Assembly (NCBI GenBank): GCA_027592755.1
Contig: JAQCLE010000019.1
Span: 1-50,692 of the forward strand
Source of the DNA: Bacteroidota bacterium
GTDB taxonomy: Bacteria; Bacteroidota; Bacteroidia; Cytophagales; Cyclobacteriaceae
DNA: 50,692 nt
Reading direction: 5' to 3'
The notes under the pieces are model-generated. The model saw only the letters and a list, made by a program, of their open reading frames with translations, was not told the DNA's origin and did no database searches. A program made the position numbers and the translations under genes. Position 1 is the stretch's first letter; each line of letters starts with the position of its first letter. Below, in pieces: positions 1 to 50,692 of the stretch.

Positions 1-20
1 TGTCAATAAGTTAACTCAAC

Positions 21-50
21 AAACCTCTAATGGCGGTCATTAGAGGTTTT
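21..50 (+). terminator. Rho-independent terminator hairpin
   Basis: Two perfectly complementary 12-base arms (21-32 and 38-49) flank a 5-base loop, and the 3' arm runs into four T (47-50). It probably ends a gene lying before the window. Because the arms start with AAA and end with TTT it could work in both directions. The rest of 1-140 holds only the presumed promoter of the next gene. Confidence 0.7.
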
Positions 51-76
51 GCCTAATGACAATTCTGGGCTTAATA

Positions 77-104
77 TTGGAGTTGAATTTTAGGCTTACC
101 TTTT
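77..104 (+). promoter_or_regulatory. Candidate promoter of the TonB-receptor operon
   Basis: TTG at 77-79 is followed after 17 bases by TACCTTTT at 97-104, a 7/8 match to the Bacteroidetes -7 consensus TAnnTTTG. It lies 36 bases before the ATG at 141. The match is inferred from sequence only. Confidence 0.35.
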
Positions 105-140
105 TATAATCCTGATTTTACTACTCACTTATCAAACGGA

Positions 141-890
141 ATGAGCAAAGATGGGAACCTCGTTAAATTGAGGTGTGTTCAGATTTTACTTTTTTTCTGT
201 ACAAGTTGCTTATGTTTTTCTTTATCCTACGGACAACATTCGGCCAATAGCCAGGAGGAAATTACGAAATCCAGGGAAAGAAATGTCAAGCAAACGTACA
301 CCGACCTGGATATTGCTGATTTTATTACAGGCAAAATTTATCAACTTCGCAATTTTGACATTGAAGGAAGTCAGTATTTTACTGGTGAATATTTTGTTAA
401 TGGATCTCTTGTTTACGATGGCGTTTTATTTGAAAATATTCCCTTACAATACGACATCTATCGACAGTTGGTAATTACATTATTTGATTCCGGATCTACT
501 ATTGAAAATCTAAGTATTGATAGCAATAGAATCTCCTGGTTTTCTTTTGATGGATTGAAATTTGTCAACTATAAAGGGGTGTTATTACCCCATGGGATTT
601 ACCAGGAATTTTATAATGGTTATCGCTCAACTATTTTGATTAAAAGGGTGAAAGAGACAGCCAGAAACGATGAACGAAGTAGATATTATTACAAATTCAA
701 CACAAATTATAAGATTTATCTTCTGATCAAGAACCAGGTTTACCAGATAAATAAAAAAAAAGACCTCATGATTGCGCTAGGCAATGATGTGGAGGTGCGG
801 AAGTATATTAAATCCAATAACTTAAGCTTTAACAGGAAAATGATTGAGGAATCTCTCTCTAATATTATGGCATATTACGATAAAATCTAA
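141..890 (+). CDS. Small secreted protein, unknown function, first gene of a TonB-receptor operon
   Basis: This 249-aa protein begins with a hydrophobic signal sequence (about residues 10-31, ending near SLSYGQ) and should be exported. No named family was recognised. The middle is rich in short beta-type segments with many Tyr and Phe. The last 60 residues are charged and helical, with the pattern KKxL..., KYIKxNxL and a final YYDKI. The same C-terminal layout occurs in the secreted protein at 31206-31802, so the two look related. A decayed second copy lies at 7353-7792. In that copy residue 10 is ATG where this gene has TTG, so the true start could be the TTG at 168. The TonB receptor starts 9 bases after the stop, which suggests co-transcription and an envelope role. 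Confidence 0.75.
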   Translation: MSKDGNLVKLRCVQILLFFCTSCLCFSLSYGQHSANSQEEITKSRERNVKQTYTDLDIADFITGKIYQLRNFDIEGSQYFTGEYFVNGSLVYDGVLFENIPLQYDIYRQLVITLFDSGSTIENLSIDSNRISWFSFDGLKFVNYKGVLLPHGIYQEFYNGYRSTILIKRVKETARNDERSRYYYKFNTNYKIYLLIKNQVYQINKKKDLMIALGNDVEVRKYIKSNNLSFNRKMIEESLSNIMAYYDKI

Positions 891-899
891 GTTGGGCTG

Positions 900-3671
900 A
901 TGAGAAAATTTTCATTGATGCCTTTTTTTCTTCTAATGCTCATCAATTCGCTATATGCGCAGAACTCAATCATTGAAATTACCTGCAATTATGCCGATAC
1001 TAAATTCCGATTGGTGGCAGAAGATATGGAAAGCAGGTATCCAATAAAGTTTTTCTATTCTTCAGATTGTGATAGCATTCCTGTAAATGCAAGCTTGAAT
1101 AATGCATCGCTGGAATTGTTTCTTCAAACTGTTCATCTGAATACAGGACTCAATTTCTTTCTACACGGAGACAGGAATATCATTACCACCAGGAAGTTTG
1201 AGATCAAAAATAAACTTTCTGAAAATTTCTTTGAAAATAAACCTGGTATAGTTGACACCCTAGCTAATATCTATAACATCCTTGATCAGCTTAGGGAGAT
1301 ATCGGGTGATGATGAAAATAATTCAATTGAAAACCGAATCTTCGAAATAGGCGATATCTCCCAAAGGTATCGCCAGGATGAAGGAACAATTGCCGGCTAC
1401 CTTCGGGAGGCTACCACAGGTGAACCAATCATAGGAGCTTCAATTACCATCAGGGAACCAGTGATTGGCGTTATTACTGATCAGTTTGGCTATTACTCCT
1501 TTACGCTTCCCAAGGGCAGGCATGAACTCTTCTTTAACTCAATTGGAATGAAGAAAACCAAGAGGCAGGTTATGCTCTATAGCGATGGAAATCTGGATGT
1601 AGATATGATAGAGGATATCGTGGCGCTTAAAGAAGTGGTCATCTCCGGAGAAAGAGAAAATGTTGACAACATTCAAACAGGGCTTGCACGGTTGAATATT
1701 CAAAGTATTAAACAGATTCCCACAATACTTGGTGAAGCGGATATCATGAAAATTGCGTTGACGCTCCCCGGTGTTCAATCGGTTGGCGAAGGGGCCACCG
1801 GTTTTAATGTGAGAGGTGGTGCAACTGATCAAAACCTCATCCTCCTTAATGACGTCCCCATTTACAATACCAACCATCTTTTTGGTTTTTTCTCTGCATT
1901 TAATGCAGATGTCATCTCAGAAGCAAACCTCTATAAAAGTGGCATTCAGGCTAACTATGGAGGGCGTCTTTCCTCCGTTTTTGATGTCGCCTTAAGGGAC
2001 GGAAATAAAAAGAATTTCTCAGTAAAAGGTGGCATAAGCCCGGTAACTGGGAGAGTGACTGTGGAAGGTCCCATCAAAAAAGATACAAGTTCTTTTATTG
2101 TTGGACTTCGAAGCACATACTCCGATTGGATACTGGGACTGATGGATAACCCTGATTTAAGAAATAGTACAGGGTCTTTCTCCGATGTCATTGCTAAAGT
2201 GACACATCAGGTCGATTCGAAAAATAGTGTTGTCTTTTCCGGCTACCACAGTCGTGACCGATTCAAGCTCAATTCGGATACACTATATCGCTATTTTAAT
2301 AGCAATATGGCTGTCCAATGGAGACATTCTTTTAACAACAAAATTTACAATGTTACCTCCGCAAGCTTTGCAAATTACCATTATGAGCTTACCAGTGATT
2401 TGAACCCGGCAATTGCTTTTGATTTGAATTACCGGATCAACCAAACCTCCGCAAAGACAGATTTCAATTATTTTCCAAATACAAGGAATAGTATACGGTT
2501 TGGTTTGAGTACGAGCTGGTACAGTTTGAAACCAGGCTCAAAACATCCATTGGGAGCTGAATCGCTAATAGAAGCTGTCGATTTGCAAAAGGAGAATGGT
2601 GTTGAAACTGCGCTCTATTTTGGGAATGAATACGAAGTAAATCCGCTATTATCAGTTTACGGTGGTTTGCGAATGTCCTTCTATAACGCTGTTGGCCCAG
2701 GAAAGAAATTTACATTCCAGGATGGTTTTCCAAAAGAGGTGGATTTTATCAGTGATACGATCACATACAAAGGAGGCAAACTTTTAAAAACTTATGGTGG
2801 CCCGGAATTAAGATTGTCTGCCCGGTATAAACTATCCCAGGATGTATCTGTAAAGTTGAGTTACGATCGAATGAGGCAATATGTGCATATGCTATCCAAT
2901 AGTACTTCTATCTCCCCTACCGATACCTGGCGTCTGAGTGATCAAAGCATCAAACCCCAAATCGGTGACCAGATAGCCACCGGAATTTACAAGACAATCT
3001 TTGGTACAGGAGTGGAAATTTCATTAGAGGGATACTATAAACGACTACAAAATATACTTGAATACAAGGATGGTGCAGACTTGCTGCTCAATGAAGTTTT
3101 AGAAACTGATGTAATAAGGGCCCGTGGCAAATCGTATGGGGTGGAATTTTTACTGAAGAAAAATACAGGCAAGTTCAATGGCTGGCTGAGCTATACTTAT
3201 TCCCGTGCGCTTGTCAAAGCAAATGGAGCGTTTGCTTCTGAACGAATCAACTCTGGAAACTATTTCCCTTCCAGTTTTGACAAACCTCATAACCTCGTTG
3301 TCATTACCAATTACAAGTTTAACCGTCGAATCAATGCTTCTTTGAACTTGTCCTATTCAACTGGCAGACCTATAACTTACCCTTTGACTAAATATAAATT
3401 CAATGACCAACCATATGTCTTTTACACCGATCGAAACAAGTTTAGAATTTCCAATTATTTCCGAATGGATTTTGGTATCAACTTCGAAGGAAATCATAAA
3501 GTAAAGAAACTAGCACATGGATCTTGGTCTTTCTCCATTTATAATCTTACAGGACGAGATAACGCATATTCTGTATTCTTCAGAAGTGAGGAGGGCCAGA
3601 TCAAGGGTTACAAGTTATCCATCTTTGCCAATCCTATTCCAACGCTCACCTATAATTTTCACTTTAGATGA
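900..3671 (+). CDS. TonB-dependent receptor with STN and CarboxypepD_reg domains
   Basis: This 923-aa outer-membrane receptor has a signal peptide (about 1-20, ending LYAQ), an STN-like secretin/TonB short domain (about 25-100), and a linker. A carboxypeptidase-regulatory-like beta-sandwich follows (about 165-245, GTIAGYLREATTGEPIIGA). Next come a plug domain (about 265-370, with FNVRGGATDQNLILLNDVPIY) and a 22-strand-type barrel to the end. Such receptors import substrates too large for porins using TonB/ExbBD energy. An STN domain usually points to anti-sigma-factor signalling, but no FecR/sigma pair is adjacent. The last four bases overlap the DUF4249 gene (ATGA), so the two are translationally coupled. 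No SusD partner is present; DUF4249 occupies that position. The substrate cannot be told from sequence. Confidence 0.93.
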   Translation: MRKFSLMPFFLLMLINSLYAQNSIIEITCNYADTKFRLVAEDMESRYPIKFFYSSDCDSIPVNASLNNASLELFLQTVHLNTGLNFFLHGDRNIITTRKFEIKNKLSENFFENKPGIVDTLANIYNILDQLREISGDDENNSIENRIFEIGDISQRYRQDEGTIAGYLREATTGEPIIGASITIREPVIGVITDQFGYYSFTLPKGRHELFFNSIGMKKTKRQVMLYSDGNLDVDMIEDIVALKEVVISGERENVDNIQTGLARLNIQSIKQIPTILGEADIMKIALTLPGVQSVGEGATGFNVRGGATDQNLILLNDVPIYNTNHLFGFFSAFNADVISEANLYKSGIQANYGGRLSSVFDVALRDGNKKNFSVKGGISPVTGRVTVEGPIKKDTSSFIVGLRSTYSDWILGLMDNPDLRNSTGSFSDVIAKVTHQVDSKNSVVFSGYHSRDRFKLNSDTLYRYFNSNMAVQWRHSFNNKIYNVTSASFANYHYELTSDLNPAIAFDLNYRINQTSAKTDFNYFPNTRNSIRFGLSTSWYSLKPGSKHPLGAESLIEAVDLQKENGVETALYFGNEYEVNPLLSVYGGLRMSFYNAVGPGKKFTFQDGFPKEVDFISDTITYKGGKLLKTYGGPELRLSARYKLSQDVSVKLSYDRMRQYVHMLSNSTSISPTDTWRLSDQSIKPQIGDQIATGIYKTIFGTGVEISLEGYYKRLQNILEYKDGADLLLNEVLETDVIRARGKSYGVEFLLKKNTGKFNGWLSYTYSRALVKANGAFASERINSGNYFPSSFDKPHNLVVITNYKFNRRINASLNLSYSTGRPITYPLTKYKFNDQPYVFYTDRNKFRISNYFRMDFGINFEGNHKVKKLAHGSWSFSIYNLTGRDNAYSVFFRSEEGQIKGYKLSIFANPIPTLTYNFHFR

Positions 3672-4852
3672 GACAGGGAATACTTATTTTTCTTTCATTA
3701 ATCTGTGCATTCAACTTTCTAAATTGCATCGAAGAGTTTTATCCCAAAATACCTGATACTGATAACAATTTTTTGATTGTCGAAGGTCAAATAACAGATA
3801 AAGCCGAACCATACTTCGTGAAACTCTCCAGAAGTCTTCCTATCAACGCCACAGATGAATCGCCCGTTTCAGGTGCGAATGTTCAAATAGAAGAAGAAGG
3901 TGCTGTATACCTACTTACAGATCAGGGCGGTGGGCTTTACAGTACAAACGAATTCACTGGTCAGCCTGACCACGATTATAGATTATCAATCACCCTCGAT
4001 GGAAACCAATATCAATCTTCATGGCAGACTTTAAGGAAGTCATCTGAAATTGACAGCATCTATTACCGGGTAGATATGGAAGAAACTGAAGACCCGGACG
4101 TGGACATAAGAGGTATCCAATGGTATGTTGACAGTCATGGGGAAGCCTCAGGAGCCAGATTGTATCGATATGAATGGGATGAGACCTGGCAAATTGGTGT
4201 AAATTGGCCCACCTTTTATTACTATTTAGGCAACGATTTAACAGAGCTTATTCCAGCTGAAGAGCGACGTAATACCTGCTGGATGAATAGCCCAAACAGC
4301 GAGATAAACCTAACATCCACAGCACTATTGTCTGATAATGTTGTGTCAGAGCATCCCTTATTTTTCACCCGGGACCAGGAAGAAAAGCTAACAATAAAAT
4401 ATAGTGTTATTGTAAGGCAGTATGCCCTTGATGAGGAAGAACATGAATTCTGGAGAACCCTGAGGGAATCTAATGTAGAAGGGGGAAACCTTTTCGATAA
4501 ACAGCCTGCAAGTGTCGTGGGTAACGTCAAAAATGTGTCAAGACCAGATGAAACCGTTTTAGGATACTTCTCTGCCAATGGTGTAAAAGAACAACGGAAG
4601 TTTGTTATTAGAAGAGAATTACCAAACGGTTTTGGTTTTCCGAAAAGATGCGCACTAGATACCATCTTAAAAGCTGATCAAATGGATTATGAAGGTTACG
4701 TTTCTAAAGAAATAAACCGGGGACTACTTTTATACAACTTAATTTTATCTCCTTTTGGTCCAGCAGTTATTGGAGCTCTTTTAGCAGAACCCCAATGTGC
4801 TGACTGCGTAATCAAAGGTGGCAACGAACAAATACCTGATTTCTGGGAATAG
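3668..4852 (+). CDS. DUF4249 family lipoprotein, partner of the TonB receptor
   Basis: The 394-aa protein starts with a short hydrophobic signal ending at a lipidation cysteine (Cys20, FNFLNC). It is followed by the typical DUF4249 opening (FLIVEGQITDKAEPYFVKLSRS) and a beta-sandwich region. DUF4249 genes are commonly found next to TonB receptors in Bacteroidetes, and the protein is probably a surface or periplasmic accessory of the receptor. The molecular function of the family is unknown. The start codon overlaps the receptor stop by 4 bases. The ending QCADCVIKGG...PDFWE is kept almost unchanged in the decayed paralogue at 7800-8977, so this short Cys-x2-Cys tail is probably functional. 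Confidence 0.9.
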   Translation: MRQGILIFLSLICAFNFLNCIEEFYPKIPDTDNNFLIVEGQITDKAEPYFVKLSRSLPINATDESPVSGANVQIEEEGAVYLLTDQGGGLYSTNEFTGQPDHDYRLSITLDGNQYQSSWQTLRKSSEIDSIYYRVDMEETEDPDVDIRGIQWYVDSHGEASGARLYRYEWDETWQIGVNWPTFYYYLGNDLTELIPAEERRNTCWMNSPNSEINLTSTALLSDNVVSEHPLFFTRDQEEKLTIKYSVIVRQYALDEEEHEFWRTLRESNVEGGNLFDKQPASVVGNVKNVSRPDETVLGYFSANGVKEQRKFVIRRELPNGFGFPKRCALDTILKADQMDYEGYVSKEINRGLLLYNLILSPFGPAVIGALLAEPQCADCVIKGGNEQIPDFWE

Positions 4853-4861
4853 CATTCACTT

Positions 4862-7174
4862 ATGCACAAAAACCTCTTGATCATATTGTTCTTTCTGCCA
4901 ATGGCACTCTTTGCTCAGGATGGTATTGACATCTCAAGCGCACTAGGCACTTTTGAAAAAGACGTCACCAATCGACACAAGGAAAAAGTCTATCTCCATA
5001 CCGATAAATCAACTTATATAATCGGGGAGACACTTTGGTTCAAAGCTTACCTGATTGACGCAGCCACCCATACACTAAATTCGTCGAGTAAAGTTTTATA
5101 TGTACAGCTGGTAGACGAAGATGGTCAGATGCTTAAACAACAGCGAGTCCAATTAATAGATGGTATTGGAAAGGGCCAGTTGTTTATTTCGCCCGATATA
5201 ACTTCAAATACACATTTACTAAAAGCCTATACTTCATGGATGAGGAACAACGACAATGACTTCATCTATTCTAAAAGTATTACCGTAATCAATCCATCAG
5301 TTCCAATTAGTAATAAGAACATTGAACTTGCGACCAATTCCAACATTGTGTTTTTCCCGGAAGGAGGTTCCCTTGTTTATGGAATACCCGGCAAGGTGGC
5401 TGTTAAAGTAACAAACGACAGTGGGCTCGGCGTGAAGTTAGATCTAATTGTATATGACCAGTACCAAAATGAAGTAGAGAGATCAACAACCTCTACCCTG
5501 GGTTTTGCTAATTTTATGTTTACCCCGGAAAAAGGAAAAAACTATTATGCTAGAATAGCCTCAGAAAATGAGACTGCTGATTTTACACTTCCCCAACCAA
5601 AGGATAGTGGGATTACCCTAATCGTTAGTAATGATGGATCCGATTTATTAGTAACACTGAATGCAACAAATAATCAAAATGTATTTGTTATCACGCATAC
5701 AAGAGGAGTAATCAAAGAAAATAAGCTCATCTCCATCTCAGGTAACTCAATTGAGACTCGGTTAAACAGCAAAATATTGGGTGAAGGAATTTCTCACATT
5801 ACAATATTGGATCAGTCACTATCGCCTCTTTGTGAAAGATTAGTCTTTAAATATCCCGATACCATGGAATTATTGGATGCTACTATTGATAAAACTGAAT
5901 ATACAAACAGGGAAAAAGTGACACTCTCTCTTCAAATGCAGGATCAAATAAATTCCAATCTGTCCCTTTCCGTATATCGACAGGATGGTCAATTAAACGA
6001 TGGAAATAATATCCTGACAAATCTGTTGCTTACCTCCGACATCAAAGGATTTGTTGAGAATCCTGCTTATTATTTTGATGGAGATTTGACCGTAAAAAGT
6101 AAGGAATTGGATAATCTCTTACTTACCCAAGGCTGGAGGGGTTTTAATTGGAACGACAAGGACATGGCCGATGAAGTGCTATTTGCTCCTGAAATCAAAG
6201 CACCCTTAGTTACCGGAAAAGTAATTGGCAAAGGCGATCTCTTTTTTAGTTTTATGGGAAGAAGGTCTTTTTCTAATTCAATACCCATAGATTCCAATAG
6301 CCACTTCGGCTTTGAAGTCCCTTTTCGACTAACCAATGACCAAGTAGTCTTTTGGCTGGATAAGGATACCCTTCGTTCAGAACAAATTGAGTTAAATGAT
6401 CCTTATATAAGTTGGCCGGAAAGTAAGATCATTTCACAATCAATTAACAAATCAATTAAATCTCCACTAGAACACGACAATGGGAATATCCAAATTTCCC
6501 ATGCATTTCTTGACCAGACCAAAGTGACAGGTAAAGCCAAGTCAATTTCAGAGATCACTACATCCTTTTATGGAACTCCCGAGAAAAGGTACAACCTCGA
6601 TGATTACACCCGTTTTGTTAAGATGGATGAATTGTTTGTAGAGTACATTCGAACTGCCATTATTCGGAGAAGGAACAAGCAACGAAAGATTTATATATTT
6701 GGCGAAATCACCCACACTACCCCGGCGCTTGTCTTGATGGATGGCGTACCTGTCAATACTGATTTTGCGCTGGACTTTGATCCACTTAAAGTTGAAACTA
6801 TTGATATCATTGAAAAGCACTATCAATTGGGTGAACAGAAATTTGAGGGTATTATAAACTTCATTACCTACACAGGAGATATGGCAGGCACTGATTTGCC
6901 CGAGGGATTGGTAAGTAAGCTTTACCATGCCCTGGAAGCTCCAAAAGAGTTCTACGAACCCGACCATAGTTTGGAATCATTGAGAAAGCATACCACTCCT
7001 GACTTTAGAAATACGCTTCTTTGGAATCCTGATGTAACAATTCAATCCGGTAAAGAAGTCATAGTTGAATTCTATACTGCCGATGATACTGGCACCTATC
7101 GAATAGAAATCAATGGAATAACTTTTGACGGTCAGTGTGTTTATAGTAAGACTGAATTTTCAGTTCACAATTAA
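4862..7174 (+). CDS. Secreted MG2-like protein with a C-terminal plug-like domain
   Basis: This 770-aa protein has a signal peptide (about 1-19, MALFAQ). An alpha-2-macroglobulin MG2-like domain follows at about 40-130, with the family hallmark VYLHTDKSTYIIGETLWFKA. Beta-sandwich regions make up the middle. Near the C-terminus (about 615-680) is a stretch like a TonB-receptor plug (PALVLMDGVPV...VETIDIIEKH...GIINFITY), but no barrel follows. Proteins of this design are common in Bacteroidetes beside TonB receptors and DUF4249 genes, and their function is unknown. It starts 9 bases after the DUF4249 stop and is followed by a terminator, so it is the last gene of the operon. A role in assembling or gating the receptor is inference only. 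Confidence 0.8.
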   Translation: MHKNLLIILFFLPMALFAQDGIDISSALGTFEKDVTNRHKEKVYLHTDKSTYIIGETLWFKAYLIDAATHTLNSSSKVLYVQLVDEDGQMLKQQRVQLIDGIGKGQLFISPDITSNTHLLKAYTSWMRNNDNDFIYSKSITVINPSVPISNKNIELATNSNIVFFPEGGSLVYGIPGKVAVKVTNDSGLGVKLDLIVYDQYQNEVERSTTSTLGFANFMFTPEKGKNYYARIASENETADFTLPQPKDSGITLIVSNDGSDLLVTLNATNNQNVFVITHTRGVIKENKLISISGNSIETRLNSKILGEGISHITILDQSLSPLCERLVFKYPDTMELLDATIDKTEYTNREKVTLSLQMQDQINSNLSLSVYRQDGQLNDGNNILTNLLLTSDIKGFVENPAYYFDGDLTVKSKELDNLLLTQGWRGFNWNDKDMADEVLFAPEIKAPLVTGKVIGKGDLFFSFMGRRSFSNSIPIDSNSHFGFEVPFRLTNDQVVFWLDKDTLRSEQIELNDPYISWPESKIISQSINKSIKSPLEHDNGNIQISHAFLDQTKVTGKAKSISEITTSFYGTPEKRYNLDDYTRFVKMDELFVEYIRTAIIRRRNKQRKIYIFGEITHTTPALVLMDGVPVNTDFALDFDPLKVETIDIIEKHYQLGEQKFEGIINFITYTGDMAGTDLPEGLVSKLYHALEAPKEFYEPDHSLESLRKHTTPDFRNTLLWNPDVTIQSGKEVIVEFYTADDTGTYRIEINGITFDGQCVYSKTEFSVHN

Positions 7175-7230
7175 TTAAACATGTAATTAAACAGACTGGC
7201 ATATTTCAGATAAGTCATGCATAGAAAAAA

Positions 7231-7272
7231 GTCGATTTCCATTTGAATTTTTTTGAACGGAATCGACCTTTT
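7231..7272 (+). terminator. Rho-independent terminator after the MG2 gene
   Basis: GTCGATTTCC (7231-7240) pairs with GGAATCGAC (7259-7267), with one bulged T, across an 18-base loop. CCTTTT follows. It closes the four-gene operon starting at 141 and separates it from the decayed copy downstream. Confidence 0.6.
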
Positions 7273-7352
7273 GGAATTATTAGTTATCATCGGGGTTAAG
7301 TTTTAAATTCTTTATTATTGACCTGATCACTATTCTTATATTATCAAAACGA

Positions 7353-7792
7353 ATGACCAAGGATCAGAACTTAGTGATTATGAGGTATGTTCGGGTATTA
7401 CTTTTCTGCGCAAGTTGCATATGCTCTTCAGTATCCTATGGACAATTTTCAGCCCAAAAATTCGAAGAGATTACCAAATCCAGAGAAAATAATATTAGGG
7501 GAATCTACAAGGACAAGGAGTCGCTCAGTTTATTACCGGTAAAATCTATAACCTTCACTACTTTGGTTTTGAAGGAAGTCAATATTTTACAGGAGAATAT
7601 TTCTAAGATGGATTGCTCGTTTACGATGGCGAAGACCAGGTCTACCTGATCAACAAAAAGAAAGACTTGATGAATGCTCTGAATAACAATGTAAACATTA
7701 GGAAGTATATCAAGTCTAATATGTTGAGTTTTAGCAGGAAAATGATAGAGGGGTCGCTATTGAGCGTAATGTCATATTACGACAAAATATAA
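7353..7792 (+). pseudogene. Decayed copy of the secreted protein gene at 141-890
   Basis: The start (MTKDQNLVIMRYVRVLLF), signal peptide and end (RKYIKSNMLSFSRKMIEGSL, then YYDKI) match the protein at 141-890 closely. Three lesions are visible. A frameshift lies near 7530. A TAA stop is at 7604-7606. An internal deletion near 7630-7635 removes the part corresponding to roughly 430-733 of the intact gene (about 300 bases). The remaining ATG-initiated frame encodes 98 residues of which only about the first 50 match. No complete product is possible. It stands in front of the decayed DUF4249 copy in the same order as the intact pair, but without the receptor between them. Confidence 0.9.
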
Positions 7793-7799
7793 CGGGCTG

Positions 7800-8977
7800 A
7801 TGAGAAAGGGAATACTTATTCTTCTTTCATTAATCTGTGCCTTCAACTTTCTGAGTTGCGTCGAAGAGTTTTATCCTAATATACCTGATAGCGGCGTCAG
7901 TTTTTTGATGGTAGAGGGTCAAATAACCGATAAAGCTGAGCCATACTTTGTAAAATCATCCAGAAGTCTCCCTATCAGGGCAAACGATGAATCACCTGTT
8001 TCTGGTGCAAATATTCAAATTGAGGAAGAAGGCGCTGTATACGTACTTTCGGATCAGGGAGACGGGCTTTACAGTACCAACAAATTCACAGGTCAGGCAA
8101 ACCACAATTATCGATTATCCATTACTCTTGATGGAAACCATTATCAGCATCATGGCAGACTTTGAGGACAACATCTGAAATTAACAGCATTTATTACCGG
8201 TTAAATGAGGAAGAATCCAAGGGCATGAACACCCGAGGCATTCAATGGTACGTTGACAGTCACGGTGATAATTCAGGAGCCAGATTGTATCGATACGAAT
8301 GAGATGAGACCTGGCAAATTGGGGTGAATTGGCCCACTTTTTATAACTATTTAGGTAACGATTTAGTCGAGCCAATTCCAGTTGAAAATCAACACAATAC
8401 CTGTTGGGTGAATAATCCGGCCAGTGAGATAAACCTGTTCTCGGCAGCAATATTATCAGAAAATGTTGTCTCAGAACATCCCTTGTTTTTTGCTGGGGAT
8501 CAGGAAGAAAGAATGACAATAAAATATAGTTTCATAGTAAGGCAGTATGCTCTTGAAGAAGATGAATATGAATTTTGGAGAACCCTTCGGGAATCTAATG
8601 TAGAAGGGGGTAATCTATTCGATAAACAGCCTGCAAGCGTTGTCGGGAACATCAAAAATGTTTCAAACCCTGATGAAATCATTTTAAATTACTTCTCCGC
8701 GAATGGCGTAACAGAACAGAGGGTGTTTGTCACTAAAAATGAATTACCAAAGGATTTTGGTTCAACCATGAAGTGCGAACTGGACAGCATCTTAAAATCT
8801 GAGGAGAGGAATTATAAAGAACTTGTTCTCCGAAAAATGAATGAAGGATTGATTTTTTACGATTTAATTATGCATCCTTTCTTTCCTATTGTTTATGGGT
8901 TGATATTATCAGAACCAATTTGCAGTGATTGTGTATTCAAAGGCGGAGACGCCCAAAAACCTGATTTCTGGGAATAA
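7800..8977 (+). pseudogene. Decayed second copy of the DUF4249 lipoprotein gene
   Basis: Across nearly its full length the sequence matches the DUF4249 gene at 3668-4852, from MRKGILILLSLICAFNFLSC through the C-terminal CSDCVFKGGDAQKPDFWE. A one-base deletion near 8146-8152 shifts the frame. Further on, TGA at 8300-8302 replaces the Trp codon of the intact copy (YEWDE becomes YE-stop). The open frame restarts at an internal ATG (8324) and runs to 8977 without the lipoprotein signal. Two independent lesions make a real pseudogene more likely than a read error. Only 7 bases separate it from the previous remnant. Confidence 0.9.
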
Positions 8978-9055
8978 AAAAGATCCTTATGCATTAGATT
9001 ACGAATCATATCTCAATTTTAAACAAGTAGTTAGTTTATTGTAACCCTCTATATC

Positions 9056-10396
9056 ATGAAACCATCCCTCCTCTTAAACATTATAATTTATATATTAGTC
9101 TTCACAGCTTGCGAGAAATTGCCAGATTCAAATCGCAAACCCAATGTCATCATTATTTACACCGATGACCAGGGCTCAATTGATATGAATTGCTATGGTG
9201 CATTTGATCTCTATACTCCTAATATGGATCTTCTTGCAGCCACGGGAGTCCGCTTTACCCAATTCTATGCTGCAGCTGCCGTTTGTTCTCCTTCGCGAGC
9301 AGCGCTACTAACAGGAAAAACACCCTTGGCGGCCGGCGCACCTGGAAATCTCCCATCCATAAAAGGTCGACCAGAAATGTCCACTGATCAGGTCACAATA
9401 GCTGAGGTATTTAAAGAAAATGGATACAGGACCGGCCATATTGGTAAATGGCACCTTGGCTATAGCAAAGAAACCATGCCCCTTGGACAGGGTTTTGACT
9501 ATTCCTTTGGTCACATGGGTGGATGCATCGATAATTACTCTCATTTCTTCTACTGGAACGGCCCCAATGTTCATGACCTCTGGGAAAATGGTGTTGAAGT
9601 ATGGCGGGAAGGTGAGTATTTCCAGGATTTGCTGGCTGAAAAAGTCAATGATTTTTTAGAAGAGAATCAGGACAGCTCCTTCTTCTTATATTATCCTGTT
9701 AACCTGCCACATTACCCTTTGCAAGGCGCTGCCAAATGGCGGGATTATTACAAAGACCTTGAAAGTCCCCGAAACATGTACGCTGCTGCGGTTTCAACAG
9801 TAGACGAACACATTGGCATTTTACTATCCAAACTTGACGAGCTTGGTTTACGGGAGAATACAATCATTATTTTGCAATCAGATCACGGTCATTCAATGGA
9901 AGTGAGAACTTTTAACGGTGGTGGCAACTCAGGTCCCTACCGCGGTGCAAAATTTTCATTGTTCGAAGGAGGTATCCGTGTACCTGCAATTATCAGCTGG
10001 CCCGGTAAAATTCCACAAAATGAAGTCAGGGATCAAATGGCAGTCAATGTCGACTGGTTTCCAACACTTCTGGACCTATGTGGCGTTAAATTCAAGGAAA
10101 ATCAATTTGAGGGCAAGAGTCTAAATCTCGTAATACAGGATAACAGCCCTTCTCCCCATGAGGTATTTTGGTGGTACACCAATAAGAACCAATGGGCGGT
10201 TAGACAGGGCGATTGGAAGTTGCTCAAGAATCCAATTGACCCATCAAACAAATCACCACTAGAGGAGAAGGATTCTGTTTTTCTTGTAAATCTTCAAAGT
10301 GATCCCGGTGAACTGAACAACCTGGCTTCTGAATTTCCAAAGAAGGTTGACCAATTGACGGAAGTTTACACCGATTGGTATGTAATGTTGGAATAA
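9056..10396 (+). CDS. Sulfatase (arylsulfatase-type lipoprotein)
   Basis: This 446-aa sulfatase has a lipoprotein signal (VFTAC, Cys19). The N-terminal metal-binding motif is YTDDQG (Asp37, Asp38). The modification motif CSPSRAALLTG starts at Cys77, the residue turned into formylglycine by a maturase. GKWHLG follows at about 131-136. The second metal motif, QSDHGHSME, comes later. It should cleave sulfate esters, probably on polysaccharides, at the outer membrane or periplasm. The maturase is not in this window. It stands alone between the decayed cassette and the cold-shock gene. Another sulfatase is at 46038-47450, but the two are not close copies. Substrate unknown. Confidence 0.92.
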   Translation: MKPSLLLNIIIYILVFTACEKLPDSNRKPNVIIIYTDDQGSIDMNCYGAFDLYTPNMDLLAATGVRFTQFYAAAAVCSPSRAALLTGKTPLAAGAPGNLPSIKGRPEMSTDQVTIAEVFKENGYRTGHIGKWHLGYSKETMPLGQGFDYSFGHMGGCIDNYSHFFYWNGPNVHDLWENGVEVWREGEYFQDLLAEKVNDFLEENQDSSFFLYYPVNLPHYPLQGAAKWRDYYKDLESPRNMYAAAVSTVDEHIGILLSKLDELGLRENTIIILQSDHGHSMEVRTFNGGGNSGPYRGAKFSLFEGGIRVPAIISWPGKIPQNEVRDQMAVNVDWFPTLLDLCGVKFKENQFEGKSLNLVIQDNSPSPHEVFWWYTNKNQWAVRQGDWKLLKNPIDPSNKSPLEEKDSVFLVNLQSDPGELNNLASEFPKKVDQLTEVYTDWYVMLE

Positions 10397-10526
10397 ACTC
10401 TAATATGCTTTCAACAGATCATTTATCCGAATGCTTCATCTTACGAATTGACAGTACCAGCGTCATAGGAATAATCCTCCAAAACGTAATCTTAGATGGC
10501 TTAATCTTATATTCATAAACTTCTAT

Positions 10527-10534
10527 TAGATTTG
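10527..10534 (+). promoter_or_regulatory. -7 promoter element of the cold-shock gene
   Basis: TAGATTTG is a perfect TAnnTTTG match, 100 bases before the start codon at 10635. No clear -33 element was seen. It implies a leader of roughly 90 bases, long for this genome. Confidence 0.4.
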
Positions 10535-10540
10535 CAGATG

Positions 10541-10634
10541 TTCTTGTTCATTTTGTTTCGGGCAAAGAGACAGGCATTTTCGGCAGTTTTGCCAGGTTGT
10601 ATCAATAAATTCATTATCAAAGCAATTCCGATTT
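10541..10634 (+). promoter_or_regulatory. Probable structured 5' leader of the cold-shock gene
   Basis: Between the promoter element and the start codon lies a leader with a possible stem: GGCAAA (10561-10566) pairs with TTTGCC (10588-10593). Cold-shock genes often have long leaders whose folding controls translation at low temperature. That this is such a leader is inference from position and the stem. Confidence 0.3.
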
Positions 10635-11090
10635 ATGGGCAGATCGCAAGAAACCTTCAACAAAAAAGAAGTTAGAAACAAAAAAGATAAGAAGAGAAAA
10701 GATAAGGAAGCAAAAAGGCTTGCCAGGAAAGATATTGAGAAAACAAGTAATCTGGAAGACATGATGGCCTATGTTGATGAAAATGGAATGATCACTTCAA
10801 CTCCTCCCGATCCAACCAAAAAGAAGAAGATTTTTAAATCAGAAGATATAGCCATAAGTATACCCAAGTTAGACCCCAGTTTAAAAGCAGATCCAAAAAG
10901 AAAAGGAATCGTAACCTTTTTCAATGATTCAAAAGGCTTTGGTTTTATAAAGGATTCTGAATCACAGGAAAGCGTTTTTGTTCACATCAATAATACCCTT
11001 GAAGAAATTAAGGAGAACAATGTCGTCAACTTTGAAGTTGAAATGGGGCCTAAAGGGCCAACTGCCACGAAAGTGAAGCTTCTGAAGTAG
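10635..11090 (+). CDS. Cold-shock domain protein with Lys/Arg-rich N-terminal extension
   Basis: This 151-aa protein has a C-terminal cold-shock domain (about 88-150) with RNP1 KGFGFI (100-105) and RNP2 VFVHI (114-118), which bind single-stranded RNA or DNA. The first 40 residues are extremely basic (repeated KK, RK and AKRLARKD) and a Pro/Lys linker joins the two parts. Plain CspA proteins are only about 65-70 residues, so this is an extended form; Bacteroidetes often carry such versions. The basic tail probably adds RNA affinity (inference). It converges on the RhlE helicase gene 33 bases away, a pairing that fits RNA unfolding at low temperature. Confidence 0.88.
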   Translation: MGRSQETFNKKEVRNKKDKKRKDKEAKRLARKDIEKTSNLEDMMAYVDENGMITSTPPDPTKKKKIFKSEDIAISIPKLDPSLKADPKRKGIVTFFNDSKGFGFIKDSESQESVFVHINNTLEEIKENNVVNFEVEMGPKGPTATKVKLLK

Positions 11091-11123
11091 GATGCTACCC
11101 TAATACACTAATACCTATTCGCC

Positions 11124-12395
11124 TCAGTATCTTTTACTGCTACCTGAATTGGAATAATACTTTCTGGGTCTTTTGCTTTTATTAGCGCTACCGTTAGCAT
11201 CTGTGCCCCTATTTGGTCTAAATTGAGCTTTTCTTGGCTCTTCTCTCCTGCTTTCAGTTTCAGTATTGGGTTCGTAACCTGGTAAAATTTCAGCTGGTAA
11301 AGTATACCCCAGTAACTTCTCTATCCCGCTGAGATACTCCATCTCATCCTGACTGACCAAAGATATGGCTTCTCCTCGTGCCCCTGCCCTGCCCGTTCGA
11401 CCGATTCTGTGTACATAGTCTTCAGCTACATTAGGCATCTCAAAATTGATCACATGAGGCAATAATGGAATATCCAATCCACGGGCTGCAATGTCCGTTG
11501 CAACCAACACCCTCACTGTTCCATTTTTGAAACCATGTAAAGCACTGGTTCTGGCACCCTGACTCTTATTTCCATGTATCGCAGAAGCCGGAATATTGCT
11601 TTTAGACAACTTCTCACTCAGTCGATTGGCACCGTGTTTTGTTCTTGTGAAAATCAATACTTGTTTCCAATCTCCTTCTGATATCAACTTTGCAACCAAT
11701 GCTGGTTTTCTTCCTTTATCAACCCGATATGCTTTTTGATTGATCTTTTCAACGGCAGTATTCTCCGGTGTAGCTGCCACTAAAACTGGATTATTTAGAA
11801 ATCCTGAGGCCAGTTCTTTAATTTCTTTGGAAAAAGTAGCTGAAAACAACAAATTCTGCCTTTTGGCTGGCATCAGGTTGAGTATCTTCTTGATATCCCT
11901 CAGAAAGCCCATGTCCAACATGCGATCGGCTTCATCCAAAACTAAAATTTCAATATTTGCTAAAGAAAGTGCCCTCTGGTTCTGCAAATCAAGTAATCGT
12001 CCCGGGGTTGCAACCAATAAATCCACACCCTGCCTCAAGCTGGCGATCTGAGGATTCTGATTCACCCCTCCAAATATCACTGCTGATCTGAAATCGAGGA
12101 ATTCACTATAAGTTTTGACATCTTCGAATACCTGGGCTGCTAATTCCCTTGTAGGAGTCAATACCAATGCTCGAACAGGCCTTCTTCCTGAATTTTGCCC
12201 ACGTGATAATATTTGCAACATCGGTAAAGTAAAACCTGCGGTCTTGCCTGTGCCTGTTTGCGCTGATCCTAATACATCTTTTCCTTCTAAAATTACCGGA
12301 ATCGCATTTACCTGTATTGCTGTAGGTTCTGTGTGTCCTTTTTTGCTGATCGCTTTCAACAAGGCATCGGACAAGCCTAAAGATTCAAATGACAT
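11124..12395 (-). CDS. rhlE: DEAD-box ATP-dependent RNA helicase, RhlE type
   Basis: This 423-aa helicase has all core motifs: Q motif (GHTEPTAIQ, about 20-28), Walker A AQTGTGKT (45-52), PTRELAAQ (81-88), DEAD (154-157), SAT (185-187), [12 protein letters not shown] and [10 protein letters not shown]. The C-terminal tail (from about 385) is Arg/Lys/Asn-rich with low complexity, as in the RhlE group. It unwinds RNA duplexes using ATP and commonly acts in ribosome assembly, RNA decay and cold growth. It is transcribed towards the cold-shock gene and has its own promoter element at 12450-12457. The assignment to RhlE rather than another DEAD-box subgroup rests on overall similarity and tail type. 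Confidence 0.92.
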
Positions 12396-12449
12396 ATAAA
12401 TTGTTTATGAGATGACAATCTATTCAAATGTCATTTCTGAATTAAGCTG

Positions 12450-12457
12450 CAAAGGTA
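12450..12457 (-). promoter_or_regulatory. -7 promoter element of rhlE
   Basis: Read on the minus strand this is TACCTTTG, a perfect TAnnTTTG match, 54 bases before the rhlE start. A short ATGACA/TGTCAT inverted repeat (on the minus strand) lies in the leader between promoter and gene. No good -33 element was found. Confidence 0.45.
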
Positions 12458-12576
12458 TACCTAATTTTATGAAACACTCTTTTCTTTCCTATTATCCATT
12501 AAGGAGCCATAAATGGGGTGATGGCTAATAGTTAATGTCCAGCAGTCGTACTATTTTAACCTCCAGATAAGTAGAC

Positions 12577-13149
12577 ATGAGCGATTTATACATTGAGGGA
12601 CAAGTATTTGATCGAGACGACTTCTCTAAAAGAGGACTTGAACAAGGTGAATATGAGAACTGTTCCTTCAATGATTGTATTCTTTCAAATGCTGATTTGA
12701 AAGGTTCAAACTTTATAGCATGTGAATTTAAGAATTGTGATCTGAGTACTGCAAAAATCATAAACACAGCGTTCAGGGAGATAAAATTTAAGAACTGTAA
12801 GATGCTCGGATTGCACTTTAATACTTGCAATCCATTCCTATTCTCGGCTGAGTATGAAAGTTGCCAGTTGAACTTATCATCTTTCTACAAATGCTCATTG
12901 AAGAATACCATCTTCGAGAAATGTAGTCTAAATGAAGTTGATTTTGCAGAGTCCGATCTAACCAGTTCCACGTTCAATAACTGTGATCTTATTGGTGCTA
13001 CTTTTGAGCATACAATTCTAGAAAAAGCTGATTTTAGAATGGCCTATAATTTCCTGATTAATCCCGAAACTAATCGAATCAAAAAAGCCAAATTCTCAAT
13101 GGCCGGTGTTGCTGGACTATTGTCTAAATATGATATCGAAATAGAGTAA
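12577..13149 (+). CDS. Pentapeptide-repeat protein (Qnr/McbG-like fold)
   Basis: The 190-aa protein is made almost entirely of A(D/N)Lxx-type pentapeptides, such as CSFNDCILSNADLKGSNF and VDFAESDLTSSTFNNCDL. These form a right-handed quadrilateral beta-helix. A less regular stretch near residues 85-95 may be a loop or kink between two coils. The C-terminus (DFRMAYNFLINPETNRIKKAKF) resembles the ending of many Qnr/McbG-like proteins. Some relatives mimic DNA and protect gyrase, but most have no known role, so no function is claimed. No signal peptide is seen, so it is cytoplasmic. It is a single gene with short gaps on both sides. Confidence 0.85.
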   Translation: MSDLYIEGQVFDRDDFSKRGLEQGEYENCSFNDCILSNADLKGSNFIACEFKNCDLSTAKIINTAFREIKFKNCKMLGLHFNTCNPFLFSAEYESCQLNLSSFYKCSLKNTIFEKCSLNEVDFAESDLTSSTFNNCDLIGATFEHTILEKADFRMAYNFLINPETNRIKKAKFSMAGVAGLLSKYDIEIE

Positions 13150-13190
13150 GAAGCTGTATTATTGATCTATATTCTTTTCAGATTTAAGAC

Positions 13191-14120
13191 ATGAACAAAT
13201 ACTTATCTTTCGCTTTCACCTTAGTTGCCCTCTCGGGATGTGTAAAAAATGAACCAGACGTCTATCTCTTCTCCTTTTTTCAAGGCAATGGTGAGGATGG
13301 CCTTCACCTGGCCTACAGTGAAGATGCGCTGAATTGGTCAGCGCTCAATAATAATAAGTCAGTTCTGACCCCAACGGTTGGTGGAGACAAATTGATGCGT
13401 GATCCATGCATTATCAAGGGAGGTGATGGCAAGTTTCACATGGTATGGACTGTAAGTTGGAATGAAAGAGGTATTGGCTATGCTAATTCTAAAGATCTGA
13501 TCAATTGGTCAGAACAAAAGTTCATTCCCGTGATGCAACATGAAGCCGGTGCCAGGAATTGTTGGGCTCCTGAGCTGTTTTATGATGAGGAAAATGAGCA
13601 ATACTTGATTTACTGGGCGACAACAATTACGGGCAGGTTTCCCGAAACCGACTCAACAGCAGAAAGTGGATACAACCACCGCATGTACTATACTACAACC
13701 CAGAATTTTATCGATTTTGAGGAAACAAGGGTTTTCTATGACATGGGTTTTAATGTGATAGATGCCACCATACAAAAAGCAAACAACAGGTATGTTATGT
13801 TTCTAAAGAATGAAACCCTCGTTCCGAGGCCTGAAAAAAACATAAGAATGGCTACCAGCACGGAACTTTTGGGTAACTATTCAGAGGCTACAGCACCCAT
13901 CACCACAAACTGGGTTGAAGGGCCAACTGCAATAAAAACAGAAAAAGGATGGGTTGTGTATTTTGACCAATACAGAGATCACAAAATGGGTGCAGTGCTT
14001 TCAGAGGACTTGGAGCAATGGACCGACATTTCTGATCAAATACATTTCCCCGATGGAACGAGGCATGGGTCTGTATTGAAAGTCAAGCAGGGTGTTTTGG
14101 ATGTATTGCTAACCCATTGA
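13191..14120 (+). CDS. Glycoside hydrolase family 43-like lipoprotein
   Basis: This 309-aa protein has a lipoprotein signal (ALSGC, Cys17) and a five-bladed beta-propeller layout of the GH43/GH117 type. Candidate catalytic residues are in the right order: Asp71 in MRDPCI (general base), Asp191 in NVIDATI (pKa modulator), and Glu243 in VEGPTAI (general acid). The WAPELFYD motif (126-133) is typical of the clan. It is likely to cleave arabinose-, xylose- or galactose-containing glycans at the cell surface. No partner lyase or SusCD pair is beside it. The substrate is uncertain, and small propellers of this group are hard to tell apart. Confidence 0.75.
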   Translation: MNKYLSFAFTLVALSGCVKNEPDVYLFSFFQGNGEDGLHLAYSEDALNWSALNNNKSVLTPTVGGDKLMRDPCIIKGGDGKFHMVWTVSWNERGIGYANSKDLINWSEQKFIPVMQHEAGARNCWAPELFYDEENEQYLIYWATTITGRFPETDSTAESGYNHRMYYTTTQNFIDFEETRVFYDMGFNVIDATIQKANNRYVMFLKNETLVPRPEKNIRMATSTELLGNYSEATAPITTNWVEGPTAIKTEKGWVVYFDQYRDHKMGAVLSEDLEQWTDISDQIHFPDGTRHGSVLKVKQGVLDVLLTH

Positions 14121-14182
14121 TGCGTCACAATTTATAATCGCCTGGCTGTCTTTCATCGAGATAATTCTTATCCGTATTGACT

Positions 14183-14196
14183 GTTATACGTATAAC
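14183..14196. promoter_or_regulatory. Perfect 14-bp palindrome before the DUF302 gene
   Basis: GTTATACGTATAAC is a perfect palindrome 26 bases before the start codon at 14223. Its place suggests an operator for a dimeric regulator. No regulator gene is adjacent. Confidence 0.35.
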
Positions 14197-14222
14197 TAAT
14201 CAACTCCAAATTAAAAGAGATA

Positions 14223-14618
14223 ATGATGAGCTATTCATTCGATAAAGTATTAAAAAGCAAAAGCTTCGATGAAGCAATTGAACAAGTTACAGTTGAATTA
14301 AAAAACGAGGGATTCGGTGTTCTGACTGAAATTGATGTGAAGGAAACCCTGAAAAAGAAAATTGATGTTGACTTCAGGAAATATAAGATTCTGGGCGCTT
14401 GTAATCCCCATTTCGCTTACAAGGCCTTACAAAGTGAAGACAAAATAGGCGCCCTCCTTCCGTGTAGTGTCATTGTACAGGAACATGACAATGGATCTAT
14501 AGAAGTTTCAGCCGTTGACCCCGTCGCCTCTATGAGTGCTGTTCAAAATGAGACCTTAGGAGACATTGCACTTGAGGTTCAGCAAAAGCTCAAACAGGTT
14601 ATTGATAACCTCAATTAA
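14223..14618 (+). CDS. DUF302 family protein
   Basis: This 131-aa cytoplasmic protein matches DUF302: the fold opens with the pattern FDEAIEQVTVELKNEGFGVLTEIDV, then DFRKYKILGACNPHFAYKAL and LLPCSVIVQE. Cys residues in GACNP and LPCSV are typical of the family. Its biochemical role is unknown, and relatives are often stress- or metal-linked. Two ATG codons in a row (14223 and 14226) are possible starts; a purine-rich AAAAGAGA sits just upstream. A perfect palindrome lies before the gene. Confidence 0.85.
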   Translation: MMSYSFDKVLKSKSFDEAIEQVTVELKNEGFGVLTEIDVKETLKKKIDVDFRKYKILGACNPHFAYKALQSEDKIGALLPCSVIVQEHDNGSIEVSAVDPVASMSAVQNETLGDIALEVQQKLKQVIDNLN

Positions 14619-14708
14619 TAGACTGGTAACGGGTCTGGGACAAAAACGGCGCTTAAAAACAAAGTCATGTTTCTTGGAACATATTTATCAATATCGTTGC
14701 TAATCTGC

Positions 14709-14728
14709 TATAAAATGTGTATTTTATA
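14709..14728. promoter_or_regulatory. Inverted repeat before the YtxH-like gene
   Basis: TATAAAAT and ATTTTATA face each other across a four-base spacer, forming an 8+4+8 palindrome 41 bases before the start at 14770. It may be an operator or simply AT-rich promoter DNA. Confidence 0.25.
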
Positions 14729-14769
14729 ATAATTCAAAGTTTCTGTATAACTATTTAAAAAATGATTTT

Positions 14770-15064
14770 ATGACAACTAAAAAAAATGAAAATGAAGCTA
14801 ATCAGCCTAAAAAATCAAAGAAATCGGGCGGAACGGCTTTAAAAGTGGCTGGCGGCGTATTAGCCGGAGCAGCAGCAGGTGCTTTGACAGCTGTACTTCT
14901 AGCACCTGACAGCGGAAAAAACACACGAAAGAAGATTGCTGATATCTAAAAAGGCTGTTTCTGATGCTAAGGGAAAAGTTTCCGATGTGAAGGGAAAAGT
15001 TTCCGATACCATAAAAAACATGACCACTCCACTTAAAAAGGAAAACGAGAAGGAGAAAAAATAG
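14770..15064 (+). pseudogene. YtxH-domain stress protein gene with a one-base frameshift
   Basis: The start encodes a Lys-rich leader, then a Gly/Ala-rich hydrophobic segment (VAGGVLAGAAAGALTAVLL) and the YtxH hallmark APDSGKNTRKKI. An extra base at about 14944 then gives a premature TAA (14947-14949) after 59 residues. In the shifted frame the reading continues from SKKAVSD to a TAG at 15062-15064 and holds two exact 7-residue units (KGKVSD plus one residue). Repaired, the protein would be about 97 aa, normal for YtxH-like small membrane stress proteins. A single-base lesion could be a read error, so pseudogene status is not certain. The 59-aa product still has its membrane segment. Confidence 0.75.
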
Positions 15065-15144
15065 CCTTAATCAATTCGATATCTGTTACTCTTATTAGTA
15101 TGTCTAATTATCAGTTGATATTCCATAATTAACTTTGTAATAAA

Positions 15145-16056
15145 TCACTTCAATTGATCATTTTTTTTGGAGAAAATCCATGGCAACAACTCAGGCTCTT
15201 TCCATGCCATCCTGAAAGCGGGTGAATGCTCCACATCCGGGTATTCGGTATATTGAACGTTAGCGCCAGCTTCTTTTAGTAGCTTGTACATGGTGCGAGA
15301 GCCCTCAACAGGATTCGACTTGTCTGCACCACCGTGAAATATCCAAAAAGGTATGTGCTTGACTTTTTCAATAATTGAAGTATCAGAAAACCCTGCCATG
15401 GGCACTGCTGCGGCAAAGAGGTCTGGTCTTCTTCCAACATATTCCCAGGTGCCAAAACCACCCATGGAAATACCGGTGATGTAAACCCTGCCTTTATCAA
15501 TCTTGTAGTTCTTCAAAATGGATTCAATTAATTCTAAAACTGCGAAACCAGATTCTGAAGGATTATCCGTCATGGTATAAGAGCCATCTTTTCCCAAACC
15601 TTCAAATGGTGTCTCAGGGGTATTTCCAACCCATTTGGCCCATTCTTCATTGATCGTCTTGTCAGAGCACTGAGGTACCAACACAATGCTTGGATATTTG
15701 TTTTGCATGTTCGGTGAAGCAATGGAATTTGTGCCATTGAAAAGCGGGAGTTTATTGTAAACCTCCGGGCGATTATCAGTTCCCCTGTCTCCTCTTCCAT
15801 GCAAATGGACCAACAAGGGTATTTCCTCATTGCCATTATAGGAAGGTGAAATGAATAATCGATACGGTAACTTTAAACCATTGCTCGAGAGGAAGTCTTT
15901 CCTCACCATAACACTGTCGAGGTTCTGGTCGAGCCATTCCTGGATTTGTTCGGGGGTTAATTCAACGAATTCTTCAGTAGCGTTCGTGTCGCCCTTTTTC
16001 CCTGAACATTGAAATAGTATAACTGAAATGATTAAGCACAAAAACAACTGTTTCAT
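15145..16056 (-). CDS. Secreted alpha/beta-hydrolase, esterase-type lipoprotein
   Basis: This 303-aa protein has a lipoprotein signal (LFQC, Cys17). A complete alpha/beta-hydrolase triad is visible: nucleophile Ser197 in GISMGG, Asp245 in HGGADKSNP and His277 in VEHSPAF. HLHGRGDRG (85-92) forms the oxyanion region. The fold matches the PHB-depolymerase/feruloyl-esterase-like phospholipase/carboxylesterase group. It may remove acyl or acetyl groups from polysaccharides or act on small esters. The neighbouring hydrolases and lyases favour a carbohydrate role (inference). It converges with the YtxH-like gene and has its own intergenic space upstream. Confidence 0.85.
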   Translation of the reverse strand: MKQLFLCLIISVILFQCSGKKGDTNATEEFVELTPEQIQEWLDQNLDSVMVRKDFLSSNGLKLPYRLFISPSYNGNEEIPLLVHLHGRGDRGTDNRPEVYNKLPLFNGTNSIASPNMQNKYPSIVLVPQCSDKTINEEWAKWVGNTPETPFEGLGKDGSYTMTDNPSESGFAVLELIESILKNYKIDKGRVYITGISMGGFGTWEYVGRRPDLFAAAVPMAGFSDTSIIEKVKHIPFWIFHGGADKSNPVEGSRTMYKLLKEAGANVQYTEYPDVEHSPAFRMAWKEPELLPWIFSKKNDQLK

Positions 16057-16152
16057 AGGTTGGTCTGGTTAAATAATTAATTCGTTCGAATAGCAATACC
16101 TAAGATAAGGGATTCAATGGGAATTGAACCGGTATCACATTTTATTAACCGT

Positions 16153-17709
16153 CTAATTCAACTTCACCACACCAACTGTTCTTCGAGTGCTCTCACTTTG
16201 CATTAGCACATAATAATTCCCAGCTGGTAGTTCACGCGTGTTCCACTGTAAAGATTGATTGCCATGAGCCAGAACACCAGAAAAAATATGACCTACCGGT
16301 CGACCAAGCATATCGATCGCTTCAATCTTCATGGGGGCTCCACTTGAAATGAAATCTATTGTTGCCATTTCAGCTACAGGATTCGGATAAACCTTCAACC
16401 GGCTTTGTTCAACATCTGGCCTGACAGCGGTAATGACGTCTTCCCCTATGATAGGCAGCGTACTGAAATCGCTCATCAACACGCTGGCCCTGTCTTGTAA
16501 TTGCATGCCAAACCATTGCTCAAGAACAGAACCATAAACCTGGCGAAAATCAAATTGCCATGGAAGGTTATCTTTAAAAGTCGCAGCGGCTGGTATTACC
16601 GGGTTGGTGCCCAGGACACCCTTCTCCACTTGATTACCAAAAACAAAAAGTGGTGCCGCAGCGCCGTGATCCGTGCCCAGGCTGGCGTTTGATATAATTC
16701 TTCTACCAAATTCAGAAAAAGTCATCCCCAGAACATTATCACCAAGACCCATGAATTCGATATCATTCATGAAAGCTTTCACAGCATTGTCAAGATCGGC
16801 AAGCAAAGAGGCATGTTCCCCAAGTGTATGATCTGATGCCATCACCTGGGCGGCATGCGTATCAAAACCGCCAAGACGAACCATGTAAAGTGGTGTTTTT
16901 AAGCCACCGGAAATTAAACGGGCTACAATTTTCAACTGTTGAGCAAGCTCATTGTTATCCGGATAATGTTGCTGAGACGTTACCTTGTTAGCAGCTTGCT
17001 TCACTACCTCACCATACAACTGGGATTGTCGGGCAGTGAGCCTGATATGCTTCAATTTATCTCCGGCATAGGTATCGGGTGATTCTTCTTCCACATTATC
17101 TATTAGTTCGTGAAAAGAGGTGGGATCTTTTAAGACCATGCTCATTGATGTGGCGGGGCCTTGAAAAAGCATTGAAGAGCCATAGCCAATTTCAATTGAC
17201 AAGGGATCTGGGTCTGTGGCATTCGGAAATCCTTCCGGATAATCAGGGTACTCGTGATTGAGATACCTCCCGGGCCAGCCACTGCTTACCAATTGATCTG
17301 AATCAGATCCACTCATCCAAATATCCGTGGAACGAAAATGTGAGTAGTTCTGCTCTGGGTATCCTACCGATTGAATTATTTTCAATTTGCCTTCTTTGTA
17401 CAAAGTGCTGAACCCATCCAATGCGGGATGAAATGCAAGTTCGGTTCCTGATATTGGTAGTAGTTTGTTCTCCGGAAGGATAACATGGGGTCGTACAAGA
17501 TTGAGGGCTGATAGCTGATCCAGAGGGATAACAGTATTCAAACCATCATTTCCACCCTGGAGATAAATCAAAACAAGCACTTTGCCTGATTCTGCCTGGG
17601 CACGAAGAAATGAAGAGAAACGTCGGGAAGATGTAAAGCCAAATGACCCCATGACAGCCGGTGCGGCTAAGGCATGTGATGCTCGATGTAAAAATGTTCT
17701 TCGCTTCAT
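16153..17709 (-). CDS. DUF1501 protein with Tat-type signal and T9SS sorting domain
   Basis: The 518-aa protein begins KRRTFLHRASHALAAPAV, a twin-arginine-type signal. It then shows the DUF1501 core (LIYLQGGNDGLNTVIPLD, FSEFGRRI, GTDHGAA), a relative of alkaline-phosphatase/sulfatase folds. The last 80 residues are a type A T9SS sorting domain (KVYPNPV..., IDMLGRPV, LPAGNYYVLM). It should therefore cross the inner membrane folded and then be secreted or attached to the surface by T9SS. DUF1501 genes are regularly paired with DUF1800 genes, as here (2 bases downstream of its stop). The pair's activity is unknown. Confidence 0.9.
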   Translation of the reverse strand: MKRRTFLHRASHALAAPAVMGSFGFTSSRRFSSFLRAQAESGKVLVLIYLQGGNDGLNTVIPLDQLSALNLVRPHVILPENKLLPISGTELAFHPALDGFSTLYKEGKLKIIQSVGYPEQNYSHFRSTDIWMSGSDSDQLVSSGWPGRYLNHEYPDYPEGFPNATDPDPLSIEIGYGSSMLFQGPATSMSMVLKDPTSFHELIDNVEEESPDTYAGDKLKHIRLTARQSQLYGEVVKQAANKVTSQQHYPDNNELAQQLKIVARLISGGLKTPLYMVRLGGFDTHAAQVMASDHTLGEHASLLADLDNAVKAFMNDIEFMGLGDNVLGMTFSEFGRRIISNASLGTDHGAAAPLFVFGNQVEKGVLGTNPVIPAAATFKDNLPWQFDFRQVYGSVLEQWFGMQLQDRASVLMSDFSTLPIIGEDVITAVRPDVEQSRLKVYPNPVAEMATIDFISSGAPMKIEAIDMLGRPVGHIFSGVLAHGNQSLQWNTRELPAGNYYVLMQSESTRRTVGVVKLN

Positions 17710-17711
17710 GA

Positions 17712-19442
17712 TTACATTAAATGATATTCCCCTAATTGAAGCATTTGTTTGAATGTTGCCTGCAACCTACTTTGTACAATCGACTTTTTATTAGGATCAC
17801 TAGGACTGGCTTTAAAGTCATTCCAGGCCGTTGTCCAGTATGCGTCATTCAATTGTCCTGAGAGTAGTACCGATTTTAAGTTGTTCATCACTGTATCGGA
17901 GAGATCAAGGCCCAAAAGCAATGTTGCAGACTCTTTTAGCAGTTCGCTCGGATTTGATGGGTCATCAAGTTTATATACAAAACCAATGATATCGGCATTG
18001 ATCTTTATCTCACTCGATATCCAGAAGCCCCAATAGAGAAGTGAATCGGTAGTTATCGCACGCTTGGTGATAGTATCCGTTGTAATCCAGGCTTTGTCGT
18101 ATTGTGGAGCCTGGTAATAGGGTGTCCATCCAGCTACATTGGGGGGATCACCCATTTCCATCCCAAGGTTGGCCATGTGCCAATGCATTGACCGCCTGAC
18201 TATATAATTTAATGGAAGTTCGTTTTCGTTAGACGATTTGACATCAAAGGTCTTCCAGAGGCCCAAAAGATGTTCAGCAGGACTTTTGATCAACACACCT
18301 TTGTTGAGTGGATCATAAAAATGCTCACTTGTAAATAAAGCTCTTAAAACCGGGGTGATTTCATAATCATTAGAGCGAAATATTTCTGCCAGTGGTTCGA
18401 TAACATTCTGCTCAACGGTTTCCGAAATATCATTGTAAACAAAAAACGAATACAATCTTCTACAGATGTACTTAGACGTCTCTTCATGGCCGATGATCAT
18501 ATCCAACAAGTCATCCAATTCATTTGCTCCATTACCTGTTATAATTTTATTGTTATAAAAGGAAGAAAATTGCTTATCTGTATCATCGTGCCTGTCTGCA
18601 TAAAAACCGGCTTTGAAAGTGCCAGCATTGTCGTATGGCGTCCAGTCGATACCCCAACCTGTCAATACCCTTGCAGCAGCCTGCACATCACCTTCAGTAT
18701 ACTTTGATCCGGGCCCCTTTCCAATGCAAAACAACTCCTGCAATTCCCGCCCAAAGTTTTCATCGGGTGCTCCTTTCGCATTCTTGGTGCCATTAAGAAA
18801 GATCAACATAGAGGGATCAAGTGTCAACTCCCTGATAAGTGACTTGTAATTACCAAGGGCATTTCTTCGCAACATGTCGTAATAATGGAAGCTTGCTTTG
18901 GCAATGTAGACGTCCCACACTTTGGTCACCAGCAGGTTATTCCAGAACAAAATCATTTTTTCATGGATGTTGGTTTCCTGCCTGATTATATTTTTTATCT
19001 GCCATGTCTTTAGGGAAACGACACGATAGCCTTCTTTATCACCACCATGAGGTGCCTGTAGCCATGATTCCCCCAACTTAACATTGGGATCCACGGCATC
19101 CGCCTCAATACCATTGTAATCATTCACGGGTGGTGGCGGTGGCTCGGATGGTGTCAAAATTTTGTCAACGGCTTCACCAGCTGATAGCCCTTTAAAATGA
19201 TCGAGCTCATATTTTTTAATACCAAAAAGCGTTCTGGCAAGTAAGTGCCTCGCCTGGGCTTCTTCCCATGGGCCGGTATATGGTTCCAGCCCTGAGGTTA
19301 CCTCCCTCGTCCTTGTGCGTGGGGTGGCATCATGTTGCGCCGAGGTTTTTGGTGACTCCAGGATCATCGGCTTTACCTTGCGAAACTTTTCAATCCATTG
19401 AAAACGTTCCTTCGAACGTGGATCCTGATCATCAATTGGCAT
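17712..19442 (-). CDS. DUF1800 family protein
   Basis: This 576-aa protein matches DUF1800: LLARTLFGIKKYELD, a proline run (EPPPPPVND), MILFWNNLLVTKVWD, GRELQELFCIG and DPPNVAGWTPY. The family has no proven activity but nearly always travels with DUF1501 proteins. The first 25 residues are charged and no signal peptide is seen, unlike its partner. Either it stays inside the cell or an upstream start was missed. The upstream DNA gives no obvious extension. A perfect -7 element lies 26 bases before the ATG. Transcription continues into the DUF1501 gene with a 2-base gap. Confidence 0.9.
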   Translation of the reverse strand: MPIDDQDPRSKERFQWIEKFRKVKPMILESPKTSAQHDATPRTRTREVTSGLEPYTGPWEEAQARHLLARTLFGIKKYELDHFKGLSAGEAVDKILTPSEPPPPPVNDYNGIEADAVDPNVKLGESWLQAPHGGDKEGYRVVSLKTWQIKNIIRQETNIHEKMILFWNNLLVTKVWDVYIAKASFHYYDMLRRNALGNYKSLIRELTLDPSMLIFLNGTKNAKGAPDENFGRELQELFCIGKGPGSKYTEGDVQAAARVLTGWGIDWTPYDNAGTFKAGFYADRHDDTDKQFSSFYNNKIITGNGANELDDLLDMIIGHEETSKYICRRLYSFFVYNDISETVEQNVIEPLAEIFRSNDYEITPVLRALFTSEHFYDPLNKGVLIKSPAEHLLGLWKTFDVKSSNENELPLNYIVRRSMHWHMANLGMEMGDPPNVAGWTPYYQAPQYDKAWITTDTITKRAITTDSLLYWGFWISSEIKINADIIGFVYKLDDPSNPSELLKESATLLLGLDLSDTVMNNLKSVLLSGQLNDAYWTTAWNDFKASPSDPNKKSIVQSRLQATFKQMLQLGEYHLM

Positions 19443-19467
19443 AACCTCTCGCTGCTTTTATTTGATT

Positions 19468-19475
19468 CAAATTTA
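19468..19475 (-). promoter_or_regulatory. -7 promoter element of the DUF1800-DUF1501 operon
   Basis: On the minus strand this reads TAAATTTG, a perfect match to TAnnTTTG, 26 bases before the start at 19442. No clear -33 motif was seen at the usual distance. The divergent alginate-lyase-type gene starts at 19643. Confidence 0.4.
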
Positions 19476-19642
19476 GTTTAATTAGTAAAGTTTCTCCGAC
19501 TTCAATGGATCATTAACGATGAACATTAATCAATATTTTTAAGGATGAATTGATATGACGTGATAACTGAGCACAGACCACCCATCAACATTTAGTTCTT
19601 AATGCCATTCTTAGACTGTTAATTGGGAATAAATACATTACG

Positions 19643-20739
19643 ATGAAAGCAATCTCATTTTTAGTATTCCAACTAATGGTAACAGTCTGCCAGGCTCAAT
19701 TTGTGCATCCAGGGATGCTGCATAACAAAAAAGATCTTGAATTGGTTAGACAAAAGGTCCATAATGGAGAAGAGCCATGGAAATCAGCTTCTGAAGATTT
19801 GAAAGCTTCCGATAACACCAACCTGAGCTGGATAGCCAAACCAATAAATGTGGTTGTAGTCGGTACTATAACCGTCCGAATATTGGGGCAACCGATTTCT
19901 GGCGTGATGGAGATGCCGCCTATACCATGGCGTTGCGGTGGTATATCTCCCAGGATAAAGCTTATGCAGAAAAGGCTATCGAAATATTGAATGCATGGTC
20001 ATTTACATTGGATTCTATTACCCACGACAACAGGAAATGGCACATAGGCACTGGCGGTATCAAATTCCTTAATGCCGCAGAAATCATAAAACATACTTAC
20101 AAAGGTTGGAAAAAGAAAGACCAACAAGCTTTTGAAGACATGATTCTAAAGGTATGGTTTCCGGTAATAGAGCCTTTTCAACCCAACTTCAACGGCAACG
20201 CTGCTATCATGCAAACCATGATGTCCATCGGGATATTTACAGACCGGCAAGACATCTTTGACAGGGCCTACAACCACTGCCTAAATGGAGAATCCCTTGG
20301 TGCTATCGGCAATTACGACAACGAGGCCGGCCAGTGCCAGGAAAGCGGCCGTAATCAGAACCATGCTCAATTAGGACTTGGATTCATGAGTGCCATCTGT
20401 GAGACCGCATGGAACCAGGGTCTTGACCTCTACGGTGCGTATGCCAACCGTCTTGCCCTCGGGTTTGAGTATACCGCAAAGTACATGATTGGTGAGGAGG
20501 TGGAGTATGTGCCTTATAAAACATTTAAGGGTGATATCGTTTTTCCGGATAGCATTTCTAGCCAAGGCCGGGGAAGATTTTCACCGGTTTACGAACGTGG
20601 CTTCAGGCACTACCATGACCGCATGGGCCTCGAAATGCCCTATACGAAACTTGCCATGGAAAAAAGTACTCCCGAGCGTTCCGGTGGCTCATTAATACCA
20701 TGGTCTACCCTAATGAATCACGGTTACCCGTCAAAATAA
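19643..20739 (+). pseudogene. Alginate-lyase-family gene with a frameshift
   Basis: A signal peptide (MKAISFLVFQLMVTVCQAQ) opens the first frame, which matches the family up to about residue 67. A one-base loss near 19846-19849 moves the true frame, which continues CGCSRYYNRPNIGATDFWRD to the stop at 20739. The second frame carries alginate-lyase-superfamily (PF05426) motifs: FNGNAAIMQTMMSIG and ESGRNQNHAQLGLG, where Asn, Arg and His line the active site in relatives. Repaired, the protein would be about 365 aa. It should cleave uronate-containing polysaccharide by beta-elimination. Everything else is intact, so a recent mutation or read error are both possible. It converges with the heparinase-family gene. 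Confidence 0.85.
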
Positions 20740-20855
20740 TTTAATAGTTTCATCCATCGGTGATGAAAAACAGTATGATCATCTCTTGAATATTACTCCA
20801 TAATTCATCAACTTGGCCTCGTTGAATTAAAATAGAAACCATAAATATAAAGATC

Positions 20856-20960
20856 ATGTCTAAATCACAAGACGCGAAGAAAACCGCTAAAAAGGAACCT
20901 CTTAAAACTGCAAAAGAGAAGAAACAAGAAAAGAGGGAAAAGAAAGCTAAAAAGGGTTGA
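20856..20960 (+). CDS. 34-aa Lys-rich small protein
   Basis: A complete ATG-to-TGA frame encodes 34 residues, MSKSQDAKKTAKKEP, then LKTAKEKKQEKREKK and AKKG. It has 15 Lys, one Arg and no hydrophobic segment. AAAG (20849-20852) sits just before the start. I recall very similar tiny proteins (opening SKxQDAKKxxKKEP) in other Bacteroidetes, but have not checked this. The composition suggests nucleic-acid or ribosome binding (inference). It ends 12 bases before the convergent stop of the heparinase-family gene. Confidence 0.6.
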   Translation: MSKSQDAKKTAKKEPLKTAKEKKQEKREKKAKKG

Positions 20961-20972
20961 TTTCTTAAGGGT

Positions 20973-23057
20973 CTACAACACCTCAAACAGTCCCTTTTCC
21001 GGATCAATGATAAAGCTTAAGATAGTGGACTGATCCCCGTCATTGATTAACTCGATTCTGTGATGATCAGTCTCCATGCGATTCTCATTCGAACCATAAG
21101 ATATGAGCCAGGTGACACGCCACTCATTGCTTGAGTGCTTCAATAATATCATGGGGGTGTCTTCAAACTCAAAACCAGGCCCAATACCGTAAACAAGTTC
21201 CATCCGTCGATTGCTGTACATTGAAATCCTCTGACCAGAATTCAAACCAGGACCTTCAATATCCACATTAAATGTAAAGCCTGAAGATACACCTTTGGGG
21301 TTTTTAATAAAACTGTAAGGATATCCTTCTTTAAGTTCGTAATCCGGTCCATCTGGGTCATTTTTGAAACTCCCCCTTGTGTGGTAAGCAAGCTCCATTT
21401 CTTTAGGCACATCCGATTTGACAACATCTGAAATAAGGATTGTCGATTCATCAGGGAGGCAAAGGGTGCGGTAAAACACTACCCCATCATAAAGCTCGTT
21501 AGCTTTTAATTGGGTAAAAGGAATGCCCTTTTCAATCCCTGAATTCAAGAGCTCTCCACCATTAAAGGCCTGGTTTTCTCCATTGATAATTAACGTGTTA
21601 TGTGAAAGAGAATTCTTGTACCAGTTGTGGTATGCCGGTGCCCCATAATCAGCAATCCCCGGATCAATGGCGGTATAATCTCCATTGTACCAGGTAACAA
21701 AACTCAGTGCATCCGGATGGGCATGACCACCGGCATTTTTATCGTATTGGACCAAAGTCCAGAAGTTTTTCCTGTAAAGGATGTCAATCCAGGTTCCCGC
21801 GTAGCTGGCGGTATTGGATTCCAGCAGCAATGGTTTTTCATCATATTGTTCATCACTATAAAACCATTCATAATTGAATATCAGATTCTCATTGCTGCCT
21901 ACCGACTCCAGTATCTTTTTGTATTCGGGGTCTTTAAACCTGGAATAGGCATAGAAATAAAGCCTCTTGAAATTAGGCAGATAGATTGGTCTGGCATCAT
22001 TAAGCCTGGGCATATCACCATTAGGTGGTGAAAAACGGAGTGGTGCATCGAACAACTTTTTGATGGTCAGGGACCTACCCTGAGCGCCGTGGTTTTTTAC
22101 GGCCTCAGCAAGGATGTGGATAGGCTCGATGGCATAAAAATGATAAGATGGAGAGCGTTCATACCACAATCCATCGGAGGTTAATCCATTGTCCAGATTC
22201 GTATTGAATCCATGTTCAGGATCGTTTACAGCCAAATTCACCAGGCTGTCGTTACCAATCAAATAACCTGTGAGGCCAATGGCAGCATTATTCCAGCATT
22301 GTATATTGTGAACACCGCGTCTGTTCCTGGTAATAGCACTCATTGCTGGCATCAGAATGTTATCTTCTATGGATTGTCTTCGCTCCGCCTCTAAATCATC
22401 CCAAATCAGGTCCAACCCTTGCAGAATTCTGATCAACCATACCGACTCATCCAGGGACTGAACTGAAACCTTGCCTACTCCAGTGCCTTTGTCGAAATCC
22501 GGTTGATGATGTATGTTGCGATAGGGGTACTTTGGATATTGAATAATATAGTGATTCATCACGTCATTGCAATAATCCAGGTATTTCTTTTCATTGGTAA
22601 GTTGGTGCATCAGCGCCGAAGCAAACAAGGCGTTGGAATAAAACCCATGAATCTGTGTTGAAATGACAACACCATTGTAATCCTCAGAAGGGATGTCCGG
22701 ATTTCCAAGATAAACCTGTGAGCTGTCAAAATTGTAATGCTCCCATTGGAAAGGGCCAATCTGCTTACCCGTGATCATCCTCCTGCCTTCAACAGGATCA
22801 GCGTAGTAGTGATACCAGTTACCTCCACGATCAGGCACATTCACTTTAAGATTTATAATCGAATCTGTGTAATGCTTTAGATTGGCAAAGTGGTTGAACT
22901 GAAAATGAGAAGGATCAATGCTTTTCTTGAGTTTATTAATGTCATTATTAGTAAGAAATAATGTCAATTCATATTTAGCATCTTTTTTATTGCAGGAAGG
23001 CAGCATTAAAAAGGAGAAGGCTATAAACAGGTAAACATTGAAATTATTTTTGGACAT
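20973..23057 (-). CDS. Heparinase II/III-family polysaccharide lyase (lipoprotein)
   Basis: The 694-aa protein has a lipoprotein signal (LPSC, Cys22). An alpha/alpha-toroid N-terminal domain follows, with HNIQCWNNAAIGLTGY and LWYERSPSYHFYA carrying the Asn/His and Tyr residues used in catalysis by relatives. The C-terminal heparinase_II_III beta domain begins near residue 410 (NAGGHAHPDALSF, SHNTLIINGENQ). It should depolymerise uronic-acid polysaccharides such as alginate or glycosaminoglycan-like chains. The neighbouring alginate-lyase-family gene supports an alginate-like target. The exact PL family (15, 17, 21 or other) cannot be fixed by eye. Confidence 0.85.
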   Translation of the reverse strand: MSKNNFNVYLFIAFSFLMLPSCNKKDAKYELTLFLTNNDINKLKKSIDPSHFQFNHFANLKHYTDSIINLKVNVPDRGGNWYHYYADPVEGRRMITGKQIGPFQWEHYNFDSSQVYLGNPDIPSEDYNGVVISTQIHGFYSNALFASALMHQLTNEKKYLDYCNDVMNHYIIQYPKYPYRNIHHQPDFDKGTGVGKVSVQSLDESVWLIRILQGLDLIWDDLEAERRQSIEDNILMPAMSAITRNRRGVHNIQCWNNAAIGLTGYLIGNDSLVNLAVNDPEHGFNTNLDNGLTSDGLWYERSPSYHFYAIEPIHILAEAVKNHGAQGRSLTIKKLFDAPLRFSPPNGDMPRLNDARPIYLPNFKRLYFYAYSRFKDPEYKKILESVGSNENLIFNYEWFYSDEQYDEKPLLLESNTASYAGTWIDILYRKNFWTLVQYDKNAGGHAHPDALSFVTWYNGDYTAIDPGIADYGAPAYHNWYKNSLSHNTLIINGENQAFNGGELLNSGIEKGIPFTQLKANELYDGVVFYRTLCLPDESTILISDVVKSDVPKEMELAYHTRGSFKNDPDGPDYELKEGYPYSFIKNPKGVSSGFTFNVDIEGPGLNSGQRISMYSNRRMELVYGIGPGFEFEDTPMILLKHSSNEWRVTWLISYGSNENRMETDHHRIELINDGDQSTILSFIIDPEKGLFEVL

Positions 23058-23295
23058 AGATGGAAAACTGAATCCTGGATGTCAGCTATATATTCTGAAT
23101 GTACAAATCGGGCGCTATAATCCCAAAATTGATCGGGACAACTTTCGAATGAGTATTCCCCGTGGCCGCATCTCATTTGCAAACTATAATTAGATGCAGG
23201 AAGCTAAGTACACTGTAATTCATCTTAAAATACAATAGTTTTGACCGTGAAATCAATAATAGGCACTTTTTGAGGTGCAGCCTCCCAAACATAAA

Positions 23296-24045
23296 ATGAC
23301 AATCCAGGAAATAGAAAATATTGAATTAAAATTTTTAACGCCTGGTGATTACGAGGAGTTGAAATTAGCGATAATTGAATCCTATACCAATATGCCCAAT
23401 GCTTATTGGAAGATTTCTCATATAAAATCATTGATTGAAAGATTTCCTGATGGACAGGTGGTTATTAAAGTAAATGGTCAATTAGCCGGATGCGCTTTAT
23501 CTATTATTGTTGATTATAATAAATTTGAAGAACATCATACCTACAAGGAAATCACTGGAAATTATTTCTTCAAAACCCATTCCGACGAAGGTGATGTACT
23601 CTATGGCATAGATGTTTTCATCAAGCCCGAATACCGCGGATTACGACTTGGTCGTCGACTTTATGATTACAGAAAGGAACTATGCGAACGTTTAAATTTA
23701 AGGGGAATAGCTTTTGGAGGAAGAATACCGAACTATCATAAATATTCAGACGAAATATCTCCAAAGGAGTATATAGAGAAAGTTAAGAGAAAAGAGATCC
23801 ATGATTCTGTTTTAAATTTTCAAATATCCAATGACTTTCATCCTTCAAAGATATTGAAAGGATACCTGGAAGGAGATGAAGCATCGAATGAATTCGCTGT
23901 CCTGTTGGAATGGGATAACATTTATTTCGAAAAGCAGACTACAAAAGCGACTACTAAGAAAAAGATTGTTCGTCTAGGATTGATTCAATGGCAAATGCGT
24001 CCATATAAGGACTTGGAGGAATTGATGCAGCAGGCTTGCTGTTAA
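23296..24045 (+). pseudogene. GNAT acetyltransferase left from a truncated GNAT/nitrilase fusion gene
   Basis: The 249-aa frame contains a full GNAT acetyltransferase domain (YGIDVFIKPEYRGLRLGRRLYDYRKELC holds the acetyl-CoA loop). It then begins the second domain of the common Bacteroidetes GNAT/carbon-nitrogen-hydrolase fusion (VRLGLIQWQMRPYKDLEELM) and stops after MQQACC. In the intact family about 260 further residues of nitrilase fold follow. The downstream DNA has no trace of that domain and instead carries unrelated remnants, so the 3' half was deleted. The ATG at 23296 matches the usual start of the family. The acetyltransferase half may still work. Confidence 0.8.
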
Positions 24046-24088
24046 GATCGTTTCATTATCCAGAAGTGATGATTTCTCACCAGATGGG

Positions 24089-24130
24089 TTCGGGATAGAA
24101 ATGACCCTATTAGTTGATGGTCATTCCGAA
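24089..24130. other. Hairpin in the non-coding scar after the GNAT remnant
   Basis: AATGACC (24100-24106) pairs with GGTCATT (24119-24125) and TTCGG (24089-24093) with CCGAA (24126-24130), with unpaired bases between. No T-run follows directly, though seven T occur at about 24161-24167. The stretch 24046-24230 holds no gene that I can support. It is probably debris from the deletion that cut the GNAT gene. Confidence 0.35.
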
Positions 24131-24230
24131 GCCGACCTGTCCTGCCCGCCCTTTAAGCTTTTTTTGGTCTTACTCACCAACAAATTGAATCTAAACACTC
24201 ACCACCCATCACTGGTTCTCGATCATGACC

Positions 24231-24780
24231 TTAACTCACGAAATTAGTCCACCCCCAACCGTCGTCGTCGGTATATTGTTCATTTTTCAACAAATCATGA
24301 ATAGGCAGCAGGAAGCCAAAAGAAATGAAAGAATTTTCAGGTAAGCCTGCACGCAGGTAATCTTGTATGTTCCAGGATGCCATCCTCCATCAACTTTTAA
24401 TAACTGACCAATTGGATCGCTCAAGCCGTGCAAATACTTTTCGACCATCGACTTTGTAAGTACAATGGAATTGGGTTCAGTGAGAAGTGTGCTTCGGTTG
24501 CCTTTCAGCAATTGATAATCAAACATGGTAAGAAGTCCTGATCCACGAAATACATACTTTTTTCTTCCTCGAAAAACTGTCGTCGATCATCACCCGCCCT
24601 TCACAGGTTACCACTGCACCATAATATTGCAAATGTGTCCTTGTATAGTTGGAGACACGATACGGTTTCCAGAATTGTAGGTGCCAGCTGGTAGCTACTA
24701 TTGTTTGAATAACCAAAATCCTCTCCTTTCTGATAGTTATAGGTATCCCAATGAAAATCCTGCTCGTAGAAGACGAGCCA
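24231..24780 (-). pseudogene. Fragment of a MacB/FtsX-type ABC transporter permease
   Basis: Pieces in different minus-strand frames line up with the periplasmic core of a Bacteroidetes ABC permease. They are, in order: HWDTYNYQKGEDFGYSNNSS followed by YQLAPTILE; NYTRTHLQYYGAVVTCEG; MFDYQLLKGNRSTLLTEPNS; DPIGQLLKVDGGWHPGTYK; and LLPIHDLLKNEQYTDDDGWG, ending FVS-stop at 24231. At least three frameshifts separate them. The N-terminal membrane anchor and the whole C-terminal FtsX half are missing, so it cannot be functional. It lies in the scar after the truncated GNAT gene. Confidence 0.8.
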
Positions 24781-24838
24781 TTAAAGACAATCATCTCCTG
24801 GATATTGCTTTTTTATGATTAGCCAATGGCAGTTTACA

Positions 24839-24868
24839 AGTGGAATATCCACTACCCTACTAACTTTA
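24839..24868 (+). promoter_or_regulatory. Palindrome and -7 element before the binding-protein gene
   Basis: AGTGGA and TCCACT (24839-24844 and 24848-24853) form a perfect inverted repeat with a 3-base spacer. It is followed by TAACTTTA (24861-24868), a 7/8 match to TAnnTTTG. The start codon at 24873 lies only 4 bases further, so the transcript would be almost leaderless. A metal- or cobalamin-responsive operator is possible. Confidence 0.3.
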
Positions 24869-24872
24869 CCGG

Positions 24873-25961
24873 ATGAATAAACTCCCCTATCGGGAATTGC
24901 TTATTATCGCAATACTCCTGTTAATAATCGGGTGCAGACCGCAACGGGCTGAGATCATAGATACTGAGAAATTAAGCACCTTAAATTACGCTCAAAATCT
25001 CGACATTACAACCGATGGTAAAACTTCTAAAATTATCATCAAGGAACCCTACAAAGGGGCATATGCATCAGTGACATTTAGTTCCGAACAACCTGTAAAA
25101 CGTATTGTCTGCACTTCAACTTCCCAAATAGGATTTCTCGATTTATTAGACGCACAGGAAGTTTTGGCCGGGTATACCACGACTGATTATATCTCTTCAC
25201 TGAAGGTGAGACAATTAATTGACTCAGGTCGGATCCTTGATATTGGCCGGGACATCGTCATCAACATAGAGAAATTGCTCGAATTGAAACCAGACCTGGT
25301 CGTCGCCTATAGCGTTACTGGTGACATCAGCCAATGGGAACAACTGGAAAGCTTCGGAATTCCAGTGATCTTTGACGCATCGCATCTTGAGGAGACCCCC
25401 CTCGCCCAGGCAGAATGGATCAAACTTTTCGGGGCACTTTTAGGTATCCCATCAAAGGCTGATTCCATTTTTAAAGTAATTGAATCCAACTATACGATTC
25501 TATTTGATAAAACAGCTACAAATACCTCCCGGCCCACGATTATTTGTGGTTCCATGTACAATGGAACCTGGTTTATGCCCGGAGGAAAAAGCTGGGTAGC
25601 CAGTTATATCAATGACGCTGGAGGTGATTACCTCTGGAATGAATTAACCGAAACAGGAAGTGTGCCTTTGAGTTTTGAGGTAGTTTTTGAACATAGCCAT
25701 GATGCTGACATATGGATCGGAGCAACAATATTTAACAACATTTCATCTATCGAAACCGCCGATGACAGGTATGCTTCATTTAAAAGCGTGGCTGAGAAAC
25801 GCATTTTTACTCCGGTAAAAAGACTTAACGGTTTGGGTGGAAATGACTACTATGAAATGGGGATCGCCCGCCCTGACCTGGTACTGGCAGACTTTATCAA
25901 AATCCTCCAACCTGATCTGCTGGATGATGATGAGCTCTATTTTTATAAAAAACTTGAATAG
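24873..25961 (+). CDS. Periplasmic binding lipoprotein of a metal/cobalamin-type ABC importer
   Basis: This 362-aa protein has a lipoprotein signal (LIIGC, Cys21). It then shows the TroA/BtuF-like class III binding fold: KRIVCTSTSQIGFLDLL, INIEKLLELKPDLVVAY (helix-beta unit), a long backbone helix (about 185-215), and RPDLVLADFIKILQPDL at the end. Family members bind ferric siderophores, heme or cobalamin and hand them to a membrane permease. No permease or ATPase gene is adjacent, so it is an orphan here. It starts an apparent operon with surE 17 bases downstream. The ligand cannot be decided from sequence. Confidence 0.85.
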   Translation: MNKLPYRELLIIAILLLIIGCRPQRAEIIDTEKLSTLNYAQNLDITTDGKTSKIIIKEPYKGAYASVTFSSEQPVKRIVCTSTSQIGFLDLLDAQEVLAGYTTTDYISSLKVRQLIDSGRILDIGRDIVINIEKLLELKPDLVVAYSVTGDISQWEQLESFGIPVIFDASHLEETPLAQAEWIKLFGALLGIPSKADSIFKVIESNYTILFDKTATNTSRPTIICGSMYNGTWFMPGGKSWVASYINDAGGDYLWNELTETGSVPLSFEVVFEHSHDADIWIGATIFNNISSIETADDRYASFKSVAEKRIFTPVKRLNGLGGNDYYEMGIARPDLVLADFIKILQPDLLDDDELYFYKKLE

Positions 25962-25978
25962 CACCTTAACTTAGCAAA

Positions 25979-26752
25979 ATGTCAAAACCTTTGATTCTTG
26001 TTACCAATGATGACGGCATCACTTCTCGCGGAATAAGAAGACTCATCAGCCTGATGCAGCAACTTGGTGAGGTGGTGGTCGTCGCTCCGGATAGTCCGCA
26101 GTCCGGAATGGGCCATGCCATCACTGTCGGAGACATCTTGCGCCTGACAGAAACTGATATCTATCCCGGCTTGCAGGCTTTCAAATGCAGTGGCACCCCT
26201 GCAGACTGTGTTAAAATGGCAAAAGATCTTGTTTTGAAATCGAAAAAGCCTGACCTCGTGGTGAGTGGAATCAACCATGGGAGTAATACTTCTATCAGTG
26301 TGCTTTATTCCGGAACAATGTCGGCAGCCATCGAAGCTGCTATCGAAAATATGCCGGCCATTGGGTTTTCATTGTGCGATTACGAAAGTAGTGCGGATAT
26401 GGATCACGTAGATGAGTATGTGCTAAGAATAGCCAAAGAAGCGCTTGTCAAAGACATGGGTCATGGTGTGGCACTCAATGTCAACTTCCCTGCAAAACAA
26501 AAAGAATCTATTCAAGGGATAAGAATATGCCGTCAGGCAAACGCAAAATGGCAAGAAGATTTCGATCAACGAGTAGATCCCTATGGCCGTAAATATTTTT
26601 GGATGACAGGAAATTTTATCAATCACGATAAAGGTGAGGATAACGATGAGTGGGCCATTGCTAACAATTTTGTATCCGTCGTTCCCTGTCAGTTTGACCT
26701 CACCTCCTATCACGCAATTAATTTGCTCAATGATGACTGGAATTTTGAGTAA
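25979..26752 (+). CDS. surE: 5'/3'-nucleotidase SurE
   Basis: The 257-aa protein has the SurE signature residues: VTNDDG (Asp11, Asp12), Ser42 in SPQSGMGHA and Asn99 in SGINHGSN, which coordinate the divalent metal. SurE removes phosphate from 5'- and 3'-nucleoside monophosphates and some polyphosphates, and is linked to stationary-phase survival. The length is normal for the family. It follows the binding-protein gene by 17 bases. Its stop codon (26750-26752) abuts the stop of the convergent aldo/keto reductase gene with no gap. Confidence 0.95.
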   Translation: MSKPLILVTNDDGITSRGIRRLISLMQQLGEVVVVAPDSPQSGMGHAITVGDILRLTETDIYPGLQAFKCSGTPADCVKMAKDLVLKSKKPDLVVSGINHGSNTSISVLYSGTMSAAIEAAIENMPAIGFSLCDYESSADMDHVDEYVLRIAKEALVKDMGHGVALNVNFPAKQKESIQGIRICRQANAKWQEDFDQRVDPYGRKYFWMTGNFINHDKGEDNDEWAIANNFVSVVPCQFDLTSYHAINLLNDDWNFE

Positions 26753-27640
26753 TTAGCGATGCAGTTCGTATTTATTTGGTGCTATCACTTTCAACACTGA
26801 TAAAGGAAATTCCTTAAATTGCTGCTGCTCATGATAGGCTTTTAATATTTCTGAAAGCTGATCAGATGTCCTCATTCCAATTGCTAAAGTTGAAAGATTT
26901 GAATTGCTTAGAACATACTTGATGGCTATCGAGGTTCTACTTGCCGGGTTTCCGTCCATTGCTTTAATCAATGAGATGACTTCATCCTCGGAATAATTTA
27001 GAAATGAACTTGCTGGCTTACCAGCCAGGAGTCCTTTTGCAAGAACGCCTCTGGCGATTACTCCTACATTATTTTTCCCTAGTGTATCAAGGCATTCTTC
27101 TTCCGGACGCCGATCGAGCAAACTATATTGCATCATAACACTGGTCATTTCGGACCTCTCTATCCATTCCCGAATAACATTTGGCCTTATCGATGAGATG
27201 CCGTACTCCCGGATCAGACCTTGTGATTTAAGAATTTCAAATGCTTCAATGGTCTCGTCAATCGGATCATCAATTTTACCTCCATGTAATTGATACAGGT
27301 CAATGTAATCTGTCTGCAACCGCTTCAGGCTCTCCTTTGCGCATTTAAGTATGTAATCTTTGCCTGGATTCCAGTCCCATCCACTCCCATCTTCTTTCCA
27401 TTGATTGCCCGCTTTTGTAGCAAGAATGATCTCCTTTCGAAATGATTTTAAAGCCTTCCCGACTGTTTCTTCATTGCTTCCATGATCATATAAATCAGCA
27501 GTATCAAAGAAATTAATTCCCTCATCCACGGCGGAATGTATAATCCTGTGATTCGTAATCTGGTCACCCTTAAGCGACATGCATCCAAAGCCCAATTCGC
27601 TTACTTCAATCCCTGATTTTCCGAGTAATCTGTATTTCAT
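26753..27640 (-). CDS. Aldo/keto reductase
   Basis: This 295-aa TIM-barrel oxidoreductase shows the family tetrad in order: Asp and Tyr in NFFDTADLYDHGSNEE (about 44-59), Lys in LATKAGN and His in YQLHGG. An NADPH-binding C-terminal segment (SIAIKYVLSN..., AIGMRT) follows. It reduces aldehydes or ketones using NADPH; the substrate is not known. The gene follows the SulP gene on the same strand, and a 17-base tandem repeat spans the junction and separates the two. It ends back to back with surE. Confidence 0.92.
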   Translation of the reverse strand: MKYRLLGKSGIEVSELGFGCMSLKGDQITNHRIIHSAVDEGINFFDTADLYDHGSNEETVGKALKSFRKEIILATKAGNQWKEDGSGWDWNPGKDYILKCAKESLKRLQTDYIDLYQLHGGKIDDPIDETIEAFEILKSQGLIREYGISSIRPNVIREWIERSEMTSVMMQYSLLDRRPEEECLDTLGKNNVGVIARGVLAKGLLAGKPASSFLNYSEDEVISLIKAMDGNPASRTSIAIKYVLSNSNLSTLAIGMRTSDQLSEILKAYHEQQQFKEFPLSVLKVIAPNKYELHR

Positions 27641-27668
27641 GCCTTACATTATTTCATGCCTTACATTC
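27635..27668. repeat. 17-bp tandem duplication at the SulP stop / reductase start
   Basis: TTTCATGCCTTACATTA (27635-27651) is followed at once by the same 17 bases with one change in the last (27652-27668). On the minus strand each copy ends GGCATGAAA. The upstream copy holds the SulP stop (gcaTGA) and the downstream one the reductase start (ATGAAA). Before duplication the stop and start would have overlapped as ATGA. Confidence 0.8.
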
Positions 27669-29372
27669 TTTAAATATTTTCACGGAGCAATTTTGGCAAA
27701 TCTCGGAATCCAATCGTTTAAAAATCTCCTGGATCGCCTGATCTTTTGTTTCGAAAATATTTTCACTTCCAATGTCATCATAGTATCCGCCTTTGACGAG
27801 GAATTCCCTGGCGCCAATTCGAATGCTGCTTAGGTAAAAATGTCCCCCCATTTCACGCCATCTTCTGGATTCATTTACAAGCATCTCGGCCCCTGCAACA
27901 TCAATTATGTTAATACCACTCGAAACGATTAGAACGTTCCTGGACCCTGAATTACTCAATGACCTCAGATAATTCAACGTATGGTCTATTGCGCCATAAA
28001 AAAGAGAGCCATCAATTCTGATGATTTTCAATTGAGGGCATTCGTCGAGTTTGATTCTTTTGATATTGGTAAACTTCCGCATTGCATGGTTGGGGTCAGG
28101 TGCCACTGTTACTATTAATGGATGAGAAGTTCTCTGAAGGTAAAAAATAAGGGAAAGTAGGACTCCAAAATAGATGGCATACTCCAATGGTAGAAGTAGT
28201 GTCGAAAAAAAAGTAATAATTAAGATTGATGATTCCTGCCAGCTGGCTTTGAATATTTTAATCGCCTGTTTGAAATCAATCAATTTATAGGCTACGAGCA
28301 ATATTACACCCCCTAGTGCGGGCATGGGCAAATAGGCAGTCAAAGGGGCAATTAATAGTAAAATCAACATCAATGATAAAGCTGCAAAAAGCGCTGACAT
28401 TGGAGTTTTAGCGCCAGACTCATAGTTAATACCAGAACGACCGAAAGATCCGGTACCCATGAAACATGAAAAGAAGCTACCAACAATATTGGACAGGCCT
28501 TGTCCAATGAACTCCTGATTGCCATTGATCACCTGCCCTGATTTGAGTGCTATTGACTTACCGTTGGCAATAGCAATAATCAAACCCAACATAGCCATAG
28601 CAAAAGCCTTCGGTGCGAGCAATCGCATGTTTACAAATGAAAAGGCTGGGATCGAAAATGGTGGGAGATCATTAGGGATGATTCCAACAAGAGCAACGCC
28701 CGGCTCACTACCCCTCATAAAATAGCTCAAAAAACTACCTGCCAGCATACCAATTAGTAAATGAGGTAGCAGTTTCGATATTCTCCTTGCTACCAGCGCT
28801 GTTAGCCCCGTTACCAGGGCAATCGATACTGAAAGAATATGTGAATTCTGAATATTCTTTATTAGGTGTATAACTCCATCAAGGATTTGTGAAGATTCTC
28901 CTGCTGAAATGCCCAAAACATGCCGCATTTGGCTGAACCCTATGAGAATTGCAGCCCCGGAAGTAAACCCCACAACCACGCTATGCGATACAAAATTGAC
29001 GAGTGTTCCAAGTCTGGAAATACCCAAAACCCATTGTATCACACCGGCCATAAATGTCATCAAAAGTGCCAGTTCGATAAATTCTGAAGTTGATGGCGTC
29101 GCAAGTGGGCTTAATGATGAATAAATGACGATAGAAATGGCCATAGTTGGTCCGGAAATAAGGTGCCATGATGATCCGAAAAAAGCAGCTATGACAGGTG
29201 TAACAATGGCCGTATACAATCCGTATACAGGTGGTAATCCTGCAATAATGGCAAACGCTACGCCTTGTGGAAGAACAATCACTGCATTCGTCATCCCAGC
29301 CAAAAAATCAGATTTTAGGCTTTTTGAGTTTACCTTAGGCCACCATTCTATAAAAGGGAAATACCTATGCAT
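27654..29372 (-). CDS. SulP-family anion transporter with STAS domain
   Basis: The 572-aa protein has the SulP start (DFLAGMTNAVIVLPQGVAFAIIAGLPPVYGLYTAIV), about 12-14 membrane segments, and a conserved FMGTGSFGRSGINYESGAKTP region. A cytoplasmic STAS domain runs from about 460 (IIRIDGSLFYGAIDH, then INIIDVAGAEML). SulP proteins carry sulfate, bicarbonate or other anions. Sulfatases elsewhere in the window make sulfate plausible, but bicarbonate is equally possible. The C-terminal tail has a C-x2-C-x7-C pattern (SEICQNCSVKIFKEC) that could bind metal or respond to redox. Palindromes lie before the gene, and the aldo/keto reductase follows. Confidence 0.9.
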   Translation of the reverse strand: MHRYFPFIEWWPKVNSKSLKSDFLAGMTNAVIVLPQGVAFAIIAGLPPVYGLYTAIVTPVIAAFFGSSWHLISGPTMAISIVIYSSLSPLATPSTSEFIELALLMTFMAGVIQWVLGISRLGTLVNFVSHSVVVGFTSGAAILIGFSQMRHVLGISAGESSQILDGVIHLIKNIQNSHILSVSIALVTGLTALVARRISKLLPHLLIGMLAGSFLSYFMRGSEPGVALVGIIPNDLPPFSIPAFSFVNMRLLAPKAFAMAMLGLIIAIANGKSIALKSGQVINGNQEFIGQGLSNIVGSFFSCFMGTGSFGRSGINYESGAKTPMSALFAALSLMLILLLIAPLTAYLPMPALGGVILLVAYKLIDFKQAIKIFKASWQESSILIITFFSTLLLPLEYAIYFGVLLSLIFYLQRTSHPLIVTVAPDPNHAMRKFTNIKRIKLDECPQLKIIRIDGSLFYGAIDHTLNYLRSLSNSGSRNVLIVSSGINIIDVAGAEMLVNESRRWREMGGHFYLSSIRIGAREFLVKGGYYDDIGSENIFETKDQAIQEIFKRLDSEICQNCSVKIFKECKA

Positions 29373-29388
29373 TAATAAATCGTGAAAT

Positions 29389-29422
29389 AATTCGCGAATT
29401 TACTTAAGATAAAATCCTAAGT
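29389..29422. promoter_or_regulatory. Two palindromes upstream of the SulP gene
   Basis: AATTCGCGAATT (29389-29400) is a perfect 12-bp palindrome 17 bases before the SulP start. Next to it ACTTA.GAT...ATC.TAAGT (29402-29422) is an interrupted 21-bp palindrome. They may be operators for the SulP gene on the minus strand or the DoxX gene (29525) on the plus strand. Confidence 0.3.
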
Positions 29423-29524
29423 ATGTAACAATAATCACTAAATGCAACTATGCGGAAATTTCTGGTTGACTTGCATGTGACAGTTGTTTTTTTCTAAATT
29501 GAGTTTCCAATCTAATCTTTCATC

Positions 29525-29911
29525 ATGAAATATTTCTACATTGCTTTGAGGGTAATCACGGCTGTAATTTTATTACAAACCCTCTTTTTCAAATTTAGTG
29601 GCGCTGAGGAAAGTATCTACATATTCACTGCCGTGGGTATGGAACCATGGGGTCGATTTGGCTCTGGAATAGCCGAATTAATTGCTGGGGTACTTTTGCT
29701 TCTGCCAAAACATTATCACATCGGTGCTCTGCTGAGTCTTGGAGTAATTAGTGGAGCTATTTTCTTTCATCTCACAATTTTGGGAATTGAAGTTCAGGGT
29801 GATGGCGGTTATCTGTTTTTCCTGGCATTAACAGTTTTTATTTCCTCATTAATCCTCGCTATCCATAAGAAAGATGACATACTCGTCTTTCTTAAGTTGA
29901 AAAAGTCTTAA
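29525..29911 (+). CDS. DoxX-like small membrane protein
   Basis: This 128-aa protein has four membrane segments (about 4-22, 44-62, 68-88 and 96-113) and the DoxX-like signatures LQTLFFKFSGAEES and GSGIAELIAGVLLLLP. DoxX-family proteins are inner-membrane proteins of mixed or unknown role; some act in redox complexes. It starts 152 bases after the divergent SulP gene and ends 60 bases before ribBA, which has its own -7 element. Function is unassigned. Confidence 0.8.
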   Translation: MKYFYIALRVITAVILLQTLFFKFSGAEESIYIFTAVGMEPWGRFGSGIAELIAGVLLLLPKHYHIGALLSLGVISGAIFFHLTILGIEVQGDGGYLFFLALTVFISSLILAIHKKDDILVFLKLKKS

Positions 29912-29947
29912 AAGAGCAACAAAGTCAACCCAATTCACTTTTAATCG

Positions 29948-29955
29948 TACTTTTG
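29948..29955 (+). promoter_or_regulatory. -7 promoter element of ribBA
   Basis: TACTTTTG is a perfect TAnnTTTG match 16 bases before the ATG at 29972, giving a very short leader. No flavin riboswitch could fit here, so ribBA is not controlled by an FMN riboswitch at this site. Confidence 0.4.
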
Positions 29956-29971
29956 AGCCAGGGATATTACC

Positions 29972-31192
29972 ATGGCAAAAGATAACATACTCGACTCAAT
30001 AGCAGAAGCTATTGAAGCAATAAAAAAAGGCGAAGTCATAATCGTAGTGGATGATGAGGACCGCGAAAACGAAGGAGACTTCGTTTGTGCAGCTGAAAAA
30101 ATCACACCAGAAATTGTAAACTTCATGGCCAAACATGGTCGGGGGTTGATTTGTGCACCATTAATCGAAGAACGTTGTGAGCAACTCGGTCTCGAAATGA
30201 TGGTTGGTAAAAACACTTCCGTTCACGAAACACCCTTCACCATTTCTGTAGACCTTTTGGGCCATGGTTGCACAACTGGGATCTCAGCCAAAGACAGAGC
30301 CAAAACCATCAATGCGCTTGTGGATCCTGAAACTAAACCTGGGGATTTCGGGAAGCCGGGGCACATTTTTCCCCTCAAAGCAAAATCAGGCGGAGTATTG
30401 AGAAGAACCGGTCATACAGAAGCAACAATTGACTTTGCACGACTTGCCGGATTTGCTCCAGGGGGTGTTTTGGTAGAAATAATGAATGAGGATGGAACTA
30501 TGGCGAGGCTACCGGAACTCAGGAAAGTTGCTGATAAATTCAACCTAAAACTGGTCTCGATAAAAGATTTGATTTCGTACAGACTCCAAAATGAATCATT
30601 GATTGAGCGTGTTATCGGTGTAGACATGCCAACTTATCTAGGCGATTTTGAACTCTATGCGTACAAACAGCTTAGTACGGGAGATACGCATCTTGCGCTT
30701 ACCAAAGGTTCCTGGGAATCTGAAGAGGCCGTTTTGGTAAGGGTACACTCCTCATGTGTCACTGGTGATATTTTCGGTTCATACCGTTGTGATTGCGGAA
30801 ATCAATTGCACGCCGCCATGAGAATGGTGGAAAAGGAAGGAAGAGGAGTTGTTTTATATATGAATCAGGAAGGTCGGGGCATTGGTCTTGTCAACAAATT
30901 GAAAGCATACAAACTCCAGGAAAATGGCATGGATACGGTTGAAGCCAATCTTCACCTTGGGTTCAAAATGGATGAACGTGATTATGGTGTCGGCGCACAA
31001 ATTCTCAGAGATTTGGGTATCACTAAAATGAAGTTAATATCAAATAGCCCCAAAAAAAGGGCTGGGTTGAGGGGTTATGGCCTGGAGATTGTAGAAAATG
31101 TACCCATTGAAATAACCCCCAACAAGCACAATGAGAGATATCTCAGAACGAAAAGGGATAAGATGGGACATGATATTTTAAATGGCAAATAA
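29972..31192 (+). CDS. ribBA: RibBA: dihydroxybutanone-phosphate synthase / GTP cyclohydrolase II
   Basis: This 406-aa bifunctional enzyme starts both branches of riboflavin synthesis. The N-terminal RibB half has the metal/substrate loop [10 protein letters not shown] (27-36), GLICAP, and [13 protein letters not shown]. The C-terminal RibA half (from about 210) has the zinc cysteines ([17 protein letters not shown]), the GTP-binding run MNQEGRGIG, and DYGVGAQIL. Both halves look complete, and the length is normal. It is followed 13 bases later by a small secreted-protein gene, then polyphosphate kinase and MetH, so a loose operon is likely. Confidence 0.96.
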
Positions 31193-31205
31193 TTAAAAAC
31201 CCCCG

Positions 31206-31802
31206 ATGAGGCTGATTTTCGGTTTTTTGTTCATACTGTTTTCAGCGGGCCCTCTAATTGGTCAGTATTTTCCCAGCGAGATGTGGCATGAAGGATATTT
31301 AGTGATTTCCAGTGGTGATACGCTGAAAGGGAAAATAAAGTATAACCTCTACAATGATGCTGTTCAGCTCGAACGGTACAACCGCATTCAGGCATTTTCA
31401 AGCAGGAATGTGACTTTTTTTGAAATATTCGATTTGGTTACGGAGAATTATAGACAATTTTATTCCATTCCTTACAAGGTAAATATGGATTATAAAGTTC
31501 CACGTTTATTTGAGATGTTGTATCTGGGAGAATTGTCACTTGTTGCCCGTGAAATGATTGTTCAGGAAGCCATTTCAGCCACTATGTCGCCACTTTACGG
31601 AACACGCCAGCGGTTAAGTCATAAATTCTTCTTTGTTTACAAAGACGGAAGAGTGTCTAATTATGAAGGAAAAAAGAATGAGCTCCTTTTTATAATGAGG
31701 GATAAATCCAAAGACATAAAAAATTATATTAAGAAAAATAAACTGCGAACTGACAGACTCCAGGATCTGGTGAGGATTACGGCCTTTTACGATTCATTTT
31801 AA
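31206..31802 (+). CDS. Small secreted protein related to the first gene of the window
   Basis: The 198-aa protein has a signal peptide (about 1-19, GPLIGQ), a beta-rich body starting GYLVISSGDTLKGKIKY, and a charged helical C-terminus (KKNELLFIMRDKSKDIKNYI, then KKNKLRTDRL...FYDSF). This C-terminus lines up with that of the protein at 141-890 (KKDLMIALG..., KYIKSNNL, YYDKI). Both seem to belong to one loosely conserved secreted family. I recall similar endings in other Bacteroidetes secreted proteins, without a known role. It lies 13 bases after ribBA and is probably co-transcribed with it. Confidence 0.7.
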   Translation: MRLIFGFLFILFSAGPLIGQYFPSEMWHEGYLVISSGDTLKGKIKYNLYNDAVQLERYNRIQAFSSRNVTFFEIFDLVTENYRQFYSIPYKVNMDYKVPRLFEMLYLGELSLVAREMIVQEAISATMSPLYGTRQRLSHKFFFVYKDGRVSNYEGKKNELLFIMRDKSKDIKNYIKKNKLRTDRLQDLVRITAFYDSF

Positions 31803-31871
31803 ATTCCATCAGTTCAAAACAGTTCAAGAAATAATTCTATTCTACCTTTAAAGCCAGGGAATCATAGTCCA

Positions 31872-33980
31872 ATGACAGTTCTAAAAAGATATCAAGCCAG
31901 TATTGACCGAAGTCGGCTGATAAGTCGTGACTTGAGCTGGATAGAATTTAACTATAGAGTGCTCGATCAATGCAGTAAAAATGGCCGCACATTACCTGAG
32001 CGGATGAAATTCCTTGCAATCACCTCATCAAACGCAGATGAGTTCTTCATGATACGGGTAGGAAGTCTGTACAATTATATCGATTATGGTAAAGAGAGAA
32101 TTGACTATTCAGGTCTGAGAACCGAGCCTTTTAAGGCCAGGCTTTTTGAAGAAGCTCATAAATTTTTTGATGCCCAAAACAATGTCTTCATAAACGAGCT
32201 TATACCCAAATTTTCAAAGTATCATATTCAAATCCCAATGGTTAATGAATTAACTGAGGAGGAGCAGGCTCTGGTTAAAACCTATTTCAAAAAGACCATC
32301 TTCCCCATGCTGACACCCATGGTGTATGATTCTTACCACACCTTTCCAATACTTACCACCAATATGTTGGTTTTTGGTGTTGTCACCAAGAATCCTGAAG
32401 ACAAAAGGGATAAAAAGAAACTTTCATTTATCCAGATACCACAAAACCTTCCGAGGTTCTATGAAATAAATAGAAAATCTACCCTCCTGTTTGTTCCAAT
32501 CGAGGAGATTATTCGATCCAACATCGAAAGCTTCTTTCGAAATGTTGAAGTCCGTTCTTCAACATTATTTAGAGTGACCAGAAATGGTGATTTTACCCTT
32601 GAGGAGTCTGAAGATATTGATGCAAATATCCTCGAGGAAATGAAAAATAAGCTCAAAACCCGAAAAACCGGTAGGGTTGTAAGAATTGAAATAGAAGAGA
32701 TCTATGATCGATGGATGCTTAAAGTTCTTACAAAGAGATGGGAGTCAGAAAACATCAACCTATTTCCAGTTCCCGTTTCAGCACTTATTGATTATAAGGG
32801 CCTTTGGCAAATTGTTAAACACAAAGAACTTAAAGTTTCAATCCCCGAGCTTCCATCACCTGTTCGACCATTGGCAATGCGTGAAAATTTAGATTTGGAT
32901 ATTTTCAAACTACTTAAGAACAGGGATATTTTACTTCACCATCCTTACAATACAATTGAACCCCTTCTTAACTTATTGGAGAAGGCTGCTGATGATCCAA
33001 ATGTCCTTTCAATTAAAATAACTATTTACAGGATTGCAGAGAATTCACGGGTTGTTTTAGCCTTGTTAAAAGCAGCCGAAAATGGCAAACACGTCTCAGT
33101 TCTTTTTGAAGTTAAAGCGAGATTTGATGAGGAAAACAACATGAGGGAAGCCCAAAAACTTCAGAAAGCCGGTTGTTTTGTTATTTATGGGTTAGGAACA
33201 TTAAAAACACACACTAAACTTCTCCTAATTGTCAGAAAAGAGGGCCACAAAGTTACCCGGTACATACACATGAGCAGTGGCAATTACAATGAAGATACCT
33301 CAAGATTATATACTGATATTGGGCTTATAAGCACGGATTCTGTATATGCCAATGATGTGTCTGAATTCTTCAACGTAATCACGGGACATTCATTACCCGC
33401 TAACTATGAGCTTCTTATTACAGCCCCACGTGAAATGCGGAACTCATTGATCAAATTGATACAGGTAGAATTACAAAATGCGAAAGAAGGCCTGCCATCC
33501 GGCATTGTAATTAAAATCAATTCTTTACAAGATGATAAAGTGATAGAGGAGCTTTATGCGGCCTCACAAGCAGGAGTTCCTATTAAGCTGATTATCCGGG
33601 GAATTTGCTGTCTAAGACCGGGGAGAAAAGGTCTCTCAGAAAACATTAGTGTTAAATCAATCGTAGGTGAGTTTTTAGAGCATTCCCGAATTTTCTATTT
33701 CCATAACAACGGAGAACCAAAAGTCTATTCGGGTAGCGCTGATATCATGGTTCGCAGCTTTGACAGGCGCATGGAATCGCTCTTTCAAGTTATTGATAAA
33801 CTACCTAAAAATCAATTGATCAATATCCTAAGATACAATCTATTAGATAATGTGAACAGCTATGAAATGAAGGAAGACGGTTCGTATGAAGTAATAAACT
33901 CAACAGATGTTCCTTTTAATATTCACAAAGAGTTTTATAAAGTTGAAGTAAACGAATTGACAGGGATTAAACTATTCTAA
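31872..33980 (+). CDS. ppk1: Polyphosphate kinase 1
   Basis: This 702-aa enzyme has the four PPK1 domains: an N-terminal helical domain ([30 protein letters not shown]), the head domain, and two PLD-like catalytic domains. The phosphorylated histidine lies in [11 protein letters not shown], and the second histidine region in [33 protein letters not shown] and [19 protein letters not shown] are conserved. It makes long-chain polyphosphate from ATP. The length fits the family (about 690-740). The metH-type gene starts one base after its stop, so the two are tightly coupled. Confidence 0.95.
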
Positions 33981-33981
33981 T

Positions 33982-34992
33982 ATGAACATCAGAGAAATTC
34001 TTGAAGAAAAAATACTTGTACTTGATGGCGCAATGGGAACAATGATCCAGGAGTATAAACTTGAAGAAGCTGATTTCCGAGGTGAGCAATTCGCAAATCA
34101 CGGTTTCATTTTGAAAGGAAACAGCGATGTACTTTCACTCACACAACCACAAATTATCAAAGAAATTCACTGCAAATACCTGGAAGCCGGTGCTGACATT
34201 ATAGAGACCAACTCATTCACAGCAACATCGATAGCACAAGCAGATTACGGTTTACAGGATTTAGCATATGAGTTGAATTTTCAATCAGCCAAAATAGCGA
34301 AAGAAGCGGCCGAAGAATTCACAAAAATCGATCCGGACAAGCCTCGCTTTGTGGCTGGTGCCATTGGTCCAACAAACAAAACGGCATCTATTTCAGGAGA
34401 TGTCAATGACCCTGGGTCAAGAGGAATAACATTTGATGAATTGGTGAAAGCTTATCTCGAGCAAGCTAAAGGTTTGATTGATGGAGGTGCGGACCTTCTT
34501 CTTGTTGAAACAATCTTTGATACCCTCAGTGCCAAAGCGGCACTTTTTGCTATCCAGCAAGTATTTGATGAAAGGAATCTCAATCTGCCAATTATGGTTT
34601 CGGGTACAATAACCGATGCCAGTGGAAGAACCCTATCAGGGCAGACCACTGAGGCCTTTTTGATCTCAATGAATCATGTTCCTTTATTGAGTATTGGTTT
34701 AAACTGTGCTTTAGGTGCAAAACAACTCCGACCATATCTACAGATTTTATCGACGAATAGTGATGCCTTTGTGAGCGCTCATCCAAATGCCGGATTGCCA
34801 AATGAATTTGGTGAATATGATGAAACTCCTGAAACAATGGCTTTACAAATAAAGGATTTCCTAGAAGAAGGATTAGTGAACATTATCGGTGGCTGCTGTG
34901 GCACTACTCCTGATCATATCAAAGCCATTGCCAAACTTGCAGCCGAGTACCGACCCCGCCAATTAAAGGAATCGGCTGGAGTATCGCAGTAG
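33982..34992 (+). CDS. Homocysteine S-methyltransferase domain of split MetH
   Basis: The 336-aa protein is the homocysteine-binding domain of cobalamin-dependent methionine synthase: [13 protein letters not shown] at the start, [25 protein letters not shown], and the zinc cysteines in LNCALG and [10 protein letters not shown]. It stops where full-length MetH would continue into pterin-, cobalamin- and activation domains. Many Bacteroidetes split MetH into two genes. The second half is not in this window, being followed instead by a broken aspartate kinase. It presumably acts with a separate cobalamin-binding subunit to make methionine. Confidence 0.88.
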
Positions 34993-35051
34993 ATAGTCAT
35001 ATTGTCAAGTTTAAGTTAACCGGTTTCTACTAAGTCCCATTAACCCCACAA

Positions 35052-36129
35052 GTGAAAGTATTCAAATTTGGTGGAGCCTCGGTCAGGTCAGCGGATGCAG
35101 TAAGAAACATGTCTTCCATTGTGAAGATGCATCAGCAAGATCAACTCATAATCATTGTGTCATCAATGGATAAAACCACCAATCTTCTTGAAACTATATA
35201 TTCAAAGCAATTCAATCACACTGACTTTAACCAATCATTTGATGAACTGACCCAATTCCATAAAGAAATCGTACGCGAATTAATGGGTGATCGACAAATG
35301 GTTGATTCTTCAATAAACACTTTGTTTACTGAATTGAGAAAAACCCTTCGTGTTGACTATAAAGATTATTCTTTTGGATATGATCAAATGATATGCTTGG
35401 AGAACTCTTATCCACCAGTATCATCTACGATTACATGGTTCAGATAATTCCAGACCTTAAATTTCTAGATGCAAGAGATTTGATTGAAACGGATAGCAAC
35501 TACCAGGATGCAACGGTTAATTGGGAAGCAACATCAAAAAAAATAAGGGTATTATTATTTGATGAAATTGATAGCAATGTTGTAATAACCCAAGGATTCA
35601 TAGGGGCTGATCAAGAAGGAAATTCAACTTCATTGGGTCGTGAGGGTTCGGAAATCCAAAAGCTATAAAGCCTTTAGCCAATGCAGGGATTCCTCTATAT
35701 GTAAAACCTTTTACTTCTCCTGAAAAAATCGGTACAGCAATACGTGATGTTTACATTAAAAAAACATTACCAGCGATAATTTTTAAGGAGAATCAGTCAC
35801 TCTTTTCTTTCAGAGTAGAGGATTTTACATTCATACAGCAGCAGCACCTGACACATATTATTGAGATGCTTACGAGAATGAAAATTCGTGTAAATCTCAT
35901 GCAGAATTCTGCAATATCATTTTCAGTTTGCGTTGATAGCCATCAAGGAAAAACCAAAGAAATTTTAGACTCACTAGGGGCCGAATATTCGATCCTATAC
36001 AATGATGAATTGCTTTTGATAACCATCAAAAATTATGATACGGCATCAATTGATTTCATTTCTATGAATCGTGAAATATTGCTCGAACAGCGAACACGGC
36101 ATAACTACCAAATTGTAGTCAGGAGTTAA
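35052..36129 (+). pseudogene. Aspartate kinase gene with frameshift and internal deletion
   Basis: The first frame begins KVFKFGGASVRSADAVRN, the aspartate-kinase opening. Near 35388-35390 one base is lost, and the frame moves to the one giving MLGELLSTSIIYDYMVQ, then TQGFIGADQEGNSTSLGREG. After GREGS (about 35655) the sequence jumps into PKAIKPLANAGIPLYVKPF in a third frame. This skips roughly 50-55 residues (the aspartate- and ATP-binding region and the WKDVPG segment of relatives). The C-terminal ACT part then runs to the TAA at 36127-36129. With a large core deletion it cannot make active enzyme. It probably was the monofunctional kinase of the Lys/Thr/Met pathway. Confidence 0.9.
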
Positions 36130-36226
36130 ATTGCGACTCTCAGGCATATTTATAAAGGTTAAAATGCGAAATAATTGAATGCTTGGAACTTTAAGCTTAA
36201 TTTGGAATTCAACCTAATTGAATATT

Positions 36227-37906
36227 ATGAAGCCGTGGCACAAATATTATCCAGGTGGAAAAGCCCCAAATATTGATTTTAGTTATTACAAAAATCTTCC
36301 AGATGTTCTTCAAAAAGCCGTAACGCAATATGGTGACAGCATAGCCTGTGAAAATTTCGGAAAGCAATTATCTTTTTCAGAACTGGATAGGCTTTCCAAA
36401 GATTTCGCAGCTTTTACTACAACAATAGGACTAAAAAAAGGTGATCGAATAGCCCTCCAGATGCCAAATATTCTTCAATACCCAATTGCATTGTTTGGAT
36501 CGTTGAGAGCAGGGCTAGTTGTAGTTAATACCAATCCTCTTTATACACCAAGAGAAATGGAGCATCAATTCAAGGATTCCGGTGCTAAGGCGGTTGTAAT
36601 CCTGGCAAACTTTGCCCACAACCTTGAAAAGGTCCTTCCCGATACTGAAATAGTAAATGTGATTGTCACCGAACTGGGAGATTCGATTGGCGGGTTGAAG
36701 GGTAAGATTATGAATCTCGTCATCAACTACGTAAAGAAGATGGTACCCAAATTTAAGCTTCCGGGACATTTGAAATTCAACGATGCGATGAAAACCGGAG
36801 CCCGATTCAAAAATGATTATTCTGACCCGGAAATTTCATCAGAAGATATTGCCTTTTTGCAATATACCGGCGGAACTACCGGTGTGTCCAAAGGTGCCAT
36901 GCTCACGAACGCTAACCTTACTGCCAATTTGATGCAAGTAGATGATATACTCAAGCAAGTTATCAAACCTGGTGAAGTAACGATTACTCCTCTCCCACTG
37001 TATCACATTTTTGCTCTTATGTTTACACTTGGGTTTGTAAAACTCGGGCTGAACAATGTTTTGATTACTAATCCGAAAGACATCTCAGGATTTGTTAAAG
37101 AACTAAAAAAACACAAATTCACTGGTATCATCGGTGTCAACACACTATACAATGCTTTACTCAATAACCCGGAATTTAAGAACATTGATTTTTCAGCTTT
37201 AAAATTATCCGCCGGGGGTGGAATGGCCATTCAAAAAGTAGTATCAGACAGATGGCAAGAAGTAACCGGTGTAGCACTACTTGAGGGTTACGGCCTTACA
37301 GAAACAAGTCCAGTACTTACCTTGAATCCACCTGGTGGTCAGAACCATCGAGTTGGTACCATTGGTATTCCAATTCCTGAAACAGAAATTGAACTGATGG
37401 ATGAAGATGGAAAACCTGTTCCTCTCGGTGAACCAGGAGAAATATGCGCCCGTGGACCCCAGGTGATGAAAGGATACTGGCAAAGGCAGGAAGCTACAGA
37501 TGAGGTTATGACTGGTGGTTGGCTACACACCGGTGATATTGGTATCATGGATGAAGACGGATTCTTTAAGATTGTTGACAGGAAAAAAGAAATGATTCTG
37601 GTTTCTGGATTTAATGTTTATCCAAATGAAATAGAAAATGTAGTTGCTTCCCACCCCAAAGTGCTTGAAGTTGGCGCAATAGGAGTTCCCGACTCAAGAT
37701 CTACGGAAGTTGTTAAAATATTCGTTGTTAAACGAGACCAGAGCTTGACCAAGGAGGAACTTCAGGCTTATTGCCGTGAAAACCTTACTGCATATAAATG
37801 TCCACGGCACATCGATTTTATTGATGAACTTCCTAAGTCAAATGTTGGTAAGGTGTTAAGAAGGATATTGAAAGAAAATGATGCTAAGGTCAGTTCTTAT
37901 GGATAG
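36227..37906 (+). CDS. fadD: Long-chain fatty-acid-CoA ligase (FadD type)
   Basis: This 559-aa AMP-forming ligase has the phosphate-binding loop YTGGTTGVSKGAM, the motif GYGLTETSPVLT, WLHTGDIG, the hinge IVDRKKEMILVSGFNVYP and the catalytic Lys near the end (LPKSNVGKVLRR). It activates long-chain fatty acids to acyl-CoA for degradation or lipid synthesis. A frame can be opened from a TTG at 36218, but the ATG at 36227 gives the usual FadD start (KPWHKYYP) and is preferred. It converges with the feo cluster, with only 6 bases between the genes. Confidence 0.93.
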   Translation: MKPWHKYYPGGKAPNIDFSYYKNLPDVLQKAVTQYGDSIACENFGKQLSFSELDRLSKDFAAFTTTIGLKKGDRIALQMPNILQYPIALFGSLRAGLVVVNTNPLYTPREMEHQFKDSGAKAVVILANFAHNLEKVLPDTEIVNVIVTELGDSIGGLKGKIMNLVINYVKKMVPKFKLPGHLKFNDAMKTGARFKNDYSDPEISSEDIAFLQYTGGTTGVSKGAMLTNANLTANLMQVDDILKQVIKPGEVTITPLPLYHIFALMFTLGFVKLGLNNVLITNPKDISGFVKELKKHKFTGIIGVNTLYNALLNNPEFKNIDFSALKLSAGGGMAIQKVVSDRWQEVTGVALLEGYGLTETSPVLTLNPPGGQNHRVGTIGIPIPETEIELMDEDGKPVPLGEPGEICARGPQVMKGYWQRQEATDEVMTGGWLHTGDIGIMDEDGFFKIVDRKKEMILVSGFNVYPNEIENVVASHPKVLEVGAIGVPDSRSTEVVKIFVVKRDQSLTKEELQAYCRENLTAYKCPRHIDFIDELPKSNVGKVLRRILKENDAKVSSYG

Positions 37907-37912
37907 CAACAC

Positions 37913-38059
37913 CTATGTTTTTTTGATATCCTCACGTAGGGCAGTATCTCCGCAGCTTCCACAATGACAATCCTTACTGGTAAGATTTCTATAAGCTAAT
38001 CTGCCCATATAGTAACAGGCCGATGCAAAAATTATCACTATGAGTACTGTTTGTAGCAT
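37913..38059 (-). CDS. FeoB-associated Cys-rich membrane protein (48 aa)
   Basis: The 48-residue frame MLQTVLIVIIFASACYYMGR..., LTSKDCHCGSCGDTALRED has one membrane segment (about 3-19) and a C-x-C-x2-C cluster (31, 33, 36). It matches the small FeoB-associated Cys-rich proteins that often follow feoB, thought to help ferrous-iron uptake or handle iron at the pore exit. Its ATG overlaps the feoB stop by one base (TAATG), a strong sign of translational coupling. The stop at 37913 is 6 bases from the end of the convergent fadD. Confidence 0.85.
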   Translation of the reverse strand: MLQTVLIVIIFASACYYMGRLAYRNLTSKDCHCGSCGDTALREDIKKT

Positions 38060-40032
38060 TAATTGAAAATATTATAAGCTAACAACGCACTAAGATAAGC
38101 AAGTGTTGTCATATATACAGTCTGAATAAAAGGCCATTTCCATGATTTAGTTTCTCTATAAACAATGGCTAATGTGCTCATACACTGCATGGCAAACACA
38201 TAAAAAACCATCAGCGAGATCCCCGACGCCAGAGTATACACCGGTAAACCGGTCGCTGGATTAATTTCGCTCCGCATGCGCTCAATAAGAGAAGAACCAT
38301 CATTGAAATCTTGCTCCACACTATAAATTGTGGCCATTGATCCAACGAAAATCTCCCTCGCTGCAAAGGATGTAATAAGCGAAATTCCAATTTTCCAATC
38401 ATATCCCAATGGTGCTATGCCAGGTTCAATGACATGGCCAAGGTGGCCAATCCAGGAGTTGGATAATCTTGCGCTATTCACTTCACTCTCATAATCATCC
38501 TGATCTGTCGGGTTATTTGGCAATTCAACGCGGGAAACTGCTTCTTCCATTTTATTTCCTGGCCCGTAGGAAGCCAGTACCCATAATATTATCGAAATGG
38601 CCATGATTATCTTCCCTGCTTGCCAAACGAAAATGGAAGACTTTTCCAGGATGGTGTACAGGATGTTCTTAAAATAGGGTAGCTTATAACCTGGCATTTC
38701 CATAACCAGATAACTCTTTTCATCAGTTTTAAGCAAAAACTTAAAAACTCCTGCCACCAGGAGTGCAGATACCAATCCTAACACATATAATCCCAAAAGA
38801 ACTATCCCTTTCAGGTTAAAAATTTCCAAAATCAGAACATCTGGAATAACCAACGCAATTAGCAATGTATAGACCGGCAATCTTGCCGAACAACTCATGA
38901 GGGGAGTGACCATTATAGTAATGAGCCTATCCTTCCAATGATGGATAGTTCGGGTCGCCATAATAGCGGGGATCGCACATGCAACACCGGAGATAAGAGG
39001 AACTACGCTTTTACCATTTAATCCAAATGGCCGCATTAGTTTATCCATTATAAATACTACCCTTGACATATACCCGGTCTCCTCCAATACTACGATGAAC
39101 AAGAAGAGCAAGGCAATCTGCGGTACGAAAATCACTACTCCACCTAAACCGGGAATAATCCCCTCAGCTAGTAGGTTGGTTAAAACACCTGACGGAAGGT
39201 GCTCTTTAAGCCAGTGGCTTGATGAAAAAAACACGCTGTCGATTAATTCCATAGGAACCTCAGCAACGGAATAAATAGTTTGGAAAATTGAGAAAAGAAT
39301 ACCCAAAAAGATAATGTAACCTGCAATAGGGTGAATTAATACCTTGTCAACTTTTCGACTTAATGACTTTGAAGCGGTATAAGATTTTTTCTCTATGAAA
39401 TTTAAATACTTCCTGATTTTCTTAAATCTCTGTTCCGTTTCTAAAATTTGAGCTGATGGATCATCAAGATTTGATAAAACTGCCTCGGAATTTTCGGAAT
39501 AAAATGGATAAAAGGAATCTGAAGTTTTGAAGTCTAATAGTAATTTCTTCAGATCATCAAATCCCGTTCCTTTCCTTGAATTAAGTTGAATCACATTGAT
39601 ACCACCAAACATTTCACTAAGCTTCAATTTATCAATTTCAACTCCTCTTCTTTGAGCTACATCAGACATATTCAAAGCCAGAATGACCGGAATACGGAGA
39701 TCGTAAATTTGGGTGAACAATAAAAGATTATGTTCCAGATTAGCAGAATCCACTACAACAATGATTACTTCAGGATAATCGGGATGATCGGGATTATTAA
39801 GTAAGTCAATTACAACCTGCTCATCATCAGAACGGGGATAAATACTATAAGTGCCGGGTAAATCAGTTATGGAAACTTTATGGTCTGTGGCCAATGTCAT
39901 ATGGCCAACTTTCTTATCAACAGTAACACCAGGATAATTACCAACATGCTGATTCAAACCTGTCAATAAGTTGAACACTGAAGTTTTTCCCGAATTTGGA
40001 TTGCCGACCAGGGCTACTTTGCTAATTTTCAT
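38059..40032 (-). CDS. feoB: Ferrous iron transporter FeoB
   Basis: This 657-aa protein begins with an intact G domain: GNPNSGKTSVF (10-20), switch I NYPGVTVDKK, DLPGTYSI, NMSD and a C-terminal helical linker (to about 225). Two gate domains follow, with the paired motifs FVPQIALLFLFIVVLEETGYMSR, GLNGKSVVPLISGVACAIPA and SCSARLPVYTLL. The last helices match the family; E. coli FeoB is longer (773 aa). It imports Fe2+ across the inner membrane. Its start lies 5 bases after feoA, and the Cys-rich small gene follows in a TAATG overlap. Confidence 0.96.
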   Translation of the reverse strand: MKISKVALVGNPNSGKTSVFNLLTGLNQHVGNYPGVTVDKKVGHMTLATDHKVSITDLPGTYSIYPRSDDEQVVIDLLNNPDHPDYPEVIIVVVDSANLEHNLLLFTQIYDLRIPVILALNMSDVAQRRGVEIDKLKLSEMFGGINVIQLNSRKGTGFDDLKKLLLDFKTSDSFYPFYSENSEAVLSNLDDPSAQILETEQRFKKIRKYLNFIEKKSYTASKSLSRKVDKVLIHPIAGYIIFLGILFSIFQTIYSVAEVPMELIDSVFFSSSHWLKEHLPSGVLTNLLAEGIIPGLGGVVIFVPQIALLFLFIVVLEETGYMSRVVFIMDKLMRPFGLNGKSVVPLISGVACAIPAIMATRTIHHWKDRLITIMVTPLMSCSARLPVYTLLIALVIPDVLILEIFNLKGIVLLGLYVLGLVSALLVAGVFKFLLKTDEKSYLVMEMPGYKLPYFKNILYTILEKSSIFVWQAGKIIMAISIILWVLASYGPGNKMEEAVSRVELPNNPTDQDDYESEVNSARLSNSWIGHLGHVIEPGIAPLGYDWKIGISLITSFAAREIFVGSMATIYSVEQDFNDGSSLIERMRSEINPATGLPVYTLASGISLMVFYVFAMQCMSTLAIVYRETKSWKWPFIQTVYMTTLAYLSALLAYNIFN

Positions 40033-40037
40033 TGATC

Positions 40038-40280
40038 TTACCCAATCCTTTTTACTTTAATCAGTGCCGCCTCTTCGAGACGTAGAGAAAGCATCATTCC
40101 TTCAATATCAATCGCAATTGGGTCTCCAAACGGTGCTTTAAAAACAATTTGAATTTGTCGGCCTGGATATAAACCCATCTCGGTCAATTTGGGTGATAAT
40201 TCATGATCTGAAATTCCACAAACTTCTAACTTGACGTATGAAGACTGCTCATGAAGGCTTAGTGAATTCTGGTGATCCAT
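40038..40280 (-). CDS. feoA: Ferrous iron transport protein FeoA
   Basis: The 80-aa protein is a small SH3-like FeoA: HELSPKLTEMGLYPGRQIQI, FKAPFGDPIAIDIEGMMLSL. FeoA binds the cytoplasmic side of FeoB and supports Fe2+ uptake. It is the first gene of feoA-feoB-Cys-rich small protein. A perfect palindrome (TTTAGAA, TTCTAAA) lies 13 bases upstream of the ATG, a likely place for iron-dependent repression. The DNA between this and the next gene (40311-40442) shows nothing else certain. Confidence 0.93.
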   Translation of the reverse strand: MDHQNSLSLHEQSSYVKLEVCGISDHELSPKLTEMGLYPGRQIQIVFKAPFGDPIAIDIEGMMLSLRLEEAALIKVKRIG

Positions 40281-40293
40281 ATATGTGCTGCAA

Positions 40294-40310
40294 TTTAGAA
40301 AGATTCTAAA
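40294..40310. promoter_or_regulatory. Palindromic operator candidate of the feo operon
   Basis: TTTAGAA (40294-40300) and TTCTAAA (40304-40310) form a perfect 7+3+7 palindrome 13 bases before feoA. A plausible TTG/TAAATTGC promoter overlaps it on the minus strand. The size and position fit a metal-responsive repressor (Fur- or DtxR/MntR-type), but which protein binds is not known. Confidence 0.5.
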
Positions 40311-40442
40311 TAAAGCAATCCTTAAAAGACAGATTATGATAAGAATCAGGAAAGTACTAAACGAGCTTATAAGCTTATGGATTTTTTAAGCGTGTGATAA
40401 CACCAAAAAAGGCGAAGAGAACCCAGTTCCAAAAGGAAAAGA

Positions 40443-41213
40443 TTACTTCATCCTTTCAGCGAACTGCTCAACATCAAATTTGATGTCGTCTTCGCCAATC
40501 TGGTCGAATGGATTCTCGAGGTGATTCTGAATGTTGTCCAAGCTTATCAGCACAAAGCTGTACATGATCGGAATCATGTAGACCAGGCTGGGGTAGTAGT
40601 CTTGCGCTTCGTAGGCAAAATATGGTGCATATAATACAGGAAAACTGTACATAAATACAGTGCTGTAAGCTCGAAGAGTCACGGGTGTTCGGTAGTGTAA
40701 AACTACCTTCATACTTTCAACAGCACCTGACAATTTGCTTATGTATTGGCTCACACGGGACATTTCACCCACTTGAAGACCGAATTTTCTAAAGTCCTGA
40801 ACGTGAATTGAAAGGCGGGATATTTTTTCGAAAAGTTCATTCTCCAAGTCTGCTGTCTCGCGACTCCTGTTAGTAAAGAGATTCTTAGCAGTTCATAGGT
40901 TTCAATAAGCTCCTTCCTTAATTCAACCTGGAAGTCCTTCTGTTCTGGGGTCAGCCAATCTCTTGACGCTACAAAAATGGCCATGAGGTGGTTTTTGAAA
41001 TCCCCAAATTGAATCAATGCATTCTCCCGACGCTTAAAAGCACTGTCAATGGAAAAAACCACCGGAAAAACCAAGCGCTACCCCAATTAAGGGCAAAGGG
41101 AAATCAGCGTAAATTTCATAATGCTTACAAAACACAGTGACACCCACCGCGACAATAGTCACTATGAATGTTTTATAATTGATAATGAGAAAAATACTCC
41201 TTAAGATTTTCAT
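40443..41213 (-). pseudogene. Bestrophin-like membrane protein gene with two compensating frameshifts
   Basis: The ATG at 41211-41213 opens a frame with membrane-type sequence (FLIINYKTFIVTIVAVGVTVF). Near 41075 it shifts to the frame giving FPVVFSIDSAFKRRENALIQ. Near 40850 it shifts back to the first frame (LFEKISRLSIHVQDFRKFG) and runs to the stop at 40443. The end (LDNIQNHLENPFDQIGEDDI) resembles the C-terminal ENPF region of bestrophin-like chloride channels; family assignment is tentative. Repaired length is about 256 aa. As the two shifts cancel and the promoter is perfect, sequencing errors are a real alternative to decay. Confidence 0.6.
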
Positions 41214-41233
41214 AGCGTCTGCAAAATTGACGG

Positions 41234-41264
41234 CAAAAATATATGTTGACGAGGTGCCGTCAAA
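41234..41264 (-). promoter_or_regulatory. Perfect Bacteroidetes promoter of the bestrophin-like gene
   Basis: On the minus strand TTTG (41261-41264) is followed by exactly 19 bases and then TATTTTTG (41234-41241), matching the consensus TTTG-N19-TAnnTTTG completely. The start codon lies 20 bases further. This is the best promoter match in the window. The rest of 41265-41426 holds no gene I can support. Confidence 0.65.
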
Positions 41265-41426
41265 ACGTTACATTTTTAAGCACAACATCCGAGGAAACTC
41301 CTCCATGAATCTCTCTACTGTGTTTTCCAATTCAACTTCAAACACCATTATGAAATTGTAGTCATCCAATAAGACATAGACCGAAATCTTTGTATATTTA
41401 TAATTAATACTGAAATAATTTTAATC

Positions 41427-42452
41427 ATGAAGGCAGTGACAATAAACCATGCTGGCAAAATTATTTTATTCATACTGACACTATCTGTTTTTCAGTTAAA
41501 GGCACAGAATCATTTCGATGAGTTTATAGAAGCCGGAGAGGTGGATGCTAATATTATTTATAAAGCGTATTCCGACCCAATATTACAGGGCCTCAACTAC
41601 GGTTTTGGTCGCGGATGGTACAATACGGCTAAAAGCCATGAAAAGTTTGGCGTTGACTTTAGTATCAATGTTGTGATAGCATACGTTCCTGAAAAAGATC
41701 ACTTTTACAGCACTGCTGACCTTACTCAACAGTTTATTCAAAATGGAGGAAATACCAGGTTTGTTGGTTCTACATCGAAGTACCCCACAATGGTTGGTCC
41801 AGAGTCACCTCAACCAGTTTTCGAAGTTTACAATCCGGAATTTGATACTTATGAACAAATAACCGGTCCTGCCGGATTCAGCTTTACAAATAGTATCGTC
41901 AAACAAGCAGTGCCTGTTGTGATACCTCAATTTGGCATAGGCCTCTTCAAGAATACCGATATTAAACTCAGGTTTTTACCTAAAGTCGGAAGTTCTGATG
42001 TCAAATTGAATATGTTTGGAATCGGTGTCATGCATGATATCAAACAATGGATTCCAGGAAACTCTGTGATTCCTATTGACATAGCATTATTAGTAGGATA
42101 TACTCATTTTGGACTTGATGTCTTAAAAATTGAAGATGATAATGATGAAGGGCATTTCAAGCTTAATTCAGTTACCTATCAACTACTGGTATCAAAGACG
42201 CTTAAAGTGATCACATTTTACGGAGGTTTTGGTTATATCGACGGGTATTCCAAAGTTAATATTAAAGGTGAGTATGATGTTGCAGCAAGCCTGACACCAA
42301 TCATTGACCCGGTTAATTTCAAATCCAAAAGTACGGGTATGAATGGCGCTTTGGGAGTTCGATTGGCCATCAAAGTTCTGACATTGCATTGTGATTATAC
42401 CATTCAGGACTACAATGCGCTGTCCTTTGGATTTGGCTTTTCAATCCGATAA
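41427..42452 (+). CDS. Predicted outer-membrane protein, DUF6588-like
   Basis: The 341-aa protein has a signal peptide (about 1-27, FQLKAQ). A body of alternating beta strands follows, rich in Gly and aromatics (GLNYGFGRGWYNTAK, TFYGGFGYIDGYSK), ending in FGFGFSIR, a typical beta-barrel end with a terminal aromatic pattern. It resembles the uncharacterised DUF6588 family of Bacteroidetes, but the family number is from memory. It probably lies in the outer membrane; no function is known. It stands alone between the bestrophin-like gene and the large lipoprotein gene. Confidence 0.7.
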   Translation: MKAVTINHAGKIILFILTLSVFQLKAQNHFDEFIEAGEVDANIIYKAYSDPILQGLNYGFGRGWYNTAKSHEKFGVDFSINVVIAYVPEKDHFYSTADLTQQFIQNGGNTRFVGSTSKYPTMVGPESPQPVFEVYNPEFDTYEQITGPAGFSFTNSIVKQAVPVVIPQFGIGLFKNTDIKLRFLPKVGSSDVKLNMFGIGVMHDIKQWIPGNSVIPIDIALLVGYTHFGLDVLKIEDDNDEGHFKLNSVTYQLLVSKTLKVITFYGGFGYIDGYSKVNIKGEYDVAASLTPIIDPVNFKSKSTGMNGALGVRLAIKVLTLHCDYTIQDYNALSFGFGFSIR

Positions 42453-42627
42453 ACATGATTTGACTTCTATTCAATTTATTAATAAAAAAATCGGTTGGAA
42501 TACATCCGGGATAATGCTTCTGATTTTCATTAGAAATCAAGGCTCAATAATCAATACTTGGCTCTTGTCTTCTTTTCAATTTAATTTGAAGATTGAATCC
42601 AATTCTTACTAAATACCTTCATCATCT

Positions 42628-45600
42628 ATGTTTCACTCTCTCAATCGGCAATTTCTTATTGCCTTTTCTTTGACAATAGCTATTCTCTCATGTCAAAAAC
42701 CCAAACCACTTTACAATCACATAGTGATCAGGGAAGATTCAATCCAGGGGCCTGTTCGGGCCAGGGAAATAATGGATAACACAGCCATTTCTCTTGCCGA
42801 TGGTATTAAAATGGAACTTTGGGCTACCGATTCCCTGGCGCCTGACCCGATTGCAATGTCAATTGATGACTATGGAAGGGTTTATTTAACAAGAACGAAT
42901 CGACAGAAACATTCAGAATTTGATATCCGCGGTCATAGAGATTGGATGACAGCTTCAATTGCGTTACAGTCAGCAGAAGAACGAAGGGAGTTTCTTCATA
43001 AAACGTTTTCTCCTGAAAATAGTGCTCAGAATGAATGGTTGACAGACCTGAACAAGGATGGAATACATGATTGGAAGGATTTGGCTGTTGAAGAAGAGGA
43101 AGTTTGGCAGATAGAAGATCTTAATCAAGATGGACTAGCTGATGTTTCTACAAGGATTTTAAGCGATTTCCATGATGAAGTGACTGATGTCGCCGGTGCC
43201 TTACTCATCAGGAGAAACGATATGTTCGTTGGAGTTGGTCCAGACATGTGGCGATTGGAAGACACAGATGGAGACGGCCGTGTGGACATTAAAAAATCTA
43301 TCAGTCATGGCTATGCTGTACATATAGGATTTGGAGGACATGGTATGTCCGGAGTTATTGAAGGACCCGACGGTAAAATTTATTGGGGGATTGGGGACAT
43401 TGGAGCCAACCTTACTGCCTTAGATGGTTCAATTCATAAATACCCAAATCAGGGTGTTCTGGTCAGATCAAATCCTGATGGAAGCAATTTTGAAGTCTTC
43501 GCAGCCGGATTGAGAAATACTCATGAATTTGTCTTCGATGAATATGGAAACATTATCGGTGCAGACAATGACGGCGATCACCCGGGAGAAAGTGAGCGAT
43601 TGGTGCACATTGTCGAAGGATCAGATGCAGGTTGGAGGTCAAATTGGCAATATGGGAAATACACGGATTCTCGAAACAACGAATACAAAGTCTGGATGGA
43701 GGAACGACTCTTTGTTCCAAGATGGGAAGGTCAGGCAGCTTATATTATGCCACCAATTACCAACTATCACAATGGTCCGACAGGCATGGTTTATAACCCC
43801 GGCACCACCCTTGGATCAGCGTGGAAGAACAAGTTCTTTCTTGTAGAATTCGTCGGGAATCCAAGCCGATCACATATCTGGTCTTTCAGTCTCAAACCCA
43901 AAGGAGCCTCCTTCAATCTTAACGAAGACATCGATCTTATGAGCGGTGTCTTAACAACCGGAATTCGGTTTGGACCTGACGGAGCCCTTTATGCCGCAGA
44001 CTGGGTCAATGGATGGGATACAAAAAATTACGGACGCGTTTGGAGAATCGATGTAACCGATGATAAAAATGATCTTGCTGAAATCAGAAAGGAAACCAAA
44101 GAACTCATGGTACTCGATTATAAAGACCAATCCACAGACAGGCTGTACGAATTGCTTTTCCATGAAGACATGCGCATAAGGCTCAAGGCCCAGTATGAAC
44201 TCGCCAACCGGAATGATGATCGTACTTTGAGTAAGGCAATTGGTCAAACTGATAACCTACTGGCCAGAATTCATGGTATCTGGGGACTTGGTCAAATCCT
44301 GGCTTATGATCCTGCTCAGATAGAACAACTTGTATCCCTCCTTGGTGATAATGACCCCGAAATAATTACTCAGGCAGCCAAGGTTATTGGGGATTTGAAA
44401 TACGCTATAGCCGGAAATTCACTTCTTCCTTTGCTTGAACATCAAAACCCAAGAACACAGTTTTACGCGGCACAAGCACTCGGTCGAATAAAAATGATTG
44501 AGGCAGTCGATCCTCTTATTAAGATGATTGAATCCAATAACGATGAAGATCTCTACATCCGACATGCTGGAGTATTGGCACTTTCAAGAATTGGCTTAGT
44601 TGACCCTATCGTTGCGCTTTCAGATCATTCAAGTTTTGCATTGAGAGTCGCAGCCGTCCTTGTATTAAGGAGAATGGCCAATGAAAAAGTCGCTGTTTTT
44701 CTAAAAGATCAAGACGAATACATAGTTACGGAGGCCGCCAGAGCAATAAATGATGACTTCTCCATAGAAAAAGCACTACCGGCACTTGCCGCAACATTGA
44801 GCGAAGAAAGGTTCAGATCCGAGGCCCTCCTAAGAAGAGCCATCAATGCAGCACTCCGTGTCGGAGGAGGTGAGCAATTGGACTTGCTCATCGCTTTTGC
44901 ACAGCGTCCAGGTCTCGATCCAGTCTTGAAAGGTGAAGCCATTGCAACGCTGGCAACCTGGCCAAATCCTTCAGTCCTGGATCGCGTGGATGGCCGGTAC
45001 CGTGGTGAAATCAAAAGGGATGTCAATGAAATCAGACCCAAAATCACTCCGATGATCGCTCAGTTGCTTAAAAGTCTTGATGCTGAAGTAGTTTCGGCAA
45101 CCATCACAGCTATTGCCGAACTTGGAATTTCGGATTACAATGATCAATTGGTAATCATGGCAAAAAGCCACAAGAATCCTGACGTGAGATCATCTGCCCT
45201 GAAATACCTTGTTAATGCCGGTGCTGGTAATTCGACGCAGATCATCAGGGCAGGACTTGCAGATCAGTCCGAAATCGTCAGATCCACAGCAGTGAGCTAT
45301 CTCGCCGATTTGGAAACCAACGCTGAAACATTGAGCCAGATCACCGCACCTATACTTTCTCGGGGCACTATTAGTGAACAACAGGAATTAGTTAAGGTTT
45401 TAGGCACAATGCCACTGAAAAAATCAGAATCAACACTAAGCACTTTGGCTGATCAATTGATAAGTGGGAAACTATCAGGGGGCATTACGCTTGAGTTGAT
45501 CGAAGCGATTGAAGCCTCGGGTTCGGAAAATCTGGCTTCCAGGATTGAATCCATCAGATCATCCGATCCTAATAGTGTTGATTTCTATAAGGAAGCGCTT

Positions 45601-46023
45601 TATGGCGGTGATAGAAGACAAGGTGGTCGATATGTTTACACCAACTCAACAGGACAATGTACCCGATGCCATGCACTGAATGAAGGTGGAGCTAACGTTG
45701 GCCCTCCTTTAATGAACATAGGCAATACACACTCAAGGGAACAAATTCTTGAAGCACTTGTCAATCCAAGTGCAAGAATTTCACCAGGCTATGGTAATGT
45801 GACTTTGACATTGGCAGATGGACAAACAGTAACCGGCATCCTGGAGGAAGAAACAAATGAACGCCTTATAATAAGAACCAATGATGCGGAACCGCTGGAA
45901 GTCCCGGTTTCAAGAATCAGTTCAAGGACAAATCTTCCATCCAGCATGCCTCCGATGGGACAGATCATGTCAAGAAGAGAATTACGGGATGTCATAGAGT
46001 TTTTGGTTAATTTGAAGCAGTAA
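42628..46023 (+). CDS. Large lipoprotein: beta-propeller, HEAT repeats and cytochrome c motif
   Basis: This 1131-aa protein has a lipoprotein signal (AILSC, Cys22). The N-terminal half is a sorbosone/glucose-dehydrogenase-like propeller (GYAVHIGFGGHGMSGVIEGP, GLRNTHEFVFDEYGN, GADNDGDHPGESER) carrying three EF-hand-like loops (DLNKDGIHD, DLNQDGLAD, DTDGDGRVD). The middle (about 490-960) consists of HEAT-type alpha repeats. Near the end a single heme-binding CTRCH (Cys1011, Cys1014, His1015) is followed by a cytochrome-c-like domain. This matches the large PVC-type heme-binding/membrane-bound dehydrogenase family. It probably acts in the periplasm or on the surface in oxidation of sugars. The sulfatase gene starts 14 bases later, so they are co-transcribed. 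Confidence 0.88.
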   Translation: MFHSLNRQFLIAFSLTIAILSCQKPKPLYNHIVIREDSIQGPVRAREIMDNTAISLADGIKMELWATDSLAPDPIAMSIDDYGRVYLTRTNRQKHSEFDIRGHRDWMTASIALQSAEERREFLHKTFSPENSAQNEWLTDLNKDGIHDWKDLAVEEEEVWQIEDLNQDGLADVSTRILSDFHDEVTDVAGALLIRRNDMFVGVGPDMWRLEDTDGDGRVDIKKSISHGYAVHIGFGGHGMSGVIEGPDGKIYWGIGDIGANLTALDGSIHKYPNQGVLVRSNPDGSNFEVFAAGLRNTHEFVFDEYGNIIGADNDGDHPGESERLVHIVEGSDAGWRSNWQYGKYTDSRNNEYKVWMEERLFVPRWEGQAAYIMPPITNYHNGPTGMVYNPGTTLGSAWKNKFFLVEFVGNPSRSHIWSFSLKPKGASFNLNEDIDLMSGVLTTGIRFGPDGALYAADWVNGWDTKNYGRVWRIDVTDDKNDLAEIRKETKELMVLDYKDQSTDRLYELLFHEDMRIRLKAQYELANRNDDRTLSKAIGQTDNLLARIHGIWGLGQILAYDPAQIEQLVSLLGDNDPEIITQAAKVIGDLKYAIAGNSLLPLLEHQNPRTQFYAAQALGRIKMIEAVDPLIKMIESNNDEDLYIRHAGVLALSRIGLVDPIVALSDHSSFALRVAAVLVLRRMANEKVAVFLKDQDEYIVTEAARAINDDFSIEKALPALAATLSEERFRSEALLRRAINAALRVGGGEQLDLLIAFAQRPGLDPVLKGEAIATLATWPNPSVLDRVDGRYRGEIKRDVNEIRPKITPMIAQLLKSLDAEVVSATITAIAELGISDYNDQLVIMAKSHKNPDVRSSALKYLVNAGAGNSTQIIRAGLADQSEIVRSTAVSYLADLETNAETLSQITAPILSRGTISEQQELVKVLGTMPLKKSESTLSTLADQLISGKLSGGITLELIEAIEASGSENLASRIESIRSSDPNSVDFYKEALYGGDRRQGGRYVYTNSTGQCTRCHALNEGGANVGPPLMNIGNTHSREQILEALVNPSARISPGYGNVTLTLADGQTVTGILEEETNERLIIRTNDAEPLEVPVSRISSRTNLPSSMPPMGQIMSRRELRDVIEFLVNLKQ

Positions 46024-46037
46024 CCAACTACTGACCT

Positions 46038-47450
46038 ATGAAATACGCAGCATGTTTGCTTGGTATGTTCTTACTATTTAGTTGCACTGAAGAAAAGCAG
46101 GAGCGTAAACCCAACATCATTTTTATCCTGGCAGATGACCTGGGCTATGGCGACCTTGGATGCTACGGCCAAAAGCAAATCCTTACACCATTTCTAGACC
46201 AAATGGCGAAGGAGGGCATCCTGTTTACCAATCACTATGCAGGAAGTACTGTATGTGCGCCATCCCGAAGCGCACTGATTACGGGCAAACATACCGGCCA
46301 GACAAGGGTAAGAGGGAATGCCAAAGTTCCCCTCTTGGCAGAAGACACCACTGTGGCAGAATTAATGAAGCAAGCCGGGTATGTAACTGGAATGTTTGGT
46401 AAATGGGGTCTTGGTGAAGTCACATCCACTGGCCAGCCAAATGACCAGGGCTTTGACGAGTTTGTCGGTTATCTGAGCCAGGTAAGGGCACACAATGCCT
46501 ACCCGGAATGGATTTGGCAAAATAAGGATACTGTGAAACTTGACAATGTGGTGAAATACGTCACCGAAACTTATGCTGCAGGAATTGGTGGTATAGCCAC
46601 TGAAAAGAACACACATACACAGAATATCTTCACCGCAAAAGCCATTGAGTTTATCGAGGCTAAAAAGGATTCAGCTTTTTTTCTCTATGTGCCTTATACC
46701 CTACCCCACGCCAACAACGAAGCCCGGCATTTTGATGCCATTGGTATGGAAACCCCGAAATTGTTGGGTTACGATACCATTGCCAGTTGGAATGATACGG
46801 AAAAAGCCTTTGCTTCTGCGGTCACCTGTCTTGACAGCGATGTGGGTAAAATTCTATCCAAACTCAAAGAATTAAACCTTAATGAAAATACGCTGGTCAT
46901 ATTTACATCCGACAATGGACCACACCATGAGGGAGGCCACGATGACAAATTCTTCAACAGCTCTGGACTACTTCGAGGCACCAAGCGAGATGTTTATGAT
47001 GGTGGCTTCCGGGAACCCTTTATAGCCAGATGGCCAGGTAAAATACAGCCTGGAACGACATCCGATCATACCTCCGCTTTCTGGGATTTTATGCCTACCG
47101 CCTGTGAACTGGCAGGTGTAAAACCGCCTTCAGACATCAATGGTAAATCATACCTCAATGCTTTGTTGGGCAAACCACAGGAGAAACATGATTACCTCTA
47201 TTGGGAGTTTTATGAACAAGGTGGCAAACAGGCAGTGAGGCTTGACCAGTGGAAAGGAGTGCGATTAGGCGTTCAGGCTAATCCAGACGCTCCAATTGAA
47301 TTGTATGATGTGGTCGCCGACCCAGGAGAAACCAACAATGTTGCGGACCAGAACCCGGAAGTCGTGAGGAGGATCAATGGGATTATGGTTGAGGCGCATG
47401 TTTTCTCTCCGGATTTCAATTTTGAATTTGAGAATAAAGCAGTGCAATGA
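46038..47450 (+). CDS. Arylsulfatase-type sulfatase (lipoprotein)
   Basis: This 470-aa sulfatase has a lipoprotein signal (LFSC, Cys16), FILADDLGYGD (Asp33, Asp34) for the metal, and the maturation motif CAPSRSALITG (Cys73 becomes formylglycine). GKWGLG and FTSDNGPHHEGG follow. The GKWGLG form, with Gly in place of the usual His, is a known variant in some subfamilies. It should remove sulfate groups from glycans or small sulfate esters outside the cytoplasm. It is co-transcribed with the heme-propeller lipoprotein 14 bases upstream. It is not a close copy of the sulfatase at 9056. Confidence 0.92.
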   Translation: MKYAACLLGMFLLFSCTEEKQERKPNIIFILADDLGYGDLGCYGQKQILTPFLDQMAKEGILFTNHYAGSTVCAPSRSALITGKHTGQTRVRGNAKVPLLAEDTTVAELMKQAGYVTGMFGKWGLGEVTSTGQPNDQGFDEFVGYLSQVRAHNAYPEWIWQNKDTVKLDNVVKYVTETYAAGIGGIATEKNTHTQNIFTAKAIEFIEAKKDSAFFLYVPYTLPHANNEARHFDAIGMETPKLLGYDTIASWNDTEKAFASAVTCLDSDVGKILSKLKELNLNENTLVIFTSDNGPHHEGGHDDKFFNSSGLLRGTKRDVYDGGFREPFIARWPGKIQPGTTSDHTSAFWDFMPTACELAGVKPPSDINGKSYLNALLGKPQEKHDYLYWEFYEQGGKQAVRLDQWKGVRLGVQANPDAPIELYDVVADPGETNNVADQNPEVVRRINGIMVEAHVFSPDFNFEFENKAVQ

Positions 47451-47508
47451 GAATATACGTTATTAAACACATTGCCAAACTCATAAATTATTTATTTTAA
47501 TTTCCATA

Positions 47509-47691
47509 TTGATTGGGCTCTATTTGTTGATTGGGCTCTATTTGATAGTAATGGATATAAAATACTATTTGGGAAAAGCTGATTTGAATTTAAAAGGTTC
47601 AATAATTGTTCACGGTTTCCTAATCATCATCTTCATCCTTCGGTTTACCCTTTACAAGAGGTTAAAGGATCGTGCCATTGATTGGAAATGA
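47509..47691 (+). CDS. Possible small membrane protein, 60 aa
   Basis: A short frame could start at the TTG at 47509 or at the ATG at 47551 (46 aa). It encodes two hydrophobic segments (IGLYLLIGLYLIV and IIVHGFLIIIFILRF) and a basic tail. The first part comes from an 18-base direct repeat. No family was recognised and no good ribosome-binding site is seen. It may be a gene remnant. Confidence 0.3.
   Translation: MIGLYLLIGLYLIVMDIKYYLGKADLNLKGSIIVHGFLIIIFILRFTLYKRLKDRAIDWK
47511..47544 (+). repeat. 18-bp tandem repeat
   Basis: GATTGGGCTCTATTTGTT (47511-47528) is followed directly by the same first 16 bases (47529-47544). In the small frame it doubles the residues IGLYL. It looks like slippage. 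Confidence 0.7.
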
Positions 47692-47712
47692 ACCATTTGG
47701 CTCTATAATAAA

Positions 47713-47738
47713 CAGGCATCAGCGCCCGCTGGTGCCTG
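47713..47738 (+). terminator. Strong hairpin without a T-run
   Basis: CAGGCATCAGCG (47713-47724) pairs with CGCTGGTGCCTG (47727-47738) at 11 of 12 positions plus one wobble or mismatch, with a 2-base loop. No T-run follows, so it may block exonucleases or be part of a dispersed repeat rather than a true terminator. It lies after the sulfatase and small frame. Confidence 0.4.
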
Positions 47739-47760
47739 AATGAATACTGTATTCCCCCAC

Positions 47761-47815
47761 TACGTCATTCCTTGAAAGGCGTAGCCGCGACAAAGAATCC
47801 CAATAATTCCCTGGA
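47761..47815. repeat. REP-like intergenic element (tentative)
   Basis: The stretch ACGTCATTCC...AGAATCCCAATAATTCCCTGG resembles the CGTCATTCC...GGAATCC class of short dispersed repeats that I know from several Bacteroidetes. Only one copy is in this window, so it is not proven to be repeated. Together with the hairpin before it, it fills most of the gap before the antitoxin gene (47692-47890). Confidence 0.3.
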
Positions 47816-47893
47816 TATTGGATTGCAATTATTTTGAGCTAACTCTATTTTATGTTTTGGCTTTGTAAGTCAACTCTGAAAACAATTTGGTAG

Positions 47894-47933
47894 TTTATTT
47901 CAAATACGAATTGTTAACTTTGATTTGATCAAA
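47894..47933 (+). promoter_or_regulatory. Promoter and palindrome of the toxin-antitoxin pair
   Basis: TTTA (47894-47897), then 17 bases, then TAACTTTG (47915-47922, perfect TAnnTTTG) precede the antitoxin start at 47945. Directly after it TTTGATCAAA (47924-47933) is a perfect 10-bp palindrome. It is a candidate site for autoregulation by the antitoxin. Confidence 0.45.
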
Positions 47934-47944
47934 CGAATAAGTTC

Positions 47945-48151
47945 ATGAAGGGGGTAACTTTTATAACTGACAAGTCGCTAAAAAAGCGATATGTCCAAAT
48001 AGACCTTGAACAACTGGAGAAACACCAAAATGAAATTGAGGATTTACTGGATATCATTATTGCAGAAAGCAGGAAGGATGAAGAAGGGATTCCCCTTGAA
48101 CAGGTCATCGAAGAATTGAAGGCTGAAGGAAAGTTAGATGCCTCCATTTAA
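47945..48151 (+). CDS. Putative antitoxin of a RelE/ParE-type toxin
   Basis: This 68-aa protein starts with a short beta stretch (VTFITDKSLKKRYVQIDLEQLEKHQNEI) and continues in charged helices, the layout of small antitoxins that bind DNA at the N-terminus and toxin at the C-terminus. The assignment comes from size, position and the following RelE-type sequence, not from a recognised domain. Its last 14 bases overlap the toxin start (ATG at 48138). A perfect -7 promoter element and a palindrome lie upstream. Confidence 0.65.
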   Translation: MKGVTFITDKSLKKRYVQIDLEQLEKHQNEIEDLLDIIIAESRKDEEGIPLEQVIEELKAEGKLDASI

Positions 48152-48399
48152 GGTAATAATCAAGAAATCTGCAAGAAAAAGAGCTTTCGAAACTTCCAAA
48201 GCAGGCAAATGATCGAATCATTCCGGCTATCAGAGCATTAGCAGAAAACCCTTGGCCTGCAGGGTCAAAGAAGTTGGTAGGAGAAGAACTATGGAGGATC
48301 AGGACTGGAAATTACCGTGTTATATATTCAGTTGAGAATCAGATTTTAGTCGTTGAAGTTCTTGCCATTGGCCATCGAAAATATATTTATAAGAAATAG
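48138..48399 (+). pseudogene. RelE/ParE-type toxin gene with a one-base insertion
   Basis: The start MPPFKVIIKKSARK matches RelE/ParE toxins. In a run of five A (48176-48180) one A appears to be extra, so the frame ends early at TGA. In the corrected frame it continues ELSKLPKQANDRIIPAIRAL..., WPAGSKKLVGEELWRIRTGN, YRVIYSVENQILVVEVLAIG, HRKYIYKK to 48399. All key parts of the toxin (WRIRxGxYRVIY and the VEVLxIGHR end) are then present; repaired length 86 aa. The fault is in a homopolymer, so loss of toxin, phase variation and read error are all possible. Confidence 0.8.
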
Positions 48400-48404
48400 C
48401 ACCT

Positions 48405-48917
48405 ATGCGAAAAATCATCCTCGGCCTAGCCAGCAGCCTTGATGGCTACATTGAAGGGCCTAATGGCGAAATCGATTGGTGCTTTACAGATCAGGATTAC
48501 GGTATGAAGGAATTCCTTAGCCATGTCGATACATCAATCATGGGCCGGAAAACTTATGAACTTACCCAAACGCTGGGTGGCAACAGTTTTCCAAACCTTC
48601 AGGAATATGTTTTCTCCAAAAGCCTCAAATCAGTCAAAGAACCTGCGTTGCTGGTAGATGGTGATTTGAAAACAGAAATAGACAAAATCAAAAGCAGTCC
48701 CGGAAAAGATATCTGGTTATTCGGTGGAGCAGAATTTACTACCTCGTTGATGAATCTTGGTTTTGTAAATGAAATTTGGCTTTCCGTTCATCCAGTAGTT
48801 CTTGGGGGCGGCAAATCAATATTTATTGACCTGAAAAACAGGGCTAACCTCAATCTAACTGATACAAAAACGTACCCAACTGGATTAGTGTCACTTACCT
48901 ATCATATTCGGCATTGA
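48405..48917 (+). CDS. DHFR/RibD C-terminal-family reductase
   Basis: This 170-aa protein has the dihydrofolate-reductase-like fold of the RibD C-terminal family: LGLASSLDGYIEGPNGEIDW, SIMGRKTYEL, DIWLFGGAEFTTSLM, EIWLSVHPVVLGGGKSIF. Family members bind NAD(P)H, but most, including this type, have no known substrate. It is not an assigned folate or riboflavin enzyme. It starts 5 bases after the toxin frame and may be co-transcribed with the toxin-antitoxin pair. Confidence 0.88.
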   Translation: MRKIILGLASSLDGYIEGPNGEIDWCFTDQDYGMKEFLSHVDTSIMGRKTYELTQTLGGNSFPNLQEYVFSKSLKSVKEPALLVDGDLKTEIDKIKSSPGKDIWLFGGAEFTTSLMNLGFVNEIWLSVHPVVLGGGKSIFIDLKNRANLNLTDTKTYPTGLVSLTYHIRH

Positions 48918-49063
48918 CCAATAATCATTTAACAAGGTGAATGATGGATATCTGAAAGCCAATAACGACTTACATTCTAAGGCTTAACTCCAAAAGGCTA
49001 TGAGTCTTATCTCAGTAAAATACAATATTTCCTTATTTAAATGCAATAAATATTCCATAATGC

Positions 49064-49092
49064 TTGCATTTCGTTAATCTTAATTATCTTTA
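49064..49092 (+). promoter_or_regulatory. Promoter of the TPR/PD40 gene
   Basis: TTG (49064-49066), 18 bases, then TATCTTTA (49085-49092, 7/8 to TAnnTTTG). The TTG could be read as an upstream start codon, but as a promoter element it gives a leader of about 20 bases before the ATG at 49115. This decides the start of the next gene. The region 48918-49063 holds nothing else certain. Confidence 0.45.
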
Positions 49093-49114
49093 CAAGCGTA
49101 CTTATGGCAATTGG

Positions 49115-50668
49115 ATGGTCCTGACATCGCACCGACTTATTAATTTCCTCACTCTTTTTCTTTTAATATCTTCAGCCACTTTTTCGCAACAAAGAGATAT
49201 TGAGAAGACCGCCGAGATCCTATTCTACAAAGAGGACTTTCCTGCTGCACTTGATGCCTACCGAGAAGTAGTTAAAAGATATCCTGACGATTTAATAGCG
49301 CAGTATCATATGGAGGTCTGTTCTCTGATCACAAAATACCCGCAGAAACCATTAACCAAATTTCTTGAGTTAGGGAAAATCCTGCATGAAGAAGATAAAT
49401 TTTACAACTACTGGTTAGGAAGAGTCCTCTTTGGACAATATGAATTTGAAAAAGCGATTGAAGCGTGGGAAAGGTTTCTGGAAATCCAAAAATATAAGAG
49501 TAGGATAATTATTAATGAGACCAACACTTTTATTGAGAATGCCAACAGGGCTATGGCCTTCTATATGAAGCCTGAAACACATCATGCGCAGCGTCTCCCA
49601 GACATTATCAATACCGACTATTCCGAAATTACTCCGACATATATCGATAACCTGAACGAACTCCTCTATGCATCATCATTCGAATCAGGTTCAATAACTC
49701 ATTCAGAACATCCCTTTCATGTGTTTAGCAGTTTCTTCGATGGTTCAAATTGGACTAAACCAGAATTGCAGAGCTCTCTTGGAGAATACGATGCAAACAA
49801 TGCCAATCTTGAAATAATTGGAAATGACGGTCGCTTGTTGATGTTCAAACCCAATGAAACTGGAGGTTTACATGAAAGCGAACTCAAACATGACAGCATT
49901 TGGACACAACCTCATTTGTTTGATATGCACATCAAACGTTCTAAACTAAAGCCTCATTTTTTTGTCAATGAACAAGAAACCATTTTAATATTTTCTACAA
50001 AAACCGGCTTAATCAGTAATCTGGATCTCCAATATTCTGTTCGTGCAGAAGGTGAATGGACAAAACCCCGGCCATTCGGAAACACCATCAATACCAACAA
50101 TAATGAAGAAAGTGCTTTTCTTGCCAGTGATGGCAAAACACTCTATTTCAGCTCAGATGGACATAATTCTATCGGTGGATATGACATCTTCAAAAGTGTG
50201 TATGATTCGATTTCGTACCAATGGTCAACGCCTGAAAATATGGGATTCCCTATCAACACCATCAACGACGAGCTCTATTTTAAGTTAAAACCAAATGGCC
50301 GAGAGGGTTTCTTTAGTAGTGATAGATTCCACTCAACCGGAGGATACGACATTTATCACTTTTGGGAAGCATCCTACAATTTGGTCAGAGGCAAAGTCAT
50401 TGATGCAAGCAACAACCAACCTATCAAAGGGGCTTATGTTCGGTTCCATCCAACGCAATATCTGGACACCGATTTTAATGGCATTGCTGACCAATCCGGG
50501 ACCTATGAAACGCACATCATACCAGGCGATGAGTATCTTGTCGAGGTATTCCTCGATCATGAGCTGATTTTCCAAAAGTCATTAACGATTAAAGAGGAAC
50601 ATGACCCCAATGTTATAATTGAAAGCACAACTATCCGAAAGTCTAATTTCAAAAAACGGATAAAATAG
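49115..50668 (+). CDS. TPR/PD40 envelope protein without OmpA domain (PorE-like architecture)
   Basis: The 517-aa protein has a signal peptide (about 1-25, SSATFSQ) and TPR-like helices (about 28-130, KTAEILFYKEDFPAALDAYR, YWLGRVLFGQYEFEKAIEAW). WD40-like PD40 repeats follow (about 170-410, YSEITPTYIDNLNELLYASS, ESAFLASDGKTLYFSSDGHN, GYDIFKSV). A CarboxypepD_reg-type beta domain ends it (about 415-495, VRGKVIDASNNQPIKGAYVR). This order is that of PorE-type proteins of the T9SS, but these end in an OmpA peptidoglycan-binding domain, which is absent here. The basic end (KSNFKKRIK) shows no truncation by frameshift within the window. It may anchor or sense envelope complexes; function is unproven. 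Confidence 0.82.
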   Translation: MVLTSHRLINFLTLFLLISSATFSQQRDIEKTAEILFYKEDFPAALDAYREVVKRYPDDLIAQYHMEVCSLITKYPQKPLTKFLELGKILHEEDKFYNYWLGRVLFGQYEFEKAIEAWERFLEIQKYKSRIIINETNTFIENANRAMAFYMKPETHHAQRLPDIINTDYSEITPTYIDNLNELLYASSFESGSITHSEHPFHVFSSFFDGSNWTKPELQSSLGEYDANNANLEIIGNDGRLLMFKPNETGGLHESELKHDSIWTQPHLFDMHIKRSKLKPHFFVNEQETILIFSTKTGLISNLDLQYSVRAEGEWTKPRPFGNTINTNNNEESAFLASDGKTLYFSSDGHNSIGGYDIFKSVYDSISYQWSTPENMGFPINTINDELYFKLKPNGREGFFSSDRFHSTGGYDIYHFWEASYNLVRGKVIDASNNQPIKGAYVRFHPTQYLDTDFNGIADQSGTYETHIIPGDEYLVEVFLDHELIFQKSLTIKEEHDPNVIIESTTIRKSNFKKRIK

Positions 50669-50692
50669 CGGAAAAAGTTCAAACCTTTGAGG

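Follow-up and report, generated by a model that had tools for sequence, protein, structure and literature searches.

A candidate sugar or glycoside dehydrogenase with a HEAT solenoid and its own c-type heme, encoded beside a sulfatase in a Bacteroidota bacterium

RESULTS

A propeller-HEAT-heme lipoprotein precedes a sulfatase

We propose that a 1131-amino-acid lipoprotein encoded in the window (the whole 50,692-nucleotide stretch of DNA analyzed) is a sugar or glycoside dehydrogenase that is anchored to the membrane, works outside the cytoplasm and feeds electrons to its own heme, with the neighboring sulfatase as a lineage-specific partner; we put the probability of this reading at roughly 0.55. 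Judged from its sequence, the protein is an uncharacterized branch of the known PVC-type heme-binding CxxCH family. The features of the two genes are as follows:

42628..46023, + strand: 1131-amino-acid lipoprotein, divergent branch of PVC-type heme-binding CxxCH proteins (ORF, domain profiles, AlphaFold model)
42628..42693, + strand: lipoprotein signal peptide, lipidated Cys at residue 22 (sequence reading; Cys column 74/77 rows)
42796..44070, + strand: six-bladed propeller with sugar dehydrogenase fold, residues 57–481 (model, fold comparison, profile, alignment)
43045..43296, + strand: three EF-hand-like loops, residues 140–223 (sequence reading, alignment)
44077..45555, + strand: HEAT-type helical solenoid, about residues 484–976 (HEAT_2, PDB search, model)
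45613..46008, + strand: c-type heme domain, residues 996–1127 (TIGR02603, model, alignment to Kustd1711)
46038..47450, + strand: S1-type sulfatase lipoprotein, 470 amino acids, with CAPSR (C73), DDLGYGD and SDNGPH (ORF, PF00884, motifs)

ORFs, motifs, profiles and the AlphaFold model (pLDDT 89.0, pTM 0.86) confirm the architecture given in the initial annotation, a 1131-residue lipoprotein with a propeller, three EF-hand-like loops, HEAT repeats and a single CTRCH. The sulfatase lipoprotein described there is likewise found 14 bases downstream, and the lipoboxes read as ILSC-22 in the large protein and LFSC-16 in the sulfatase. The sulfatase is probably co-transcribed with the large gene as a lineage-specific operon partner; scans for promoters and terminators gave scores at or below the shuffle level. 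GC content is 0.443 for the large gene, 0.462 for the sulfatase and 0.403 for the window.

The propeller retains sugar dehydrogenase residues

In fold comparisons, residues 57–481 matched the PQQ-dependent sugar dehydrogenase 3a9g (Z 29.6, rmsd 2.6 over 296 residues), as well as 2ism (Z 28.0), 6i1q (Z 26.9) and 1qbi (Z 25.0). The best 12 rows are all glucose, aldose-sugar or AA12 dehydrogenases, the first 11 spanning Z 29.6 to 25.0. The fold also matches the non-oxidizing HHIP (Z 24.2, level with some sGDH rows) and, at Z about 21, lactonases. A family profile (A3, 24 rows) found soluble glucose dehydrogenase 1c9u (E = 1.1e-9); in that alignment the family His falls on H144 and its Arg-Asn pair on R228-N229, residues described as catalytic or quinone-binding (PMC6881810, PMC6881789, in excerpt). 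H238, R296, N297, D313, D315, D317 and E321 are invariant in 77/77 rows of a family alignment that contains tandem copies and one fragment, and many residues of propeller loop 333–359 are also fixed. The fold match and these conserved active-site residues support the earlier suggestion of a sugar-oxidation-type propeller. With another profile (A2), the top-ranked matches were designed Pizza propellers. Direct reading of the sequence places the starts of the EF-hand-like loops at D140, D164 and D212; D140, N142, D144, D148 and D164 are at least 97% conserved in the 77-row alignment.

The propeller fold, catalytic His and Arg-Asn are common to the six-bladed PQQ sugar dehydrogenases (sGDH, Asd) and AA12 pyranose dehydrogenases; unlike these, the large protein carries a fused solenoid and a c-type heme. 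Which cofactor might it use? In sGDH (R406/R408) and CcPDH (R621), a C-terminal Arg lies on the PQQ carboxylate. By motif spacing, which would overlook substitution by another basic residue, this Arg has no equivalent in the window's branch, the position (eight before the last PDG) being Leu in 75 and Gln in 2 of 77 rows; the Arg of the WFRP motif of same-genome paralogues is Leu or Gln in this branch. No PqqE exceeded the cut-off in the window's own genome. Because the C-terminal Arg is absent and no PqqE passes, it is doubtful that the large protein works as a conventional PQQ enzyme. PQQ can, though, be acquired from outside the cell (PMC6881810, in excerpt). A PQQ cluster at a PqqB-like match was rejected, as the match is below the cut-off (121.7 versus 245) and its neighbor resembles mnmE by eye. 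The initial annotation had held that a propeller lacking substrate- or cofactor-binding residues would count against its proposal: the C-terminal PQQ Arg is indeed missing, but the His and Arg-Asn are kept throughout.

HHIP functions in binding. Given the shared fold, the missing PQQ Arg and the lack of a PqqE over the cut-off, the propeller might be devoid of catalysis and the protein a binding or scaffold cytochrome. However, the invariance of H238, R296, N297, D313, D315 and D317, with the fixed residues of loop 333–359, would be hard to account for without an active site, and we consider a noncatalytic role improbable.

The heme domain resembles that of Kustd1711

The solenoid is matched by HEAT_2 (9.3e-28); phmmer searches of the PDB with the whole protein returned mostly designed alphaRep repeats. 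The only CxxCH in the protein, CTRCH at 1011–1015, belongs to a TIGR02603 heme domain scoring 89.5 bits, above the curated cut-off of 68.15. By alignment, the heme ligand set (C1011, C1014, H1015 and distal M1107) is conserved in 76/76 rows with letters there. The domain aligns with the diheme cytochrome Kustd1711 of Kuenenia stuttgartiensis (7zs0; 1.5e-16), M1107 falling on distal M292. Kustd1711 likewise has a C-terminal cytochrome domain with a beta insert and a His/Met heme, and strands 1057–1102 of the large protein resemble its nose insert, such that the CxxCH, distal Met and beta insert of this domain type are all present. Unlike diheme Kustd1711, whose hemes lie near +350 mV (PMC11791136, in excerpt), the large protein has one heme, fused to propeller and solenoid.

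It is also conceivable that the propeller acts on glycosides or lactones as a hydrolase or lyase and bears an electron-transfer tail. Lactonases share the fold, the C-terminal PQQ Arg is absent, and Lac161_ORF7, assigned to Verrucomicrobia and by description built from the same three domains (TIGR02604, HEAT_2, TIGR02603), was reported as a beta-galactosidase that released glucose from lactose with a Km of 1.8 mM (PMC5342196, in excerpt). That protein was produced in E. coli BL21(DE3)pLysS and assayed via glucose oxidase, and three unrelated proteins in the same study had Km values of 1.8–3.2 mM (same excerpt). This assay is the one functional claim for the propeller-HEAT-heme architecture that our literature search returned. 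A heme domain is, however, hard to account for in a hydrolase, and the sugar dehydrogenase His and Arg-Asn are conserved. BL21 is lacZ+, and the reported activity may reflect carry-over of host LacZ or oxidation to a labile keto-sugar. We therefore regard a hydrolase or lyase as distinctly unlikely and favor a dehydrogenase.

The protein represents a divergent branch of a known family

The TIGR02604 match of the large protein (2.7e-34, 119.2 bits) is below the curated cut-off of 122.2; of four orthologues, L015 (122.5), L053 (128.6) and L066 (128.6) pass and L010 (116.0) fails. Because of this score, we place the large protein in a divergent sister branch rather than within TIGR02604. It has the propeller, HEAT repeats and C-terminal heme domain of PVC-type heme-binding CxxCH proteins (TIGR02604 plus TIGR02603), and the TIGR02603 score over the cut-off, with the significant TIGR02604 match, bears out the kinship to large PVC-type cytochromes noted earlier. 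Identity to six same-genome paralogues is only 19–23% (alignment A1).

The branch is spread through Bacteroidota. None of 41 loci from a genome-contig scan is titled as PVC, and no planctomycete was among the matches listed by plasmid searches. In a tree made by a quick method, without bootstrap, with long-branch paralogues and no PVC homologue, the large protein groups with a genome of the same family (support 97). The transfer raised as a possibility in the initial annotation is thus not indicated as a recent event, and we rejected recent gain from outside for now, tree and GC giving no strong sign of it. No study of this branch was among the matches listed by our searches of the open-licence PMC literature.

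The sulfatase is not a fixed partner

By PF00884 (2.4e-59) and the CxPSR formylglycine motif, present as CAPSR at residue 73, the neighbor is an S1 sulfatase; it matches the S1 sulfatases 7an1 (6.3e-101) and 7ana (3.1e-97). The genome is sulfatase-rich (55 PF00884 rows).

Sulfatases adjoin the large gene at 4/85 loci of the branch, namely 3/57 (window included; L010–L015 replaced by the longer L095–L100, and L024, L026, L027 and L028 left out) plus 1/28 further loci (L170 being the L053 genome again, and L161 having miscalled genes). The four are 24–32% identical to each other, belong to different lineages and occur in three arrangements. Across the 57 loci, sulfatases are 3 of 103 visible adjacent genes versus 1 of 322 distant genes (p = 0.046, or 0.15 without the query locus, in tests that treat genes as independent). 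In eight genomes picked for holding an orthologue of the large protein, 1/53 related cytochromes adjoin a sulfatase versus 0.48 expected at one gene per 1150 bases, three of 56 regions (L128, L131, L133) having been missed by the cytochrome rule and left out. Seven matches of the window's sulfatase at E ≤ 1e-140 (five other genomes, 49–56% identity, two of them in one repeated stretch) had no large-protein orthologue in the flanking sequence, of which about 8 kb was read to either side.

We therefore rejected a conserved sulfatase/cytochrome pair, and the module put forward in the initial annotation is not supported; within the genomes searched, the pairing of these two families is unique to this genome, an outcome that had been named as speaking against it. 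Might the two proteins nonetheless share a sulfated sugar at the cell surface and act on it in turn? The short gap, common strand, two lipoboxes, sulfatase-rich genome and the adjacency p value that includes the query locus all favor this, as do sulfatase relatives beside a PSCyt1/PSCyt2/PSD1 cytochrome gene (L089) and a two-CxxCH protein (L093). Against it stand the divergence and varied arrangement of the four sulfatases and the single adjacency among 53 related cytochromes, although sulfatase rows in the eight genomes (205 at E ≤ 1e-15) outnumber those of 3-keto-disaccharide hydrolases (148 at E ≤ 1e-8). Moreover, charge after the lipidated Cys matters for surface export in Bacteroidota, and the residues there differ (QKPKP in the large protein, TEEKQE in the sulfatase), so a shared compartment is not assured. 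We think joint action at the surface unlikely; the sulfatase may desulfate the large protein's substrate, but not as the fixed half of a module.

DISCUSSION

How might the proposed dehydrogenase work? We infer its catalysis, substrate, electron path and membrane face as follows. A sugar or glycoside would be oxidized in the propeller pocket, with H238 as base, R296-N297 holding a quinone or other acceptor and Ca at the D313–D317 loop. The His/Met heme of the same protein would receive the electrons from the pocket and relay them to the respiratory chain, and the HEAT solenoid could set the geometry or bind a partner. Because of the wider family's gene neighborhood, the product would most likely be a keto-sugar of the type that 3-keto-disaccharide hydrolases act on.

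In the eight genomes, where 65 TIGR02603 domains reach E ≤ 1e-22, 9/53 related cytochromes directly adjoin a 3-keto-disaccharide hydrolase versus about 0.34 expected; the left-out L128 and L133 each hold a PF06439 row as well. The window's own genome has 25 PF06439 rows, and 1/9 analyzed related cytochromes lies beside such a hydrolase and 0/9 beside a sulfatase (L085, of 10 regions, was likewise left out, and for the expected value the 17 cytochrome and 55 sulfatase rows were rounded to 12 and 50 genes). None of the eight ORFs scanned around the large gene is a PF06439 hydrolase. Within the window's branch, by custom profiles that were Pfam-checked on examples, the hydrolase is adjacent at L053, L068 and L185 (L170 repeats L053) and the second gene away at L062, L064 and L186; its adjacency is no commoner than that of sulfatases (4 loci), and neither partner dominates.

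A broader possibility, which we offer tentatively, is that propeller-HEAT-heme cytochromes of Bacteroidota and PVC bacteria are extracytoplasmic glycoside oxidases feeding 3-keto-disaccharide hydrolases, as a counterpart of LacABC. The window's branch would then use a non-PQQ cofactor or direct transfer to heme, with sulfatases, epimerases and GFO/IDH/MocA proteins swapped as the glycan changes. The sulfatase pairing in itself adds little, but should these proteins turn out to be glycoside dehydrogenases, an abundant and so far unexplained family of cytochromes would join oxidative glycan breakdown. GFO/IDH/MocA genes are adjacent at 5/57 branch loci, with three of the five having the same gene order, and branch loci also carry xylose-isomerase-like and GlcNAc-epimerase genes.

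A divergent cytochrome encoded beside a sulfatase

Both genes lie where the initial annotation had placed them, on the same strand with 14 bases between them:

42628-46023, + strand, window protein (1131 aa; propeller, HEAT repeats and heme domain)
46038-47450, + strand, sulfatase (470 aa; PF00884, 2.4e-59; CAPSR at residue 73)

Each protein has an N-terminal lipobox. In the window protein, the TIGR02603 heme domain scores over its cut-off (89.5 versus 68.15 bits) and TIGR02604 slightly below (119.2 versus 122.2 bits), while DUF7133 reaches 93.5 bits (cut-off 27) and HEAT_2 also matches. The protein is a divergent, uncharacterized branch of a known family of PVC-type heme-binding cytochromes. 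The top PDB matches of the sulfatase are 7an1 and 7ana. As the same genome contains six PF03781 rows, sulfatase activation is plausible; some PF03781 proteins are not activating enzymes. The genome has 55 PF00884 rows.

Predicted structure and active site

An AlphaFold model of the window protein was built from 54 aligned cytochromes (mean pLDDT 89.0, pTM 0.86). When its Foldseek matches were compared a second time with VIA-align, residues 57-481 superimposed on the sugar dehydrogenases 3a9g (Z 29.6, rmsd 2.6, 296 residues), 2ism (Z 28.0) and 7cgz (Z 27.8), as well as AA12 6i1q (Z 26.9) and sGDH 1qbi (Z 25.0). HHIP (Z 24.2) was level with the lower-ranking sGDH entries, followed by lactonases near 21. 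Beyond the propeller, the model contains a helical solenoid (approximately residues 484-976) and a C-terminal domain whose match to the Kuenenia protein Kustd1711 (E 1.5e-16) places M1107 on the distal ligand M292. A diheme protein with a putative role in electron transfer, Kustd1711 is described as having hemes near +350 mV that are tuned by Ca, and a beta "nose" insert (PMC11791136); the counterpart of this insert in the window protein would be strands 1057-1102. At L181-L184, from four genomes of small size (2.7-3.0 Mb), similarity to the window protein stops near residue 1057, and thus the beta insert and C-terminal end are divergent there.

A profile of the middle blades of 24 family members matched sGDH 1c9u (E 1.1e-9), aligning a family His to H144 and an Arg-Asn pair to R228-N229, residues named as catalytic or quinone-holding (PMC6881789, PMC6881810). 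Their equivalents in the window protein, H238, R296 and N297, are kept in all 77 branch rows; the same holds for D313, D315, D317 and E321, and N314 is kept in 75. Equated by spacing, N314-x-x-D317 may represent the N-x-x-D calcium loop of AA12. The residue eight positions ahead of the last PDG, which by spacing corresponds to R406 in sGDH and to the Arg of WFRP in many paralogues, is instead Leu in 75 branch rows and Gln in 2. Moreover, PqqE over the cut-off is absent from the genome carrying the window (best 71.2 versus 381.35). Although the conserved His, Arg-Asn and Asp residues make the pocket look catalytic, PQQ is thus an unproven candidate cofactor.

In Caulobacter, LacABC and a DUF1080 (PF06439) protein are reported to support lactose use via 3-ketolactose (PMC9007349). 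Lac161_ORF7, which has the same three domains as the window protein, is reported to free glucose from lactose (PMC5342196). An oxidase making labile keto-lactose would fit both reports, and so would carry-over of host LacZ. The oxidation proposed in the initial annotation is plausible, and better grounded than it was there. Its other half, a module in which cytochrome and sulfatase act on the same sugar, is unsupported by the gene neighborhoods.

Neighboring genes

A sulfatase adjoins the branch cytochrome at 3 of 57 loci: that of the window, L100, where the two genes are divergent, and L035, where the sulfatase is upstream on the same strand. One of a further 28 loci has an adjoining sulfatase as well (L174, divergent). 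These four sulfatases are 24-32% identical to each other. Sulfatases make up 3/103 adjacent versus 1/322 distant genes across the 57 loci (p 0.046), and 2/102 adjacent genes once the query locus is removed (p 0.15). The nearest relatives of the window sulfatase are seven matches in five other genomes (E <= 1e-140; 291 of the order searched), and no cytochrome orthologue was found in the regions read around them. One of the seven adjoins a two-CxxCH protein; another, 55% identical (L089:8314-13304), adjoins a planctomycete-type PSCyt1/PSCyt2/PSD1 cytochrome gene. In the genome carrying the window, approximately 0.33 sulfatase-cytochrome neighbors are expected by chance; the window pair aside, no sulfatase lies within two genes of the nine analyzed paralogues. 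The L082 paralogue has two sulfatases at a distance of ~5 kb. At most, the sulfatase is a lineage-specific operon partner.

Eight genomes, selected for carrying an orthologue, contain 56 other TIGR02603 genes, 53 of them analyzable. A 3-keto-disaccharide hydrolase adjoins nine of these 53 (0.34 expected) and lies within two genes of 12, whereas a sulfatase adjoins one (0.48 expected); the genomes hold 148 PF06439 and 205 PF00884 rows. A PF06439 row is present in each of the nine regions. Among the nine paralogues in the window's genome, one has an adjoining hydrolase (L079, Pfam-checked). Within the window protein's own branch the hydrolase signal is weak, not above that of sulfatases: a hydrolase adjoins the cytochrome at L053 and L068 (of 57) and L185 (of 28), and is the second gene away at L062, L064 and L186.

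GFO/IDH/MocA genes adjoin five of the 57 branch loci, three with a common gene order. Tandem cytochrome copies at L018, L019, L021, L050, L051, L052, L054 and L055 adjoin one gene family, identified by Pfam for its L051 member as GlcNAc 2-epimerase; in Cyclobacterium the copies are downstream of this gene. In Algoriphagus and relatives, a PIG-L-like gene (Pfam-checked for L020) directly follows the cytochrome (L020, L022, L056, L058, L059, L173, L174, L179).

Distribution and other features of the window

Counting its own genome, the window protein has matches in 16/59 near relatives (E <= 1e-60) and 28/395 phylum genomes (E <= 1e-150), and at 41 loci of public genomes. Sources include Cytophagales, Saprospiraceae, Flagellimonas and Rhodohalobacter and, outside Bacteroidota, Gilvimarinus. 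Top identity is 72% over 741 columns, with a Cyclobacteriaceae MAG. The gene had been suggested to be transferred; in a tree built without PVC homologues, the protein clusters (support 97) with a Bacteroidia MAG and a genome of its own family, and recent import is not indicated. The orthologue at L067:8001-11397 is broken into two overlapping frames, likely through a frameshift or assembly error.

Elsewhere, the window encodes a second sulfatase, downstream of a TonB-plug protein and two DUF4249 matches, and a possible polysaccharide lyase:

900-3671, TonB-plug/CarboxypepD protein
3668-4852 and 8324-8977, DUF4249 matches
9056-10396, second sulfatase (PF00884, 2.9e-62)
16153-19442, - strand, DUF1501 protein with type IX secretion tail and adjoining DUF1800 protein
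20973-23057, - strand, Heparinase II/III-like and alginate-lyase-like protein (the possible lyase)
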